A stretch of DNA of 56,769 nt from Humidesulfovibrio sp. (lineage in GTDB: Bacteria; Desulfobacterota; Desulfovibrionia; Desulfovibrionales; Desulfovibrionaceae), in contig NZ_JAVHLD010000017.1 in NCBI RefSeq assembly GCF_031082295.1, positions 1 to 56,769 of the forward strand, in the 5' to 3' direction. Position 1 is the stretch's first letter. Each line of letters starts with the position of its first letter. Shown here piece after piece: positions 1 through 56,769 of the stretch. Made by a program: the position numbers and the translations under genes. The notes under the pieces are model-generated. The model did not search any database and was not told the origin of the DNA. It saw only the letters and a program-made list of their open reading frames with translations.

Positions 1-17
1 CGTTGCGGCGAGGGGTG

Positions 18-46
18 GTTCTAGGGAAACCAGGGCGGAAGGTCAA
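18..46 (-). promoter_or_regulatory. Candidate sigma70 promoter reading out of the window
   Basis: On the minus strand TTGACC (41-46) and TAGAAC (18-23) are separated by 17 bp, matching 5/6 and 4/6 of the sigma70 boxes. It points to a gene beyond the left edge. Positions 1-120 hold no coding sequence that I can support. Confidence 0.3.
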
Positions 47-120
47 CTGGTTTTTCGCCGTTTTCTAGAAAAACTTATTGCCATGCTATTTCAGCATGAT
101 ACACACGAACAGAAGCCGCC

Positions 121-645
121 CTACTCCTTGTCGCGGCGCGTCGAGGGCAGGATAACCGGGCGCACATGCTCCATGACCTTCCTGTGAGCAGCCTCATACT
201 CCTCCGTAGACAGGGCCAAAGCCTCCTCCCGTGTCACCAGGTGCATGGCTCCGCAGGGGCACATTTCCACGCAGGCCGGGGCCATGCCCACGGCCCGGCG
301 GCGCTGGCAAAGGTCGCACTTGGCCACGGCCTCGTCCAGCCCGGTGCAGAAGATGCCGCCAAAGGGGCAGGCCAGGATGCAGCTTTTGGTCTCGCACCCG
401 GCGCAAAGCACGGGGTGCAGCAGCACGCTGCCGTCCAAGGCCTTCTGCAGCGCGCCGCGCGGGCAGGCCTTGATGCAGGCCGCGGACTCGCAGTGGCGGC
501 AATAGACCGGGGCCATGATGCCGCCGCTGGTGCGCGTCATGTTGATCCTCGGCTGGCCGTGTATGAACCGGCAGGCGGACTCGCAGGACTCGCAGCCGAT
601 GCAGCGGGAATAGTCGATGAACAGGATCTTCTCGTCGGATGGCAT
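121..645 (-). CDS. Polyferredoxin, 4Fe-4S electron-transfer subunit (CooF/HycB-like)
   Basis: This is a 174-residue soluble iron-sulfur protein with four Cys clusters: CIGCESCESAC near the N-terminus, CRHCESAACIKACP, CAGCETKSCILACP, and a split CDLC...CVEMCP group. The pattern is that of the four-cluster electron-transfer subunits of the HycB/HybA/CooF/DmsB family. There is no Tat or Sec signal, so it should act in the cytoplasm. It starts 15 bp after the stop of the upstream flavoprotein gene (661-1785), and the two probably form an operon and an electron-transfer pair. The usual catalytic partner (CO dehydrogenase, hydrogenase or aldehyde oxidoreductase) is not in the window. The family is clear; the physiological partner is unknown. 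Confidence 0.85.
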   Translation of the reverse strand: MPSDEKILFIDYSRCIGCESCESACRFIHGQPRINMTRTSGGIMAPVYCRHCESAACIKACPRGALQKALDGSVLLHPVLCAGCETKSCILACPFGGIFCTGLDEAVAKCDLCQRRRAVGMAPACVEMCPCGAMHLVTREEALALSTEEYEAAHRKVMEHVRPVILPSTRRDKE

Positions 646-660
646 GGCCCCTCCAGCGCG

Positions 661-1785
661 CTAACGCAGGTCTTCCCGCGTGATGGGCGGTTCTTCCCGG
701 TATTCCAGCTCGCGGTTCATGCTCTTGAGCGTGAGCCAGCGCGACAGGGACTGGGCCGCGCGCAGGCCGCTGTAAACGGCCTTGCCGATCTTGCTCGGCC
801 CGGAGAGCGCGTCTCCGGCCACGAACACGCCTTCCATGCGCGTCATCTGCAGCCAGTGGATCTCCCGCTTGCGCACGGAGTCGAGGCCCAGGCGCTCGGC
901 AAAGGGGGGCGAGGCAGTCTCGCCGATGGCCGCCACCACGATGTCCGCCGGGAGCACCATCTTGGCGCAGGAATCGGGCACGGCGCTGCGGCGTCCGTCC
1001 TCGTCCGGCTCGCCCAGGTGGCACTGGATGCACTCGATGCCCGTGACCTTGCCCTCCTCCCCCAGCACGCGGATGGGCGTGACCAGCTCCAGCCAGTGCC
1101 CGCCCGCGGCCTCGAACTGCTCCACCTCGTGGCTGCCGCAGGGGGCCTCGCGCCGCGTGCGCCGGTAGAGCATGCTCACCCGGGCCGCGCCCTGTCCCAG
1201 CGCCCCGTGGGCCACGTCGATGGCCGAGAAGCCCGCGCCGATGACCACCACGTTCTTGCCCTCCACCTCTATGCGCGACATGCGGCTCCTGTCGTACTGG
1301 GCCGCGCGGATGGGGAACAGGAAGGACAGGCCGGTATAGACCCCGGCCAGATCCTCTCCGGGCACGTTGAGCTTCCGGGGTTTCCACGAGCCGGTGCAGA
1401 GCATCACGGCGTCGTGCCCGCGCACCAGCTCGTCCAGGTCGATGCAGCGGGTGGAGAACTCGTCGCCCGTGTCATCCACCTGCCTGCGGTCGCAGATCTT
1501 GGTGCAGGGATTAAAGGTCACGCCGTAATGGCTGGTGAGGGTGTCCACCCCTTGGGCGATGCGTTCCGCCGGGATGCGCTCCGCCGGGATGCCGAAGACC
1601 ATGAGCCCGCCCGGCTTGGGCAGCTTGTCGTAGATGTCCACGCGGTAGCCCAGGCAGGCCAGAAAGCCCGCAGCCGCCAGCCCGGATGGCCCAGCGCCGA
1701 TGATGGCCACGCTACGGCCGTTGGACCTGGCCGGTCCAGGCCCGGCGAAGGCGAAGTTCATGGGGGTGTTCGAAGGCTGAGACAT
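661..1785 (-). CDS. NAD(P)/FAD-dependent oxidoreductase, GltD-like
   Basis: The protein has 374 residues and two dinucleotide-binding folds. The FAD site GAGPSGLAAAG lies near residue 31, and a second glycine-rich motif GAGFSAIDVAHG marks the NAD(P) domain. A late FAD-contact segment (VAGDALSG) follows. It resembles the flavin half of glutamate synthase small subunits but lacks the N-terminal Fe-S domain of GltD; the polyferredoxin next door (121-645) may take that role. The ATG is preceded by AAGGAGG at about 6 bp. A likely role is passing electrons between NAD(P)H and the ferredoxin, as proposed for flavoproteins beside CooF-type ferredoxins. That role is an inference from context. Confidence 0.8.
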   Translation of the reverse strand: MSQPSNTPMNFAFAGPGPARSNGRSVAIIGAGPSGLAAAGFLACLGYRVDIYDKLPKPGGLMVFGIPAERIPAERIAQGVDTLTSHYGVTFNPCTKICDRRQVDDTGDEFSTRCIDLDELVRGHDAVMLCTGSWKPRKLNVPGEDLAGVYTGLSFLFPIRAAQYDRSRMSRIEVEGKNVVVIGAGFSAIDVAHGALGQGAARVSMLYRRTRREAPCGSHEVEQFEAAGGHWLELVTPIRVLGEEGKVTGIECIQCHLGEPDEDGRRSAVPDSCAKMVLPADIVVAAIGETASPPFAERLGLDSVRKREIHWLQMTRMEGVFVAGDALSGPSKIGKAVYSGLRAAQSLSRWLTLKSMNRELEYREEPPITREDLR

Positions 1786-1796
1786 GACGCCTCCTT

Positions 1797-1827
1797 ATTA
1801 TAGTAAGATGCGGTCCCGCCGTTTCAA
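1797..1827 (-). promoter_or_regulatory. Candidate promoter of the flavoprotein/polyferredoxin pair
   Basis: On the minus strand TTGAAA (1822-1827) and a perfect TATAAT (1797-1802) are 19 bp apart. The -10 box lies about 12 bp before the ATG at 1785, which would give a very short leader that contains the AAGGAGG ribosome site. The long spacing lowers confidence. Confidence 0.35.
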
Positions 1828-3281
1828 CGGGTCCTGTCCGGCGTGGCGGGCGGATTGCCGCCAGGGGCCAGCAGGGTCATGCCCGCCATGTGCTCCAGCA
1901 GTGTGCCCGAGCGTGCCACCTCGGGCAGCTCGCGGCCCGGCTCAAGCGACGTGATGGCCGTGCGCCCGATGACCTTGCGGCCCTCGGCCCCGGCGTCGCT
2001 CAGGGTCTTCAGCCCCCAGACCGCGTGGAGCATGGCCGCGCGTCCCTGGAACTGGCCCAGGTACAGCATGATGTGCCCGCGCTTGTACAACAGCGTCAAC
2101 AGCGGCACCCCGCGCGAGAGCACAAGCGCCTCCTTCTGCGGGCCGGTGAGGCCTTCGAAACTCACGTACTCGCCGGCCTTGGCCTGCTGGCCGGAGTTGC
2201 GCGGAAGGAACAGGCCGAAGGGGGCCAGCACGTCGAGCATGAGGGCCGAGCAGTCGCGGTTTTGCAGATATCCGCCCCAGCCGTAAGGTTGGCCGAGCAC
2301 CTGGTCGGCCAGGCGGGCCAGGTTGCGCGGAGTGGCTGCCAGGGGCATGGCCGCGGCGTCGGCCTTGGCGATGCGCACGCTGACGGCTACGGCCTGGCCA
2401 TCGACCCCGCGCGCCGGGGCCAGCGCGGTGTAGCCGGACTCGTCCTCGGCCAGAAGCGGCAGCACGGTGCCGATGCGTCCGTCGAACAGGTTCACGCCGC
2501 CCTTGTCGGCCGGGGCCGTCACGGGAGTGTGCTCCCGCGTCACGGCCAGCAGCGGCAAGGCCCGCCAGAGGGCCATGAAGGTCTCGTCCACGTAGGCGAT
2601 GTCGGCCACGCGCACCCAGCCCCCGGCGTTGCGCGCCTCCACCAGGGCCCAGGCCCCGTCGGCGGAGAGGTGCGTGACCACAAGCGGCGTGCCCGCCCAG
2701 ACCCCGGAATTCTGCCAGTAGTCGAAGGGGTAGCCCTCGCCGGGCCGCGTGGGCTTCAGGAAACCGGGGCGGATGGTGGGCAGCACGCGCAGGTCGGTGT
2801 TGGAGGTGGCGATGGCCATGCGCACCGGGGAAGGATACGACCAGGCCTGGCACTGGGCCTCCATCTCGGCCCGGAAACCCTGGCCCAGCGGGCGCAGGTT
2901 CTCGCCGTAATGGGAGTTGGCCGAGAGCTTGCCCAAGCCCCAGAGGGCGTTGGCCGGGCCGAAGGTGGCGTTGGCCTGGGCCCAGGGGCCGAAGTGCGCG
3001 GCCCGGAAACGCTCCAGGAACCGGGCTTGGGCCTCGGGCGACAGGAAAGGCGCCTCAAGACCGGCTGTGGCGGACGCTTGGGCCAAAAGGGCCGTGGCGT
3101 TCTGCGGAAAGTCCCGCAGGTCTTGCGGCTCCTGCTCCACCGCCGCCGCCACCGGTGGCTTCGGCGGGGCCGGAGGCCGGGGCGCGGGGGCGCAACCGCC
3201 CACCGCCAGCGTCAAAACGGCGAGCAGAGGCAGGAACTGGCGTGCGCAGTTCCGCGTTGCGGACGAGATGCGGAGCCGCAC
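1824..3281 (-). CDS. NlpC/P60 cell-wall peptidase lipoprotein with SH3 domains
   Basis: This is a 485-residue exported lipoprotein with a lipobox ending VGGC near residue 30. The first half matches the N-terminal stabilising plus SH3b layout of NlpC/P60 dipeptidyl-peptidases that cut gamma-D-Glu-diamino acid bonds in murein. The C-terminal half has the catalytic Cys in NRDCSALM, a catalytic-type His in RGHIMLYLG, and a further His in MLHAVWG. The start is GTG; it shares one base with the TAG stop of the SYLF gene (TAGTG), so translation is probably coupled. The last residues are Pro-rich and carry no visible domain. Role: periplasmic peptidoglycan turnover. Confidence 0.85.
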   Translation of the reverse strand: MRLRISSATRNCARQFLPLLAVLTLAVGGCAPAPRPPAPPKPPVAAAVEQEPQDLRDFPQNATALLAQASATAGLEAPFLSPEAQARFLERFRAAHFGPWAQANATFGPANALWGLGKLSANSHYGENLRPLGQGFRAEMEAQCQAWSYPSPVRMAIATSNTDLRVLPTIRPGFLKPTRPGEGYPFDYWQNSGVWAGTPLVVTHLSADGAWALVEARNAGGWVRVADIAYVDETFMALWRALPLLAVTREHTPVTAPADKGGVNLFDGRIGTVLPLLAEDESGYTALAPARGVDGQAVAVSVRIAKADAAAMPLAATPRNLARLADQVLGQPYGWGGYLQNRDCSALMLDVLAPFGLFLPRNSGQQAKAGEYVSFEGLTGPQKEALVLSRGVPLLTLLYKRGHIMLYLGQFQGRAAMLHAVWGLKTLSDAGAEGRKVIGRTAITSLEPGRELPEVARSGTLLEHMAGMTLLAPGGNPPATPDRTR

Positions 3282-3988
3282 TACTTGGCCTTCGCCGGGA
3301 CGGTGAGCGCTTCCTTGAGCATGGCCGCGCCGCTGGCGCTGACCTTATGCTCCAGCACGATTTGCCGGGGGGTGAAGATCTGGCCGTAGTAGGCCTTGTT
3401 CAGGCCGTCGCGCTCGTGGATCACCCCGCCCTCCAGGGACAGGCCGGCGAACAGGCCGCCGACGTCGGCGAAATAGTAGACGTCCTTGAAGGCGTGGGTG
3501 CTGGCCACCTCGCCGGTGACGCCAGCCGTGCCCGCCGCCGCCGTTGCGTCCGCGCCGATGGTCAGGCCGGTGTCGATGGCGGCCCGGAAGGCCTTGTCAT
3601 TCATGAAGACGAGCACGATGGCCGCCTCCTGCACGCCGATCTGCAGGCCGAAGCTGCCGCCGCCCAGGGTGTAGAAGGCCGGAGAGCTCCATTCGCCGTC
3701 GGTCCCGCGCGCCAGGAGCACGCCGTTGCCGCCCTGGCCTCCGTAGATGAACCCGGCCTTGATGACGCTCGGCAGCACCAGCACGCCCTTGGCCTGGCGC
3801 AGATAGACCTCGATGTGCTTGAACTTGGGGTCCTGGCGCATGCCGCGCACAACCAGTGCGGCCTTGTCCACCAGGCCCTGCTCGTACACGGGGGTCTCGG
3901 GAGAACTTGGGCTGTGCGCGCCGTAGCAGCCGGACAAAAGGGCGCCGAGGGCGAGGATGGCGAGGACCGCGAGAACACGTCTGCGCAT
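3281..3988 (-). CDS. SYLF-domain (YSC84-like) lipoprotein
   Basis: The protein has 235 residues. A short hydrophobic signal ends in LLSGC, giving a predicted lipidated Cys near residue 21. The rest matches the SYLF lipid-binding fold: VLVLPSVIKAGFIYGGQGGNG, then an LGGGSFGLQIG stretch. SYLF proteins bind phosphoinositides in eukaryotes; in bacteria they are periplasmic or outer-membrane lipoproteins of undefined role. It is the first gene of a two-gene unit with the NlpC/P60 lipoprotein, joined by a TAGTG overlap. The ATG has AGGAGCC upstream. Confidence 0.85.
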   Translation of the reverse strand: MRRRVLAVLAILALGALLSGCYGAHSPSSPETPVYEQGLVDKAALVVRGMRQDPKFKHIEVYLRQAKGVLVLPSVIKAGFIYGGQGGNGVLLARGTDGEWSSPAFYTLGGGSFGLQIGVQEAAIVLVFMNDKAFRAAIDTGLTIGADATAAAGTAGVTGEVASTHAFKDVYYFADVGGLFAGLSLEGGVIHERDGLNKAYYGQIFTPRQIVLEHKVSASGAAMLKEALTVPAKAK

Positions 3989-4106
3989 GAAGGGCTCCTT
4001 GTGCCTGAGGGTGCGGCGCCGCCAGCGGGCGGACCGTGAGGAGAAAGATACACCACAGCCGCGCGGGAGCGCAACAGCCGCCGAGGCCGCGCCCGGCCGG
4101 GAGGGG

Positions 4107-4868
4107 CTAGGCGGTGAACCGGGCCAGGCGCTCCTTGATCTCCTCGTCGAAGAGCCAGGCCACCAGCGCCAGCAGCAGCCCAGCGCCGAAGACGAGCTTC
4201 ACGGCCAGCAGGTTGCCGTCGATGGCCGCTCCGGTGAAGGTGAGCACCATGAGCCCGGGCAGCCGCCCCAGAGTGTTGACCATGAGGAGCTTCCAGACCG
4301 GAAAGCGCGTCAGCCCGGCCATGAAGCAGATGCTGTCCTTGGGAGTGCCCGGCAGCAGGAAGAGCATGAAGAAGTTGCCCAGGCCGCCCCGGTGCATGGC
4401 CGCGTCGAAGCGTTCCTGAATGCGCCGTGGAACGAAGGGCCGCATGACCTGCTCGCCGAAGAAGCGCGTCAGCAGCATGGCCGCGAGCGAGCCGACGGCG
4501 TTGCCCGCCACGTTCAAGGCCAGCCCGCGCCAGAACCCGAACACGAAGCCGCCAACCATGCCCACCAGCTGGCCGGGAATGGGCGCCACCACCACCTGCA
4601 GGAACTGCACGGCAATAAACACCCAGGCCGCCACCGCGCCCCAGGAGTCGAACCAGGCCTTGATGGCCAGACGGCGGGCTTCGAAGTCGTCGCGCGCCAG
4701 CTCGGACAGAAAATCAACGAAGGGCTGCGGAAGGTGGGGCCGCGCCAGCCAGGCCGCCAGCGCCAGCAGCCCAGTGACCACAAGCGCGCCAAGCAGCACG
4801 GGCAGCACGGCGGAGAGGCGCTGCAGCTTGCGTTCGAATCGTGCGGAGAGTGGTGCCATAGTGTCCAT
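4107..4868 (-). CDS. TVP38/TMEM64 (VTT/DedA-like) membrane protein
   Basis: This is a 253-residue integral membrane protein. One N-terminal TM segment (about 18-42) is followed by a VTT/SNARE-associated core with PIPGQLVGMVGGFVFG and GNAVGSLAAML, a loop region, and three further hydrophobic stretches. DedA/TVP38 proteins are lipid scramblases or flippases linked to membrane homeostasis. The start is uncertain: ATG at 4868 or the in-frame ATG at 4859, and neither has a strong ribosome site. It diverges from dnaE across a 162-bp spacer. Nothing in the context narrows the substrate. Confidence 0.8.
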   Translation of the reverse strand: MDTMAPLSARFERKLQRLSAVLPVLLGALVVTGLLALAAWLARPHLPQPFVDFLSELARDDFEARRLAIKAWFDSWGAVAAWVFIAVQFLQVVVAPIPGQLVGMVGGFVFGFWRGLALNVAGNAVGSLAAMLLTRFFGEQVMRPFVPRRIQERFDAAMHRGGLGNFFMLFLLPGTPKDSICFMAGLTRFPVWKLLMVNTLGRLPGLMVLTFTGAAIDGNLLAVKLVFGAGLLLALVAWLFDEEIKERLARFTA

Positions 4869-5030
4869 CTGCTATGCCGCGCAAAGCGAGCATTGGCAAG
4901 GCCTGCCGGATCGGGGTTGTCGTACCGGCCCGCCATAACAACATATTTTTGCGGCTGCTCCGGCGTTTCCAAGCCTGCGGACTTGCGCTATACAGGACTT
5001 CGCCAGCACGCGCAAAGGGGACCCTTCACC

Positions 5031-8000
5031 ATGCCTGACTTCGTGCACCTGCACTGCCACAGCGAATACAGCCTGCTCGACGGCGCCATCCGCGTCAAGG
5101 ACCTCTGTTCCAGGGCCAAGGACCTCGGCATGCCCGCCGTGGCCTTGACCGACCACGGCAACATGCACGGGGCGCTGGTCTTCCGCCAGAAGGCCATCGA
5201 CACAGGCATCAAGCCCATCATCGGGTGCGAGGTCTACGTGGCCCCCGGCGCGCGCGGCGATAAAAAGGCCACCAGCTCGCGCACCGCGGCCTACCACCTG
5301 GTGCTGCTGGCCCAGAACCGCACCGGCTACCAGAACCTCATCAAGCTCGTCACCGCCGGATATCTGGAGGGCTTCCACTACAAGCCCCGCGTGGACAAGG
5401 AAATCCTGGAACTCTACTCCGAGGGGCTCATCGCCCTGTCGGCCTGCCTGGCGGGCGAGGTGAACCGCACCCTGCTCTCCCAGGGCCTGGACGCGGGCAT
5501 CCGCGTGGCCAAGGAATACGCGGACATCTTTCCAGACCGCTTCTACCTGGAGCTTCAGGAGAACGGCATCCCCGAGCAGACCCGCGCCAACGAGATGCTG
5601 TTGCAGGTCGCAGAGGAAACCAAGCTCCCCCTCGTCGCCACCAACGACTGCCACTACCTGACCCGCGAGGACTCCGAGGCCCACGACATCCTCTTGTGCA
5701 TCGGCACCCAGCGCACCGTGCTGGACAAGGACCGCATGCGCATGGGCACCACGGAGCTCTACTTCAAGACCATGGAGGAGATGGAGGCCGCCTTCTCCTA
5801 CTGCCCGGAGGCCATCGCCAACACGGTCAAAATTGCGGATCAGTGTAACGTCGAACTCGAATTGGGTCAGGCCCACTTCCCTGTCTACGACCTGCCCGAG
5901 GGCGTGAGCATCGACGAGGAGTTCGAGCGCCTGGCCCGAGAGGGCCTGACCAAGCGCCTGGCCTCCATCGCCTATGAGGTGGACGAAAAGGTCTACTGGG
6001 AGCGCCTGGAGCACGAGCTCAAGGTCATCAAGGGCATGGGCTTCCCGGCCTACTTCCTCATCGTGCAGGACTTCATCAACTGGGCCAAGCGAAACCGCAT
6101 CCCCGTGGGCCCGGGCCGTGGCTCGGCCGCCGGTTCGCTGGTGGCCTGGGCGCTCAAGATCACCAACATCGACCCCCTGCCCTACGATCTCCTGTTCGAG
6201 CGATTCCTGAACACGGAACGCGTCAGCCTGCCGGATATCGACGTGGATTTCTGCGAACGCCGCCGCCTGGAGGTGGTGCGCTACGTGGCCGAGAAGTACG
6301 GCACCGACCGTGTGGCCCAGATCACCACCTTCGGCACCATGAAGGCAAAGGCCGCCATCCGCGACGTGGGCCGCGCGCTCGGCATGAGCTTCGCCGAGAC
6401 CGACAAGATCGCCAAGCTTGTGCCCGAGGAAATGAAGATGACCATCGCCAAGGCTCTGGAAAAAGAGCCCGAGCTCATGGCCATGACCGTGGGCAACCAG
6501 CAGGTGGAGAAGCTCATCGACGTCTCCCAGCGCCTGGAGGGCCTCTCGCGCCACGCGTCGACGCACGCCGCGGGCATCGTCATCTCCGACCGGCCCATGC
6601 TGGACTACCTGCCGCTGTACAAGGGGAAAGAGGGTGAAATCGTCACCCAGTACGACATGAAGCTGGTGGAAAAGGTCGGCCTCATCAAGTTCGACTTCCT
6701 GGGCCTGCGCACCATGACCGTGGTGGAAGACGCCCTCGACATCATCCGCGGCCAGGGCAAGGAGGCCCCGGACCTGGATTCCCTGGCCCTCACCGACCCC
6801 AAGACCTACGAAATCTTCTGCTCCGGCGACACCGACGGCATCTTCCAGGTGGAATCAAGCGGCATGCGCAAGTACCTGCGAATGCTCAAGCCCACCTGCT
6901 TCGAGGACATCATCGCCATGCTGGCCCTCTACCGCCCAGGCCCGCTCGGCTCGGGCATGGTGGACGAGTTCATCAAGCGCAAGCACGGCCAGATCAAGGT
7001 CAGCTACCCGCATCCCAGCCTGGAGGAGACGCTCAAGCCCACCTACGGCGTCATCGTGTACCAGGAACAGGTCATGAGCACCGCCCGGGTCATCGGCAAC
7101 TACTCCCTCGGCGAGGGCGACCTGCTCCGCCGCGCCATGGGCAAGAAGAAGCCCGAGGAGATGGCCAAGCAACGCCAGCGCTTCATGGAGGGCGCGAGAG
7201 AGAACAAGATCGCCGAGGCCACCGCCGCCGAGATCTTCGACCTCATGGAAAAGTTCGCCGAATACGGCTTCAACAAGTCTCACTCCGCGGCCTATGCGCT
7301 CATCAGCTACTACACGGCCTACCTCAAGGCCCACTTCCCCAGCGAGTTCATGGCCGCGCTCATCAGCTCGGAACTGAGCAACACCGACAAGGTGTTCAAG
7401 TACATCAACGCCTGCCGCGAGATGGGCATCAAGGTGGTGCCGCCGGACGTGAACATCTCTCTGGCGCGCTTCTCGGTGAAGGACGAGCAGGTCATCTTCG
7501 GCATGGCCGGCATCAAGGGCGTGGGCGAGGACGCCGTGGACGACATCGTCAGCGAGCGCGAGAAGAACGGCCCGTTCCTCGACATCTTCGACCTCTGCGA
7601 GCGCGTGAACCTGCGCAAGATCAACAAGCGCACCCTGGAATCGCTCATCAAGGCCGGCGCGCTGGACAGCCTGGGCAAGACCCGCGCGGGGCACATGGCT
7701 CTGCTCGACCGCGCCGTGGCCCTGGGCCAGAAGAAAGCCAAGGAAAAAGCCCAGGGCATGATCAATATGCTCGATTTACTGGGCGGCGCTGGCGGCGGGG
7801 CAATGGCTCCGGACGCCCGGCCCGGCTCCAGCGTGGAGGACGCCCTGCCCGAGTGGGGCGACGAGGAGAAGATGCGCCTGGAGAAGGAGGCGCTGGGCTT
7901 CTTCCTGTCCTGCCACCCGCTTCTGCGCTACCGGCATGAGCTGCGCCGCCTGAACCTCGTGCCGCTGGACGAGCTCAAGGAGCTGCCGGGCGGGCACCTG

Positions 8001-8507
8001 GTGAAGGTGGCGGGCATCGTCACAAGCCTGCGCGAATACATCAACAAGAAGGGCGACAAGATGGCCTTCCTGCAGCTGGAAGACCTCACCGGCACGGGCG
8101 AATGCACGCTCTTCGCCGACACTTACGCCCTGTGCAAGGAGCTGGTGGCCTCGGACCAGCCCCTGCTCTTCGAGGGCAAGGTGGACGCGCGTTCGCGCCC
8201 CGGCGAGGAGGAAGGCCCGCGCGAGTCCAAGATGCTGGCCGAGAAGGTGGGGCTTTTGTCCGAGGCTGCGGCCGCCTGCTTCGAGCCCGTGCGCATCCCC
8301 GCGCGCGAGGAGCATTGCGAGCCGGAGCGCCTGGAAGCGCTGAAGGCCGTGCTGGCCAGCCACCCCGGCCCTGTGCCGGTGTTCATGGACCTGCATCTGC
8401 CCGAGGCCGTGTGCACCATGCGTTTCGGCGACCGCTTCCAGGTCTGCGCCTGCCCGGAGCTTTGGACCGAGGTGGAGAAGTGGCAGAAAGCGGAAAAGGC
8501 AGGCTGA
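5031..8507 (+). CDS. dnaE: DNA polymerase III alpha subunit
   Basis: This is the replicative C-family polymerase, 1158 residues, the usual length for DnaE. An N-terminal PHP domain begins with HLHCHSEYSLLDG. The palm has GPGRGSAAGS near residue 360 and the catalytic aspartates D402 and D404 (PDIDVDF), with the third at D555 (FDFLGLR). Helix-hairpin-helix and OB-fold regions follow (VAGIVTSLREY near residue 990). The ATG at 5031 was chosen because AAAGGGGA lies about 10 bp upstream and the protein then begins at the PHP domain; the open frame runs much further upstream but that part is not conserved. The FUSC gene follows after 11 bp. Confidence 0.97.
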   Translation: MPDFVHLHCHSEYSLLDGAIRVKDLCSRAKDLGMPAVALTDHGNMHGALVFRQKAIDTGIKPIIGCEVYVAPGARGDKKATSSRTAAYHLVLLAQNRTGYQNLIKLVTAGYLEGFHYKPRVDKEILELYSEGLIALSACLAGEVNRTLLSQGLDAGIRVAKEYADIFPDRFYLELQENGIPEQTRANEMLLQVAEETKLPLVATNDCHYLTREDSEAHDILLCIGTQRTVLDKDRMRMGTTELYFKTMEEMEAAFSYCPEAIANTVKIADQCNVELELGQAHFPVYDLPEGVSIDEEFERLAREGLTKRLASIAYEVDEKVYWERLEHELKVIKGMGFPAYFLIVQDFINWAKRNRIPVGPGRGSAAGSLVAWALKITNIDPLPYDLLFERFLNTERVSLPDIDVDFCERRRLEVVRYVAEKYGTDRVAQITTFGTMKAKAAIRDVGRALGMSFAETDKIAKLVPEEMKMTIAKALEKEPELMAMTVGNQQVEKLIDVSQRLEGLSRHASTHAAGIVISDRPMLDYLPLYKGKEGEIVTQYDMKLVEKVGLIKFDFLGLRTMTVVEDALDIIRGQGKEAPDLDSLALTDPKTYEIFCSGDTDGIFQVESSGMRKYLRMLKPTCFEDIIAMLALYRPGPLGSGMVDEFIKRKHGQIKVSYPHPSLEETLKPTYGVIVYQEQVMSTARVIGNYSLGEGDLLRRAMGKKKPEEMAKQRQRFMEGARENKIAEATAAEIFDLMEKFAEYGFNKSHSAAYALISYYTAYLKAHFPSEFMAALISSELSNTDKVFKYINACREMGIKVVPPDVNISLARFSVKDEQVIFGMAGIKGVGEDAVDDIVSEREKNGPFLDIFDLCERVNLRKINKRTLESLIKAGALDSLGKTRAGHMALLDRAVALGQKKAKEKAQGMINMLDLLGGAGGGAMAPDARPGSSVEDALPEWGDEEKMRLEKEALGFFLSCHPLLRYRHELRRLNLVPLDELKELPGGHLVKVAGIVTSLREYINKKGDKMAFLQLEDLTGTGECTLFADTYALCKELVASDQPLLFEGKVDARSRPGEEEGPRESKMLAEKVGLLSEAAAACFEPVRIPAREEHCEPERLEALKAVLASHPGPVPVFMDLHLPEAVCTMRFGDRFQVCACPELWTEVEKWQKAEKAG

Positions 8508-8518
8508 CCCCCGCCGCC

Positions 8519-9601
8519 ATGCTGCTCGCCCCGTCCATCTTGCGCCACGCCCTGCGCACGGCCCTGGCGGCAACGCTCACCGCCGCGCTCACGCTGCTGC
8601 TCAGCCTGGACCAGGGCTACTGGGCCGTGTTCTCGTCCATCCTCGTCATGCAGGCCGATTTCGGCAGCTCCATCCAGGCCAGCTGGTCGCGGCTGCTCGG
8701 CACCGCGGCGGGCGCGGCCCTGGGCGCGCTGGCGGCGACCCTGGCCGAGGCGCTGCTCGGGCCGGGCGCAAGCGCCTTCACCCTGGCCATGTTCACGGGC
8801 ATCCTGATGTGCGCCGCCCTGGCCGGAATCAACGAGAACTTTCGCCTGGCCGGGGTCACGGCGGCCATCGTCATCTGCCTGCACAAGGCCGGGGGCAATG
8901 CCTTCACCCTCGGCGCCAGCCGCTTTCTGGAGGTGGGACTCGGCATCGTGGTGGCGTTGTGCGTGTCCCTGGCCTGGCCGTCACGCGCGCGGGTGCTGCT
9001 GCGCTTCGGCGCGGCCAAGGCCCTCGCGGGTTTGGCCGGTCTCCTGTCCGCGCTGATGGACAGCCGCATGTCCGGCCAGTACGACCAGCAGCGCATCTTC
9101 CACCAGAAGGACACGGCCCTGCGCCTGTCGCTCAAAAACCGGCAACTGCTCGCCTCTGCCCGCCGCGAGCCCGGCCCCTCCCGCGAGGGGGAGCGCCTGG
9201 CGGACCTGCTGCAGGCTCTCGACCGGTTGGCAGAGCACATGCGGAGCATGGACCACGCCATCGTCAACGCGCCGCCGGAAGGCTTCCACCGCCACCTGCC
9301 GAGCGAGCTGACAGAGCTTGGCGCGAGCGCCCAGGCGCTGCTGCTGGCCCTGTCCCAGCTCGTCTCCAACGCACAGGGCGAGACTCAAGGCACCGAGGCT
9401 CCGTCCCTGGCCGACACCCGCTCCCGCCTGGAGCGCGCCCTGAACGCCACGGGCGACAAGCTGCTGGAATTGCGTGGCGAGCGGGTCATCGCCGGATACG
9501 ACCTGGACGAGGTCATGCACTTCTACGCCTTCTACCACGGCCTGCGCGAGACCGCCCGGGAAACCCTGGCCCTGGCCGCCCGGCTTGGGATGGGGAGCTG
9601 A
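8519..9601 (+). CDS. FUSC-family membrane protein (aromatic acid exporter-like)
   Basis: The protein has 360 residues. The N-terminal half holds about five to six hydrophobic segments (residues 10-155) with the GYWAVFSSILVMQ motif typical of the fusaric-acid-resistance/ArAE family. The C-terminal half (about 170-360) is a helical cytoplasmic region. The ATG at 8519 lies 11 bp after the dnaE stop, with AAAAGGCAGG overlapping the end of dnaE, so it may be co-transcribed. It is shorter than two-module exporters such as AaeB. The substrate is not evident. It runs tail-to-tail into the antiporter gene with 12 bp between stops and no hairpin. Confidence 0.8.
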   Translation: MLLAPSILRHALRTALAATLTAALTLLLSLDQGYWAVFSSILVMQADFGSSIQASWSRLLGTAAGAALGALAATLAEALLGPGASAFTLAMFTGILMCAALAGINENFRLAGVTAAIVICLHKAGGNAFTLGASRFLEVGLGIVVALCVSLAWPSRARVLLRFGAAKALAGLAGLLSALMDSRMSGQYDQQRIFHQKDTALRLSLKNRQLLASARREPGPSREGERLADLLQALDRLAEHMRSMDHAIVNAPPEGFHRHLPSELTELGASAQALLLALSQLVSNAQGETQGTEAPSLADTRSRLERALNATGDKLLELRGERVIAGYDLDEVMHFYAFYHGLRETARETLALAARLGMGS

Positions 9602-9613
9602 CCAGGCCGACGG

Positions 9614-11632
9614 TCATTGCCAGGGGCGGGAACGCCCGGTGAACAAACCGGCCTTGGCCGTTATGTCCGCGTGGGGGCCGAAGATGTAGGCCGTGTCCCC
9701 GGCCACAAGGCGCAGGGTGCCGTCCGGGTTGGCCATGACCGCGCCGTCGCGCCCCACGGCCACAACGGTCAGCCCGTGGGTGCGCCGCAGGCCGGCCTCC
9801 TCCAGGGTCTGCCCGTCCAGCACGCACCCGGCCTCCACGGTCATCACGCTGAGGTCCATGTCCGGAAACTGGCGGTTCAGCGCGCAGAAGGAATCCCCGT
9901 GCAGATCCGCGCTGCGCAGCATCTCGTATCCCTCGGAGCGCACGCTCTCGGTGAAGCGCTCGATGTCTGCGCGGGGCACCAGGTAGCGCATCATCACCCG
10001 TGTGAATATTTCGATAGAGGTCTCGAACTCCTCGGGCACCACGTCGCTGGCCCCCAGGTCGATGAGCGGCGATATTTCACTCTGGAAGCGCGTGCGCGTA
10101 ATGATGTGCAGCGCAGGGTTGAGCCTGCGCGCAGCGTCGGTGATACGGCGGATGGACAACGGGTCGGACACGACCACGGCCAGCACCCGGGCGCGGTCCA
10201 CGCCCACGTGCTCCAGCACTGCCGTCTGACTGGCGTCGCCGTAGACGATGGGCTCGCCCTGGGCGGAACTCTGGCGCACGGTGTCCGGGTTCATCTCCAC
10301 CACGCGATAGGTGATGCCGAAGGACTTGGCCGCGCGGGCCAAGTGTCTGCCGCCAATGCCGAAGCCGACGATGACGAGGTGGTCGGCCACGGTCCCCGGC
10401 CCTGGCGCGGCCTGCTCCATCTCGCGCTCAAAAGGCCGCTTGGGCATTCGCGCCACGAAGGGCAGCGAGCCCACCCACTGCGCCACGCGCGGCGCCAGGG
10501 CAATGAGCGGCGGGGTCAGGGCCATGGTCAGGATGCTGGCGGCCAAAAACAGCTGGTAGCCATCCTGACCCATGAGCCCGTGGGCCAGCCCCGCCTTGGC
10601 CAGGACAAAGGAGAACTCGCCCACCTGGCACAGGGCCAGGCCGACCATGATCGCCGGGCCAGCCGGATATCCCAGCAGGTAGATGACCAGGCAGGCCGCC
10701 AGGGCCTTGAGGACCAGCACCGCTCCCGTGATCCCGGCGACCAGTGCGAGGTGGGAAAACAGGAAACCTGTGTCGAAGAGCATGCCCACTGATATGAAGA
10801 ACAGGCTGGTGAACACGTCGCGGAAGGGCATGATGCCTTCCAGAGCGCTTAAGCTGTACTCCGACTCGGACAGGATGAGCCCGGCCAAAAACGCGCCCAG
10901 GGACAGGGACAACCCAAGGTGCGCGGTCAGAAAGGCCGTGGCCAGGCACAGGGCCAGGGTGCTGATGAGGAACAGCTCGCGGCTGCGCGTCTGCACGATG
11001 CGGTGCAGAAGCCGTGGCACGACCTTGCGCGCCAGAAGGAACACCAGGGCCACCAAGCCGCAGCCCTTGGCCAGGGGCCACAGGAACGCCAGGCCCGGCA
11101 AGCCATCGCCCGCCGCGCCTCCTGCCAGGAACGGCACGAGCAGCACCATGGGCACAATGACGAGATCCTGGAAGATGAGCACTGACAAGGTGATGCGCCC
11201 ATGGACGCTGTCCATCTCGGCCTTCTGCTGGTAGAGCTTGAGCACTATGGCCGTGGACGAAAGCGCGGCCAGGAAGCCCCAGAACACACCCGTTGACAGG
11301 GACTGGCCCATCCCCAGGCCCAGCGCGGCAAAAATGATGACCGCCAGCAGGACCTGCCCGCCGCCGCCCAGCAGCACGCTCTTTTTCAGGCGCACCAGCT
11401 CGGCCATGGAAAGCTCCAGCCCGATGGTGAACAGCAAGAGCACCACGCCCACCTCGGCCAGCAGCTCGACCTCTTGCACGGCGCTGACCAGCCCCAGGCC
11501 GTAGGGCCCGGCGAGGACGCCGGTGAGCAGGAAACCGACGATGGGCGGCACGCGCACCTTGTGGCAGAAATAGATGACGCCAACCGACAGGCCAAAGACA
11601 ACCAGAAGTTCAGACAATAGTGAAAAATCCAT
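9614..11632 (-). CDS. CPA2 monovalent cation:proton antiporter with TrkA domains (KefB-like)
   Basis: The protein has about 672 residues. Residues 1-385 form a 12-13 segment Na+/H+ exchanger domain with the LLTGVLAGPYGLG and LSSTAIVLKLYQQ motifs of KefB/KefC relatives. A TrkA-N nucleotide-binding domain follows (VIVGFGIGGRHLA, about residue 415 onward), then a TrkA-C-like domain at the C-terminus. It should exchange K+ or Na+ for protons under nucleotide control. I prefer the ATG at 11632 (MDFSLLSE); a GTG five codons upstream at 11647 is an alternative, and neither has a strong ribosome site. It is separated from trpB2 by a terminator. Confidence 0.88.
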   Translation of the reverse strand: MDFSLLSELLVVFGLSVGVIYFCHKVRVPPIVGFLLTGVLAGPYGLGLVSAVQEVELLAEVGVVLLLFTIGLELSMAELVRLKKSVLLGGGGQVLLAVIIFAALGLGMGQSLSTGVFWGFLAALSSTAIVLKLYQQKAEMDSVHGRITLSVLIFQDLVIVPMVLLVPFLAGGAAGDGLPGLAFLWPLAKGCGLVALVFLLARKVVPRLLHRIVQTRSRELFLISTLALCLATAFLTAHLGLSLSLGAFLAGLILSESEYSLSALEGIMPFRDVFTSLFFISVGMLFDTGFLFSHLALVAGITGAVLVLKALAACLVIYLLGYPAGPAIMVGLALCQVGEFSFVLAKAGLAHGLMGQDGYQLFLAASILTMALTPPLIALAPRVAQWVGSLPFVARMPKRPFEREMEQAAPGPGTVADHLVIVGFGIGGRHLARAAKSFGITYRVVEMNPDTVRQSSAQGEPIVYGDASQTAVLEHVGVDRARVLAVVVSDPLSIRRITDAARRLNPALHIITRTRFQSEISPLIDLGASDVVPEEFETSIEIFTRVMMRYLVPRADIERFTESVRSEGYEMLRSADLHGDSFCALNRQFPDMDLSVMTVEAGCVLDGQTLEEAGLRRTHGLTVVAVGRDGAVMANPDGTLRLVAGDTAYIFGPHADITAKAGLFTGRSRPWQ

Positions 11633-11692
11633 TATGGATTTGCCCACATCATTAAAGTGCTGTCAAGGCCGGGCACAGCCCGCGGCAGGCGC

Positions 11693-11724
11693 AAAAAAAG
11701 GGGGGGGCCTTGCGCCCCCCCCTT
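11693..11724 (-). terminator. Rho-independent terminator of trpB2
   Basis: On the minus strand, eight G and eight C pair around a 7-nt loop (11700-11707 with 11715-11722) and run into seven T (the A run at 11693-11699). It ends the trpB2 transcript before the antiporter gene. Confidence 0.85.
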
Positions 11725-11745
11725 CGCGTTTGCGGTCTCAGTCCG

Positions 11746-13092
11746 CTAGCCCCCGATGTTCGGGCACAGGGACAGGGCGCTGTCGATGTCTTCCTGGGGC
11801 AGTTCGAAGTTGGTCAGGTCGCCGCGAAGATAGGCGTCGTACGAGCCCAGGTCGAGCATGCCGTGGCCGGAGTACAGGAAGACGATGGCCGAGCCGGGCT
11901 TGGCGGTCTTGGCCACGTCGATGGCGCTCAGGATGGCGTGGCTGGTCTCCGGCGCGGGCAGGAAGCCCTCGGTCTTGAGGAACAGCTGGGCCGCCTCGAA
12001 GCATTCCTTCTGGTAGTAAGCGCGGGCGTCCACAAGGCCCTCGGCCATGAGGTTGCAGACGATGGGCGCGTCGCCGTGGTAGCGCAGGCCGCCCGCGTGG
12101 ATGGGCGCGGGCATGAAGGCGTGGCCAAGGGTGTGCATCTTCATGAGCGGGGTCAGCCGGGCCATGTCGCCGTAGTCGTAGCGGAACGACCCGCGCGTGA
12201 GCGTCGGGCAGGCCTTGGGCTCGGCGGCCACGAAGGTGATGTTCTCGCCCGCGAGCTTGCGCGGCAAAAACGGCGCCACCAGCCCGCCGAAGTTCGATCC
12301 GCCGCCCACGCAGCCGATGAGGTAGTCCGGCTTCTCGCCGATCATCTTGAGCTGCTGCTCGGTCTCCAGGCCCACGATGGTCTGGTGCAGGATCACGTGG
12401 TTCAGCACGCTGCCCAGCGTGTAGTTGGTGTCGGCGTGGGTGGCGGCGTCCTCCACGGCCTCGGAGATGGCCAGGCCCAGGCTGCCCTTGCAGTCCGGGT
12501 CCTTGGCCAGCATGGCGCGGCCGGTCTCGGTCTGCATGGACGGGGAGGCGAAGATCTCGCCGCCGTAGGTGTTGATGAGGATCTTCCGGTAGGGCTTCTG
12601 CTCGTAGCTGACCCTGACCATGTAGACGGTGCAGGCCATGTCGAACTGGCTGCAGGCGAAGGAAAGGGCGGTGCCCCACTGTCCGGCGCCGGTCTCGGTG
12701 GCCAGGCGCTTCACGCCCTCGCGCTTGTTGTAATAAACCTGCGGGATGGACGTGTTGGGCTTGTGCGACCCGGCGGGCGACACGGACTCGTTCTTATAAT
12801 AGATGCGGCACTTGGTGCCGATGGCTTCCTCAAGCTTCTTGGCGCGCACCAGCGGCGTGGGCCGGAACAGGCGGTACACGTCGAGCACGGGCTCGGGAAT
12901 GGCGATCCAACGGTCCGGGCTCATCTCCTGCTCGATCAAAGCCTTGGCGAAGATGGGCTCCAGCTTGTCCGGGGTCAGCGGCTGCTGGGTGACGGGGTCC
13001 AACGGCGGCGCCAGCGGGGTCGGCAGGTCTGGCAGGGGGTTGTACCATTTGGTTGGCATCTCGGACTGGGGCAGGTTGATTCTGGTATCCAC
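11746..13092 (-). CDS. trpB2: TrpB-like pyridoxal-phosphate enzyme (tryptophan synthase beta, TrpB2 type)
   Basis: This is a 448-residue fold-type II PLP enzyme. The PLP lysine lies in GSHKPNTS near residue 110, and the phosphate-binding loop is [10 protein letters not shown] near residue 265. At about 450 residues, with the long N-terminal region, it belongs to the TrpB2 group and not to the roughly 400-residue TrpB1 group. TrpB2 enzymes make tryptophan from indole and serine, often without TrpA. No other trp genes are near, so a salvage role is plausible. The start is GTG, with AAGGAGA about 8 bp upstream. Confidence 0.88.
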
Positions 13093-13405
13093 GGCACGTC
13101 TCCTTATGGTGCTGGGCAGGCGCGTGCGCCTGGCCCTGAAAGTTCAATGCTTTTCCAGGCAACAAAGCGCCTGAACAGCCAGCAGCCTCGTTCCGGGGCG
13201 GCAAGGCAAAACAGGCGGGACCCGGAGCATCCCCTTCTTTGGGATGGTGAGTGCGTACTTGCGGCAAGGACAATTGTCAAGGCGGGCATTCACTCGCCTC
13301 CTCACGTGGGCCTTGCCTCCAGGCAGAACCCCGGCTATCAGGGGTGACGCGACGGCTGGCCCCAAGGGGCGACAACGCGCGAATATTGTTCGGGAGGCAT
13401 TCACG
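13093..13405. other. Divergent promoter region between trpB2 and icd
   Basis: This 313-bp stretch holds no gene I can support. It contains GACAATTGTC, a perfect 10-bp palindrome, whose minus-strand reading includes a TTGACA box (13275-13280) suited to driving trpB2, though no good -10 follows. A small hairpin, CATCCC...GGGATG, lies near 13228-13246. The GGGAGG ribosome site of icd is at 13392-13397. Confidence 0.5.
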
Positions 13406-14557
13406 GTGGAGAAAGTTGTCTATTTCATCGAGGGCGACGGCATTGGGCCCGAGGTTTGGGCTGCTGGGCGTCCGGTCATCGAGGCGGCCATAGCCAAGGC
13501 CTACGGCGATTCCAAAAAGCTGGTGTGGAAAGAGCTTTTGGCTGGCGAAAAGGCCCTGCGCGAGACAGGCGAGAACCTGCCTCAGGCCACCCTGGACGCC
13601 CTGGCCGGAGCCGAACTGGCCATGAAGGGTCCGCTGGGCACACCCGTGGGCAAGGGCTTCCGCAGCCTGAACGTGACCCTGCGCCAGGTGTTCGACCTCT
13701 ACGCCTGCATCCGGCCCATCAAATATTTCCCCGGCATCGAATCCCCGGTGAAGCACCCCGAACGCGTTGACATGGTCATCTTCCGCGAGAACACCGAGGA
13801 CGTTTACGCGGGCATCGAATGGGCCGCGGGCACCCCGGAAGCCAAGCGCGTGGTGGCCTTCCTGCGCGATGAGATGGGCGCCAAGCTCGACGACCTGGCC
13901 GCCATCGGCATCAAGCCCATGACCGAGAAGGGCTGCAAACGCCTGGCCCGGCGCGCGCTCAAGTTCGCCATCGACCAGAAGCGCCCCAGCCTGACCCTGG
14001 TTCACAAGGGCAACATCATGAAGTTCACCGAGGGCGGCTTCCGCGCCTGGGGCTACGAGATGGCCGCGGCCGAGTTCGGCGAGTTCACCATGACCGAGGC
14101 CGAGGCCGCCGAGGGCGCCAAGAAGCCGGTGGTCATCAACGACCGCATCGCCGACGCCATGTTCCAGGAGGCGCTCATCCGCCCCGAGAAGTACAGCGTC
14201 ATCGCCACCACCAACCTGAACGGCGACTACATCTCCGACGCGCTGGCCGCGCAGGTGGGCGGGCTCGGCCTGGCCCCCGGCGTGAACATGAGCGACACCC
14301 TGGCCTTCTTCGAGGCCACCCACGGCACCGCCCCGGCCATCGCGGGCAAGGACATGGCCAACCCCGGCAGCCTGATCCTCTCCGGCACCATGATGCTGGA
14401 GCACCTGGGCTGGTTCGAGGCCGCCAACCTCGTCCACGCCGCAATGGCCAAGGCCATCGGCGCGCGCAAGGTCACCGTCGACCTGGCCTCCCAGATCGAG
14501 GGCGCCAAGGCCGTAGGCTGCAAGGAATTCGGGGAAATCCTCATCGCCAACCTGTAG
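13406..14557 (+). CDS. icd: Isocitrate dehydrogenase
   Basis: The enzyme has 383 residues and oxidatively decarboxylates isocitrate to 2-oxoglutarate. The family motifs are clear: KGPLGTPVGKG, RSLNVTLRQ with S87 at the position of the E. coli phosphorylatable serine, MVIFRENTEDVYAGIEW, and LNGDYISD. The start is GTG with GGGAGG 8 bp upstream; the frame is open further 5' but unconserved. The coenzyme site is odd. In E. coli the NADP-binding pair is Lys-Tyr within HGTAPKYAG; here it is Ala311-Ile312 (HGTAPAIAG), so the NAD/NADP preference cannot be assumed. It ends in a shared terminator with the Hpt-like gene. Confidence 0.93.
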   Translation: MEKVVYFIEGDGIGPEVWAAGRPVIEAAIAKAYGDSKKLVWKELLAGEKALRETGENLPQATLDALAGAELAMKGPLGTPVGKGFRSLNVTLRQVFDLYACIRPIKYFPGIESPVKHPERVDMVIFRENTEDVYAGIEWAAGTPEAKRVVAFLRDEMGAKLDDLAAIGIKPMTEKGCKRLARRALKFAIDQKRPSLTLVHKGNIMKFTEGGFRAWGYEMAAAEFGEFTMTEAEAAEGAKKPVVINDRIADAMFQEALIRPEKYSVIATTNLNGDYISDALAAQVGGLGLAPGVNMSDTLAFFEATHGTAPAIAGKDMANPGSLILSGTMMLEHLGWFEAANLVHAAMAKAIGARKVTVDLASQIEGAKAVGCKEFGEILIANL

Positions 14558-14568
14558 CGCATGGCCGA

Positions 14569-14641
14569 CACGAAGGCCGCCCGGCCCTGCCCGGCTCCCG
14601 CGACAAGGCGGGGGTTGAGCGGGACCGGGCGGCCCTTTCGT
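14569..14641. terminator. Bidirectional terminator between icd and the Hpt-like gene
   Basis: GGCCGCCCGG (14575-14584) pairs with CCGGGCGGCC (14625-14634). Short A-rich and T-rich flanks (CGAA and CTTTCG) extend the stem. It lies between two convergent genes. Confidence 0.7.
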
Positions 14642-14656
14642 GTCTTGGTCGGCGGA

Positions 14657-15058
14657 TCAGTCAGGCAGCTGCACGCTCCAAACGCTGGCGGGGTCGCTGG
14701 CCAAGGCGGCCAGCAGCGCTCCGGTCTGGCGCAGGACAAGGTCGGCCTCCCGCTCAAGGGCCAGCAAAAGCTCTCCCGCCATGGCCTCGTTGTCGGCCTT
14801 GACGGCGTCGCCCAGGGCCTTGGTCAGCTCGGACATGCCATAGCCGTGCACGGCGCCGGAAATGTTCACGAGGGAATGCAGGCACTGACGAGCAGCCGTG
14901 ACTTCCCAGCCCCCAAGGGCGGCTTTCAGCTGCACCATGCGCTCGCGCGCCTGGACGTCAAAGAGGAGAAGCATCTGCTGGAGGATATCCTCGCTCCCGG
15001 CAAAGGCATCCTTTAGTGAATCAAGACTAATCCCTGTCAAAGCCCCGGCAGCGCTCAT
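14657..15058 (-). CDS. Hpt-domain-like protein
   Basis: The protein has 133 residues, is all-helical and has no signal peptide. It looks like a free-standing histidine phosphotransfer domain. The candidate phospho-accepting His61 lies in CLHSLVNISGAVHGYG, which aligns with the Hpt signature H-x-L-K-G. The usual Lys-Gly after HSL is Val-Asn here, so the site is degenerate. The ATG at 15058 was chosen because GAAGGGGGA lies just upstream; an in-frame TTG precedes it. No histidine kinase is adjacent; the nearest is the one at 20164-22158. Phosphotransfer activity is plausible but unproven. Confidence 0.65.
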   Translation of the reverse strand: MSAAGALTGISLDSLKDAFAGSEDILQQMLLLFDVQARERMVQLKAALGGWEVTAARQCLHSLVNISGAVHGYGMSELTKALGDAVKADNEAMAGELLLALEREADLVLRQTGALLAALASDPASVWSVQLPD

Positions 15059-15174
15059 CAATTCCCCCTTCAGAGACCATGCGGACCATCAAACAAGCCA
15101 TCTTTCAAGTATCAAGTTTATATCCTCCCTGCGCAGCGGGTGCAAGTGCCAGAACGACATTTTTCAGCTCCCTG

Positions 15175-15203
15175 TTGCATCCGGCATCAGGGCCAGTTAG
15201 AGT
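15175..15203 (+). promoter_or_regulatory. Weak candidate promoter of fdhE
   Basis: TTGCAT and TAGAGT are 17 bp apart, about 50 bp before the fdhE start. Box matches are only partial (3/6 and 4/6). Confidence 0.2.
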
Positions 15204-15251
15204 ACCGAAACTGCGTGGGCACTCCACGCCAATCCCCATAAGGACGGTCCA

Positions 15252-16139
15252 ATGCACTCCGACGATCAAGCTTTTGCTCGGCTCATGGAGACCCGGATGG
15301 CGGAAATTCGCGCCACGGACATTCTGCCCGAAGAATTGGTGACATTGGTTGAGCAGGTTCTGCCGGTACAGATGAAGGCGCGCGACGAGGCCAAGGTGAA
15401 GCTGCCAGACGAGGCCTCCTGCGCCACAGCTGAGGCCATGTTTGCTGGCAGCCCGCTCATCATGCGCGAACACTTTCCGCACGACGTCGACCAGGCCCTG
15501 GGCCTGTTCCCCGTGCTGCTGGAGATTCTGGCCGGCACCGGCGGCGCGGCCGCCCAGGCGGCGCAGACGCTGAAAAAAGCCATCGCCGCTGGCGAACTCG
15601 ACCCCGCCGAGGCCCTGCGCGCGCTGCCCGCCGGGGATGACGCCATCTTCGCGGCCTGGCGCCAGCGCCTGCCGGAAAGCCCACGGGCGCTGAACTTCCT
15701 GGCGGCCTCCGCGCTTTGGCCCGGCCTGAACGCAGCAGCCCTGGCCCTGGCCCCCCGCGTGCCGGAAAATCTGCCCCACGAACGCGGCCACTGCCCGCTC
15801 TGCGGCAGCCTGCCCTACATCACCTTCCTGCGCCAAAAGGAAGGCCTGCGCTTCGGGGTCTGTTCCTTCTGCGGGCACGAGCACCGCATCCGGCGCCTCT
15901 GCTGCCCCTACTGCGACGAGGCCGACACGTCCAAGCTCAAGCTCTTCCGCGTGGAGGAGTACCCGGGAGTGGCCGTGGGCGTGTGCGAAACCTGCTCCAT
16001 GTACGTCAAGACCCTGGACTACCGCGAGTTGGACAAGACCATGCTGCCCAGCCTGGACGACATGGCCACCGTGGCTCTGGACGTGCTGGCGCAAGGCCAG
16101 GGATACAAGCGCCCGACGCTCTCGGCCTGGGGCTTCTAG
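15252..16139 (+). CDS. fdhE: Formate dehydrogenase accessory protein FdhE
   Basis: This is a 295-residue cytoplasmic maturation factor for exported formate dehydrogenases. The C-terminal half carries the family's paired Cys motifs, which bind metal in a rubredoxin-like way: CPLCGS, CSFCGHE, CCPYCDE and CETC, spaced between about residues 182 and 255. The N-terminal half is helical and variable, as in other FdhE proteins. The ATG has AAGGACGG upstream. It stands alone between a divergent Hpt-like gene and a strong terminator, about 9.5 kb from fdnG/fdnH (25655-29442), its likely client. Confidence 0.92.
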   Translation: MHSDDQAFARLMETRMAEIRATDILPEELVTLVEQVLPVQMKARDEAKVKLPDEASCATAEAMFAGSPLIMREHFPHDVDQALGLFPVLLEILAGTGGAAAQAAQTLKKAIAAGELDPAEALRALPAGDDAIFAAWRQRLPESPRALNFLAASALWPGLNAAALALAPRVPENLPHERGHCPLCGSLPYITFLRQKEGLRFGVCSFCGHEHRIRRLCCPYCDEADTSKLKLFRVEEYPGVAVGVCETCSMYVKTLDYRELDKTMLPSLDDMATVALDVLAQGQGYKRPTLSAWGF

Positions 16140-16159
16140 CCGCAACGCGCGCAACGCAA

Positions 16160-16195
16160 GGCCGGAGCCGGGACATTCCCAGCTCCGGCCTTTTT
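16160..16195 (+). terminator. Rho-independent terminator of fdhE
   Basis: A 9-bp stem, GGCCGGAGC with GCTCCGGCC (16160-16168 and 16182-16190), is followed by TTTTT. Confidence 0.9.
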
Positions 16196-16275
16196 GCATA
16201 CCGAAGTGACGCCAGCACTGGTGTCGGCAATTATTATTGCCGGAACCCGGTGCGGCTTCGCTGACGCCGCGCGCC

Positions 16276-16599
16276 CTACTTTCCGGCCTTTCTGAAGATC
16301 TGCTTGCCCGAGCCGGGCATGTCCAACTCCAGCAGCCCGGGCCTCCGGAGGGCCGATATCACGCCTCCCTGGCGCGTATGCAGGACGATGCGTCCCTCCT
16401 CGCGCACCTCCCAGCGGAAGGGGGCCTCCTCCGCTCCCACGGTGAGCGCGCCTCCGCCATCGCTGCGCAGGGTCAGCTTGGCCGGGCTCAGGTCCACTCG
16501 TTCGGACTCGTAATCGCCCACGATATCCTCCACCGGCCCGCGGCAGGCACCCAAAAGCAGCAGCCCCGAGGCCAGCGCGCCAAGAAGCATCCTCCTCAC
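16276..16599 (-). CDS. Small lipoprotein of unknown function
   Basis: The protein has 107 residues. The signal peptide ends in the lipobox LLGAC, with the lipidated Cys at residue 19. The mature part of about 88 residues looks like a small beta-rich domain (LTLRSDGGGALTVG, then FRWEVREEGRIVLHT), reminiscent of lipocalin-like or META-like folds that read out in a wound sheet. I do not recognise a named family. It is the last gene of the seven-gene minus-strand operon; its start overlaps the MauE/DoxX stop by 4 bp. Confidence 0.7.
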   Translation of the reverse strand: MRRMLLGALASGLLLLGACRGPVEDIVGDYESERVDLSPAKLTLRSDGGGALTVGAEEAPFRWEVREEGRIVLHTRQGGVISALRRPGLLELDMPGSGKQIFRKAGK

Positions 16600-17075
16600 G
16601 TCTCAATCTCCTTGAGTGTGCTCTGATATCGGCGCTCCAGCGCCAGGGGGGAATCAAAGAAAAACACGTGGATACTCATGCCAAGCCAAGTCAAGTCGCG
16701 CACCAGGGTCATCCAGGTCATGCGCTCGTCCAGGGTGTGGAAGCAGCCGCAATCGATGGGCGTTTCGCGCAGGAGGTTCACGGTGACGGCGATGCAGAAG
16801 ACCACGAGCAACGCGCCAAGAATGGCGCTCACCGTGCGCACGCGCACCCCGGCAACCAGCATGGCCCCGCAGATGAGCTCAAGCCACGGCAGCACCAGGG
16901 CCACTGCGTTCACCGCCAAGGCGGGCACGATCTGGTAGCTGGCGACCGTCTCGGCGAATTCCGCCGCATAGCCGATCTTGTAGACGCTGGCGTAGACGAA
17001 CACCCCGCCCAGATAGAACCGAAACGCCAGGGCCAGCCAACGGCCAAACACATCACGCCAGAGGTCTTTTCTCAT
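16596..17075 (-). CDS. MauE/DoxX-family redox-associated membrane protein
   Basis: This is a 159-residue, four-helix membrane protein. It has the early FRFYLGGVFVYASVYKI segment and the Cys motif DCGCFHTLDE near residue 108, which are typical of MauE/DoxX proteins. MauE is needed for disulfide-rich protein maturation in methylamine utilisation, and relatives are thought to pass electrons to periplasmic thioredoxin-like proteins. Here an exported redoxin is encoded two genes upstream in the same operon. It overlaps the rhodanese gene and the lipoprotein gene by 4 bp each, so translation is probably coupled. Confidence 0.8.
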   Translation of the reverse strand: MRKDLWRDVFGRWLALAFRFYLGGVFVYASVYKIGYAAEFAETVASYQIVPALAVNAVALVLPWLELICGAMLVAGVRVRTVSAILGALLVVFCIAVTVNLLRETPIDCGCFHTLDERMTWMTLVRDLTWLGMSIHVFFFDSPLALERRYQSTLKEIET

Positions 17076-18796
17076 GGCTCCACCGGATAGCCCCGGGCTT
17101 CCCAGGAAGACAGCCCATCTTCAAGGACCAGCACGCGCTCATGCTCGCGGGCCGTGAGTTTCGTCGCCACCTCCTCGTCCCAGCGGCGGCTGATGTTGCC
17201 GCCGTAGACGATGAGAGGAGTGGACAGCGGCACCTGGGCGAAACGCATGAGGTACACCATGTCGAACAGGGCCGGGGTCAGGTTCACCGCCCCCCGCACA
17301 CGCCGCTGGTCAAAAAACGCCTGGGGCCGCGCGTCCACAATGAGCGCGCCGTCGCTCTGCTGCAGCTCCCTGGCCTTCTGGGCCGTGACGGTCTGGGACG
17401 GTGGCCGCTTGAGATGCTCTGGCACCAGCGGGACGCCGTTGGGGCTTGCCAGGTTGAACAAAAAGCCAAGCAGCATGGCCGCCACCAGGATCACCCCGCA
17501 ATCCAGCCAGGAAAAACGTTTGGAGCGCAGGCCCTCGGCGTGCAGGAAAGACCGCACCCGCTCGCCTGCGCGCTCCAGCAGGTCGATGGTCTGGCGGGCC
17601 TCCGTAAGCTCGTTCACGGTGCGCGTGAGTTCCTCGTTCTGGCTCTTGAGTCCCTCGTTCAAGGCGGTGATGGTGGCGAGGTGACGCGCTCCCAGGACGT
17701 AGCCCATGAGCGTGCCCACCTGGGCCTGAACCATCTGAACGTCCTCGCTCTCAAGCGCCTCGCCGGAGATGGTCTCGCCAAGGACCAGCACGCCCTGGAC
17801 GTCTCGATCCAGCGAAAAATACATGGCGCAGACGCCCTCGAAGGGAAGGCCGCAACCGGCCAAAGCCACCGCCGGATTCTCGACGGAATCCACCGTGAGC
17901 GGGGCCACGCTGCGCGCTCCTGACGCCAAAAAGGCCTTGTAGACCAGCACATCGGCCGCAGCGTAGCCGGACAGCCCGGTGTCCGGCGCGCCCCGCAGCG
18001 CCAAGTCCACGCTGTGCGCAAGGCGGTCCAGCACCAGCACCATCCCGCAGTTCACGCTGAAGGCGCCCAGCACGGTCAGCAGGAAACCGTCCAGTATGCC
18101 CTGGACATCGTGCACGTGGGCCATCTCCGCAGCCAGCTCGTTGATGGCCGACAGCTGGTGCACCCGGCGGTCCAGCCCGCGCTGGGCGGCCTGGGAGGTG
18201 GCCAGGGCTTCGGTGAGGCGGTCGTTCTTGCGCCCCAGGTCCACGCTGAGCTGGCGGATGTTGCTCACGGCCAAGGCCCCGCGCAGGGCGCCGATGAGCA
18301 GGTGCAGCAGGCTGTGCAGCAGGGTCGAGGAGTCCGCGTCCAGCTCCCCGCCCGCGCCTGTGCCGTCCGCGGAAAGCAGCGGCCCCAGGGCCAGCAGGCC
18401 GCAGTGGCTCTCGTCCACGTTGAAGCAGAGCAGGATGTCCATGCCCCTGGGCAGCAGGCTGTCGCTGCCGGCCTGGTCACGGCGGATGACCCGTATCTTC
18501 GAGGACGGAAAATCTCCGTCCAGATCGCGGTAGGGGAAATAGGCATCGCAGATGTCTGGCAGGCGCTGCTCCAGCGCCTCGGCCTCGGCAGGGGGCAGCC
18601 CGCGCGAGAGCACCATGCCCTCGCAGCCGGCGGGACGGGCCAGCACCGCAACGCCGCGCATGGCACCGATGGGGCCCATGGCCGTGAGCAGGAAGGTCTC
18701 CATGATCTTGCGCGGTTGGAGAATGCCGGAAAGCTCCTGGGCGGTTTCCAGCAGGACGCGCAGGCTCAGGCGCTTGCGCTCAAGCTCCGTGAGCAT
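17072..18796 (-). CDS. GAF-like sensor with TM segment and C-terminal rhodanese-like domain
   Basis: The protein has 574 residues. Residues 1-160 and about 195-370 look like two GAF-type sensory regions. A coiled coil follows (about 378-425), then a single TM segment (about 433-451) and a C-terminal rhodanese-like domain (about 470-574). The topology suggests cytoplasmic GAF regions and a periplasmic rhodanese domain. The active-site Cys expected in the V-Y-C-x-G loop is Gly (VYGGNISR, about residue 532), so sulfur transfer by the usual chemistry is not possible; it may bind a ligand or partner. It sits between the redoxin and the MauE/DoxX gene. GGGGGAGG precedes the ATG. Confidence 0.72.
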   Translation of the reverse strand: MLTELERKRLSLRVLLETAQELSGILQPRKIMETFLLTAMGPIGAMRGVAVLARPAGCEGMVLSRGLPPAEAEALEQRLPDICDAYFPYRDLDGDFPSSKIRVIRRDQAGSDSLLPRGMDILLCFNVDESHCGLLALGPLLSADGTGAGGELDADSSTLLHSLLHLLIGALRGALAVSNIRQLSVDLGRKNDRLTEALATSQAAQRGLDRRVHQLSAINELAAEMAHVHDVQGILDGFLLTVLGAFSVNCGMVLVLDRLAHSVDLALRGAPDTGLSGYAAADVLVYKAFLASGARSVAPLTVDSVENPAVALAGCGLPFEGVCAMYFSLDRDVQGVLVLGETISGEALESEDVQMVQAQVGTLMGYVLGARHLATITALNEGLKSQNEELTRTVNELTEARQTIDLLERAGERVRSFLHAEGLRSKRFSWLDCGVILVAAMLLGFLFNLASPNGVPLVPEHLKRPPSQTVTAQKARELQQSDGALIVDARPQAFFDQRRVRGAVNLTPALFDMVYLMRFAQVPLSTPLIVYGGNISRRWDEEVATKLTAREHERVLVLEDGLSSWEARGYPVEP

Positions 18797-18849
18797 GGCC
18801 GCCTCCCCCGCTGGCGCTCGCTGCAGTAATCCCAGACGCCCTGTTCATG

Positions 18850-19416
18850 CTACTTGAGCGCCTCCTTGATGCGCGCGAGCATCGCCTCGATGTCCTCGTC
18901 CACGCCGAGGTGGCTGTAGAGCACCTTTCCGGCCGGTGTGACGATCATGGTGAAGGGGGTCTTGGGCTCACGCAGGAGCTTGTGATTCTTGTAGTTTTCA
19001 TCAGCCACGACGGGGTACTTGTATAGACCTGTCTTGCGCAGGCTCTCCACTTCCATGTCGTTGCCGCCTGCGGCCAGCCCGAGCAGGCGCACCTCACCGG
19101 CCTGAATGCGGCGGGAAAGACGGGAGTAAAGGGTGTTGAAGGAACCCACCTGCTTCGCGCACTCGCTGCAGTACACGCCGATGACTTCAAGAACGATGAC
19201 CTTGGCCTTCAGGTCCTGCAGGCCGAAGGTCTTCTTCCCGGCCACGCCGAGGTCCTTTGCGTCCTGCCCGAAGACCGGAACCTTCAGCTGCAAGGTGGGC
19301 AGGGTCTGGCCTGGCGCTGGCAACTTGTCGCCCTGGGCTGTTGCAGCCAGGGCCGCTCCAGCGAACACCAGCAGCGCCAAGGCGCAAAACACAGAGACTT
19401 TCAGGGATGCTCGCAT
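18850..19416 (-). CDS. Exported thioredoxin-fold redoxin (TlpA-like)
   Basis: The protein has 188 residues, with a cleavable signal peptide (about 1-25, ending AGAALA). A thioredoxin-like domain follows with C83 and C86 in YCSECAK, a variant CxxC, and a cis-Pro segment KTPFTMIVTP. It should act as a periplasmic thiol-disulfide protein. The ATG at 19416 was chosen because AAGGAGGA lies 6 bp upstream; an in-frame ATG six codons earlier has none. It is the fourth gene of the seven-gene operon. Two paralogues with similar layout occur at 23675-24313 and 29639-30196. Confidence 0.82.
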   Translation of the reverse strand: MRASLKVSVFCALALLVFAGAALAATAQGDKLPAPGQTLPTLQLKVPVFGQDAKDLGVAGKKTFGLQDLKAKVIVLEVIGVYCSECAKQVGSFNTLYSRLSRRIQAGEVRLLGLAAGGNDMEVESLRKTGLYKYPVVADENYKNHKLLREPKTPFTMIVTPAGKVLYSHLGVDEDIEAMLARIKEALK

Positions 19417-19430
19417 GCGTCCTCCTTGAT

Positions 19431-20147
19431 TCAAGGGGCTGCCAGGGCAGCGGCGTCGGAATCATAGAGCGTCACCAGCTTGGCGATGCCCACAATCTCA
19501 AAGACCTTGCGGAAGTTCTCAGACAGCCCGGCGATGCACACCCGCTCGCCACGCTCCCGGGACTCCAGCAGAAGCTGGGTCAGAAGCGCCAGGCCCGCGC
19601 CGTTGGTGGAGGCGGACTCGTCGAAATGCAGGATGATGCGCGGCTTGCCAAGCCCTCTGGCGCGTTCCATGGCCTGGGCCAGGAAGGGCTCGCTGCGCGC
19701 GGTGACGCTGCCGCGGATGGTGAGGATGGCCGCGCCGTCCACGCCCTCGACGCTGATCTCCTCGGCCTTGCTTTTGGCGATGGCGATGCGCTCTTCGGCG
19801 CGTTTCAGGGCCTGGCTCAGGGCCACGCGCTGCACGGGCTTGTTGATGAAGTCCGTGGCGTCGAGGTTGAGCGCGCGGATGGCCAGGTCCATGTCGCCGT
19901 GGCCGGTGATGACGATGACCTCGGCGTGGGGGTCGATCTCCTTGATGCGCTTCAGCACCTCGATGCCGTCCATGACCGGCATCTTGATGTCGGTCAGGAC
20001 CACGCCGGGCCGCTCGCGCTCGAAGGCCTCCAGCCCTTCGGCCCCGTTGGCCGCAGTGAGAATCTCGTAGCCATAGGCCGCCAGGAGCAGCCGGAACATG
20101 TTGAGCGTCGGCTGCTCGTCGTCGATGACAAGAATCTTTCTCTCCAC
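19431..20147 (-). CDS. Response regulator with C-terminal STAS domain
   Basis: The protein has 238 residues. Residues 1-120 form a CheY-like receiver with acidic D9-D10, the phospho-acceptor D53 (LTDIKMPVMDG) and the late Lys (NKPV). A short helical linker leads to a STAS domain (about 140-238) of the anti-sigma-factor antagonist type. The STAS site usually reads D-S-x-G; here it reads TNGAGLALL, so the phosphorylatable Ser is absent. The output is thus likely protein binding and not DNA binding. The start is GTG with AGGAGAG upstream. It follows the histidine kinase by 16 bp, which is its obvious cognate. Confidence 0.85.
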   Translation of the reverse strand: MERKILVIDDEQPTLNMFRLLLAAYGYEILTAANGAEGLEAFERERPGVVLTDIKMPVMDGIEVLKRIKEIDPHAEVIVITGHGDMDLAIRALNLDATDFINKPVQRVALSQALKRAEERIAIAKSKAEEISVEGVDGAAILTIRGSVTARSEPFLAQAMERARGLGKPRIILHFDESASTNGAGLALLTQLLLESRERGERVCIAGLSENFRKVFEIVGIAKLVTLYDSDAAALAAP

Positions 20148-20163
20148 GAAAACTCTCCTGTCG

Positions 20164-22158
20164 TTAATGCGTCTGCGGGAAGAACAGGTGGAAGGTGGTT
20201 CCCTTCCCAGGCTCGCTGTCGATGCGAATCTGGCCGCCGTAATCCCGCACAATTCCGTAGGTTATGGCCAATCCCAGGCCCATGCCCTGGCCGGTTTCCT
20301 TGGTGGTGAAGAAGGGCTCGAAAATCTTGTCGCGCACATCGTCGGGGATGCCCACGCCGGTGTCGGAGATCTCCACGCCGACGCCTCCGCCTTCGGCGCA
20401 GGTGCGCAGGCCGATCGCGCGCTCGGCGTCCATGTCCGAGGCCTGGCTGGCTTCGTTGATGGCGTCGCGGGCGTTGGTCAACAGGTTGAAGAACACTTGC
20501 TGCAGGCGGTTGTCCTGGGCCAGGATGGTCGGCAGGTTCTGGCCCAGGTCAAGGTTGAAGCGGATGTTGTCCAGCTCGAACTGGCGGCGCACGATAGTCA
20601 GCACGCTGCCGATGGGCTTGTTCACGTCGATGCGCTCTTTCAGCATCTCGGCCTTGCGCCCGAAGGCCCGCAAGGTGTTGATGATCTCGGCGGCGCGGTC
20701 CACCTGGGCGCTTATCTCCAGCACGACCTGGTGGAACTGCTCCGGGGAGACCGAGCGCCCCTGCTCTTCCATGAGGGCCAGGAACTCACTGCCCATCTTG
20801 ATGGCGTTGAGCGGCTGGTTCAGCTCGTGCGCGATGCCCGCGCTCATCTCGCCCAGCGACTTCATCTTGCCCGCCTGGATGACCTGGGCGTCCTTCTCGA
20901 TCATCTCGGTGATGTCCGTGACGGCGATGATGATGGCGTGCCGCCCCCGATAGGAGATGGGGCAGGCGTGGACGTTGACGTAGAAGGGCTTCGCGCCCTT
21001 TTTGTAGTGCAGCACCTTGGGGTGGTACAGGCAGCCCGAGCCGCCGCCCTTGCCCTCGTAGGTGATGAGGCAGTCGCTGCGGTTCTCCGGCCCAAGGGCC
21101 AGATACGACATGCCCAGAAGCTCGTCCTTGTCGTAGCCGTAGAGTTCAAGGGCGCGCGGGTTGACGTCCACGATCTGGAAGTTCTCGCAGTCCACCACGA
21201 ACACCGGGTCCGGGCCGGAGTCGAACAGGGAGCGGTACTTCTCCTCGCTCTCGCGCAGGCGCCTGCGATAGAGCTTGATGCTCCAGACCATGTTGCGGAA
21301 GCTGTCGCCCAGCTGGACGACTTCGTCGCCGCTGCGCTTGCGGTAGAACACGCAGTTCTTGCAGGTGCGGTGCGTCGCCGCCTGTCGGGCCGACTGGTCG
21401 AAGTGCCAGCAGGGCATCTCGGTGTTCACATAGGCCGGGCACTCTGCGGGCCGCCAGTTCTGGTCATCTTCCTGGAAGTCCAGGCTGATGTCGAAATTCC
21501 CTCGCGAGAGTTCATCGGAGATGCGCGTGAGCTTGGAAATGGGCCGCGTGATGTACTGGGTGATGCGGTTTGAGAGGAAAAAGATGATGCCGATGATGGC
21601 GGAGATGAAGCCCAGGAACGTCAGGCGCAGCTTGGATATGAGGCTGTCGATGTGGCTCTTGGACAGGCCCACGTGCACGGTGCCGATGCGGTACAGGCCT
21701 TCCTTGATGGGCACGGCGATGTCGTGGATGGACTCGTTCTCCACGGTGACCAGGCGCACGCTGCGGTTCTCGTTCTGGGGCACCTGGTTGGCCAGCCGCA
21801 GTTCGCTGGGGAAGGGGCGCACCAGCGTATGGGCCAGCACCTCCCCCCCCTGGTCGGTGATGAAGATGTAGGAGATGAGGTGCTTGCGCTCGTGCAGCCG
21901 GGCCTCGTCGAAGATCAGCGAGAGCAGTTGGGGGTACTTCTTGTCGAGCATGAAGGTGCTGCCGCGCTCGGCGATGGAGTGGGCCACGGCGCTGCCGCGC
22001 ATCTCAAGCTCGCTCGTCAGCGAGGACACCAGGATGTACCGGGCCACGAAGGCGATGGCCACGCTGATGAGCAGCACCACCGCAAGGATGGAGCCGAAGA
22101 TCTTGTTCTTCAGGCTTAAGCCGCCGTAGCGCTTGAGGGAATCTCGGAGGAGGCTCAT
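20164..22158 (-). CDS. Membrane sensor histidine kinase with HAMP Cys-cluster insertion and PAS domain
   Basis: The protein has 664 residues. TM1 (about 21-45) and TM2 (about 180-197) flank a periplasmic sensor region of about 135 residues. The HAMP helix 1 (PISKLTRISDELSRGNF) is followed by an inserted segment with C240, C250, C266 and C269 (CPAY..., PCWHF, CKNC), and then the HAMP-like exit helix. A PAS domain spans about 306-420. The dimerisation helix carries His444 (IAHELNQP), and the ATPase has N (NLLTNARDA), G1 (DTGVGIP) and G2 (GMGLGL) boxes. Its start overlaps the stop of the binding-protein gene by 4 bp (ATGA), linking ligand capture to signalling. Confidence 0.9.
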   Translation of the reverse strand: MSLLRDSLKRYGGLSLKNKIFGSILAVVLLISVAIAFVARYILVSSLTSELEMRGSAVAHSIAERGSTFMLDKKYPQLLSLIFDEARLHERKHLISYIFITDQGGEVLAHTLVRPFPSELRLANQVPQNENRSVRLVTVENESIHDIAVPIKEGLYRIGTVHVGLSKSHIDSLISKLRLTFLGFISAIIGIIFFLSNRITQYITRPISKLTRISDELSRGNFDISLDFQEDDQNWRPAECPAYVNTEMPCWHFDQSARQAATHRTCKNCVFYRKRSGDEVVQLGDSFRNMVWSIKLYRRRLRESEEKYRSLFDSGPDPVFVVDCENFQIVDVNPRALELYGYDKDELLGMSYLALGPENRSDCLITYEGKGGGSGCLYHPKVLHYKKGAKPFYVNVHACPISYRGRHAIIIAVTDITEMIEKDAQVIQAGKMKSLGEMSAGIAHELNQPLNAIKMGSEFLALMEEQGRSVSPEQFHQVVLEISAQVDRAAEIINTLRAFGRKAEMLKERIDVNKPIGSVLTIVRRQFELDNIRFNLDLGQNLPTILAQDNRLQQVFFNLLTNARDAINEASQASDMDAERAIGLRTCAEGGGVGVEISDTGVGIPDDVRDKIFEPFFTTKETGQGMGLGLAITYGIVRDYGGQIRIDSEPGKGTTFHLFFPQTH

Positions 22159-23489
22159 GGCCGCGCCCCCGTGGGGATGGGAGCGTGGGCATTGGCCGGA
22201 CCCTTGGCCGTGGCATTGGCGTGCGCTCGAACCTCATCCAGCGCGTGCAGCACCTCCGGCCAATCGCTGATGAGCACGAAGTGCCCCCCCGCCAGCCGGG
22301 TGAAGTACACTCGCTCCATGCCCTGGTGGTTGTCCGGCCCGAAGGAAACCACAGTGCCTGGCCCCAGGGTGTAGTCGCGAATGGACTCGATGGCGTTGAT
22401 GAACCCCTCGCGCGTCAGCTCGCGGCCGGCCAGCTTCAGGCCCTCCACCAGGATGCGGGCGTTGATGTAGCCCTCCAGGCCGACGGAGTTGGGCTTGTCG
22501 TCGGGGAAATACTTGGCCAGCAGGTGCACGTACTCCTCGGCGCTGCCCAGCAGCTGGCGGGCTTCCGGGCCTTCGAAGGGCGGCACCACCTGGGACATGA
22601 CCACCACCTGGCCTGGGTTGTCGCCCAGGCGGCGGGCCAGTTCCTCCGCGCCCACGAAGGACACTGTGTGGAAGATGGGCTGGAAGCCACGCTCGGCGGC
22701 AAGCTGGATGAATTTGGCGCAGGGGTCGTAGGTGCCGATCATGACGACGGCCTCGGCCCCGGACTTCTGGATCTTGGCCAGGCCGTCGGCCACATCGAGG
22801 GTGCCGCGCACGTAAAAGCCGCGCGCCACGGGCTCCAGCCCGAACTCCTTCAGTGCCAGTTCCGTACCGGTGAGACCGTCGAACCCGTAGGCGTCATACT
22901 GATAGAACACTGCGATGCGCGTAAGCCCGAGGTCTTTCACCAGGTGCCGCACGGCGGCGGCGGTTTCCTGGTAATAGGAAGCGCGGATGTTGATGACATA
23001 GCGGTTGAAGGGCTCGCGCAACGCGTTGGCCCCGGTGAACATGCCCAGCAGCGGAATGCGCGCGTCCTCGATCAGGGGCAGTATCTTTACCGTGGTGGGC
23101 GTGCCCACATAGCAGAACAGGGCGAAGACCTGGTCCTGCACGATGAGCTTTTGGGTGTTGGCCAGGCAGCGGGGCGGGTCATAGGAGTCGTCGTAGGCGG
23201 TCAGTTCGATGCGCCGCCCCCATACCCCGCCCTGGTCGTTGATGTGCTTGATGTAGGAGAGCGCCCCGCGCAGGGTCTGTGTGCCCAGGTAGCTGGCGTG
23301 GCCGGAAAGGGCCAGCGACGACCCCAGGGCGATGACCTTGTCCGTCACGCCGGGGGTCTGGCGCTCGGAGGCCACCTTCTCGCCTTTGGAGTCGCAGCCG
23401 GAAAGGGCCAGGAGCAGGCACAAAAAAAGCGCGAGACCAGTGGAAGCCGCTAGGGTCGAGGAAATCCGCACGCAACGAGGCAACCTCAC
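22155..23489 (-). CDS. Periplasmic binding lipoprotein (branched-chain amino acid type, Peripla_BP_6)
   Basis: The protein has 444 residues. The signal ends in LALSGC, giving a lipidated Cys32. The remainder is a type I periplasmic binding fold: KVIALGSSLALSGHASYLG near the start, GALSYIKHINDQGGVWGR, and DDSYDPPRCLANTQKLI. Such proteins bind amino acids or related small molecules for ABC uptake. No permease or ATPase gene is near; a histidine kinase overlaps its 3' end, so it likely presents a ligand to that kinase. Three GTG codons are possible starts; the third (23489) lies 7 bp after GGAGG and was chosen. Confidence 0.85.
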   Translation of the reverse strand: MRLPRCVRISSTLAASTGLALFLCLLLALSGCDSKGEKVASERQTPGVTDKVIALGSSLALSGHASYLGTQTLRGALSYIKHINDQGGVWGRRIELTAYDDSYDPPRCLANTQKLIVQDQVFALFCYVGTPTTVKILPLIEDARIPLLGMFTGANALREPFNRYVINIRASYYQETAAAVRHLVKDLGLTRIAVFYQYDAYGFDGLTGTELALKEFGLEPVARGFYVRGTLDVADGLAKIQKSGAEAVVMIGTYDPCAKFIQLAAERGFQPIFHTVSFVGAEELARRLGDNPGQVVVMSQVVPPFEGPEARQLLGSAEEYVHLLAKYFPDDKPNSVGLEGYINARILVEGLKLAGRELTREGFINAIESIRDYTLGPGTVVSFGPDNHQGMERVYFTRLAGGHFVLISDWPEVLHALDEVRAHANATAKGPANAHAPIPTGARP

Positions 23490-23674
23490 CACCACACCTC
23501 CAGGCCGGAAAGACCAGCTCACGAAAGACGTTTGCAAATGAAACCCACGAACGACGCTACGACAGTTGCGCCAGCGCTTCAACAGAAATCGCGCCCGACA
23601 CCCCCTCATCCAGGCACCCCCCCTTGCCAAAACCAGCGCAAGGTGGCATCGCACCGAATATGCAACATCTTCGA

Positions 23675-24313
23675 ATGAGCGAATATCGTCCTTTCCGCGC
23701 CCTTCCCAGGCAGTTGCCGAAGATCATGTCCATGGCCCTCGCCGTTGCCTTGAGCCTGTCGATGCTTCTGGCGGCCCTGCCCGAACGGGGTCTGGCGGCG
23801 CAGCCCTCGGCGGCCTTCCCGGACCTGGCGCTGCACCTCTCCGCTCAGAACGCAGCGGCCTTGGGCCTGGCCTCCGCCGGGCCGACCAGCCTCTCGCGCA
23901 TTCCGGCACAGGGGCTGCTCGTGCTGCTGGTGAGCTATTTCTGCCCGCCCTGCCACAAGGAAATGCCGCGCATCAAGGATCTTGCGCGGCGCATCCGCGA
24001 GCGCGGCCTGGCCGAGCGCATCCGCATGGTGGGGCTGGCCACCGGCGATGACGAGGCCCTGGTGGAACGCTTCACGCAGCGGCACGGCGGCCTGCCCTTC
24101 GCCCTTGTGCCCGACCCGGCCCTGGCTGCGCACAAGCGCCTGGGCAGCCCGGTGGTGCCGACCCTCTACGCCCTCAGCAACATCGGGGGACGCCTGCGCC
24201 TTTTGAGCGTGCGCCAGGGCGAGTTCATCGAAGACCCCGACGCGTTTCTGGACTCCTTCCTGCGTGCGCTGCCCGCCCCCTCGGGCCACGCCAAGCCGCT
24301 TTCCGGACAGTGA
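23675..24313 (+). CDS. Exported thioredoxin-fold protein, CPPC motif (TlpA-like)
   Basis: The protein has 212 residues from the ATG at 23675. The basic N-terminus (about 18 residues) and hydrophobic core (about 20-35, ending GLAAQ) form a signal peptide or anchor. The thioredoxin-like domain has C90 and C93 in FCPPCHKE, and a cis-Pro segment VVPTLY. No ribosome site is obvious for this ATG; an internal ATG at MSMALAV would remove the basic region and is less likely. It opens the plus-strand formate dehydrogenase locus and is paralogous to 18850-19416 and 29639-30196. Confidence 0.75.
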   Translation: MSEYRPFRALPRQLPKIMSMALAVALSLSMLLAALPERGLAAQPSAAFPDLALHLSAQNAAALGLASAGPTSLSRIPAQGLLVLLVSYFCPPCHKEMPRIKDLARRIRERGLAERIRMVGLATGDDEALVERFTQRHGGLPFALVPDPALAAHKRLGSPVVPTLYALSNIGGRLRLLSVRQGEFIEDPDAFLDSFLRALPAPSGHAKPLSGQ

Positions 24314-24369
24314 CAACCGCCTCAAGATCTGGCACTAGGATTCTCGCAAGAGCACATGCAGGGAGCGAC

Positions 24370-25254
24370 ATGACCGAGGGGATGACGACAGCTGGGGAGG
24401 AGAGCCAGGACGCCGAAGCAAGGGCCAGGGCCACGCTGCTTTGGCGCTGTTGGCCCGACGGCAAGAAGTTCTGCCCTCGCTGCCGCGCCGAAGCCCCCTA
24501 CGCCCTGGCCGAGGGCCGCTTGCGGTGCGGGGCCTGCCGCTACACTTTCCACGACTTCACCGGCCGCTGGCTCAACTTAAGCGGCCTCACCCCCGCGCAA
24601 TGGATTGAACTGGCCCGCGCATTTGCGCTGGACGCCAGCACCCGCGAGGCCGCGCTCGCCACCGGGATCTCGTACAACACGGCCTTCAAGGCCCTGACGG
24701 TCCTGCGCCTTGCCATCCTGGCCCAGGGCGCGGATGCCAACCAGCTCTTCAGCCAGCAGACCGGATTGAGCGACCTGTTCAGCAATTCCAAGCTCTGCCC
24801 CGCGCCCGAAGCCCTTGTCGGCGAGGTTCCGGTCTACGGCATCCTGAGCCAGGGGCGGCGCGTGTTCGTGGACATGGTGCCGGAGCTTACAGCGGAGAGT
24901 GTGCTGCACTTCAACCACAACTTCCACCTGCGCGTGGCGCGCCTCGGGCACATCCTGATCACGGACCGCTACAAGACCTACGACGGCCTCATTCTTTGCG
25001 GCGACGACCGCCTGCCCTACCACTATCTCCTGCGCCACCAGGGCTCCCCCTTTGCCGAAGCCGGCAGCCCTTTCTGGCTCTATGCCCGTGACCGGCTGCG
25101 CCAGTTCAAGGGGCTCTCCGCCCGGCGCTTCCCGCTGTATTTGAAAGAACTTGAGCTGCGCTACAACCGTCAGGGCGAAGACCTCCTGCCGCTGTTCCTC
25201 GACGCGCTGTGCGCTCCAATCCCTTCAGCAGCCCCAGCCTCCGCCAATCCGTAA
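24370..25254 (+). CDS. Degenerate IS1595/ISXO2-type transposase-like protein (probably domesticated)
   Basis: The protein has 294 residues. An N-terminal zinc ribbon (CPRC...CGAC, about 38-58) and helix-turn-helix-like segment (about 75-115) match IS1595-family transposases. The RNase-H-like region is recognisable by VPVYGILSQ, ITDRYKTYDGLILCG, FWLYARDRLRQFKGLS and LELRYNRQG. The segment that should hold the first catalytic Asp (DESYFG in active relatives) is missing, and the catalytic Glu of IESFW reads GSPFW. Only the middle Asp remains. I see no flanking inverted repeats. The frame is intact and has ordinary codon use for this genome. Its place between a redoxin and fdnG suggests a retained regulatory or DNA-binding role. 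The start ATG at 24370 has AGGGAGC upstream. Confidence 0.75.
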   Translation: MTEGMTTAGEESQDAEARARATLLWRCWPDGKKFCPRCRAEAPYALAEGRLRCGACRYTFHDFTGRWLNLSGLTPAQWIELARAFALDASTREAALATGISYNTAFKALTVLRLAILAQGADANQLFSQQTGLSDLFSNSKLCPAPEALVGEVPVYGILSQGRRVFVDMVPELTAESVLHFNHNFHLRVARLGHILITDRYKTYDGLILCGDDRLPYHYLLRHQGSPFAEAGSPFWLYARDRLRQFKGLSARRFPLYLKELELRYNRQGEDLLPLFLDALCAPIPSAAPASANP

Positions 25255-25382
25255 AGAGCCTCCTTTCGCCGAGCCCTGAGCCCAGCCTCAGCCTGCCAGT
25301 GCCAAACCTTGCGCAGGAAACGCTTTGTTTGACGCAGACCCCACTTGTTGTGCTAGGAAGAACACTATAGAGTGGAGGTACT

Positions 25383-25625
25383 ATGGATACCCTATCCAAC
25401 GCTCCCCAGGGGGCCAACACACAAAATGGTCCGAGCCTGTCGACCCTGCCCTTCGGGGGTCTTGGCCTGGACCTGGCAGAGGTTCGGCGCAAGGTGCGCG
25501 GACTCGTGCTCAAGCCCTTCGTCAAACACGAAGCGCCCAAGGCCGAGCCCCGTGCCGAAACGCCTCCTGTGCTTTCCGGCTACCGCCTTTTGGTGCGGCT
25601 CAGCCGGGAGACGCTGGGAAGTTAA
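25383..25625 (+). CDS. Small protein of unknown function upstream of fdnG
   Basis: The predicted protein has 80 residues, with no signal peptide or TM segment and a basic, Pro-rich second half. I do not recognise a family. Support for it being real comes from GGAGG 4 bp before the ATG, the same unusually short spacing as fdnG, and a stop 29 bp before the fdnG ATG. A TTGACG box (25329-25334) and TATAGA (25366-25371) lie upstream but are not well spaced with each other. Confidence 0.5.
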   Translation: MDTLSNAPQGANTQNGPSLSTLPFGGLGLDLAEVRRKVRGLVLKPFVKHEAPKAEPRAETPPVLSGYRLLVRLSRETLGS

Positions 25626-25654
25626 GGATGCAAACCCATAACAACGGAGGCCAC

Positions 25655-28600
25655 ATGAAGCTTTCGCGCAGAGGGTTCTTGAAACTCTCCGCCGCAGCGG
25701 CCTTGAGCACTGCCTTTGGCGGCATCGGCTTTGCAATGAAGCCCGCAGCCGTCGACCGCATCGCCATGCTCAAGCCGGACTGGAGCAAGCAGACCACCAC
25801 CGCGTGCTGCTATTGCGCAGTCGGTTGCGGACTCATCGTCAACACGGCCCTTTCCGGCACCAAGCGTGCCATCAACGTCGAGGGCGATCCCGACCATCCG
25901 ATCAATGAAGGCGCGCTGTGCGCCAAGGGCGCCAGCATCTACCAGCTGGCCGAAGGCACCCCCGGACAGCCCAACCCGCGCCTGCAGAAGGTCATGTACC
26001 GCAAGCCCTACGGCACCAAGTGGGAAGTCAAGTCCTGGGACTGGGCGCTTGACCGCATCGCCAAGAACATCAAGCGCGACCGCGATGCCACCTTCGCGAC
26101 CAAGAACGCCAAGGGCCAGACCGTCAACCGTTGCGACGGCTTGGCGAGCGTCGGCTCCGCAGCCATCGACAACGAGGAATGCTGGGCCTACCAGGCGTTC
26201 CTGCGTTCCCTCGGCCTGGTGTACATCGAGCACCAGGCACGTATCTGACACAGCGCAACTGTAGCGGCTCTGGCAGAGTCGTTCGGACGCGGCGCGATGA
26301 CCAATCACTGGATCGACCTGAAGAACAGTGATTGCATTCTTATCATGGGCAGCAACGCTGCCGAAAACCATCCCATTTCCTTCAAGTGGGTCACCAAGGC
26401 GCAGGAAAAGGGCGCAACCCTGATCCACGTCGACCCCCGCTTCACCAGAACCAGTGCGAAAGCCGACATCTACGCGCCCCTGCGCTCCGGGTCGGACATC
26501 GCCTTCCTGGGCGGCCTGATCAACTACATTCTGTCCAATGACCTGATCTTCAAGGAATACGTGGCCAACTACACGAACGCGTCCTTCATCGTCGGCAACG
26601 ACTTTGAGTTCAAGGACGGCATGTTCAGCGGCTACGACGAGGCCACCCGCAAGTACGACAAGTCCAAGTGGAAGTTCGCCATGGACGACAAGGGCGTGCC
26701 CAAGCGCGACAACACCCTCCAGGACCCGCGCTGCGTCTATCAGCTCATGAAGAAGCACTACAGCCGTTACAGCGTCAAGAACGCCGTGGACATGACCGGC
26801 ACCCCCGAAGACAAGCTCCTGGCCGTCTACAAGGCCTATGCGGCCACGGGCAAGCCTGACAAGGCCGGAACCGTCATGTACGCCATGGGTTGGACCCAGC
26901 ACACCGTCGGCGTGCAGAACATCCGCGCCATGAGCATCGTGCAGATGCTGCTCGGCAACATGGGCGTGGCTGGCGGCGGCGTCAACGCGCTGCGCGGCGA
27001 GTCCAACGTCCAGGGCTCCACCGACCAGGCCCTGCTCTACCACATCATCCCCGGCTACATGCCCACGCCGTCAACCGCCCAGCCCACGCTCGACGACTAC
27101 AAGAAGCTCGTCACCCCGGTCTCCAATGACCCGAAGAGCATGAACTGGAAGAAGAACTACGGCAAATACGCCGTGAGCCTCATCAAGAGCTTCTACAAGA
27201 GCGCCGAGCCGGCTGTCGGTTACGACTGGATGCCCAAGCTCGACGCCGGGCAGAACGCCTCCTGGCTGGTGCTCTTCGACGAGATGCTGAAGGGCAAGTT
27301 CAAGGGCTTCTTCGCCTGGGGCATGAACCCCGCCTGCTCGGGCGCCAACTCCAACAAGACCCGCGAGGCGCTGACCAAGCTGGACTGGCTGGTCAACGTC
27401 AACATCTACGACAACGAGACCGGCAGCTTCTGGCAGGGTCCGGGCATGAACCCCAAGAAGGTCAAGACCGAGGTCTTCATGCTGCCCTGCGCGGTGTCCA
27501 TCGAGAAAGAAGGCTCGATCACCAACTCCGGCCGCTGGATGCAGTGGCGCCAGCAGGGTCCGAAGCCTCTTGGCGACTCCCGCCCGGACGGCGAGATCAT
27601 CTACGAGCTGGCCCAGAAGGTGCGCGAGCTGTACAAGAAGGAAGGCGGCGTGTTCCCCGAGCCCGTGCTTGGCCTCAACTGGGAGGACATGGGCAACGGA
27701 CACGAGTTTGACGTGCACAAGACCGCCAAGCTCATCAACGGCTACTACCTGAAGGACGTTGAGGTTAAGCAGCCTGACGGCACCATGAAGGTGTTCAAGG
27801 CCGGCACCCAGGTCGCCTCGTTCCCGTCCCTGCGCGACGACGGCAGCACCTGCTCCGGCAACTGGATATACTGTGGTTCCTACGTCGGCTCCGACCCCAA
27901 GGACAACCGCTCGACCAAGCGCTCCAAGGATCAGACCCCGGCCCAGGCCGCGGTGGGCCTGTTCCCAAACTGGGCATGGGCTTGGCCGGTCAACCGCCGC
28001 GTCATCTACAACCGCGCCAGCGTGGACGCCACTGGCAAGCCTTACGCCCCGCAGAAGCCGGTCCTGGCATGGAACGGCAAGGGCTGGGACATCGACGTGG
28101 TGGACGGCGGCGGCGCCCCCGGCTCCGTGCATCCGTTCATCATGCAGCAGCATGGCATGGCCCAGCTGTACGGCCCCGGCCTGAACGACGGCCCCTTCCC
28201 CGAGTACTACGAGCCGCTGGACTGCCCCGTGTCCAGCCATCCGTACTCCAAGGTGCTGCACAACCCGACCGCGCTCAAGTTCGCCGGCGAGAAAGCCGCC
28301 GTGTGCGACCCGCGCTTCCCGTTCGTGTGCACCACCTACCGCGTCACCGAGCACTGGCAGACGGGTCTGCAGACCCGCTACCAGCCCTGGCTGCTTGAAG
28401 CCGAGCCCCAGATGTTCTGCGAAATGAGCGAGGAACTCGCTGCCCTTCGCGGCATCAAGAACGGCGAGAAGGTCTGGCTGGAGAACGAGCGCGGCAAGCT
28501 CTGGGCCAAGGCCATCGTGACCAAGCGCTTCAAGCCCTTCGTCGTGCAAGGCAACATCGTGCACGAGGTCGGCATTCCCTGGCACTTCGGCTGGAGATTC

Positions 28601-28708
28601 CCCAAGGACGGCGGCGACGCAGCCAACCTGCTCTCCCCGTCTGTCGGCGATCCGAACACCGGCATACCCGAGACGAAGGCCTTCATGGTCAACGTCCGGA
28701 AGGCTTAA
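25655..28708 (+). CDS. fdnG: Formate dehydrogenase catalytic subunit, selenocysteine-containing (UGA at 26246-26248)
   Basis: This is a molybdenum or tungsten bis-pterin enzyme of 1017 residues that oxidises formate or reduces CO2 in the periplasm. The N-terminus has a Tat signal (RRGFLKL, residues 5-11). A proximal 4Fe-4S site has CCYCAVGC and a later GALCAKG. An in-frame UGA at codon 198 falls in the family motif ARI-Sec-H, followed by ATVAALAESFGRGAMTN, which is the active-site Sec with its neighbouring His. A hairpin just after the UGA fits a bacterial SECIS. Downstream, QVLL-type pterin-binding segments and the usual C-terminal domain are present. The ATG has GGAGG 4 bp upstream. The iron-sulfur subunit follows after 11 bp. 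Confidence 0.96.
26246..26283 (+). promoter_or_regulatory. Selenocysteine UGA and SECIS hairpin in fdnG
   Basis: After the UGA there are 17 nt, then GGCTC-TGGCA-GAGTC (26266-26280), which folds with a 5-nt loop bearing GG. The stem extends to 8 bp by A-U, G-U and C-G pairs (26263-26283). The distance and the GG loop fit bacterial SECIS elements. Confidence 0.85.
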
Positions 28709-28719
28709 GGAGGCACGTC

Positions 28720-29442
28720 ATGAGTGGTAAGAGCTTCTTCGTCGATCTGACGAAATGTACCGCCTGCCGTGGCTGCCAGGTCGCCTGCAAGCAGTGGAAG
28801 AAACTGCCCGGCGAGAAGACCGTGAACACGGGCTCGCACCAGAATCCGCCCGACCTCTCCGCCACCACGTTGCGCCTCGTGCGCTTCAGTGAGAAGGAGA
28901 TCGAGGGCAAGATGCACTGGTTCTTCCTGCCCGATCAGTGCCGCCACTGCATGGACGCCCCGTGCAAGTCCGGCGCGGCCCTGCCCGATTCCATCATCCA
29001 GGATCCGGACACCGGCGCCGTGATCTACAACGAAAAGACGGCCAAGGAAGACGCGCCCACGATCCGCTCTTCCTGCCCGTACGACATCCCGCGCGTGGAC
29101 AAGAAGACCAAGATCATCAGCAAATGCGACATGTGCAACGACCGCGTGAAGGCAGGGAAGCTCCCGGCTTGCGTGCAGTCCTGCCCCACCGGAACCATGA
29201 ACTTCGGTGACCGTGACGCCATGCTGGAACTGGCCAAGAAGGGCCTGGCAGAGGCCAAGAAGAAGTTCCCGGGCGCACAGCTCGTGGACGAGGAAACCGT
29301 TCGCGTCATCTTCCTGACCGCGGACAAGCCTGCCCTGTATGCCAAGACCCTTATGGCCGACGCGACCCCCAGCCGCCGCCTGTACACCAGGCAGGAGGCA
29401 TTGGCCGCGCTTACCAGACCGGTCCGGGCCTTCCTGGGCTAG
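28720..29442 (+). CDS. fdnH: Formate dehydrogenase iron-sulfur subunit
   Basis: This 240-residue beta subunit carries electrons from FdnG. Four Cys groups are visible: CTACRGCQVACK near residue 13, CRHCMDAPCKSG, a pair with SCPYDIP, and CDMCNDRVKAGKLPACVQSCPTG. There is no signal peptide, so it would be exported with FdnG by the Tat route. It has no C-terminal TM anchor, so with no cytochrome b gene nearby the enzyme is a soluble two-subunit FdhAB type that would reduce periplasmic cytochromes c. AAGGAGG precedes the ATG and the gene follows fdnG by 11 bp. Confidence 0.93.
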   Translation: MSGKSFFVDLTKCTACRGCQVACKQWKKLPGEKTVNTGSHQNPPDLSATTLRLVRFSEKEIEGKMHWFFLPDQCRHCMDAPCKSGAALPDSIIQDPDTGAVIYNEKTAKEDAPTIRSSCPYDIPRVDKKTKIISKCDMCNDRVKAGKLPACVQSCPTGTMNFGDRDAMLELAKKGLAEAKKKFPGAQLVDEETVRVIFLTADKPALYAKTLMADATPSRRLYTRQEALAALTRPVRAFLG

Positions 29443-29475
29443 GTTAAATGAGCTAGTGGAACGCACCTCTAGATA

Positions 29476-29544
29476 GGAAACCGCCGGGAAGGGCGAGCCA
29501 GTACTGGCGGTTTCCCCTTCGGGGGGGAGCGGAAGCTCCCCCCC
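29476..29544 (+). terminator. Tandem hairpins after the formate dehydrogenase genes
   Basis: A 10-bp stem (GGAAACCGCC, 29476-29485, with GGCGGTTTCC, 29506-29515) is followed by a second stem (seven G plus AGC, 29521-29530, with its complement 29535-29544). Neither has a T run, so they may end transcription weakly or protect the upstream mRNA. Confidence 0.55.
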
Positions 29545-29638
29545 GATTGCATTTCAGCGCTCACCTCTTGCCAAGGACGATTCCAGGGTTAGTTTCAACA
29601 GATCGCACAACGCCAAACCGAGCGCCAAGGAGCCTGAC

Positions 29639-30196
29639 ATGAAACAATTCGCCGCCGCGTTGCTGGCCTTGCTTCTCTTCTGCGCTCCGGCCATGGCCAA
29701 GCCCAAGGCCGGAGAAATCCTGCCCGACATGGAGATCAAGGCCGCACCCCTTCCGGCCGAGGCCGCCTACCTGGGCCTGCCCGAAGGAGCAAAAAGCTTC
29801 CGCCTCTCCCAGGTCAAGGCCGACGCGCTGCTGGTGGAAATTTTCAGCATGTACTGCCCGCGTTGCCAGGCCAGCGCCAAGTCCGTGAACGCCGTGTTCG
29901 AGAACCTGACCGCGCGCCCCGAGGGCAAAAAGCTCAAGATGCTGGGCCTGGGCGCTGGAAACTCGGCCTTTGAGGTCAACGCCTTCCGCAAACAATACCA
30001 GATACCCGTGCCCCTGTTCCAGGACGGCGACTACGCGCTGCACAAGACCTTTGGCAACGTGTATACCCCGACGTACATGGTGCTCAAGCCCGTGCCCGGC
30101 GGCAAGGGCTTCCAGGTGCTCCACATCCAGGAAGGCCCCTTCGGCAACGGCGAGGAATTCCTTGAAAACATGCTGCGCATCTCCGGCGTGCGCTAG
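29639..30196 (+). CDS. Exported thioredoxin-fold protein, CPRC motif (TlpA-like)
   Basis: The protein has 185 residues, with a clear cleavable signal peptide (residues 1-20, APAMA). The thioredoxin-like domain has C73 and C76 in MYCPRCQ and the cis-Pro segment YTPTYMV. The layout and the conserved stretch after the second helix (LGLGAGNSAFEV...) match the redoxin at 18850-19416, so these are paralogues. AAGGAGC precedes the ATG. A peroxiredoxin gene follows after 27 bp, which suggests a reductant/peroxidase pair in the periplasm. Confidence 0.85.
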   Translation: MKQFAAALLALLLFCAPAMAKPKAGEILPDMEIKAAPLPAEAAYLGLPEGAKSFRLSQVKADALLVEIFSMYCPRCQASAKSVNAVFENLTARPEGKKLKMLGLGAGNSAFEVNAFRKQYQIPVPLFQDGDYALHKTFGNVYTPTYMVLKPVPGGKGFQVLHIQEGPFGNGEEFLENMLRISGVR

Positions 30197-30223
30197 CCCC
30201 GCCCCGCCCCCGCAGGAGGGATC

Positions 30224-30823
30224 ATGAGAAAGTTGAGCGCCTTCGTCCTCTTCGCCTCGCTGCTCTGTGCAGCGGCGAGCCTTGTGCCTGCTCCGGCCCG
30301 GGCCATCGACCTGAAGGACATGATCTACGACCCCGGCCAGCTCAAACCCGTGGACAGCACCCTCAAGGTGTGGCCCGGGCAAATGGCCCCGGACTTCGTC
30401 CTGCCCGACACCACCGGCGGAAAGGTCCGGCTGTCGGACTTCCGCGGGAAGAAGAATGTCGTGCTTTCCTTCGTGCCTGCTGCCTTCACGCCCGTCTGCT
30501 CCGACCAGTGGCCCGGCTACAAGCTGACCCGCGAGCTGTTCGAGGAGCGTAGCGCCATGATCCTGGGCATCAGCGTGGACAACGTCCCAAGCCTCTACGC
30601 CTGGACGGTGGAGATGCACGGGCTGTGGTTCCCGGTGCTGTCCGACTTCCCCCATGGAAACGTAGCCAAGAGGTATGGCCTGCTGCGCAAAAGCGGTACC
30701 AGCGAACGGGCCATCGTCATCATCGACAAGAAGGGCGTCGTCCGCTTCGCCAAGGCCTTTGACATCAACCGTCGGCCCGACCTTGGCGTCATCATGAGCG
30801 AACTGGACAAGCTGAAGCAGTAG
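30224..30823 (+). CDS. Exported peroxiredoxin (AhpC/TSA, BCP/AhpE-like)
   Basis: The protein has 199 residues, with a signal peptide (about 1-27, ending PARA). The peroxidatic Cys92 lies in the P-x-x-x-T-x-x-C signature (P85, T89, C92; PAAFTPVC). No second Cys is placed as a typical resolving residue, so it is probably a 1-Cys type needing an external thiol, likely the redoxin encoded just upstream. It would remove peroxides in the periplasm. The 5' signal GGAGGG precedes the ATG. Confidence 0.85.
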
Positions 30824-30846
30824 CCCGCCGCAGCAATGAAACGGCA

Positions 30847-30886
30847 GCAGGGCCGCCAGGGAGTGCAGTCTCCCTGGCGGCCCTGC
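30847..30886. terminator. Long hairpin between convergent peroxiredoxin and mltA genes
   Basis: A perfect 17-bp GC-rich stem (30847-30863 with 30870-30886) closes a 6-nt loop. It lies between convergent stops and can serve both strands, though T runs are short. Confidence 0.75.
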
Positions 30887-30907
30887 CGCATTGATGCGCA
30901 AGCCCTG

Positions 30908-32266
30908 CTACTGCGTCTTGCCGCCGTTGCCGTTCTTGCCGCCATTGCCGTGGGTGCCATTGCCATTGCCCTTGACGCTGCCGTTTCCGTTGGCGGCGGA
31001 AGGCGCGGGCAGGTCGGCCAGGGCGCGGTTGGTCACCAGAAGGAAGAGCTGTCCGGGGTTTTTCATGCGCCCGGACACGAACTCCGCATACGTCCCGGAC
31101 CCGCAGAACAGGTCCACATGTCCGCCCACGATGGCCCCGCCCGTGTCCTGGGCAAGCATGAGCCCGGAAAGACGCCCCGGCCCGCCCTGGGGGGGCACCG
31201 GCAAAGGCGTGGTCATGGCCAGGGCCGCACCCAGCGGAATCTGCGAGCGGTCCACGGCGATGGAGCCCATGGGCGTGAGCAGGCTGCCCATGCTGCCGAA
31301 AGGCCCGACATCCGACAATTTGAAGAACACATAGCTCTTGTCCTCGGCCAAAAGGTCCTGGGCCAGGTGCGGATTTTGCTGCACAAAGCTCTTGATGCGC
31401 GGCGCGCTGGCCTCGTCGCGGGTCAGGTGACCGCGCCGGATCACCGTGCGCCCAAGCATGGCCAGATCACGTCCGTTCTTGTGGGCGTAGAGGATGTGCT
31501 TCACGTTGCCGTCTGGCAGGATGAGCCTGCCCGAGCCCTGGATGTGCAGAAAGTACAAATCGATGAGATCCTTGACCCACGCCAGCTCCAGCCCCTTTCC
31601 CTTGAGCGCGCCGCCGAAGTCGATGTCGCCGCGCGTGTGGTAGGGCTTGATGCCGTTTTTCGTCAGGCGATAGTGGAGCTGCTGGCCCTTCCAGCGCGAG
31701 TGGAACTCGCCCAGGTCCGCCGTCAGCATGTCCGGCGGGCGGCCATAGACCGGGTAGGGATAGGCCGGGTCAGGCTCAAGGCTGGCCTCAAGAAACGGCT
31801 CGTAATAGCCGGTGACGAGGGTCTCCTCCGGCTGGGCCGGGAACCAGGTGAACACCCGGGCCAAGAGGGCCGGGTCGCCATCCAGATACGGCAGAGCCCC
31901 GAGCAGGTCCTCCAAGGTCAGGCGCAAGGCCCCCCAGGTGAGCTTCAGGCCGGGGCGGTCCACGGCCACCTGCCCGGCGGGTTTGGAGGACACGTAGGAC
32001 AGATTGGCCTTGAGTCCGGGCTCCAGGTCGCGCCAGGACGTAAAGCCCTGGGTGGAGGGGTGCATCTGCGCCACTCGGGAGAGGGCCTGCTCAGCGCTCA
32101 AGGGCTCGAACCAGGGCCGCTCAACCTTGACCGGCGGAGGCGGCACAGGCGTGGGCGGGACCACGGGCTTGGCGCAGCTCCAGGCCAGGGCGACAAGAAA
32201 GAGTCCGAGGAGTCGGAAGCAGACGGACGCGGCCTTGCGGACACGCCCGGAGAGCGGTTTGGTCAT
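30908..32266 (-). CDS. mltA: Membrane-bound lytic murein transglycosylase A
   Basis: This 452-residue outer-membrane lipoprotein cleaves murein glycan strands. The signal ends in the lipobox ALAWSC. The MltA domain has YEPFLEASL, LHIQGSGRL and GPFGSMG, and the 3D domain carries the catalytic-type Asp in AQDTGGAI followed by GGHVDLFCGSG. After the domain comes a low-complexity tail (about the last 30 residues) rich in Gly, Asn and Lys, with repeated GNG units. The start overlaps the stop of the upstream AI-2E permease gene by 4 bp. Confidence 0.9.
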   Translation of the reverse strand: MTKPLSGRVRKAASVCFRLLGLFLVALAWSCAKPVVPPTPVPPPPVKVERPWFEPLSAEQALSRVAQMHPSTQGFTSWRDLEPGLKANLSYVSSKPAGQVAVDRPGLKLTWGALRLTLEDLLGALPYLDGDPALLARVFTWFPAQPEETLVTGYYEPFLEASLEPDPAYPYPVYGRPPDMLTADLGEFHSRWKGQQLHYRLTKNGIKPYHTRGDIDFGGALKGKGLELAWVKDLIDLYFLHIQGSGRLILPDGNVKHILYAHKNGRDLAMLGRTVIRRGHLTRDEASAPRIKSFVQQNPHLAQDLLAEDKSYVFFKLSDVGPFGSMGSLLTPMGSIAVDRSQIPLGAALAMTTPLPVPPQGGPGRLSGLMLAQDTGGAIVGGHVDLFCGSGTYAEFVSGRMKNPGQLFLLVTNRALADLPAPSAANGNGSVKGNGNGTHGNGGKNGNGGKTQ

Positions 32267-33411
32267 GGTTCGTTCCTGTAGGACTTGTAGTCGGACCTTG
32301 AAGTAAGCACTTCATTGTACTCTTCGCTGTAGATCTTGAGCATGACCATGAGGAAGCTCAGGATCAGCGGGCCGTAGAATATGCCCAGCGCCCCGAATGC
32401 ATGTATGCCGCCCAGGATGGCGAAGAAGATATAGAACGGCGAGACCTGCGCGGCCTTGCGCATGAGGATGGGCCGCAGGATGGTGTCGATGCTGGTCACG
32501 AGCACGACGTTCCAGAACAGGAAGAACCCTGCGCTGCCGGGGCTGACGAAAACATAGAGGTACAGCGACATGGGAATCCAGACAAGCCCGGTGCCGATGA
32601 CCGGAATCAGCGCGGCCAGGCCCATCATGGTGCCCCAGAACAGCGGCGGGATGCCCACCAGGTAAAGTCCGAGCGCACCTACCAGGCCTTGGAGCATGGC
32701 GATGAACAGGCTGCCGAAGAGCACGGCGCGCGCCACGCGTTGCAGGCTGTCGATGATAACGTCCTCCTGGTGCGTGGGCAGAGGAGCGAGGTACTTGAGC
32801 TTCTGCACCATGACCCGGCCTTCGCGCAGGAAGTAGAAGACCATGAAGATCATGAGGAAGAATCGCAGCAGAATCTTGGCCACGTTGCCGACCAAGGTCG
32901 CGCTGGTGTCGAACAGGGACTGCGCGAAGCCGCGCGTTTGCTGAAGCAGCTTGGCCTGGAGCGTGGCCTCATCAAGCTTCAGGAAGGGCATCTTCTCGTT
33001 CAGCCAGGCAAGGTAGGGCTCCAGGCGGTTATCGCGAAGAAAATTCGAAGCGTCGGCGTGGTCCATCCAGCGGGTCACGGCCTGAACGGACTCCAGGCCG
33101 TGGGTGACAAGCCCCCAGCCAAGCAAGGCGGCCGGGAGGATGATGGCGAAGACCACCACGGCCACGGTGATGCCGGCGGCGAGGTTGGCCCGCTCGCCCA
33201 GGCGTGAGCATATGCGCACGTACAGCGGCGAAAAAATGATGGCGAGCACGGCGGAGATGATGATGGTGTGGATGAACGGCTCCACCAGCACAAAGCCCCA
33301 GATGAGCGCCACCACGAGAAAGAACAGCATGAAATAGGCAAAGATCTTGTTCGAATGCCGTGGCGTGAGGATCAGAGGGGTGTCCGGGGTCTCCGGCTCG
33401 CTGTTCATCAT
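32263..33411 (-). CDS. AI-2E family transporter (PerM-like)
   Basis: The protein has 382 residues and about eight TM segments: paired hydrophobic helices at about 25-65, one near 70-95, and a C-terminal set including GLYLVGIPPLFWG, GLAALIPVIGTGLVWIP and the final FAILGGIHAFGALGIFYGPLI. The latter is the family signature. Members include PerM/YdgG and Na+/H+ antiporters; the substrate here is unknown. The start is ATG at 33411 or 33408 (two adjacent Met codons), with no strong ribosome site. It forms a two-gene unit with mltA (ATGA overlap). Confidence 0.85.
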   Translation of the reverse strand: MMNSEPETPDTPLILTPRHSNKIFAYFMLFFLVVALIWGFVLVEPFIHTIIISAVLAIIFSPLYVRICSRLGERANLAAGITVAVVVFAIILPAALLGWGLVTHGLESVQAVTRWMDHADASNFLRDNRLEPYLAWLNEKMPFLKLDEATLQAKLLQQTRGFAQSLFDTSATLVGNVAKILLRFFLMIFMVFYFLREGRVMVQKLKYLAPLPTHQEDVIIDSLQRVARAVLFGSLFIAMLQGLVGALGLYLVGIPPLFWGTMMGLAALIPVIGTGLVWIPMSLYLYVFVSPGSAGFFLFWNVVLVTSIDTILRPILMRKAAQVSPFYIFFAILGGIHAFGALGIFYGPLILSFLMVMLKIYSEEYNEVLTSRSDYKSYRNEP

Positions 33412-33798
33412 AAGATATATTGATCCCGGTGGTGTTGCGACGGCCAGCCCCCAGCCGAAGAACCGGTCCTGGCGGCGTTGCCGTGCGGAAACGAACCTCG
33501 GGCCTGTGTAAGCTTCGCGGGCTGCGCGGTCAAGGGCGGTCGGCTGGCAATAGACTTGCTCCCCCGCCCCTTTCTGCGTGTACCGGCTTTGCAAACGCGG
33601 GCAATTGCTCGCAGCCTCGATCTGGTTCTTGTATTTTCGGCGCGATGTGTCTAAAGGATCAGGATGTGCCGTGCGCCATCGCCCGGCATGCCGTTGGCTC
33701 ACGGAATCTGCCCGGCAAGGCGTTATGATGACCGCCTCGCCCGGGAGCGTATTGTCGTGTGGTTGCACTCAATGAACGCTTCAACTGGAGGAAATTTC
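33412..33798. other. Divergent regulatory region, AI-2E permease and amino acid ABC operon
   Basis: This 387-bp stretch has no coding sequence that I can support. It contains a sigma54-like box pair (listed separately) at 33545-33560, pointing to the ABC operon. I found no convincing sigma70 pair for the permease gene. Confidence 0.5.
33545..33560 (+). promoter_or_regulatory. Candidate sigma54 promoter of the amino acid ABC operon
   Basis: TGGCAATAGACTTGCT has the GG-N10-GC core, TGGCA at -24 and TTGCT at -12. It would give a leader of about 230 nt before the binding-protein ATG at 33799. No enhancer-binding regulator is adjacent. Confidence 0.4.
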
Positions 33799-34602
33799 AT
33801 GAAACGACTGTTCAAGTCCCTGTTGCTGGTGGCCACCTGCGCCGTCCTCGCCCTGGGCGTGGCCGGTTGCGGCGAGAAGAAGGAGGAGAAGAAGGCCGAG
33901 GCTCCTGCCGCCGCCGCTCCCGCTGCTCCGAAGACCATCGTCTTCGCTTCCGACGCCGCCTACCCCCCCATGCAGTACATGAACGACCAGAAAGAAATCG
34001 TCGGCTTCGAGGTTGACGTGATCAAGGCCGTCGCCGAGAAGGCCGGCTTCAAGGCCGAGTTCAAGAACGTGGCCTGGGACGGCATCTTCGCCGGCCTGGC
34101 CAATGGCAAGTACGACGCCATCTCCTCCAGCGTGTCCATCACCGACGAGCGCAAGGCCACCATGGACTTCTCCGATCCCATCATGGCCATTGAGCAGATC
34201 CTCGTGGTCGGCATCAACGAGAAGGCCACCGACCTGGCCGGCCTCAAGGGCAAGAGCATCGGCGCCCAGATCGGCACCACCAGCTACTTTGTCGTCAAGG
34301 ACGTGAAGGGCTTCAAGGCCATCAAGACCTACGACGAAGTGGGCCTGGCCATGGAAGACTTGGTGAAGGGCAGCATCCAGGCCGTCGTCGCCGACAGCCC
34401 GGTGGCCGTCGACTACACCACCAAGAAGTACGCCGACAAGATCAAGATCGCCTCTGTCCTCAAGAGCGACAAGGTCGAGAACATCGGCATCGCCGTCAAG
34501 AAGGGCAACAAGGAAGTGCTTGACCTCGTGAACAAGGGCCTGGCCGCCATCAAGGCCGACGGCACCTTCGACAAGATCAAGGAACAGCACAAGATGAAGT
34601 AG
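33799..34602 (+). CDS. Amino acid ABC transporter substrate-binding lipoprotein
   Basis: This 267-residue family 3 solute-binding protein (GlnH/HisJ/ArtJ type) captures polar amino acids in the periplasm. The lipobox LGVAGC gives a lipidated Cys24. It is followed by a Lys/Glu and Ala/Pro linker (about 25-43). The binding fold contains FASDAAYPPMQY, VGFEVDVIKAVAEKAG and the SITDERKATMDFSDPI signature. GGAGGAAA precedes the ATG. It is separated from the permease gene by a GC hairpin, a common way of keeping binding-protein mRNA in excess. Confidence 0.93.
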   Translation: MKRLFKSLLLVATCAVLALGVAGCGEKKEEKKAEAPAAAAPAAPKTIVFASDAAYPPMQYMNDQKEIVGFEVDVIKAVAEKAGFKAEFKNVAWDGIFAGLANGKYDAISSSVSITDERKATMDFSDPIMAIEQILVVGINEKATDLAGLKGKSIGAQIGTTSYFVVKDVKGFKAIKTYDEVGLAMEDLVKGSIQAVVADSPVAVDYTTKKYADKIKIASVLKSDKVENIGIAVKKGNKEVLDLVNKGLAAIKADGTFDKIKEQHKMK

Positions 34603-34638
34603 ACCGGCCCGAGCAGGACCGGTCCCACAGCTTACGCA

Positions 34639-34668
34639 CCGGGGGGCCGCCGACAGGCGGCCCCCCGG
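34639..34668 (+). terminator. Intra-operon hairpin after the binding-protein gene
   Basis: A perfect 13-bp GC stem (34639-34651 with 34656-34668) has a 4-nt loop and no T run. It probably stabilises upstream mRNA or attenuates downstream transcription and is not a full terminator. Confidence 0.6.
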
Positions 34669-34694
34669 CATTCCAAACCAAAGGCCATGAACGC

Positions 34695-35463
34695 ATGAGC
34701 GACACACGAATCATCGACGTCGGGGAAGGCGCGGCTATCCCCAGCAAAAGCGACTGGGGGCTTTTCAACGCCTGGACCATCAGCATCATCGGCGCGCTGG
34801 CGGCCATCCTCTACCTCGTCATCGCCCAACCGAACCCCTACCAGCGCCTGTTGGTCTATCTGGCGGACGGCGTGGTCATCACCTTCCAGGTGACGGTCAT
34901 GTCCATCCTGTGCGCCTGCGTCATCGGCCTCATCACCGGCCTGGGGCGCGTGTCCAGAAACAAGGCCATCAACCTGCTGGCCTCCACCTATGTGGAGATC
35001 ATCCGCGGCATCCCGCTTCTGGTGCAACTTTTCTACATCTACTACGCCCTGGGACGCTTCCTGAACGTGCATGACCTGACCGCAGCCATCATCGCCATGA
35101 GCGTGTGCTACGGCGCCTACATGGGCGAGGTCTTCCGCGCGGGCATCACGGCCATCGACAAGGGCCAGACCGAGGCCGCCCGCTCTCTTGGGTTCAACAC
35201 CAAGCAGACCATGTTCCTGGTCATCCTTCCCCAGGCGTGGCGCACCATCCTGCCCCCGGTGGGCAACGAATTCATCGCGCTGCTGAAGGACACCTCGCTT
35301 GTGTCCATCCTCGCGGTATCCGACCTTCTGCGCCGAGGCCGGGAGTTCTCCAGCGAGACCTTCCTCTACTTTGAAACCTACACCATGGTCGCCCTGATCT
35401 ATCTGGTCATCACGCTGATCCTGTCCAAGGGCGTGAGCATCATGGAAGCGAGGCTCAGTCACT

Positions 35464-35477
<14 letters not shown>
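34695..35477 (+). CDS. Amino acid ABC transporter permease
   Basis: This 260-residue inner-membrane permease of the HisM/GlnP family has about five TM segments. The family EAA loop is clear: [24 protein letters not shown]. Before it comes [22 protein letters not shown], typical of polar amino acid permeases. An extended N-terminus of about 25 residues precedes the first TM segment. The ATP-binding gene starts inside its last 14 bp. Only one permease is encoded, so it should form a homodimer. Confidence 0.92.
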
Positions 35478-36207
<730 letters not shown>

Positions 36208-36230
36208 GCGCAACTCGCCGAAACGCCACA

Positions 36231-36257
36231 GGCCGTCTCCCCGGAGGCGGCCTTTTT
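36231..36257 (+). terminator. Rho-independent terminator of the amino acid ABC operon
   Basis: The stem GGCCG-t-CTCC with GGAG-g-CGGCC (36231-36252) is followed by TTTTT. Confidence 0.85.
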
Positions 36258-36330
36258 CATTGCCCTTGCCCTTTCCCTTGCATCGGGCCGTCCGGAGCGC
36301 TAGAACTTCGGGGCAACATCGGAGGCACCA

Positions 36331-37872
36331 ATGCGCAACCAGCCCCCCGTCCAGACAAAATTCGCCACCCTGGCCCTGACCTTGACCCTGCTTCCGGCCG
36401 CCCTGTGCGGCTGCGGACTGGAACGGCGCACCTCGCCGGAGGCCACGCCCCCCCCCGCTGCCGAGACCGCTGCCGTCAACGCCACCGCTGCCACCCAGGC
36501 CGCGCAATTCCAGCCGGGCCTGGACGCCCTCGGCGTGGCGCGCCAGCTCGATGTGCTCGTCAACGACACCGACCCGTCCTCGCCGGACTTCGCGCGGCTG
36601 CGCGCGGAGCTGGTGCGCAAGGCTTCCGACCAGTCCTACACCGGCGTGCTCTCCCTCCCCGGCGACCTGCGCCTGGCCTTGAGCCGCGTGGCGGCCTTCA
36701 ACCCGCCGCAGATGCGCGAGCGCTGGCAGCGCCACCAGAAGGCCCTGGATGAGGCCGCGGCCCTCTACGCCGAGCACCCGCCCGTGGACACCGACGCCCT
36801 GAACGGGGCCAAGGTGATGCGCCGACTCGGCCCGGCCCTGTATCTGGTGCGGCTGAACAACGGTGACACGGCGTTCTTTTCCACCGCGCGCAGACTCAAA
36901 AACGGCGCCAAGCTTCGCGGCATCCCGGCAGTGGAGAAGCCCCGCCCCAAGGCCGACACGGCCTCCGGCGACCTGGTGGACGAACTGGCAGACTCGGCCA
37001 GAACCTACGAAGCCATAACAAAGCAGGAGGCGCAGAAGATCAGGGCCGAGCGCGCCCCGGTGCTGGCGCGGCTCAAGGAGCTGGACGCGGAGCGCGCCAG
37101 GTTCCAGCGCTCCATCGACGAGGATCTGGCCAGCCTGGACTCCCTGGCCCGCGACGTGAACGCGGTCATCAGCCCACGCCTGCTGGGCCTGACCGGCCCT
37201 GGCGGTTCCTCCTTCGGCGAGCGCCCGACGACGCGGCGGCTGGTGCACCAGGTCAAGCGCCTGGCGCACACCTACAGCCCGGTGCAATACTACCGCTACG
37301 CCCTGCCCGTCACCGGGCACAGGCAGCTGGACTCCACCCTGCGCGACTACATCGAGGGCCGGAAGAAGGCGGTGCTGGAACTGCTGCGCACTGTTGGCGT
37401 GGGCCGCGGCCATGCCAGGGCCAACGTGGACCTGGTGGCCTTCAAGAGCTTCACGGCCTCGCCAGACCTGTGGTCCGTCCGCTTCGAGGCCAGCCGCGAC
37501 ACTGGCGGCGCGCACCCCAACCAGACCTTCGCGTCCTTCGTGTTCGACGTGAGGAACCAGCAGGCCCTTGGGTTGGGCGACATCTTCAAGGATCTCCCGG
37601 CGGGTCTGACCCTGCTCTCGGAGTTGGCGGCGCGGCGCATGGAGCTGGTGTTGGATGGCCGGGTGTTCCCCGAGGGGCTGGAGCCCAAGGCCGAGAATTT
37701 CCAGGTTTTCGTCATCGACGGCCTGGACCTGGTGTTCAGCTTCCCGCCGTACCAGATGGGCAGCTATGCAGAGGGGCCGCAGACCCTGCGCGTGCCGCTG
37801 GCGCACCCTCGCCTGCTGCCGCTGCTGTCCCCCAGGCTGCTGCAGGCCCTGGGCGCGAAGCCGATGCTGTAA
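36331..37872 (+). CDS. Lipoprotein with C-terminal DUF3298/RsiV-like domain
   Basis: The protein has 513 residues. The signal ends in ALCGC, giving a lipidated Cys near residue 28, followed by a Pro/Ala-rich linker. The middle (about 225-290) is helical and charged and may form a coiled coil. The C-terminal part (about 315-500) matches DUF3298/RsiV-like domains: HPNQTFASFVFDVRN, LGDIFKD, ENFQVFVIDGLDLVFSFPPYQMG. The MGSYAEG stretch sits in the place where RsiV-type proteins have a conserved Tyr-Ala segment. Other RsiV proteins are anti-sigma factors that bind lysozyme; here there is no TM or sigma-binding N-terminus, so that role is unlikely. Confidence 0.7.
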   Translation: MRNQPPVQTKFATLALTLTLLPAALCGCGLERRTSPEATPPPAAETAAVNATAATQAAQFQPGLDALGVARQLDVLVNDTDPSSPDFARLRAELVRKASDQSYTGVLSLPGDLRLALSRVAAFNPPQMRERWQRHQKALDEAAALYAEHPPVDTDALNGAKVMRRLGPALYLVRLNNGDTAFFSTARRLKNGAKLRGIPAVEKPRPKADTASGDLVDELADSARTYEAITKQEAQKIRAERAPVLARLKELDAERARFQRSIDEDLASLDSLARDVNAVISPRLLGLTGPGGSSFGERPTTRRLVHQVKRLAHTYSPVQYYRYALPVTGHRQLDSTLRDYIEGRKKAVLELLRTVGVGRGHARANVDLVAFKSFTASPDLWSVRFEASRDTGGAHPNQTFASFVFDVRNQQALGLGDIFKDLPAGLTLLSELAARRMELVLDGRVFPEGLEPKAENFQVFVIDGLDLVFSFPPYQMGSYAEGPQTLRVPLAHPRLLPLLSPRLLQALGAKPML

Positions 37873-37883
37873 GGCTCACAGGC

Positions 37884-38972
37884 CTACTTTCTGCGGCGGC
37901 CCTCGGCGTCGGCGGCCTTGAGGGCGGCGAGCACCAGGGCCGGGGATATCTCCACCGGCTCGTTGTGGATGCTCTCCTCCGGGGCGCAAGCCTTTTCGGC
38001 GACCAGGCGCAGCTCCGGGTCCGTGACCCCCTCAAGCCCCAAATCCGCGAACGTGGTCGGCAGGCCAAGGGCCGCGCACAGGGCGTACACCTCGTCGATG
38101 AGCGCCAGCGGCTTGTCCGTCAGGAACAATGACGCGAGCACGCCGAAGGCCACCTTCTCGCCGTGATACCTGCTGTGGCACCCGGCCAGGGCCGTCAGGC
38201 CGTTGTGGATGGAGTGGGCCGCGGCAAGGCCGCCGCTCTCGAACCCCAGGCCGCTCAGCAAGGTGTTTGCCTCCACCACGCGCTCCAGGGCAGGCGTGAT
38301 CACCCCGGCCTCGCAAGCCGTGAGCGCCGACACCCCCCAGTCCCGGATGGTCTCGTAGCAGAGCCGCGCCAAGGCCTGGGCGGTCATGGAGCCGACGTCC
38401 CCGGCGATGTTCCGGCCACGGCTGACGCGGCAGGATTCGGCCTCGAACCAGGTCGCCAGCGCATCACCCATGCCCGACACCAGGAACCGGGCCGGAGCCT
38501 TGGCCATGACCTCGGTATCCACGAGAACAAGATCAGGGTTGCGGGGCAGCAGGTCCACCCGGTGGAACACGCCCTCCGGTGTGTACACCACGCAAACCGA
38601 GCTGCAGGGCGCGTCCGTTGAGGCGATGGTGGGCACCACGGCCACCGGGAGCCCAGCCCTTGAGGCCACGGCCTTGGCCGCGTCCATGGTCTTGCCCCCG
38701 CCGATGGCGGTCACGGTCTCGGCCCCGAAATCCTTGGCCGCCGCCAGCAGCCGCTTGATCTCCTGGTCCGTGCACTCCCTGCCGAAACGCTCCACCCAAA
38801 CGGCCCCGGCCTGCTCCAGATCGGGCATCAGCGGGGGAAGAAGCTGCTCCAGGGGGTGCGGGGAGCAGACCAGAAAATGCCTGCGCCCCAGACGGGCCAA
38901 CTCTCTGCCCAGGCGGGCAAGAGCTCCGGCGCCCTGCACGTAGCGCCCGGGAAACAATGTGGTGCTGAGCAT
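37884..38972 (-). CDS. gldA: Glycerol dehydrogenase (iron/zinc alcohol dehydrogenase family)
   Basis: This 362-residue NAD-dependent dehydrogenase oxidises glycerol to dihydroxyacetone. The N-terminal Rossmann-like domain has IGGGKTMDAAKAVA near residue 90. The metal ligands fit the GldA pattern: Asp in GDALATWFEAE, His in AAHSIHNGL and His in YHGEKVAFG. The ATG is preceded by GGGGAGGAGC. The neighbours give no pathway link. A related 1,2-diol or polyol substrate cannot be excluded. Confidence 0.88.
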   Translation of the reverse strand: MLSTTLFPGRYVQGAGALARLGRELARLGRRHFLVCSPHPLEQLLPPLMPDLEQAGAVWVERFGRECTDQEIKRLLAAAKDFGAETVTAIGGGKTMDAAKAVASRAGLPVAVVPTIASTDAPCSSVCVVYTPEGVFHRVDLLPRNPDLVLVDTEVMAKAPARFLVSGMGDALATWFEAESCRVSRGRNIAGDVGSMTAQALARLCYETIRDWGVSALTACEAGVITPALERVVEANTLLSGLGFESGGLAAAHSIHNGLTALAGCHSRYHGEKVAFGVLASLFLTDKPLALIDEVYALCAALGLPTTFADLGLEGVTDPELRLVAEKACAPEESIHNEPVEISPALVLAALKAADAEGRRRK

Positions 38973-39088
38973 GCTCCTCCCCTTTGCCCGAAAGGCGTCG
39001 TGTTCCGGGCAGGCTGTTCTTTGCTTCCGCGTGATGCGCGGAGGAAAGGCTGCGTGTTTTTGGCTCCCGTCACATCCGAACAGGTGGC

Positions 39089-39343
39089 CTAGCGGCCCTC
39101 TTTACGGTCGTTGATGTTCTTCATGGTCACGCCCGCCAGGCATCCGGCGAGCAGGCCAAGGCCAAGCAACCGGCCCATGTTGGCCTCGGGGAGAAGCCAC
39201 CCGGCCATGACCGCCAAGGACCCGCCCAGGATCACTCCGCGCGCCAGGTAGTTGAGCGTCCCGGCAAAACGCTTGTCCGCTGGCGAGAACTCGTCCTTCT
39301 TCTGCGGCTCCGTGTTTCTTTCCCTCTTCGAGCGCTTGCCCAT
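39089..39343 (-). CDS. Small two-helix membrane protein (AtpZ/AtpI-like)
   Basis: The protein has 84 residues. The first 30 are charged (MGKRSKRERN...), followed by two hydrophobic helices (about 35-52 and 58-74) and a basic end. The pattern resembles the AtpZ/AtpI-like small membrane family, but no ATP synthase gene is near, so the assignment is tentative. The ATG at 39343 has GGAGGAATTC upstream; the frame continues 13 codons further without a ribosome site. Confidence 0.55.
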   Translation of the reverse strand: MGKRSKRERNTEPQKKDEFSPADKRFAGTLNYLARGVILGGSLAVMAGWLLPEANMGRLLGLGLLAGCLAGVTMKNINDRKEGR

Positions 39344-39417
39344 GAATTCCTCCGAATGAATTTCGTCATCGCATTCAACCACAAATCCGCAAGGGACTCA
39401 ACCCCGCACTTGTTTTA

Positions 39418-39458
39418 TGAAATCGTTTATTTTCAAGGCCTGAGAATACCACTTGACA
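39418..39458 (+). promoter_or_regulatory. Candidate Fur-like site and -35 box upstream of the feo cluster
   Basis: TGAAATCGTTTATTTTCA (39418-39435) is an imperfect inverted repeat whose right arm matches the ATTTTCA half-site of Fur boxes; the arms are 3 bp too far apart. TTGACA follows at 39453-39458 without a good -10. Iron repression of feoAB is expected from other bacteria. Confidence 0.3.
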
Positions 39459-39531
39459 TCGACTTTCAATATCACTACTTCTCTTCATGCATGGTGCAGG
39501 CCCGCGTGGGCGCGCCAAAAGGAGAAAGACA

Positions 39532-39729
39532 ATGTGGCAAGACATCATTGTATACGCGATTGTGGCTGTGGTGGCCGGGCTTGTGGCCTGGCAGTTCTAC
39601 CGGAAGCTCACGGGGAAGTCCTCCTGCTGTGGCGGTTGCGCCAGCAAGGGAGCCTGCGGCGGAGAAAATGGAGCCGGGCCGCGCCCCTTGCGCCCCCTGA
39701 ACCACTCGGGTTGCGGTTGCGGGCATTAG
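39532..39729 (+). CDS. FeoB-associated Cys-rich membrane protein
   Basis: The protein has 65 residues. One N-terminal TM helix (about 5-22) is followed by a short basic stretch and a Cys-rich tail: SSCCGGCASKGACGG, and a final GCGCGH. This is the usual form of the small Cys-rich proteins that sit beside feoA/feoB, in some bacteria called FeoC-like or FeoB-associated. AAAGGAG precedes the ATG. FeoA follows after 46 bp. A role in iron delivery or redox control at FeoB is proposed but not established. Confidence 0.8.
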   Translation: MWQDIIVYAIVAVVAGLVAWQFYRKLTGKSSCCGGCASKGACGGENGAGPRPLRPLNHSGCGCGH

Positions 39730-39775
39730 CCTCGGCCGCTCCTTCCCGCATGCCGCACAATCCAAGGAGACACCC

Positions 39776-40018
39776 GTGAACAATTGCATCACCCTGCGCC
39801 AGGCGCAGGTGAACCAGAAACTGCGCATCTGCTCCGTGGGCGCCCAGGGCGAACTGGGCCGCCGCATTCGCGACATGGGCCTCATGCCCGGCGTGGAAGT
39901 GACCGTGGTGGGAAAGGCCCCGCTGCGCGACCCGGTGGCCCTGCGCCTGCGCGACTTCACCCTTACCCTGCGCAACAGCGAAGCCGACCATATCGTCGTC
40001 GAACTTGTGGAGGGCTAG
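39776..40018 (+). CDS. feoA: Ferrous iron transport protein A
   Basis: The protein has 80 residues and a single SH3-like FeoA domain: GELGRRIRDMGLMPGVEVTVVG, followed by DPVALRLRDFTLTLRNSEADHIVV. FeoA helps FeoB import ferrous iron at the inner membrane. The start is GTG, with AAGGAGA 5 bp or so upstream. FeoB starts on the base after its stop codon, so the two are translated together. Confidence 0.92.
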   Translation: MNNCITLRQAQVNQKLRICSVGAQGELGRRIRDMGLMPGVEVTVVGKAPLRDPVALRLRDFTLTLRNSEADHIVVELVEG

Positions 40019-42229
40019 ATGGAAACCCTCGTGCAAGAGCACAGCATGACCATCGGCCTTTCCGGCAACCCCAACTGCGGCAAGACCACCATGTTCAACG
40101 CCCTGACCGGTTCCCACCAGCATGTGGGCAACTGGCCGGGCGTCACCGTGGTGACCAAGATGGGCCACGCCCGCGTCGGCTCCGGCGCGACCTCGCAGGA
40201 AGTGGACATCGTGGACCTGCCCGGCACCTATTCCCTCACCGCCTATTCCGAGGAAGAGAAGGCAGCGCGGAACTTCCTCATCAACACCCGGCCTGCGGCG
40301 GTCATCGACGTGATGAACGCGGACGCCCTGGAGCGCAACCTGTACCTGGCCGTGCAGATTCTTGAGCTGGGCGTGCCGCTGGTGCTGGCGCTGAACATGA
40401 TGGACGAGGTGCGCAAGCACGGCAAGGACATCGACACGGCCCTTCTGACCAAACTTACCGGCTGCCCCGCCATCGAGACCGTGGCGCGTTCGGGCAAGGG
40501 CAAGCAGGAGCTGCTCGACGCGGCCTTCCTGCTCGCCAAGGACAGAAACGGCCGCTGGGATCCGCTTGTCATTTCCTACGGGCCAGACCTGGACCCGGTG
40601 CTGGCGGAGATGGAAGCCATCATCACCAAGGCCGGGGAACTGGTCGGGCAGGTGCCGCCAAGATGGGTGGGCATCAAGATCCTTGAGGGCGACGAATCCA
40701 TCATCAACCGCTGCCGCGAGGCCAATCCCGAGGTGGCGGCGCGGCTGGAGGCGCTGGTGGCGAAGGTTTCCGAACACCTGGGCCGGACCTTGCGCGCCAG
40801 CCCCGACGCCATCATCGCCGACTACCGCTACGGCTACATAACCGGCATCGCCCGGCAGGTGGTGCGCTACCCAAAGGTGGACGCCGAGCGCATCCGCCTT
40901 TCCGACCGCATGGACCAGGTGCTGACCCACCAGTTGGCAGGGCCGCTGGTCATGGCGCTCGTCATCTACCTTGTCTACATCCTGACCTTCAAGGCCGGGG
41001 CGCTGCCCATGGAGATGGTCCAAGACGCCTTCGCCTGGCTGGGCAAAACCGCCGAGGCGGCCATGCCCGACGGACTCCTGCGCTCGCTTGTGGTGTCCGG
41101 CGTCATCGCCGGCGTGGGCGGGGTGCTTGGCTTCGTGCCGCTCATCATGATCATGTTCTTCCTCATCTCCGCGCTGGAGGACTCCGGCTACGTGGCGCGC
41201 ATGGCCTACATGCTCGACCGCGTGTTCCGCATCTTCGGCCTGCACGGCACCAGCGTGCTGCCCTTCATCGTTGCGGGCGGCATCGCTGGCGGCTGCGCCG
41301 TGCCCGGCGTCATGGCCACCCGCGCGCTCAGAAGCCCCAAGGAAAAGCTGGCCACCCTGCTCGTCACCCCGTTCATGACCTGCGGAGCCAAGGTGCCAGT
41401 GTTCCTCATGCTGGCCGCGGCCTTCTTCCCAGGCTCAGAGGCCGGGGTCATGTCCCTGGTGACGCTCACGGCCTGGGTGGCGGCCCTGCTGGTGGCAAAA
41501 CTGCTGCGCTCCACCGTGGTCAAGGGCGAAAGCACGCCCTTTGTCATGGAGCTGCCGCCCTACCGCATGCCCACCCTCTCCGGCCTGTGCATCCACACCT
41601 GGGAGCGCTCCTGGGACTACATGCGCAAGGCCGGCACCACCATCCTGGCCATCTCCGTGCTGCTCTGGGCGGCCATGACCTTCCCCGGCCTGCCCGCCGA
41701 CCGCGCCACAGCCTTCGACGCCCGCGAGGCGGCGGTCCAGGAGCAGATCGACGCGGCCAAGGCCCAGGGCCAGGAAGCCTCGGCGCTTGAGGAAGCCCTC
41801 AAGCAGGTGGGCGCGGACCGGTCCGAGGAGGCGCTCAAGGCCTCCGCAGCCGGACGCGCCGGCGTGGCTTTGGAATCCGTGAGCCACTTGGCGGGCTTCA
41901 ACTGGCGCGTGAACATCGCGCTGGTGGGCGGGCTGGCGGCCAAGGAGGTCATCGTCTCCACCCTGGGCACGGCCTACTCCCTGGGCGAAATCGACACGGA
42001 GGACGCCGAACCGTTGTCGAGGCTCATGGCTGCGGATCCGAGCTTCCCGCGCTCCGCCGCCCTGGCGCTGATCATCTTCGTCATCCTGTACGCGCCCTGC
42101 TCCGTAACCATCGTGACCATGGCCCGCGAGTCCAGCTGGAAGTGGGCCGTCTTCGCCATGACCTTCAACACCTCGCTGGCTTTCGTGGCCGCCGTGGCGG
42201 TGTTCCAAACCGCGCGGCTGTTCAGCTAG
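40019..42229 (+). CDS. feoB: Ferrous iron transport protein B
   Basis: This 736-residue GTP-gated ferrous iron transporter has an N-terminal G domain with G1 GNPNCGKTT, a GTWP-like switch I, G3 DLPGTYSL and G4 NMMD. An alpha-helical GDI-like segment follows to about residue 275. The membrane part has two Gate domains, with GVLGFVPLIMIMFFLISALEDSGY and the Cys-containing VPVFLMLAAAFF / MTCGAK segments. The length is usual. An internal ATG at residue 10 is a second possible start. A terminator follows within 30 bp. Confidence 0.96.
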   Translation: METLVQEHSMTIGLSGNPNCGKTTMFNALTGSHQHVGNWPGVTVVTKMGHARVGSGATSQEVDIVDLPGTYSLTAYSEEEKAARNFLINTRPAAVIDVMNADALERNLYLAVQILELGVPLVLALNMMDEVRKHGKDIDTALLTKLTGCPAIETVARSGKGKQELLDAAFLLAKDRNGRWDPLVISYGPDLDPVLAEMEAIITKAGELVGQVPPRWVGIKILEGDESIINRCREANPEVAARLEALVAKVSEHLGRTLRASPDAIIADYRYGYITGIARQVVRYPKVDAERIRLSDRMDQVLTHQLAGPLVMALVIYLVYILTFKAGALPMEMVQDAFAWLGKTAEAAMPDGLLRSLVVSGVIAGVGGVLGFVPLIMIMFFLISALEDSGYVARMAYMLDRVFRIFGLHGTSVLPFIVAGGIAGGCAVPGVMATRALRSPKEKLATLLVTPFMTCGAKVPVFLMLAAAFFPGSEAGVMSLVTLTAWVAALLVAKLLRSTVVKGESTPFVMELPPYRMPTLSGLCIHTWERSWDYMRKAGTTILAISVLLWAAMTFPGLPADRATAFDAREAAVQEQIDAAKAQGQEASALEEALKQVGADRSEEALKASAAGRAGVALESVSHLAGFNWRVNIALVGGLAAKEVIVSTLGTAYSLGEIDTEDAEPLSRLMAADPSFPRSAALALIIFVILYAPCSVTIVTMARESSWKWAVFAMTFNTSLAFVAAVAVFQTARLFS

Positions 42230-42255
42230 CGCCACGGCCTCGCCCCACCCCAACG

Positions 42256-42287
42256 CCCCGGCAGCCGCAAGGCTGTCGGGGTTTCTT
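42256..42287 (+). terminator. Rho-independent terminator of feoAB
   Basis: CCCCGGCAGCC (42256-42266) pairs with GGCTGTCGGGG (42271-42281) around GCAA, with one G-U pair, and is followed by TTTCTT. Confidence 0.85.
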
Positions 42288-42358
42288 GCGCAAATGGCCC
42301 GCCCAACGGCCCTGCACAGGCTTCCCTTTCGCGGCCAAACCGCCTATGTTCGGCGCGC

Positions 42359-43390
42359 ATGCCCGACAGGACAACCCTCGCGACAGCCCCCAACCAAACG
42401 GCCTCTTCCCTGGCCGCGGCATTGCGCCGCGCCGTCTGGGAGGTGCTGGCCCAGAGCCTGCGCGTGTGCCGCGAGCTCTTCGTGGTCATGGTTCCGGTGG
42501 TCATCGGCGTGAAGGTTCTGCAGGAGCTTGGTGCGGTGCCGTGGCTGGCCTGGCCCCTCACCCCGCTCATGACCCTGGTGGGCCTGCCGCCGGAGATGGG
42601 CCTGGTCTGGGCCACGGCGCTTTTGAACAACATTTACAGCGCCATCATCGTCTTCCTGACGCTGAACACCACCCTGACCCAGGCCCAGATGACGGTGCTG
42701 GCCACGCTGATCCTGGTGGCCCACAACATGCCGGTGGAGCTCGGCATCGCGCGCAAGTCCGGCGCGCGCCTGCGCTTCCAGATCCTGTCGCGCTTTTTCG
42801 GCGCGCTCATCCTGGGCATGATCCTGAACGCCGCCTACCACGCCAGCGGCACCCTGCAAGATCCCGCCGTGGTGCTCTTCGCCCACCCCCAGGCAGACCC
42901 GGCCCCGTCGCTTTGGCTTTGGGCCGTGGGCGAGGCCAGCAAGCTCGTGTCCATCGCGCTCATCATCACCGCGCTCATGGCCGTGATGCGCCTGTTGACC
43001 GAGGTGGGCGCCATCGGCCTGCTGAACCGGCTCTTGCGGCCAGTGCTGGCATTCATCGGCATCGGCCAGGCGGCCTCGGGCATCACCGTGGCCGGCCTGA
43101 CCCTCGGCGTGACCTACGGCGGCGGGCTCATCATCAACGAAGCCCAGAGCGGCCGCGTGGACAAGCGCGACGTATTTTTCTCCCTTACCCTCATGGGCCT
43201 GTGCCACAGCCTCATCGAGGACACCCTGCTCATGGCCATGCTGGGGGCGCACCTCTCCGGCATCCTGTGGGCTCGGCTCCTCTTTGCGCTTGGGGCCACG
43301 GCCTTGCTTGTCAAATGCTCTGCGCGCCTGGCCCCGGGGCTGGCGGACCGCCTGCTGTGGTCCGACCTGGCGCGCACCCCTGCACCCTGA
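42359..43390 (+). CDS. Nucleoside-recognition (Gate) domain membrane protein
   Basis: This 343-residue integral membrane protein has about eight hydrophobic segments. It carries two Gate-type repeats, seen in VMVPVVIGVKVLQELG...  and LTLGVTYGGGLIINEAQ, as in SpmA/YjiH-like proteins. Gate domains also form part of FeoB, so its place right after feoB may be functional, though a terminator lies between. Substrate unknown. The ATG has only a weak ribosome site. RidA follows after 14 bp. Confidence 0.75.
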   Translation: MPDRTTLATAPNQTASSLAAALRRAVWEVLAQSLRVCRELFVVMVPVVIGVKVLQELGAVPWLAWPLTPLMTLVGLPPEMGLVWATALLNNIYSAIIVFLTLNTTLTQAQMTVLATLILVAHNMPVELGIARKSGARLRFQILSRFFGALILGMILNAAYHASGTLQDPAVVLFAHPQADPAPSLWLWAVGEASKLVSIALIITALMAVMRLLTEVGAIGLLNRLLRPVLAFIGIGQAASGITVAGLTLGVTYGGGLIINEAQSGRVDKRDVFFSLTLMGLCHSLIEDTLLMAMLGAHLSGILWARLLFALGATALLVKCSARLAPGLADRLLWSDLARTPAP

Positions 43391-43404
43391 ACCAAGGAGT
43401 TTTC

Positions 43405-43791
43405 ATGTCACCGGAACCGAAGACCGTCCAGACCGCCAACGCTCCCGCCGCCATCGGCCCCTATTCCCAGGCCGTGACCTATGGCGGACTGGTGTTCCTA
43501 AGCGGCCAGCTCGGCATCATTCCGGCCACCGGGATCATCCCGGAGGACTTCGCCATCCAGACCAGGCAGGCCCTGGACAACGTGCGCGCCGTGGTGGAGA
43601 CCGCCGGCTCAAGCCTTGAGCGCGTGCTCTCCGTCGATGTCTTCCTTATCGACATGGGCCGCTTTGGCGAGTTCAACGAAATTTACAGCACCTACTTCAC
43701 CAGCCACAAGCCCGCCCGGGCCGCCGTGGCCGTGGCCGCGCTGCCGCGCGAGGCCCAGGTGGAAGTGCGGGTGGTGGCGGCCCTCCCCTAG
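43405..43791 (+). CDS. ridA: RidA family enamine/imine deaminase
   Basis: This 128-residue member of the YjgF/YER057c/UK114 family hydrolyses reactive enamines from PLP enzymes. It has the motifs AIGPYSQAV, VFLSGQLG and the conserved Arg and Glu region ARAAVAVAALPREAQVEV. The catalytic Arg is the one in KPARAAVAV. The trimeric cytoplasmic form is expected. AAGGAG precedes the ATG. It follows the Gate-domain gene closely and ends at a shared hairpin. Confidence 0.93.
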   Translation: MSPEPKTVQTANAPAAIGPYSQAVTYGGLVFLSGQLGIIPATGIIPEDFAIQTRQALDNVRAVVETAGSSLERVLSVDVFLIDMGRFGEFNEIYSTYFTSHKPARAAVAVAALPREAQVEVRVVAALP

Positions 43792-43813
43792 GCCCGGCCA
43801 AATCGCGAAATAC

Positions 43814-43856
43814 AAATGGCGGCGCCCCCCAGGGAGGACGCCGCCATTTCTCTTTG
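43814..43856. terminator. Bidirectional terminator between ridA and the IscA-like gene
   Basis: AAATGGCGGCG (43814-43824) pairs with CGCCGCCATTT (43839-43849), and CTCTTT follows on the plus strand. It lies between convergent genes. Confidence 0.75.
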
Positions 43857-43869
43857 CCGGGAGCCGGAC

Positions 43870-44223
43870 CTAGGAGCAGCCGCAGCCGCCAGAGCCGCAA
43901 CCGCCGCCGGAGTCACCGCTGCCGCAGCCGCCGGAACCGCAACCGCCAGAGCCGCCGCCGAGCTGATTCTCGGACTCCACGGAGAAGCCGTACTCGCCCG
44001 CGTCGATGGCGATCTTGCCCGCCGAGGCGAGCAGAGCCTTCTCCGCCAGCAGCGTGTAACCCAGGCATTCAACGGTTTCGTCGCCGTCGCGGGGCTCGTC
44101 CAGGGCCAAGGACAGCTTGGGTCCGCAGCAGCCCCCTGCCAGGAAGATGCGCAGGGGGGATTTCTCCTTGTCCGCAAAATAGCCGTCGAGCTGGTCGCGG
44201 GCGGCTTCGCTCAATGTGATCAT
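43870..44223 (-). CDS. IscA/HesB-like protein with Gly/Ser/Cys-rich tail
   Basis: The protein has 117 residues. Residues 1-85 match the IscA/HesB iron-sulfur or iron-binding fold, with the Cys pair GGCCGPKL (C32, C33) and LDEPRDGDE. The last 30 residues are almost only Gly, Ser and Cys (GGCGSGGCGSG type), with five Cys. The tail may bind metal or an Fe-S cluster in place of the C-terminal CGC motif of IscA. It is a paralogue of the Sec-containing gene at 44358-44696, and the N-terminal 20 residues are nearly the same. AAGGAGC precedes the ATG. Confidence 0.82.
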   Translation of the reverse strand: MITLSEAARDQLDGYFADKEKSPLRIFLAGGCCGPKLSLALDEPRDGDETVECLGYTLLAEKALLASAGKIAIDAGEYGFSVESENQLGGGSGGCGSGGCGSGDSGGGCGSGGCGCS

Positions 44224-44300
44224 GGGCGCTCCTTGTGTGCGAAGTTGTGTTTAGGTATGGCTTGGCCACAGTGAACATCCAGGCTGCCGGACGCCGCCGC

Positions 44301-44333
44301 AAAAAAAGGGCGGCGCTCCGTGGAACGCCGCCC
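44301..44333 (-). terminator. Rho-independent terminator of the HesB-like selenoprotein gene
   Basis: On the minus strand GGGCGGCG pairs with CGCCGCCC (44326-44333 and 44308-44315) around a 10-nt loop and is followed by seven T (A run 44301-44307). Confidence 0.9.
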
Positions 44334-44357
44334 TTGATCGTCGTGGGGATTGTGAGC

Positions 44358-44696
44358 TTAGCAGGAACAGCCGCCGGAGGAGGCTCCCCCGCTGCCGCAG
44401 CTGCCGCCGCATCCGCCGCCGCCCATGTTCATGGGATTTTCCGAATCGACAGAGAAGCCGTAGCTCGTCATGTCGATGCGGATGGCGCCGGTTTTCTCTC
44501 CGAGGGCCCGCTCCACTACAAAGCTGTAGCCCATCACGTCGTAGGTGTCGTCGTTCTCACGCGGCTCATCCAGAGCCAGCGACAGTCTCGGGCCGCTTCA
44601 GCCCCCGGACGCCATAAAGACGCGAATCGGGGTCTTCTCTTTGTCCGCAAAGTACCCGTCGAGCTGGGTCTTGGCGGCTTCAGTCAGTTCAACCAT
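44358..44696 (-). CDS. HesB/IscA-like selenoprotein (UGA at 44598-44600 read as Sec)
   Basis: Reading through one UGA gives a 112-residue IscA/HesB-like protein. Before the UGA, residues 1-32 closely match the paralogue at 43870-44223 (LTEAAKTQLDGYFADKEK). Sec33 stands where that paralogue has the first conserved Cys: SGG-Sec-SGPRLSLALDEP against GGCCGPKLSLALDEP. Homology continues to a Gly/Ser/Cys-rich tail ending SGGCSC and a TAA. A SECIS hairpin follows the UGA. Conserved coding on both sides rules out a simple nonsense mutation. HesB-like selenoproteins are a known prokaryotic Sec family. AAGGAGG lies 7 bp before the ATG. It has its own promoter and terminator. Confidence 0.93.
44560..44600 (-). 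promoter_or_regulatory. Selenocysteine UGA and SECIS hairpin in the HesB-like gene
   Basis: On the minus strand, 20 nt after the UGA, GGCTC-TGGAT-GAGCC (44563-44577) folds with a 5-nt loop bearing GG. It extends by U-G, G-C and C-G with one bulge. The apical GGCTCTGG is identical to that of fdnG at 26266-26273. Confidence 0.85.
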
Positions 44697-44729
44697 CACA
44701 AGCCTCCTTGAACGTTGGTGGAAGGAGGA

Positions 44730-44758
44730 TAGATAATGTCGCCGTCCGGCTTTGTCAA
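44730..44758 (-). promoter_or_regulatory. Promoter of the HesB-like selenoprotein gene
   Basis: On the minus strand a perfect TTGACA (44753-44758) is 17 bp from TATCTA (44730-44735). The leader would be about 27 nt and contains the AAGGAGG site. Confidence 0.5.
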
Positions 44759-44786
44759 ATGGGCAATGCCAAACATACGTAGACCG

Positions 44787-44815
44787 TTGACCGCTAGGCC
44801 GCTCTGGGCTACATG
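44787..44815 (+). promoter_or_regulatory. Candidate promoter of the TetR/pyrR operon
   Basis: TTGACC (44787-44792) and TACATG (44810-44815) are 17 bp apart. The -10 box is weak. It lies about 60 bp before the TetR start and overlaps the selenoprotein upstream region. Confidence 0.3.
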
Positions 44816-44876
44816 CCATCCCTTGGGGAGCGAATACCCGCCTCCCCTGAACGAACACCATACGATGAGGATTCCC

Positions 44877-45443
44877 ATGAGCACCAAGGATCTCATCCTA
44901 GCCACCGCCAAGGACATGATCTCCGAGGTCGGCTTCCATAAGATGACCACGGCCAATCTGGCCAAGCGAGCGGACATCTCGGAGGGCACGATTTACCGCC
45001 ACTTCGAGAGCAAGGACGACATCCTCCAGCACATCCTGGACGACTTCGACGAGAAGTACCAGTCCCTCTCCGAGACCTGCCGCGCACGCATGGACAAGGG
45101 CACGCTGTCGCTTGACGACCTGCTCGGGAGCCACTTCACCTTCCTCGACGCCAACGCGGCGGACATCAAGATCGTGCTCGGCACCTACAGCATTCTGGAC
45201 ATCACCCGCCGGTCCATGGCCCGGTTCATCGAGCGCATGCGCGCCCTGTTCGAGGACTTCCTGGCCCACGGCCACAAGGACGGCACCCTGATCGAAGTCC
45301 CGCTGAAGCCCACCGGCCTGATTCTGGCCAACATGTTCTTCGGGCTCATGCGCATCAAGCTCTACTGGCCGGAGATCGATGATTTCTCCAAGGAAGCCGT
45401 GGAGTTCTGCCGCCGCAGCCTGACCCAGGCCGGAGCCAAGTAA
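44877..45443 (+). CDS. TetR family transcriptional regulator
   Basis: The protein has 188 residues. The N-terminal TetR helix-turn-helix is clear (TTANLAKRADISEGTIYRHFESKDDIL, about 22-48 with the HTH core). The C-terminal ligand domain, about 60-188, is of the AcrR/FadR type with no named subfamily that I recognise. The ATG at 44877 has GAGGA upstream; an ATG four codons earlier is less likely. Its stop overlaps the pyrR start (TAATG), so they are co-translated. Targets are unknown; the divergent selenoprotein promoter is near. Confidence 0.88.
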   Translation: MSTKDLILATAKDMISEVGFHKMTTANLAKRADISEGTIYRHFESKDDILQHILDDFDEKYQSLSETCRARMDKGTLSLDDLLGSHFTFLDANAADIKIVLGTYSILDITRRSMARFIERMRALFEDFLAHGHKDGTLIEVPLKPTGLILANMFFGLMRIKLYWPEIDDFSKEAVEFCRRSLTQAGAK

Positions 45444-45982
45444 TGAGCGACGCCCGCACCATCATGACGGCCAAGGAAATGGCCCGCACCCTGGAGCGCC
45501 TGGCCTCTGAGGTCATCGAGCGCCGGGGCGAGGACGAGACCCTTATGCTCGTTGGCGTGCAGCGCCGCGGCGTGGACCTTGCCCGGCGCCTGAAAGCGAT
45601 TCTGGACGCGCGACTCAGCGTCCCGACCTTGTTCGGCATGCTCGACATCAATCTCTACCGCGACGACTGGAGCAACCTGGGCATCTCGCCGACCATCAGC
45701 AGCACGGACATTCCAGCTGGCATCGAGGGCGCCAACGTCATCCTGGTGGACGACGTGCTCTACTCCGGCCGCACCACCCGCGCCGCCCTGGAGGCCATCC
45801 TCGACTTCGGCCGCCCCCGGCGCGTGGAACTGCTGGTGCTCATCGACCGTGGGCACCGCGAGCTGCCCATCCAGGCCGACTACGTGGGCAAGCGCGTCAA
45901 TACCGCCAGCCATGAGCGGGTGGACGTGCTCGTTGCCGAGCGCGACGAGCAGGACAAAGTCCTCCTGCGCGCAAAGGCCTAA
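45443..45982 (+). CDS. pyrR: Bifunctional PyrR: pyrimidine regulator/uracil phosphoribosyltransferase
   Basis: This 179-residue protein binds pyr mRNA in many bacteria and converts uracil and PRPP to UMP. The PRPP loop reads VILVDDVLYSGRTTRAA (about 95-111), and the N-terminal LVGVQRRGVDLARR and LDINLYRDD segments match PyrR. No pyr biosynthetic gene is near, and in this phylum the regulatory role is less certain than the enzymatic one. It shares one base with the TetR gene. Confidence 0.92.
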   Translation: MSDARTIMTAKEMARTLERLASEVIERRGEDETLMLVGVQRRGVDLARRLKAILDARLSVPTLFGMLDINLYRDDWSNLGISPTISSTDIPAGIEGANVILVDDVLYSGRTTRAALEAILDFGRPRRVELLVLIDRGHRELPIQADYVGKRVNTASHERVDVLVAERDEQDKVLLRAKA

Positions 45983-46006
45983 GCCTCTCACCTCCCCGGC
46001 CCTGCC

Positions 46007-46567
46007 ATGAACGTTTCCTTCGATTCCGATCCGACCCCTGGCGCGCGCCTCGTCGAGACCGGCTGCGTCAGCCTCATCGGCATGGCCGGGGCGGGCAAGT
46101 CCACCCTGGGCCGCCTGCTGGCCGAAAAGCTCGGCTGGGCGCACCTGGACACCGACCGGCTCATCGAGTCCTACTACGGCCTGCCGCTGCAGGCGCTGCT
46201 GGACGGCATGGGCCTGGCGGACTTCCTCAAGGCCGAGGAGACATTGGTGTCCATGCTCGGCGTGCGTCGCGCGGTGATCTCCACCGGCGGCAGCGTCATC
46301 TACGGCCCTGCCGCCATGGAGCGCCTGAAGCTCCTGGGGCCGGTGGTGCACCTGTCCATCAGCCTGGAGACCTTCCTGGGGCGCGTGGGCGATGCGGGAA
46401 ACCGGGGCCTGGCCATCGCGCCGGGCCTGACCAGGGAAGACCTGTATCGCGAGCGCCAGCCCTTGTACGAGGCCGCCGCCGACCATACCCTCTCCACCGA
46501 CACAACTGACCGCATGGCCAACGTGGAAGCCCTCTACGCCTGGCTGACCCAGGAGCCGGACGCATGA
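46007..46567 (+). CDS. Shikimate-kinase-like P-loop kinase, possible homoserine kinase
   Basis: The protein has 186 residues. It has a P-loop GMAGAGKST (about 25-33) and the shikimate kinase fold with HLDTD (D48, D50). The residues that bind shikimate in AroK are altered: the conserved F-R is F73-L74 (DFLKAEE), and the TGGG loop is TGGS. Desulfovibrio species have a shikimate-kinase-like protein that acts as homoserine kinase, as I recall from published genetic work, and this protein fits that altered-site description. The role is an inference. The start ATG lies 24 bp after pyrR; YkgJ overlaps its end by 4 bp. Confidence 0.75.
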   Translation: MNVSFDSDPTPGARLVETGCVSLIGMAGAGKSTLGRLLAEKLGWAHLDTDRLIESYYGLPLQALLDGMGLADFLKAEETLVSMLGVRRAVISTGGSVIYGPAAMERLKLLGPVVHLSISLETFLGRVGDAGNRGLAIAPGLTREDLYRERQPLYEAAADHTLSTDTTDRMANVEALYAWLTQEPDA

Positions 46568-47166
46568 GCAAGGCCAAGAAGACCGCCGCCCTGAAACGAC
46601 TGGCCGACCTGTATCGGCGCATGGACGAAGCCTACGCCGCGGCGGCCACGCCCATTGGGCTTTCCTGCGCGGGCTGCGCCGACAGCTGCTGCGAGACCAT
46701 GTTCCGGCACCACACCTACGTGGAGTGGGTCGGCCTGTGGGACGGCCTCGGCAAGCTGCCCGCAGCCCGTCAAGCCGAGATCAGGGACGCCGCCGAGAAC
46801 TGGATACGCCGCCACCAGAACCCCCTGCTGCCGGGCGTGCGGCCCCGCGTGCCCTGTCCACTGGCCCAGGAATCGCCCGAGGGACTGCGCTGCGGCCTCT
46901 ACGACGCCCGGCCCATGGTTTGCCGCCTGCACGGCGTGCCCAACATCCTCATCCGCCCCCGTGGCGGGCAGTCGGCCTTCCCCGGCTGCGACCGCGCCCA
47001 GACCCTGGGCAAGACGTGCGAACCCGCGCTGCTCGACCGCACCCCGCTCCTGACCGAACTGGCCAGGCTGGAAATGGACATGGTCGGCCGGGACCGCATG
47101 GCCAAGATGCCGCGCGTGGACCTGACCATTGCGGAAATGATCCTGCTTGGGCCGCCTAAAATCTAA
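46564..47166 (+). CDS. YkgJ-family cysteine cluster protein
   Basis: The protein has 200 residues. The Cys pattern of the YkgJ/UPF0153 family is present: CAGCADSCCE near residue 36, then CPL, CGLYDARPMVCRLHG, and a late GC and TC pair. These likely bind an Fe-S cluster or zinc. There is no signal peptide. The N-terminus overlaps the kinase gene by 4 bp (ATGA), so it belongs to the TetR-pyrR-kinase operon. Function in this family is not established. Confidence 0.85.
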   Translation: MSKAKKTAALKRLADLYRRMDEAYAAAATPIGLSCAGCADSCCETMFRHHTYVEWVGLWDGLGKLPAARQAEIRDAAENWIRRHQNPLLPGVRPRVPCPLAQESPEGLRCGLYDARPMVCRLHGVPNILIRPRGGQSAFPGCDRAQTLGKTCEPALLDRTPLLTELARLEMDMVGRDRMAKMPRVDLTIAEMILLGPPKI

Positions 47167-47256
47167 AGCCTCCCCCCTTGGCAGCTTCCGGGCGGGAATG
47201 CTATGGTTCCCTCCACGTCCGTCAGCCCTCGCGCTGACAACCACGGGAGGACCGCA

Positions 47257-47895
47257 ATGAACACCACCACCCGCCTCATGCTGGCGTCCCTGTGCCTGCT
47301 TTTGCTGGCTCCGTCCTTGGCCCGGGCCCAGGACGGGGGCATGGTCTCAAGCGATGACATCCTGAAGCAGTTGGAAAAGAAGTCCGAGCCGGAAGCGGGC
47401 AAATCCCGCAGCTTCCGCGGCATCCGCATCAACAAGGTCGGCGATGACAAGGCCCAGGCCGCGCAACCGGCCCAGCAAGCCGCACCCCAGGCGGACAAGG
47501 GCGCGGAGCCAGGCCGGGACATGGCCCAGACAGCGCCGGCGGAGAAGCCTTCCGTCACGGTCTACCTCTACTTCCAGTCCGGCTCGGCAGAACTGGCGGG
47601 CGAGCACTCCAAGAAGCAGCTTGCCGCCCTGGGCAAGGCCCTCAGTTCTCCGGCACTGGCGGGAGCCGTCTTCGAGATCGGCGGACACACCGACTCCCAG
47701 GGCTCTGAAGCCGCGAACCAGACCCTGTCCGAGCAGCGCGCCGCGCATATCCGTGACCTGCTGGTGAAGTCCTACGGCGTATCGGCCGACAGGGTGACGG
47801 CCAAGGGCTATGGCGAGTCGCAGCCTGTGGCCAGCAACGACGCCGAGGCGGGCCGCGCCAAGAACCGTCGCGTCGTCATCAAGCGTCTGGACTAG
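47257..47895 (+). CDS. OmpA-family peptidoglycan-binding protein
   Basis: The protein has 212 residues. A cleavable signal peptide (1-24, ARA-QDG) is followed by a low-complexity Ala/Gln linker (about 70-100). A C-terminal OmpA domain (about 105-212) carries EIGGHTDSQGSEAANQTLSEQRA and ITAKGYGESQPVASN-type motifs that bind diaminopimelate in murein. It has no beta-barrel. The ATG has GGGAGG upstream. A hemerythrin gene follows after 4 bp. Confidence 0.9.
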   Translation: MNTTTRLMLASLCLLLLAPSLARAQDGGMVSSDDILKQLEKKSEPEAGKSRSFRGIRINKVGDDKAQAAQPAQQAAPQADKGAEPGRDMAQTAPAEKPSVTVYLYFQSGSAELAGEHSKKQLAALGKALSSPALAGAVFEIGGHTDSQGSEAANQTLSEQRAAHIRDLLVKSYGVSADRVTAKGYGESQPVASNDAEAGRAKNRRVVIKRLD

Positions 47896-47899
47896 ACGC

Positions 47900-48322
47900 G
47901 TGAGCAGCGAGCGCGGGGCGCCCCTGATTGCATGGAGCGATGACCTGGCCCTGGGCGACGCCACCATCGACAGGCAGCACAAGGGCTTGGTGGATCTCAT
48001 CAACGAGATGCACAGCCACCTGGACTCACCGGACAGGGAGACCCAGGTGATGCGCTGTCTGACCAGCATGTATCTCTTCGCCAAGGAGCACTTCTGGGAC
48101 GAGGAGGCCTTGATGGAGCGTGTGGGCTACCCTGACCGGGAACGCCACGCCGCGCTGCACCGGGAGTTCGTGCAGCAGACCCACGACCTCACGGACCGCA
48201 GCCTGTCCGACGCGGCTCCCTACGAGGACCTGCTCGACTTCCTGGTGACCTGGTTCCACGACCACACGTCCACGGAAGACGCCAAGCTGGTGACCTTCGT
48301 CAAGGCCACCAGCCTTTCTTGA
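47900..48322 (+). CDS. Bacteriohemerythrin
   Basis: This 140-residue diiron O2-binding four-helix protein shows the family ligands in order: IDRQHKGLVDLINEM (His), HFWDEEALM (His, Glu), HAALHREF (two His) and FHDHTSTEDAK (His and Asp). It should bind oxygen or act as an oxygen or NO sink in the cytoplasm. The start is GTG at 47900 with no clear ribosome site; it lies 4 bp after the OmpA-like stop, so it may be translated by coupling. The open frame extends upstream but that part overlaps the OmpA gene. Confidence 0.88.
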   Translation: MSSERGAPLIAWSDDLALGDATIDRQHKGLVDLINEMHSHLDSPDRETQVMRCLTSMYLFAKEHFWDEEALMERVGYPDRERHAALHREFVQQTHDLTDRSLSDAAPYEDLLDFLVTWFHDHTSTEDAKLVTFVKATSLS

Positions 48323-48332
48323 CCGTCCCCGC

Positions 48333-48944
48333 CTAGGCCACGCCGTATGGCAACGCCGGGTAGGGGCCGGCCTTCTCGATGGCCGTGCCCAGCCAGGCGA
48401 TGGCCCGCCCCAGTTGGCGCATGTTGCGCAGCCCCTCAGCGTCTCCCGCCGCCTGGCCCGGCTCCATGCCATAACCCAGGTTCCAGTAGGTCGATCCAGG
48501 CACAACCATCTGCTGGATCAAAAAGAGATGGTTCATAGTGTCGAGCACGTGGGTGCCGCCCCCACGACGCACTGCCACCACAGCCGCTCCCACCTTTCCC
48601 GCCAGCAGGCAGCCGTTGGCTAGGCAGACCACGCCTGCGCGGTCAATGAGCGCCTTCATCTCAGCCGAAACATCCGTAAAGTAGGTCGGTGAGCCGAGAA
48701 GAATGGCGTCCGCGGTGATCATCTTCTCCAACACCTCGTTCAGGGTATCCTTGTCGAAGGCGCAACGCTTGTTTCGCAGTTCGAAGCACTTGCCGCAGGC
48801 CCGGCAGCCGTGGATGCTCTTGCCGCCGATCTGCAACAATTCTGTGCTCCACCCAGCGGCCTCCAGGGGCTCCAGCACCGTCTTGAGCAAAAGCTCCGTG
48901 TTGCCGCCCTTGCGCGGGCTACCATTGATGGCGATGACCTTCAT
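48333..48944 (-). CDS. Iron-sulfur flavoprotein-like NAD(P)H/FMN oxidoreductase
   Basis: The protein has 203 residues. It begins with a flavodoxin-type FMN-binding motif, INGSPRKGGNTELL (about 6-19). A compact Cys motif CRACGKC...C (C-x2-C-x2-C-x7-C, about 47-61) matches the 4Fe-4S site of iron-sulfur flavoproteins (Isf). Residues about 85-120 (LGSPTYFTDVSAEMKALIDR) are typical of this fold. Isf proteins reduce O2, peroxide or other acceptors with reduced ferredoxin. It diverges from an HxlR regulator across 131 bp. The ATG has a weak AGAACG upstream. Confidence 0.85.
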   Translation of the reverse strand: MKVIAINGSPRKGGNTELLLKTVLEPLEAAGWSTELLQIGGKSIHGCRACGKCFELRNKRCAFDKDTLNEVLEKMITADAILLGSPTYFTDVSAEMKALIDRAGVVCLANGCLLAGKVGAAVVAVRRGGGTHVLDTMNHLFLIQQMVVPGSTYWNLGYGMEPGQAAGDAEGLRNMRQLGRAIAWLGTAIEKAGPYPALPYGVA

Positions 48945-48968
48945 GATCGTTCTCCAAGTTTGATGTTG

Positions 48969-49059
48969 ACTCCCGAAGCCGGGAGTACTAGCGGATACCC
49001 ATTACCTGCGCTTGTGACAAGTACTGAATATTTTGTCAGGTACTAACATAATGTATAGT
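48969..49059. promoter_or_regulatory. Shared regulatory region, flavoprotein and HxlR genes
   Basis: Two direct repeats, TGACAAGTACT (49015-49025) and TGTCAGGTACT (49034-49044), are 19 bp apart, and a third TACT lies in an inverted repeat ACTCCC...GGGAGT (48970-48987). TATAGT is at 49054-49059 for the HxlR gene. On the minus strand TTGTCA and TATCCG are 17 bp apart. The repeats cover both promoters and fit HxlR autoregulation. Confidence 0.5.
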
Positions 49060-49075
49060 ATGGAGGGGCAGAAGC

Positions 49076-49609
49076 ATGGCTGGACGCTGCGGACAAAAAA
49101 CCCTGGGGGACAAGAGCTACCGCTGCTACTTCGAACTGGCGCTGCTCGTCATGGGCGGCAAGTGGAAGCCCATCATCCTGTACCACCTTGGCGCGGGAGG
49201 AGTGCTTCGCTTCAGCGACCTTTCGCGTTCCATGCCCGACATCACCGACCGCATGCTCACCCGCCAGCTGCGCGAGCTGGAGGCCGATGGGCTCATCCAC
49301 CGCGAGGTGTACCGGCAGGTGCCGCCCAAAGTGGAATACTCGCTGACCGCGATGGGACTTGGCCTGTACCCGCTGTTGCTGGACATGGCCACCTGGGGCA
49401 TGGCCTACGAGCAGGCCCAGGGCGGGCCGGAGCTCGCTCCCGGGGAACACTACGAGCCCAAAAAACCGCTCCCCCTGCACCCCCGCTACGCCGAGGCCGC
49501 CTTGGCCGCCAGCGGCAGCCCGAACAGTGGCCGAAACGGCCCCGAGTGCACCGCCAGCAGAGTGAGCGGCACCACGACGCCAGCGGCCGACGCGGCCAGC
49601 ACAAGGTAG
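49076..49609 (+). CDS. HxlR family transcriptional regulator
   Basis: The protein has 177 residues. The winged-helix core (about 15-115) shows GGKWKPIILYHL, RFSDLSRSMPDITDRMLTRQLRELEADGLI and PPKVEYSLTAMG, typical of HxlR proteins such as YodB. C5 and C17 at the N-terminus may sense redox state as in YodB-type regulators. The last 60 residues are low in conservation and overlap the convergent acyltransferase gene by 124 bp. Usual HxlR proteins are about 110-130 residues, so the tail is either a real extension or a recent read-through. It likely controls the divergent flavoprotein. Confidence 0.85.
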   Translation: MAGRCGQKTLGDKSYRCYFELALLVMGGKWKPIILYHLGAGGVLRFSDLSRSMPDITDRMLTRQLRELEADGLIHREVYRQVPPKVEYSLTAMGLGLYPLLLDMATWGMAYEQAQGGPELAPGEHYEPKKPLPLHPRYAEAALAASGSPNSGRNGPECTASRVSGTTTPAADAASTR

Positions 49610-50631
49610 ACGAGCGCCACCGGGGCCTGCCAGGAAGCCAGCAGGAAACCCGTGCTCACGATGACCGGCTGGTGCAGTATGTAGAAGGGCATTGCGGCCT
49701 CGCGGAGGGTGGCCAGGGTGGGGGTGTCGCGGTTCAGCCAGCGCGCCGCGTGCCCCTGCAGCGCCATGAGGATGAGCCAGCATCCGGCCGAGCGCAACAC
49801 AAGCGAGCCGAGCATCCCAGGCACCAGAAGCAGCGCCAGCACCGTTGCCAGGCCTGCGGGCAATAGCGCCCAACGCAGGCGTTCCTGCTCCTCGCGGACC
49901 CAGGCCGTACGCCCCATCAGGCAGCCCAGGCAGAAGATCGTCAGATATGAGAGCGGGCTCCAGCCGCCAAAGATCCGCGTGCCGATTCCATGCGGGGAGA
50001 CGCTGACGGCGAGTTCCACCGCGTAGAGCGGCAGCCAGCCGAGGGCCAGCGCCAGCCCCCGTGCTCCCCGCGCGAAAGGCTCGGGCTGTTCGGGCGCTTG
50101 CGGCGCGTCCTGGCCGGGCCTGGGCAGCAGGACGAGGACCGGGCAGACCAGCAGGCTGAAGAGCAGCAGCATCCCCAGGTACCACAGGTGCAGGCCCATC
50201 CAGGCGAAGTTGCCGCCGAAGGCGTAGAATCCGTCATAGTAGTGCGGGTAGAACTCCCAGAACGTGCCGCCGTAGGCTCCGTGCCCCACGCGCTCGATCC
50301 ACACCTGCAGGGGCGAGTTGATCACCAGCGCGCCGAAGGCGAAAGGCAGGCCCAGGCGCAGCAGCCGCCCGCGCAGGTGCGTCCACAGGCTGCGCGAGCG
50401 CAGGGACGCCCAGGCGCTCTGGCCCGAAAGCAGGAAGAACGTCGGCATGAGCCACAGCGTCGCGGCGCGCATAAACGGCCTCAGTTCATCCGTGGCAACG
50501 ACGCTTTTCACGTGCCAGTCGTCGCCGTCAATGAAGCGCCCGCAATGAAACAGGAACACGCAGGCCAGGGCCAGCACGGTGAGCCAGTCCTGATCGTACC
50601 GCCTGCCGCCGGATTTCGCGCCCTCCGCCAT
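49486..50631 (-). CDS. Acyltransferase family 3 membrane protein
   Basis: The protein has 381 residues and about ten TM segments. It begins with RYDQDWLTVLALACVFLFHCGRF, where the His fits the catalytic R/D-x-x-A-H region of acyltransferase 3 proteins. The family O-acetylates sugars, peptidoglycan or lipids. ATG at 50631 was chosen because GGGAGG lies 6 bp upstream; GTG at 50637 would sit too close. The 3' end overlaps the HxlR gene on the other strand. Confidence 0.85.
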   Translation of the reverse strand: MAEGAKSGGRRYDQDWLTVLALACVFLFHCGRFIDGDDWHVKSVVATDELRPFMRAATLWLMPTFFLLSGQSAWASLRSRSLWTHLRGRLLRLGLPFAFGALVINSPLQVWIERVGHGAYGGTFWEFYPHYYDGFYAFGGNFAWMGLHLWYLGMLLLFSLLVCPVLVLLPRPGQDAPQAPEQPEPFARGARGLALALGWLPLYAVELAVSVSPHGIGTRIFGGWSPLSYLTIFCLGCLMGRTAWVREEQERLRWALLPAGLATVLALLLVPGMLGSLVLRSAGCWLILMALQGHAARWLNRDTPTLATLREAAMPFYILHQPVIVSTGFLLASWQAPVALVYLVLAASAAGVVVPLTLLAVHSGPFRPLFGLPLAAKAASA

Positions 50632-50714
50632 GCGCACCTCCCAAAACGCAAGCGCGGCGCAAGGCCTGAACCCTGCGCCGCGCAGTGCGTGACTTTACGT
50701 CATTCCCGCCTCTA

Positions 50715-51590
50715 CTATCCCAGGGCCAGGATGGGCTCGACGATCTTCTGCAGGGCCTTGCCCGTGGGGGTATCGGCCTTGACCTTCATGAACGCGTAGC
50801 CCTCGTCGCCACTGCGCACGACCTCCGGGTCCATGGGGATGCGCCCCAGGAAACGCACGCCCATCTCCTTGGCCAGGGCCTCGCCGCCGCCGGCGTTGAA
50901 GATGTCGTGGGTGGTGTTGCACGTGGGGCAGACGAAGCCGCTCATGTTCTCCACGATGCCGAGCACCGGGTTGCCCATCTGGTTGCAGAAGGTCACGCTG
51001 CGGCGCACGTCGTCCACGGCCACGCCCTGGGGGGTGGTCACGATGACGGCGTGGGCCTCCTTGCCGAGGGTCTGCAGCGCGGCAAGCGGCTCGTCGCCGG
51101 TGCCGGGGGGACAGTCGGTGACCAGGTAGTCGAGGTCGCCCCAGGTCACGTCGCGCACGAACTGCTTGATGAGGCCGAGCTTCATGGGGCCGCGCCAGAT
51201 GACCGCGGTTTCCTTGTCCGGGATGAGGAAGCCCAGGGACATGACCCAAAGGTTGCTGCTGTAGGGCACGGGCTCCATGTGGTCCGGCTCGATATGCGGC
51301 TTCGCGTCGCCGAGGGAGAGCAGGCGCGGAATGCTCGGGCCGTGGATGTCCACGTCGAGCAGGCCCACCTTCTTTCCGGCCATGGCCAGGGCCAGGGCGA
51401 TGTTGGTCGCCACCGTGCTTTTGCCCACGCCGCCCTTGCCCGAGAGCACCACTATCTTGTGCTTGATGCGGCCCAGGGTCTTGGCGATCTTCTCGTCCAC
51501 CGGCTTGTCGCCGCAGGACTTGGGGTCGTGCCCGGAAGAGCAGCCGCCGGAGTTCGATGCCGAGGGGCAGCCTTTGCAGGAATTGCTCAT
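50715..51590 (-). CDS. mrp: Mrp/NBP35-type Fe-S carrier ATPase
   Basis: This 291-residue ATPase (ApbC/Nbp35) carries Fe-S clusters to apoproteins. The N-terminus has four Cys (MSNSCKGC..., GGC, KSC) as in Nbp35. The deviant Walker A is GKGGVGKST (about 51-59), with LDVDIHGPSIPRLL and VTDCPPGTGDE. A CPTC pair sits near residue 218 in VCPTCNTTHDIF, and these Cys can bridge the cluster in the dimer. AAGGAGATTTA precedes the ATG. It ends a minus-strand run that begins with hypA. Confidence 0.93.
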   Translation of the reverse strand: MSNSCKGCPSASNSGGCSSGHDPKSCGDKPVDEKIAKTLGRIKHKIVVLSGKGGVGKSTVATNIALALAMAGKKVGLLDVDIHGPSIPRLLSLGDAKPHIEPDHMEPVPYSSNLWVMSLGFLIPDKETAVIWRGPMKLGLIKQFVRDVTWGDLDYLVTDCPPGTGDEPLAALQTLGKEAHAVIVTTPQGVAVDDVRRSVTFCNQMGNPVLGIVENMSGFVCPTCNTTHDIFNAGGGEALAKEMGVRFLGRIPMDPEVVRSGDEGYAFMKVKADTPTGKALQKIVEPILALG

Positions 51591-51709
51591 TTAAATCTCC
51601 TTAAGGAACCGGAAAAACCCGGCGGAATTGATGGGACAGGCGGTCAAGGCCTGCAAGGCAAGGCCGGACGGCGACATGTCAAACACTGGGCAAACGGAGT
51701 TCGGTCTGG

Positions 51710-52177
51710 CTACCAAAGGGGCTTGTTGGACTTGGCCAGGTAGTCGTCCAGGTCTTCGATCTCGTCGCTGGGCCAGGGGCACTGCAGGTTGACGAAGTTC
51801 ACCAGGTCCATCAGCGCGTCGATGGTGTCGCACTCCGGCCCGAACGGCTTGAGCGGCAACAGGGCCACGGGATCGAAGCCCTTGGCCTTGCACCAGTCGC
51901 GCGTGGCGCCAAAGCCGGAGCCCGGCACGCTCTCGTCCAGGCAGGGCAGCACCAGCACGGAGACCCCGGCGTGCTTGCCGTAGACAGCCTCGGCGTCCTC
52001 GCCCTGGCGCAGCGCATGGCCAAGCATCACCAGCGGATAGGCATCGCGGAAGAGCGCGCGCCACTGGTTGCGCTGCATGTTGAAATTGGGCTTCAGGTGG
52101 CGCGACATCAGGCGTCGCACAGAGGCCTCCGATGGGCCGCTCACGAGCACGGCGAGTTTGGGCGTGGCCTTGGTCAT
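51710..52177 (-). CDS. Conserved protein of unknown function between hypB and mrp
   Basis: The protein has 155 residues, soluble, with no signal or TM segment. I do not recognise a family. It starts with a beta-strand and a helix (KLAVLVSGPSEASVRRLMSRHL) and has two Cys well apart, one in VLPCLDES and one in QCPWPSDE. It is 6 bp after hypB, so it is very likely co-translated. Its place beside hypA/hypB/mrp suggests a role in nickel or iron-sulfur handling, but there is no direct evidence. Confidence 0.7.
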   Translation of the reverse strand: MTKATPKLAVLVSGPSEASVRRLMSRHLKPNFNMQRNQWRALFRDAYPLVMLGHALRQGEDAEAVYGKHAGVSVLVLPCLDESVPGSGFGATRDWCKAKGFDPVALLPLKPFGPECDTIDALMDLVNFVNLQCPWPSDEIEDLDDYLAKSNKPLW

Positions 52178-52183
52178 GGTCGC

Positions 52184-52843
52184 CTACCGCTTGCCGGCCC
52201 GGGCCTTGCGCAGCCAGTCGTACCAGGGCTCCAGCCCCTCTTGCGTGCGGCAGGCCACGGGGAAGATCTCAATGTCCTTGTTGAGCTTCTTCGCGTGGGC
52301 GCTGGCGGCCTCCAGGCTGAAGTCCACGTAGGGCATGAGGTCGGTCTTGTTCAGGAGCATCACCGAAGAGAGGTGGAACATGAGCGGGTATTTCTCCGGC
52401 TTGTCATCGCCCTCGGTGACGGACAGGATGCTGACCTTGTGGTCCTCGCCCAGGTTGAACTCCGCCGGACAAACCAGGTTGCCCACGTTCTCGATGAACA
52501 GGATGTCCAGGTCCTTCATGTCCAAGACGGCGATGGCGTCCTGAATCATGGAGCTGTCCAGGTGACAGCCGCCCTCGGTGTTCACCTGCACGGCCTGGGC
52601 GCCGGTGGCGGCCACGCGCCGGGCGTCGTTGTCGGTCTGCAGGTCGCCCTCGATGACGGCCATCTTGAACTCGCCCTTGAGGTCGGCCAGGGTGCGCTCG
52701 AGCAGGCTGGTCTTGCCCGCGCCGGGGCTGCTCATGAGGTTCAGGCAGAGAATCTTGTTGCCGTCGAAATATTCCTTGAGGCTGGCGGCGCGGCGTTCAT
52801 TGGCCTCCAGCACATTGCGGACGATGGTCACGGTCTTGGACAT
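52184..52843 (-). CDS. hypB: Hydrogenase nickel incorporation protein HypB
   Basis: This 219-residue GTPase delivers nickel to [NiFe] hydrogenases with HypA. The G1 motif is SSPGAGKTS (about 38-46). EGDLQTDND and NTEGGCHLDSS follow, the latter holding the metal-binding Cys-His of the G domain. G4 is LNKTDL. It lacks the N-terminal C-x2-C-G-C and His-rich tracts found in some HypB. ATG at 52843 was chosen because family homology begins there. Start of hypB lies 13 bp after hypA. Confidence 0.94.
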   Translation of the reverse strand: MSKTVTIVRNVLEANERRAASLKEYFDGNKILCLNLMSSPGAGKTSLLERTLADLKGEFKMAVIEGDLQTDNDARRVAATGAQAVQVNTEGGCHLDSSMIQDAIAVLDMKDLDILFIENVGNLVCPAEFNLGEDHKVSILSVTEGDDKPEKYPLMFHLSSVMLLNKTDLMPYVDFSLEAASAHAKKLNKDIEIFPVACRTQEGLEPWYDWLRKARAGKR

Positions 52844-52856
52844 GATGCGCTCCAGT

Positions 52857-53231
52857 TCAGGCCGCTCCGCCCTTGTCGTCAAGGACGTCGGCCTCGATTT
52901 CTTCGATGTAGAGTTCCTTGCCGCTGATGATGTCGTGCCCGAGGATCTCCTCGCAGGACGGACAAGGCATGTACTGCTTGTCCTCTGGCTCGAACTCCAG
53001 GCCGCAGGAGCCGCAGGCCACGCGCAGGGGCTGGTCGATGATCTCAAGCGCCACGCCCTTGAGCTCGCCTTCCTGGGTCAGACACTCCCAGCCGAAGCTG
53101 AGCGCGTCGGACACAGCGCCGGAGAGCGCGCCATTGACAACGCGCACGCGCATGATGCGCTCCATGCCGTGCTTCACCCGCTCTTCGCGGATGATGTCGA
53201 TCATGCTTTGGATCAGGGATAGTTCATGCAT
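52857..53231 (-). CDS. hypA: Hydrogenase maturation nickel metallochaperone HypA
   Basis: The protein has 124 residues. Its N-terminal MHELSL carries the nickel-binding His2. The zinc site is formed by CGSCGLEF and CPSC (C-x2-C plus C-x2-C). HypA hands nickel to HypB and the hydrogenase. The ATG at 53231 fits the family start exactly, but the ribosome site is weak. No hydrogenase structural genes are in the window. Confidence 0.94.
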   Translation of the reverse strand: MHELSLIQSMIDIIREERVKHGMERIMRVRVVNGALSGAVSDALSFGWECLTQEGELKGVALEIIDQPLRVACGSCGLEFEPEDKQYMPCPSCEEILGHDIISGKELYIEEIEADVLDDKGGAA

Positions 53232-53287
53232 GGGTTTCGGGCATAGCGCAAAAGACGGGGCGCGGCAAGGCCGACAGCGGCGCAGCC

Positions 53288-53944
53288 TCAGGAAGCCGGA
53301 GCCGGCGGAGCGGCCGGGGCGTCCTTCTGGGGCGGCGGCTGGATGCCCAGCGCCTTGCAGCTGATGCACCGCCCGCAGGCGATGGCGCGGGTCTTGCCCT
53401 CGTAGATGGGCCTGCGGCAGGACCAGGTGTGCGCGCGCAATTCCGGCGGGATCGCGTCCCAAACTTCGCGCTTGGTCAACTGGGCCACCGGGAAGATGTA
53501 CTCCGAAGGGTTCTGGTTCAGCGCCTTCACCGCGCGGAAGATTTCCTGGGCCCGGGCCATGCGCGCCAGGAAGTTATGCCCGGCCTCATCGATGTCTGTT
53601 TTTGTGCGGCCCAGGGCCACGTAGCGGATGTCCGGGGTGGCGTTGCAGATGTTCCCGGCCATGAAGGCGCAGAGGTCTGCGTCCCAGATGATCTGCTGGT
53701 TGAAGGCCGGGTAGCGGTGCAGGCTCTCGGAATAGCTGAACTCCCGGTAGCCGCTCTTGCGCAGGTGCTCCATGGCGCCCAGGGTGGCGGCATGCTCCAC
53801 CAGGGCGCGGTTCTCCGGGTTCACCAGGTGCATGTGGTGCACATGCACGGCGTAGTCCCGGTACTCTTCCTTGGTCAGCAGGAAATGGAGCATGCCCGCC
53901 GAGTCCAGCCCGCCGGAATACATGCAGAGGATGACACCTTTCAT
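53288..53944 (-). CDS. QueC-like PP-loop ATPase
   Basis: The protein has 218 residues. It begins with the PP-loop YSGGLDSAGML (about 9-19). Near the end, TWSCRRPIYEGKTRAIACGRCISC gives a four-Cys zinc site like that of QueC, which makes 7-cyano-7-deazaguanine. The N-terminal half differs from QueC in having HVHHMHLVNPENRA after the second strand and no QueC-specific segments that I can see. No queD, queE or folE gene is near. The last 20 residues are Pro/Ala-rich. It overlaps the BKACE gene by 4 bp. The substrate is uncertain. Confidence 0.65.
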   Translation of the reverse strand: MKGVILCMYSGGLDSAGMLHFLLTKEEYRDYAVHVHHMHLVNPENRALVEHAATLGAMEHLRKSGYREFSYSESLHRYPAFNQQIIWDADLCAFMAGNICNATPDIRYVALGRTKTDIDEAGHNFLARMARAQEIFRAVKALNQNPSEYIFPVAQLTKREVWDAIPPELRAHTWSCRRPIYEGKTRAIACGRCISCKALGIQPPPQKDAPAAPPAPAS

Positions 53945-54783
53945 GACAGCTCCAGAAGGCTGCGCGCCTCGGCGCAGGTTGCAGGTCGAAGCTCCAGGCG
54001 CGCCGCCATTTCACGCACCCGCAGGATCAAATCCACATTGCGCGCCGGCACGGTCCGCTCCCGGTCGAACCAGATGGCGTCCTCCACTCCCAGGCGCACA
54101 TGCCCGCCCATCAGAAGCGCCGCGAGGTTCATGGGCAGCTGCGCGCGCCCCACGCCCCCGGCAGCCCAGAGCGCGGACTCCGGCAGCAGGGAGGCCAGGT
54201 GGCAGAGCTCCGGCAGGCTGCCCTGGGCCGTGTTCACCCCGCCGAGGATGAGGTTCACGTACAACGGCCCGGAAAGCTCGCCCTTGCGTTCGAGATGGCG
54301 CAGGGTCGCCACCATGCCCGTGTCGAAGACCTCCAGCTCGGGCCGGATGCCCCGCTCGCGCATCTTCCTGGCCAGGGCCAGGATGGTGTCCGGCTCGTTG
54401 ATGTTGGCCTCGCGCCTGAAATTGAAGGACCCGAGCGTCAGGCTGGCCATGTCCGGCTTCGCCAAGCCATCCAGGTCCAGCACGGCGGCGCGCTCCGGCA
54501 GGCTGGCCCCGGCGCGTCCGCTGGCGGACACGCAAAGGATGGCCTCCGGGCGCCGGCTGCGGATGCCCGCCACGATGTCCGCGTAGACCTCGGGGTCGTG
54601 GGTGGGACGGCCCGCGGCGTCGCGGGCGTGCACGTGCAGGATGTTCGCGCCCGCCTCCACGCAGGCCACGGCGTCGGCGATGATCTCGTCCGGGGTCAGC
54701 GGCACATGAGGGGTGTCGGCGCGGGTGGGCACCATGCCCGTCAGGGCGGCGTTGATGAGGAACACACCCGGAGCCGCAGTCAT
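53941..54783 (-). CDS. Beta-keto acid cleavage enzyme (BKACE, DUF849)
   Basis: The protein has 280 residues and is the TIM-barrel zinc enzyme family first described as 3-keto-5-aminohexanoate cleavage enzyme, which splits a beta-keto acid with acetyl-CoA. The metal ligands are His in ILHVHARD (H-x-H). Further motifs are GSFNFRREANINEPDTI, EVFDTGM and GGHVRLGVEDAIWFDRER. The exact keto acid cannot be told from sequence. It overlaps the queC-like gene by 4 bp and the GNAT gene by one base. Confidence 0.88.
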   Translation of the reverse strand: MTAAPGVFLINAALTGMVPTRADTPHVPLTPDEIIADAVACVEAGANILHVHARDAAGRPTHDPEVYADIVAGIRSRRPEAILCVSASGRAGASLPERAAVLDLDGLAKPDMASLTLGSFNFRREANINEPDTILALARKMRERGIRPELEVFDTGMVATLRHLERKGELSGPLYVNLILGGVNTAQGSLPELCHLASLLPESALWAAGGVGRAQLPMNLAALLMGGHVRLGVEDAIWFDRERTVPARNVDLILRVREMAARLELRPATCAEARSLLELS

Positions 54784-55262
54784 TATACTTTCCGCCAGCG
54801 GGTCAGGTCGGTCTCAAGGGTGGTCCACTCCGCAATGCCCTCGTGCCCGAAGGGGTGCAGCTTGGGCAGCGAACCCACGCGCACGTAGCCGAAGTGTTTC
54901 TCGTACCAGGCGATGGTCTCGGGCCGGTCGGAGTTTGTGGACAAGGTCTTGATGCCCATGCCGCAGAGCACGTCCATGCGCTTTTCCTGCAAGAGGCGCC
55001 CTATGCCGTGGCGCCTGGCTTCTGGCAGCACGGCCAGAAGCGTGGTTTTGGCGCGGTCTGCGGAGAGCACCTTGTAGCCCGCCACGCCGACGACCCTGCC
55101 GTCCAGGCGCGCGACAAAGGCGCAGGCGAGGTCGAATTCCGGCACCTCGGGCGAGGGGATGTGGTGCATGTTGGCGGTCTCAAGCACAGCCAAAATGCCC
55201 GGCCAGTCGGCTTGGGCGGCGGGCTCGATGAGCACTGCGTTGGCACTGTCGCTCGATGTCAT
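54783..55262 (-). CDS. GNAT family N-acetyltransferase
   Basis: This 159-residue GCN5-type acyltransferase has the acetyl-CoA loop in VLPEARRHGIGRLLQE (Q/R-x-x-G-x-G/A). A short strand-helix core spans about 20-140. An N-terminal IEPAAQADWPGILAVLETAN segment resembles other small-molecule acetyltransferases. The ATG at 55262 has GTGGAG 8 bp upstream; an in-frame ATG seven codons upstream lacks one. It shares one base with the BKACE start (TAATG). Its substrate may be the amino or keto acid handled by BKACE; this is inference. Confidence 0.82.
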   Translation of the reverse strand: MTSSDSANAVLIEPAAQADWPGILAVLETANMHHIPSPEVPEFDLACAFVARLDGRVVGVAGYKVLSADRAKTTLLAVLPEARRHGIGRLLQEKRMDVLCGMGIKTLSTNSDRPETIAWYEKHFGYVRVGSLPKLHPFGHEGIAEWTTLETDLTRWRKV

Positions 55263-55349
55263 GGGACCGCTCCACTCACACACAAACAGATGGGGGGACT
55301 CTGGCCAGTCTAGTGCAGGCGGGGCGGGGTTGGCAAGGCCCGGCCAAGC

Positions 55350-56279
55350 TCAGCAGGCTCCTGGCGCGTCGGACGCTGTGGGCTGCTCCAGCTCCCATAC
55401 CTGGCGCAGGGCGGCCAGCACCGCGCACAGGGCCGGGTCGGCGGCGCGGTCCTTGCGGTACAGGAAACAGATGTCGATGGGCAGGCTGTCGTGGGGCCAG
55501 ACGCACACGTCACCGCATTTCTCCCAGCCGCGAGCCTCGTCGTGGTGCATCAGCCCCAGGCCCGCGCCGCTGGCCACCAGCGCCTTGAGGGTGCCCTCGT
55601 AGTCCGTTGTGGCGACCTTCTTGACGACGTTGGTATAGGGTCCGAGCTGGCGCTCCAAAAGCGCGCGGCAAGGACAAGCGTCGGTAAACCAGACCCAGGA
55701 TTCTTCGGCCAGCTCCTGCCAGCCAGCGTTCTTGAGGCGCTCGGCCCAGGCGGCCGGTGCCACCACGTGCAAGGAAGTGGTGGCGAGCTTCATGGCCTCC
55801 ACCTCCCCGGCCAGGGCCGGAGGCAGCGGCTCGGCCACGAAGGCGAAACCTCCGTCCAACCGCCCTGCGCGCACGTCCTCGGTAATGATGTGGCTGCTGC
55901 TCTGGGGCAGGTGCACCTCAAGCTTCGGGTGCGCCACCCGCAGGGCGTCCACCAGTTGGCGCACGCGCAACAGGTCCGGGTCGGTGTTCAGCGCGATGCG
56001 CAGCACGCCGGTCAGGTTCTCCCGCAGGGACCGCGCCTGGGACAACAGCTCGCCCACGCTCCTGAGCGCCGCCTCGGCCTGGGCCTTGAGCGCCTGGCCC
56101 TCCCGCGTGAGCTGCATGCCTCGCGCACTGCGCACGAACAGCACCACGCCAAGCTCCTCCTCCAGAGCCTTCACATGCGCTGAAACCGCAGGCTGGCTGA
56201 TGAAGAGCTTCTCCGCAGCGCGGGTCAAATGGCCTTCCTCGGCCACGGCCACGAACGTGCGCAACTGATAGAGTTCCAT
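55350..56279 (-). CDS. LysR family transcriptional regulator
   Basis: The protein has 309 residues. The N-terminal winged HTH reads MELYQLRTFVAVAEEGHLTRAAEKLFISQPAVSAHVKALEEELG in its first 45 residues, and the co-inducer domain follows (about 90-300). ATG at 56279 has GGAGG 7 bp upstream. It is the first gene of the minus-strand run LysR-GNAT-BKACE-QueC-like, with an 87-bp gap before the GNAT gene, and also faces the small gene at 56482. The palindrome just upstream is a good operator candidate. Confidence 0.9.
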   Translation of the reverse strand: MELYQLRTFVAVAEEGHLTRAAEKLFISQPAVSAHVKALEEELGVVLFVRSARGMQLTREGQALKAQAEAALRSVGELLSQARSLRENLTGVLRIALNTDPDLLRVRQLVDALRVAHPKLEVHLPQSSSHIITEDVRAGRLDGGFAFVAEPLPPALAGEVEAMKLATTSLHVVAPAAWAERLKNAGWQELAEESWVWFTDACPCRALLERQLGPYTNVVKKVATTDYEGTLKALVASGAGLGLMHHDEARGWEKCGDVCVWPHDSLPIDICFLYRKDRAADPALCAVLAALRQVWELEQPTASDAPGAC

Positions 56280-56304
56280 CCCAAATCCTCCGGCCACTGG
56301 ACTA

Positions 56305-56365
56305 CCTGAACGAAACGGCTTTGAGGCATCACGATTCCTGAACCCTCGGTTCAGGCATTGCGATT
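56305..56365. promoter_or_regulatory. Candidate LysR operator: palindrome with flanking direct repeats
   Basis: CCTGAACC-ctc-GGTTCAGG is a perfect 8-bp inverted repeat (56337-56355). A third CCTGAAC half-site lies at 56305-56311. The palindrome is flanked by GGCATCACGATT (56325-56336) and GGCATTGCGATT (56354-56365). Placement between LysR and the small gene fits control of both. Confidence 0.55.
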
Positions 56366-56481
56366 GGACCCCGGCGCAAACAGACTGCTAGGACTCTCCT
56401 CACAGGGCTGCGTGGCCACCCCCGTTCATGCCACGAACCCTGCCGGAACGTCCAGAACCCAATTAAACCAAGGAGGCCGCC

Positions 56482-56661
56482 ATGATTCCCATGCTCGTTG
56501 AAGTCGCTCGGTTCCTACGCTACCTGCTGACCCCGGAATCTCCCGTGGCCGCCGTGCAATACGACTGCGCCGCCGCAGGCGCCACCAAGGCCGCGCTGTG
56601 GATGAGCATGGCCGTAGCCGCCGGCATCGCCCTGGCGCGACTGCTGGGCCAGGGAGCCTAA
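56482..56661 (+). CDS. Small membrane protein, 59 residues, divergent from LysR
   Basis: This is a 59-residue open frame with a strong AAGGAGG 5 bp upstream. The N-terminal half is amphipathic (MIPMLVEVARFLRYLL), the C-terminal half is one hydrophobic helix (about 38-56, WMSMAVAAGIALARLLG). One Cys lies at residue 29. I recognise no family. It is divergent from LysR behind the CCTGAACC palindrome, so it may be a LysR target. A hairpin follows about 40 bp downstream. Confidence 0.6.
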   Translation: MIPMLVEVARFLRYLLTPESPVAAVQYDCAAAGATKAALWMSMAVAAGIALARLLGQGA

Positions 56662-56701
56662 GGCGGCCCGAGACGGTCTGAGCGGTCAGCGCCTCCGGCG
56701 G

Positions 56702-56724
56702 CCAAGGGGCCTGAGGCCCCTTGG
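56702..56724. terminator. Hairpin after the small membrane protein gene
   Basis: CCAAGGGGCC and GGCCCCTTGG form a perfect 10-bp stem with a 3-nt TGA loop. No T run follows on the plus strand, so it may be a weak or Rho-independent-like stop. Confidence 0.5.
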
Positions 56725-56740
56725 AACCCCCATTACGCCG

Positions 56741-56769
56741 AAAGGGCTGTTTCAGGAGGAACCTGAAAC
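56741..56769 (+). terminator. Incomplete hairpin at the right window edge
   Basis: GTTTCAGG (56749-56756) and CCTGAAAC (56762-56769) pair around AGGAA. The A-rich AAAGGGCT just before suggests that the stem continues beyond the edge into a terminator. Confidence 0.4.

Follow-up and report, generated by a model that had tools for sequence, protein, structure and literature searches.

Results

A HesB/IscA-like gene interrupted by an in-frame UGA

The locus described here raises the question of whether a short HesB/IscA-like gene of Humidesulfovibrio sp., interrupted by an in-frame UGA, encodes a selenocysteine (Sec) protein and, if so, what that protein does beside an adjacent paralogue carrying only Cys. 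The window, that is, the whole stretch of DNA analyzed, spans 56,769 nt of contig NZ_JAVHLD010000017.1. Under the standard code the gene stops after 32 residues, whereas readthrough of the UGA at 44600-44598 yields 112 residues, as the first-pass annotation had pointed out. The elements of the gene are as follows.

44358..44696, minus strand: Sec-containing HesB/IscA-like gene, 112 residues on readthrough, Sec33, Cys/Gly/Ser-rich tail
44598..44600, minus strand: in-frame UGA, codon 33, read as selenocysteine, falling in a single alignment column across 56/56 Sec forms
44563..44577, minus strand: apical stem-loop of a bacterial SECIS, GGCUC-UGGAU-GAGCC, starting 20 nt after the UGA
44703..44709, minus strand: ribosome binding site AAGGAGG, read from the sequence and present in 14/14 genus sequences
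44730..44758, minus strand: sigma-70-like promoter TTGACA-N17-TATCTA, identified by eye in an alignment of 14 genus sequences

Read from 44696 to 44358 on the minus strand, the product is M...GGU(33)SGPRLSLALDEP..., with a single in-frame UGA and a Gly-, Ser- and Cys-rich tail. Its assignment to an IscA/HesB-like family was borne out by the NF038090 (IscA_HesB_Se) model, which, with Sec scored as Cys here and in all model searches, gave 114.6 bits for the Sec gene and 93.3 bits for the all-Cys paralogue (43870..44223), both above the 85-bit cut-off. The two proteins are 60% identical across 89 aligned positions and, in agreement with the initial reading, U33 stands opposite the first Cys of the CCGP stretch of the paralogue and a Ser opposite the second. 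At an E-value of 0.01, these are the only two NF038090 matches in the 3.45-Mb genome (99.99% complete).

Conservation of the UGA column

We examined the family in an order-level set of 59 genomes, including that of the window, of which 56 contain NF038090 matches (G003, G017 and G032 have none). After dropping one chance match (E about 100) from the 104 domains taken, the alignment of the remaining 103 placed the UGA in one column in all 56 Sec forms, and the other 47 copies all present a Cys codon at that position (TGC in 38, TGT in 9). No second UGA was found within any of the 103 aligned domains. The Sec form occurs in 54 of the 59 genomes, two (G020 and G022) harbor only Cys forms, and 38 present both. 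The expectation that the UGA aligns only with Cys holds for the order-level set (47/47); in a wider set of 80 named loci, the site is UGA in 69 of 143 domains, Cys in 61 and neither of the two in 13. These 13 were excluded from the Sec/Cys counts of the named set, whose loci overlap partly with the order-level genomes, so that the two counts are not independent. The nearest named relatives, at 12 loci, are 82-94% identical; their records include the labels Humidesulfovibrio, Desulfovibrio and Desulfocurvus, from which we conclude that the host is a Humidesulfovibrio-like bacterium of the Desulfovibrionaceae. In a phylum sample of 297 genomes, 160 contain NF038090 matches. A candidate double-Sec protein in this sample (G281) was rejected, as it has one UGA in the domain and its frame ends at a second TGA just past the tail. 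A search for plasmid-borne relatives returned only weak matches from Priestia (5 records, the best being 34% identical across 65% of the query).

The members with neither Sec nor Cys (L183, L184, L179, L188 and L191; L146, L147, L149, L150, L152 and L154; L187 and L212) all belong to loci that also have a Sec copy, and seven of these loci have a Cys copy as well. Among the nine read to their end, four of Nitratidesulfovibrio type are devoid of the Cys tail, and those of Solidesulfovibrio and Mailhella type retain the tail Cys. These members resemble DsrR, a Cys-poor relative of IscA; a DsrR structure (2k4z) is among the Foldseek hits of the Sec protein model.

The 14 Sec genes identified within the genus share the UGA column without exception. 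Stops at random positions, or frameshifts, among close relatives had been named as grounds for refuting the selenoprotein reading; they were looked for, and the opposite was observed: besides the invariant UGA, pooled dN/dS across the 14 genes (91 pairs) amounts to 0.113 upstream of the UGA and 0.158 downstream of the SECIS codons. Median dS is 0.20 at the SECIS codons, against 0.66 and 0.51 for the other two parts, as expected of a doubly constrained stretch.

A SECIS hairpin distinguishes Sec from Cys forms

The SECIS-like hairpin noted 3' of the UGA was substantiated by comparison, its inner four pairs and GG loop being present in 56/56 Sec forms versus 1/47 Cys forms. Its folding energy is only moderately unusual (z of -1.57 and -2.15) and Rfam gave no match at gathering score within the window; it is the contrast between Sec and Cys forms, not folding energy, that makes the SECIS convincing. 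Since both forms encode nearly identical residues at the hairpin, codon choice provides a test. The Ala codon at +8 is GCT in 55 of 56 Sec forms versus 6 of 37 Cys forms with Ala, the Leu codon at +9 is CTG in 56/56 versus 28/44, the Asp codon at +10 is GAT in 48/55 versus 10/45, and the Glu codon at +11 is GAG in 55/55 versus 22/37; the sequences compared are related rather than independent, so that P values carry little weight for these counts. The sole GCT exception, in G025, combines GCC with an opposing GGG; this compensatory change preserves the pairing and turns the conserved Glu into Gly. The same pattern is seen in 30 further loci (ten from the phylum search and 20 chosen among the matches listed, mostly with UGA), where the four-pair stem and GG loop are present in 28/28 Sec forms, 25 of them from other families of the phylum, and the full four pairs in 0/10 Cys forms. 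Across the 80 named loci, stem and GG loop are found in 69/69 Sec forms versus 1/61 Cys forms.

Selenocysteine machinery

The genome of the window encodes the components of Sec insertion, with matches to tRNA-Sec (80.9 bits), SelA (584.1), SelB (384.6) and SelD (327.4). The gene for this SelD (G000:C3:61675-62604, L100) has an in-frame TGA of its own, which suggests that SelD is probably a selenoprotein too. tRNA-Sec was detected in 54 of the 59 order-level genomes. G020 and G022 (100% and 95% complete) have neither a tRNA-Sec match nor a Sec form, and three genomes with a Sec gene and no tRNA-Sec match (G006, G010 and G049) are all 81-84% complete. tRNA-Sec was found in 264 of the 297 genomes of the phylum sample, and at least four genomes with a UGA form (G104, G114, G194 and G225) are among 20 listed without a tRNA-Sec match, which makes the link between UGA form and tRNA-Sec strong, not perfect. 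The sole family member of G022 (L015) is a Cys form that stands beside the G025 Sec form in the tree (91/85) and still carries GCT CTG at the hairpin; it is possible that Sec was lost in this genome together with its machinery.

With the conserved UGA column, the SECIS, the Sec machinery and purifying selection past the UGA, the first-pass claim is upheld: 44358-44696 almost certainly encodes a true HesB/IscA-like selenoprotein.

Organization of the Sec and Cys genes

The surroundings of the gene comprise the following elements.

43870..44223, minus strand: HesB/IscA-like paralogue of 117 residues with Cys only, CC standing opposite Sec
44306..44335, minus strand: predicted intrinsic terminator separating the Sec gene from the Cys gene, from a terminator scan, with similar hairpins seen by eye in relatives
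44877..45443, plus strand: TetR-family regulator, transcribed divergently to the Sec gene (neighbor annotation)
43405..43791, plus strand: RidA-like gene (Endoribonuclease L-PSP) running towards the Cys gene in convergent orientation, a neighbor outside the system

The TTGACA-N17-TATCTA promoter lies 33 nt upstream of the Sec gene start; a promoter scan did not report it, and TTGACA is present in 14/14 genus sequences, with the second hexamer variable in at least two. The predicted terminator at 44335-44306 fits the earlier proposal of separate transcription units. The scan proves nothing by itself, since shuffled sequence gave a mean of 1.1 such sites; by eye, most of the 14 sequences from the genus show a hairpin resembling 44335-44306 at the corresponding site. 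The conserved promoter of the Sec gene and the terminator-like hairpin between the genes make it likely that the two are transcribed separately. A regulatory site common to the Sec and Cys genes was rejected, as visual inspection of the aligned upstream regions revealed the conserved promoter of the Sec gene and no further motif in common.

In the window, the gene for the FeoB ferrous iron transporter (40019-42229) is followed by a Gate-domain gene, the RidA-like gene and the HesB pair. Clustering of neighbors at 75 loci identified no gene in more than 8 genomes; the most common, in 8 genomes each, are a divergent phosphoribosyltransferase (the Pribosyltran gene of the window) and one unannotated cluster. 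The neighborhood was consequently rejected as a functional clue for want of a widely recurrent neighbor.

Evolution of the Sec/Cys pair

Of the 15 genomes of the genus, 14 have the family, always with the Sec and Cys forms next to each other; G003 (87% complete) lacks it. As far as the retrieved stretches reach, both forms occur at 48 of the 80 named loci, the Sec form alone at 21 and the Cys form alone at 11. A tree of the 103 domains, built on only 89 columns, requires 20 Sec/Cys changes, and well-supported branches force 10 of these. Sec and Cys copies from the same genome are strongly supported sisters in G016, G024, G029 and G030, and in the genus of the window they form sister clades with moderate support (fork 83/81). 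Twins are not always adjacent: the copies of G029 are 68 kb apart and those of G030 lie on different contigs. Taken together, Sec/Cys pairs seem to be widespread and to have arisen repeatedly by duplication with a Sec/Cys change, a pattern that gene conversion between copies could mimic.

The direction of change appears to be fixed for only a few branches of the tree. The Cys copies of G024 (L007) and G030 (L040) retain an intact four-pair stem, in G024 together with the GG loop, which points to a Sec-to-Cys direction and makes these stems a likely relic of a recent change. A remnant SECIS in a Cys HesB of Desulfitobacterium hafniense was described in 2006 (PMC1794560), and a table in the same study already has two Sec-to-Cys changes for HesB-like proteins. 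A 2026 review describes Sec-to-Cys changes as rare and as documented mainly for FdhA and SelD (PMC13188914); the tree of this one family requires many Sec/Cys changes (20, at least 10 forced), for most of which either direction is possible.

Relationship to A-type iron-sulfur carriers

Models other than NF038090 scored the pair below their cut-offs. TIGR01911 (HesB_rel_seleno, cut-off 66.35) gave 26.1 and 25.3 bits for the Sec and Cys genes, TIGR00049 gave 36.6 bits (cut-off 58.8) and Pfam Fe-S_biosyn 21.8 (cut-off 26.3). The AlphaFold model of the Sec protein, obtained with 19 sequences, has a mean pLDDT of 87.6, with a value of 46 in the tail, which is effectively unpredicted. As judged from this predicted model only, the top Foldseek hits are IscA and SufA (1x0g, E-value 4.6e-7; 1s98, TM-scores 0.75/0.76). 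IscA binds its cluster through three Cys; phmmer alignments place U33 on the first ligand Cys, of the GGCSG type, of IscA relatives and a tail Cys on the C-terminal CGC. At least three tail Cys are present in 54 of 56 Sec forms.

Scans with TIGR00049 found no match over cut-off in any of the 59 order-level genomes, as compared to 8 of 14 control genomes that were positive, and Pfam Fe-S_biosyn gave no match in the genome of the window. Sub-threshold TIGR00049 matches occur in 34 of the 59 genomes, and all 50 among the matches listed coincide with NF038090 places. The lack of matches over cut-off and the coincidence of the sub-threshold places suggest that, as far as scans with these two models go, the Sec/Cys pair may constitute the only A-type-like carriers in these genomes, and the order seems to be without classic A-type iron-sulfur carriers.

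Proposed function and alternative readings

In the mechanism that we propose, SelB bound to the SECIS stem-loop just past the UGA would bring Sec-tRNA-Sec to the ribosome, which would insert Sec33, and the readthrough product would be a small protein of IscA fold. Sec33 would replace the first of the three metal- or cluster-binding cysteines of IscA, the flexible Cys-rich tail would supply the remaining ligands, and the carrier would probably be oligomeric, with the selenolate acting as a ligand or a redox switch. The adjacent Cys paralogue might take on related tasks as an isoform transcribed on its own, perhaps under selenium shortage. At the level of comparison, the recoding, the SECIS, the Sec machinery, the fold relationship and the conserved pair are established. 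That the protein binds a cluster and works as an A-type carrier of iron-sulfur clusters (or of iron or another metal), with Sec substituting for the first cluster-binding Cys, is a reading to which we give even chances, and a selenium-dependent switch between the Sec and Cys isoforms is a tentative proposal, more doubtful than the carrier role itself.

Several observations count against a carrier role, namely the sub-cut-off Pfam and TIGR00049 scores, the uninformative neighbors, the unpredicted tail and an unpublished observation, cited for Methanococcus maripaludis, that a hesB mutant still fixes nitrogen (PMC11097638). The same selenoprotein might instead form, through Sec33 and the tail cysteines, a selenenylsulfide or polysulfide redox switch or reductase center. 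Most uncharacterized prokaryotic selenoproteins are thought likely to be redox proteins (PMC13188914), and the frequency of Cys-rich tails would suit such a role; the best fold matches, however, are IscA and SufA and include no thiol oxidoreductase, and Sec falls on a cluster-ligand Cys of IscA, so that we regard this option as unlikely. Alternatively, the selenolate and Cys-rich tail could bind metals or metalloids, as a buffer or chaperone. The tails themselves and the FeoB gene of the window, with FeoB matches close to the Sec/Cys pair in nine same-genus loci, speak for this idea, but extra-genus loci, with flanks of mostly 1.5-3 kb, yielded no FeoB match and no neighbor recurs widely, and it appears quite improbable. 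The carrier reading therefore ranks best, ahead of both the redox switch and the metal binder.

Two further explanations deny that Sec is inserted at all. That the UGA is a true stop in a pseudogene, or a sequencing error, with only a 32-residue peptide produced, follows the standard reading of the gene, yet it is scarcely credible given the UGA in 14/14 same-genus Sec genes, the dN/dS of 0.158 after it and the SECIS in 56/56 Sec forms. Suppression of the UGA to a residue other than Sec, such as Trp, is an extremely improbable alternative: low-level near-cognate readthrough is always possible and we found no evidence in favor of it here, while the 47 other order-level copies all have Cys at the site, and the Sec gene has its SECIS and a full Sec machinery in its genome. 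Both explanations were rejected on conservation, codon choice and machinery.

A broader reading that joins these results, which we consider speculative and on the unlikely side, is that in the Desulfovibrionales the Sec/Cys family replaced the classic A-type iron-sulfur carriers, with the Sec form as the default. Repeated duplication with a Sec-to-Cys change would have produced the Cys twins, and with them isoform pairs that are selenium-dependent or divide the labor, and the third copy with neither Sec nor Cys in some genera would be a possible structural partner subunit.

Comparison with known systems

The type of protein is already known. Catalogues have included HesB-like selenoproteins from at least 2005-2006 onward (PMC1242214, PMC1794560), the 2006 list naming those of Desulfovibrio vulgaris and D. 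desulfuricans (PMC1794560), and the first-pass remark on a known family without a known function agrees with this literature, in which the function in M. maripaludis is described as "not clear". A search of titles and abstract openings found no description of a tandem HesB Sec/Cys pair. The protein encoded here shares with the NF038090 HesB-like selenoproteins the UxGP motif given in the table of the 2026 review (PMC13188914), and no difference was seen at the protein level; the tandem Cys twin is a property of the locus. It reaches only 26.1 bits against TIGR01911, the model listed for HesB-like selenoproteins. The selenoprotein of M. maripaludis, identified by mutagenesis and 75Se labelling (PMC11097638), is likewise HesB-like with Sec, and differs in its archaeal host; archaeal SECIS are reported mostly in untranslated regions (PMC9312934), unlike the in-gene hairpin described here. 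With the A-type carriers IscA, SufA and ErpA, the Sec protein shares the fold and the position of the first ligand Cys, and it differs from them in scoring below the TIGR00049, SufA and ErpA cut-offs, in having Sec for Cys and in its Gly/Ser/Cys-rich tail. Three points are added to these known systems: Sec/Cys twins recur, some copies have neither residue, and classic carriers seem to be missing from the order. A natural tandem Sec/Cys pair, in sulfate reducers seemingly devoid of such carriers, offers a clean setting for the contribution of selenium to an IscA-type site.
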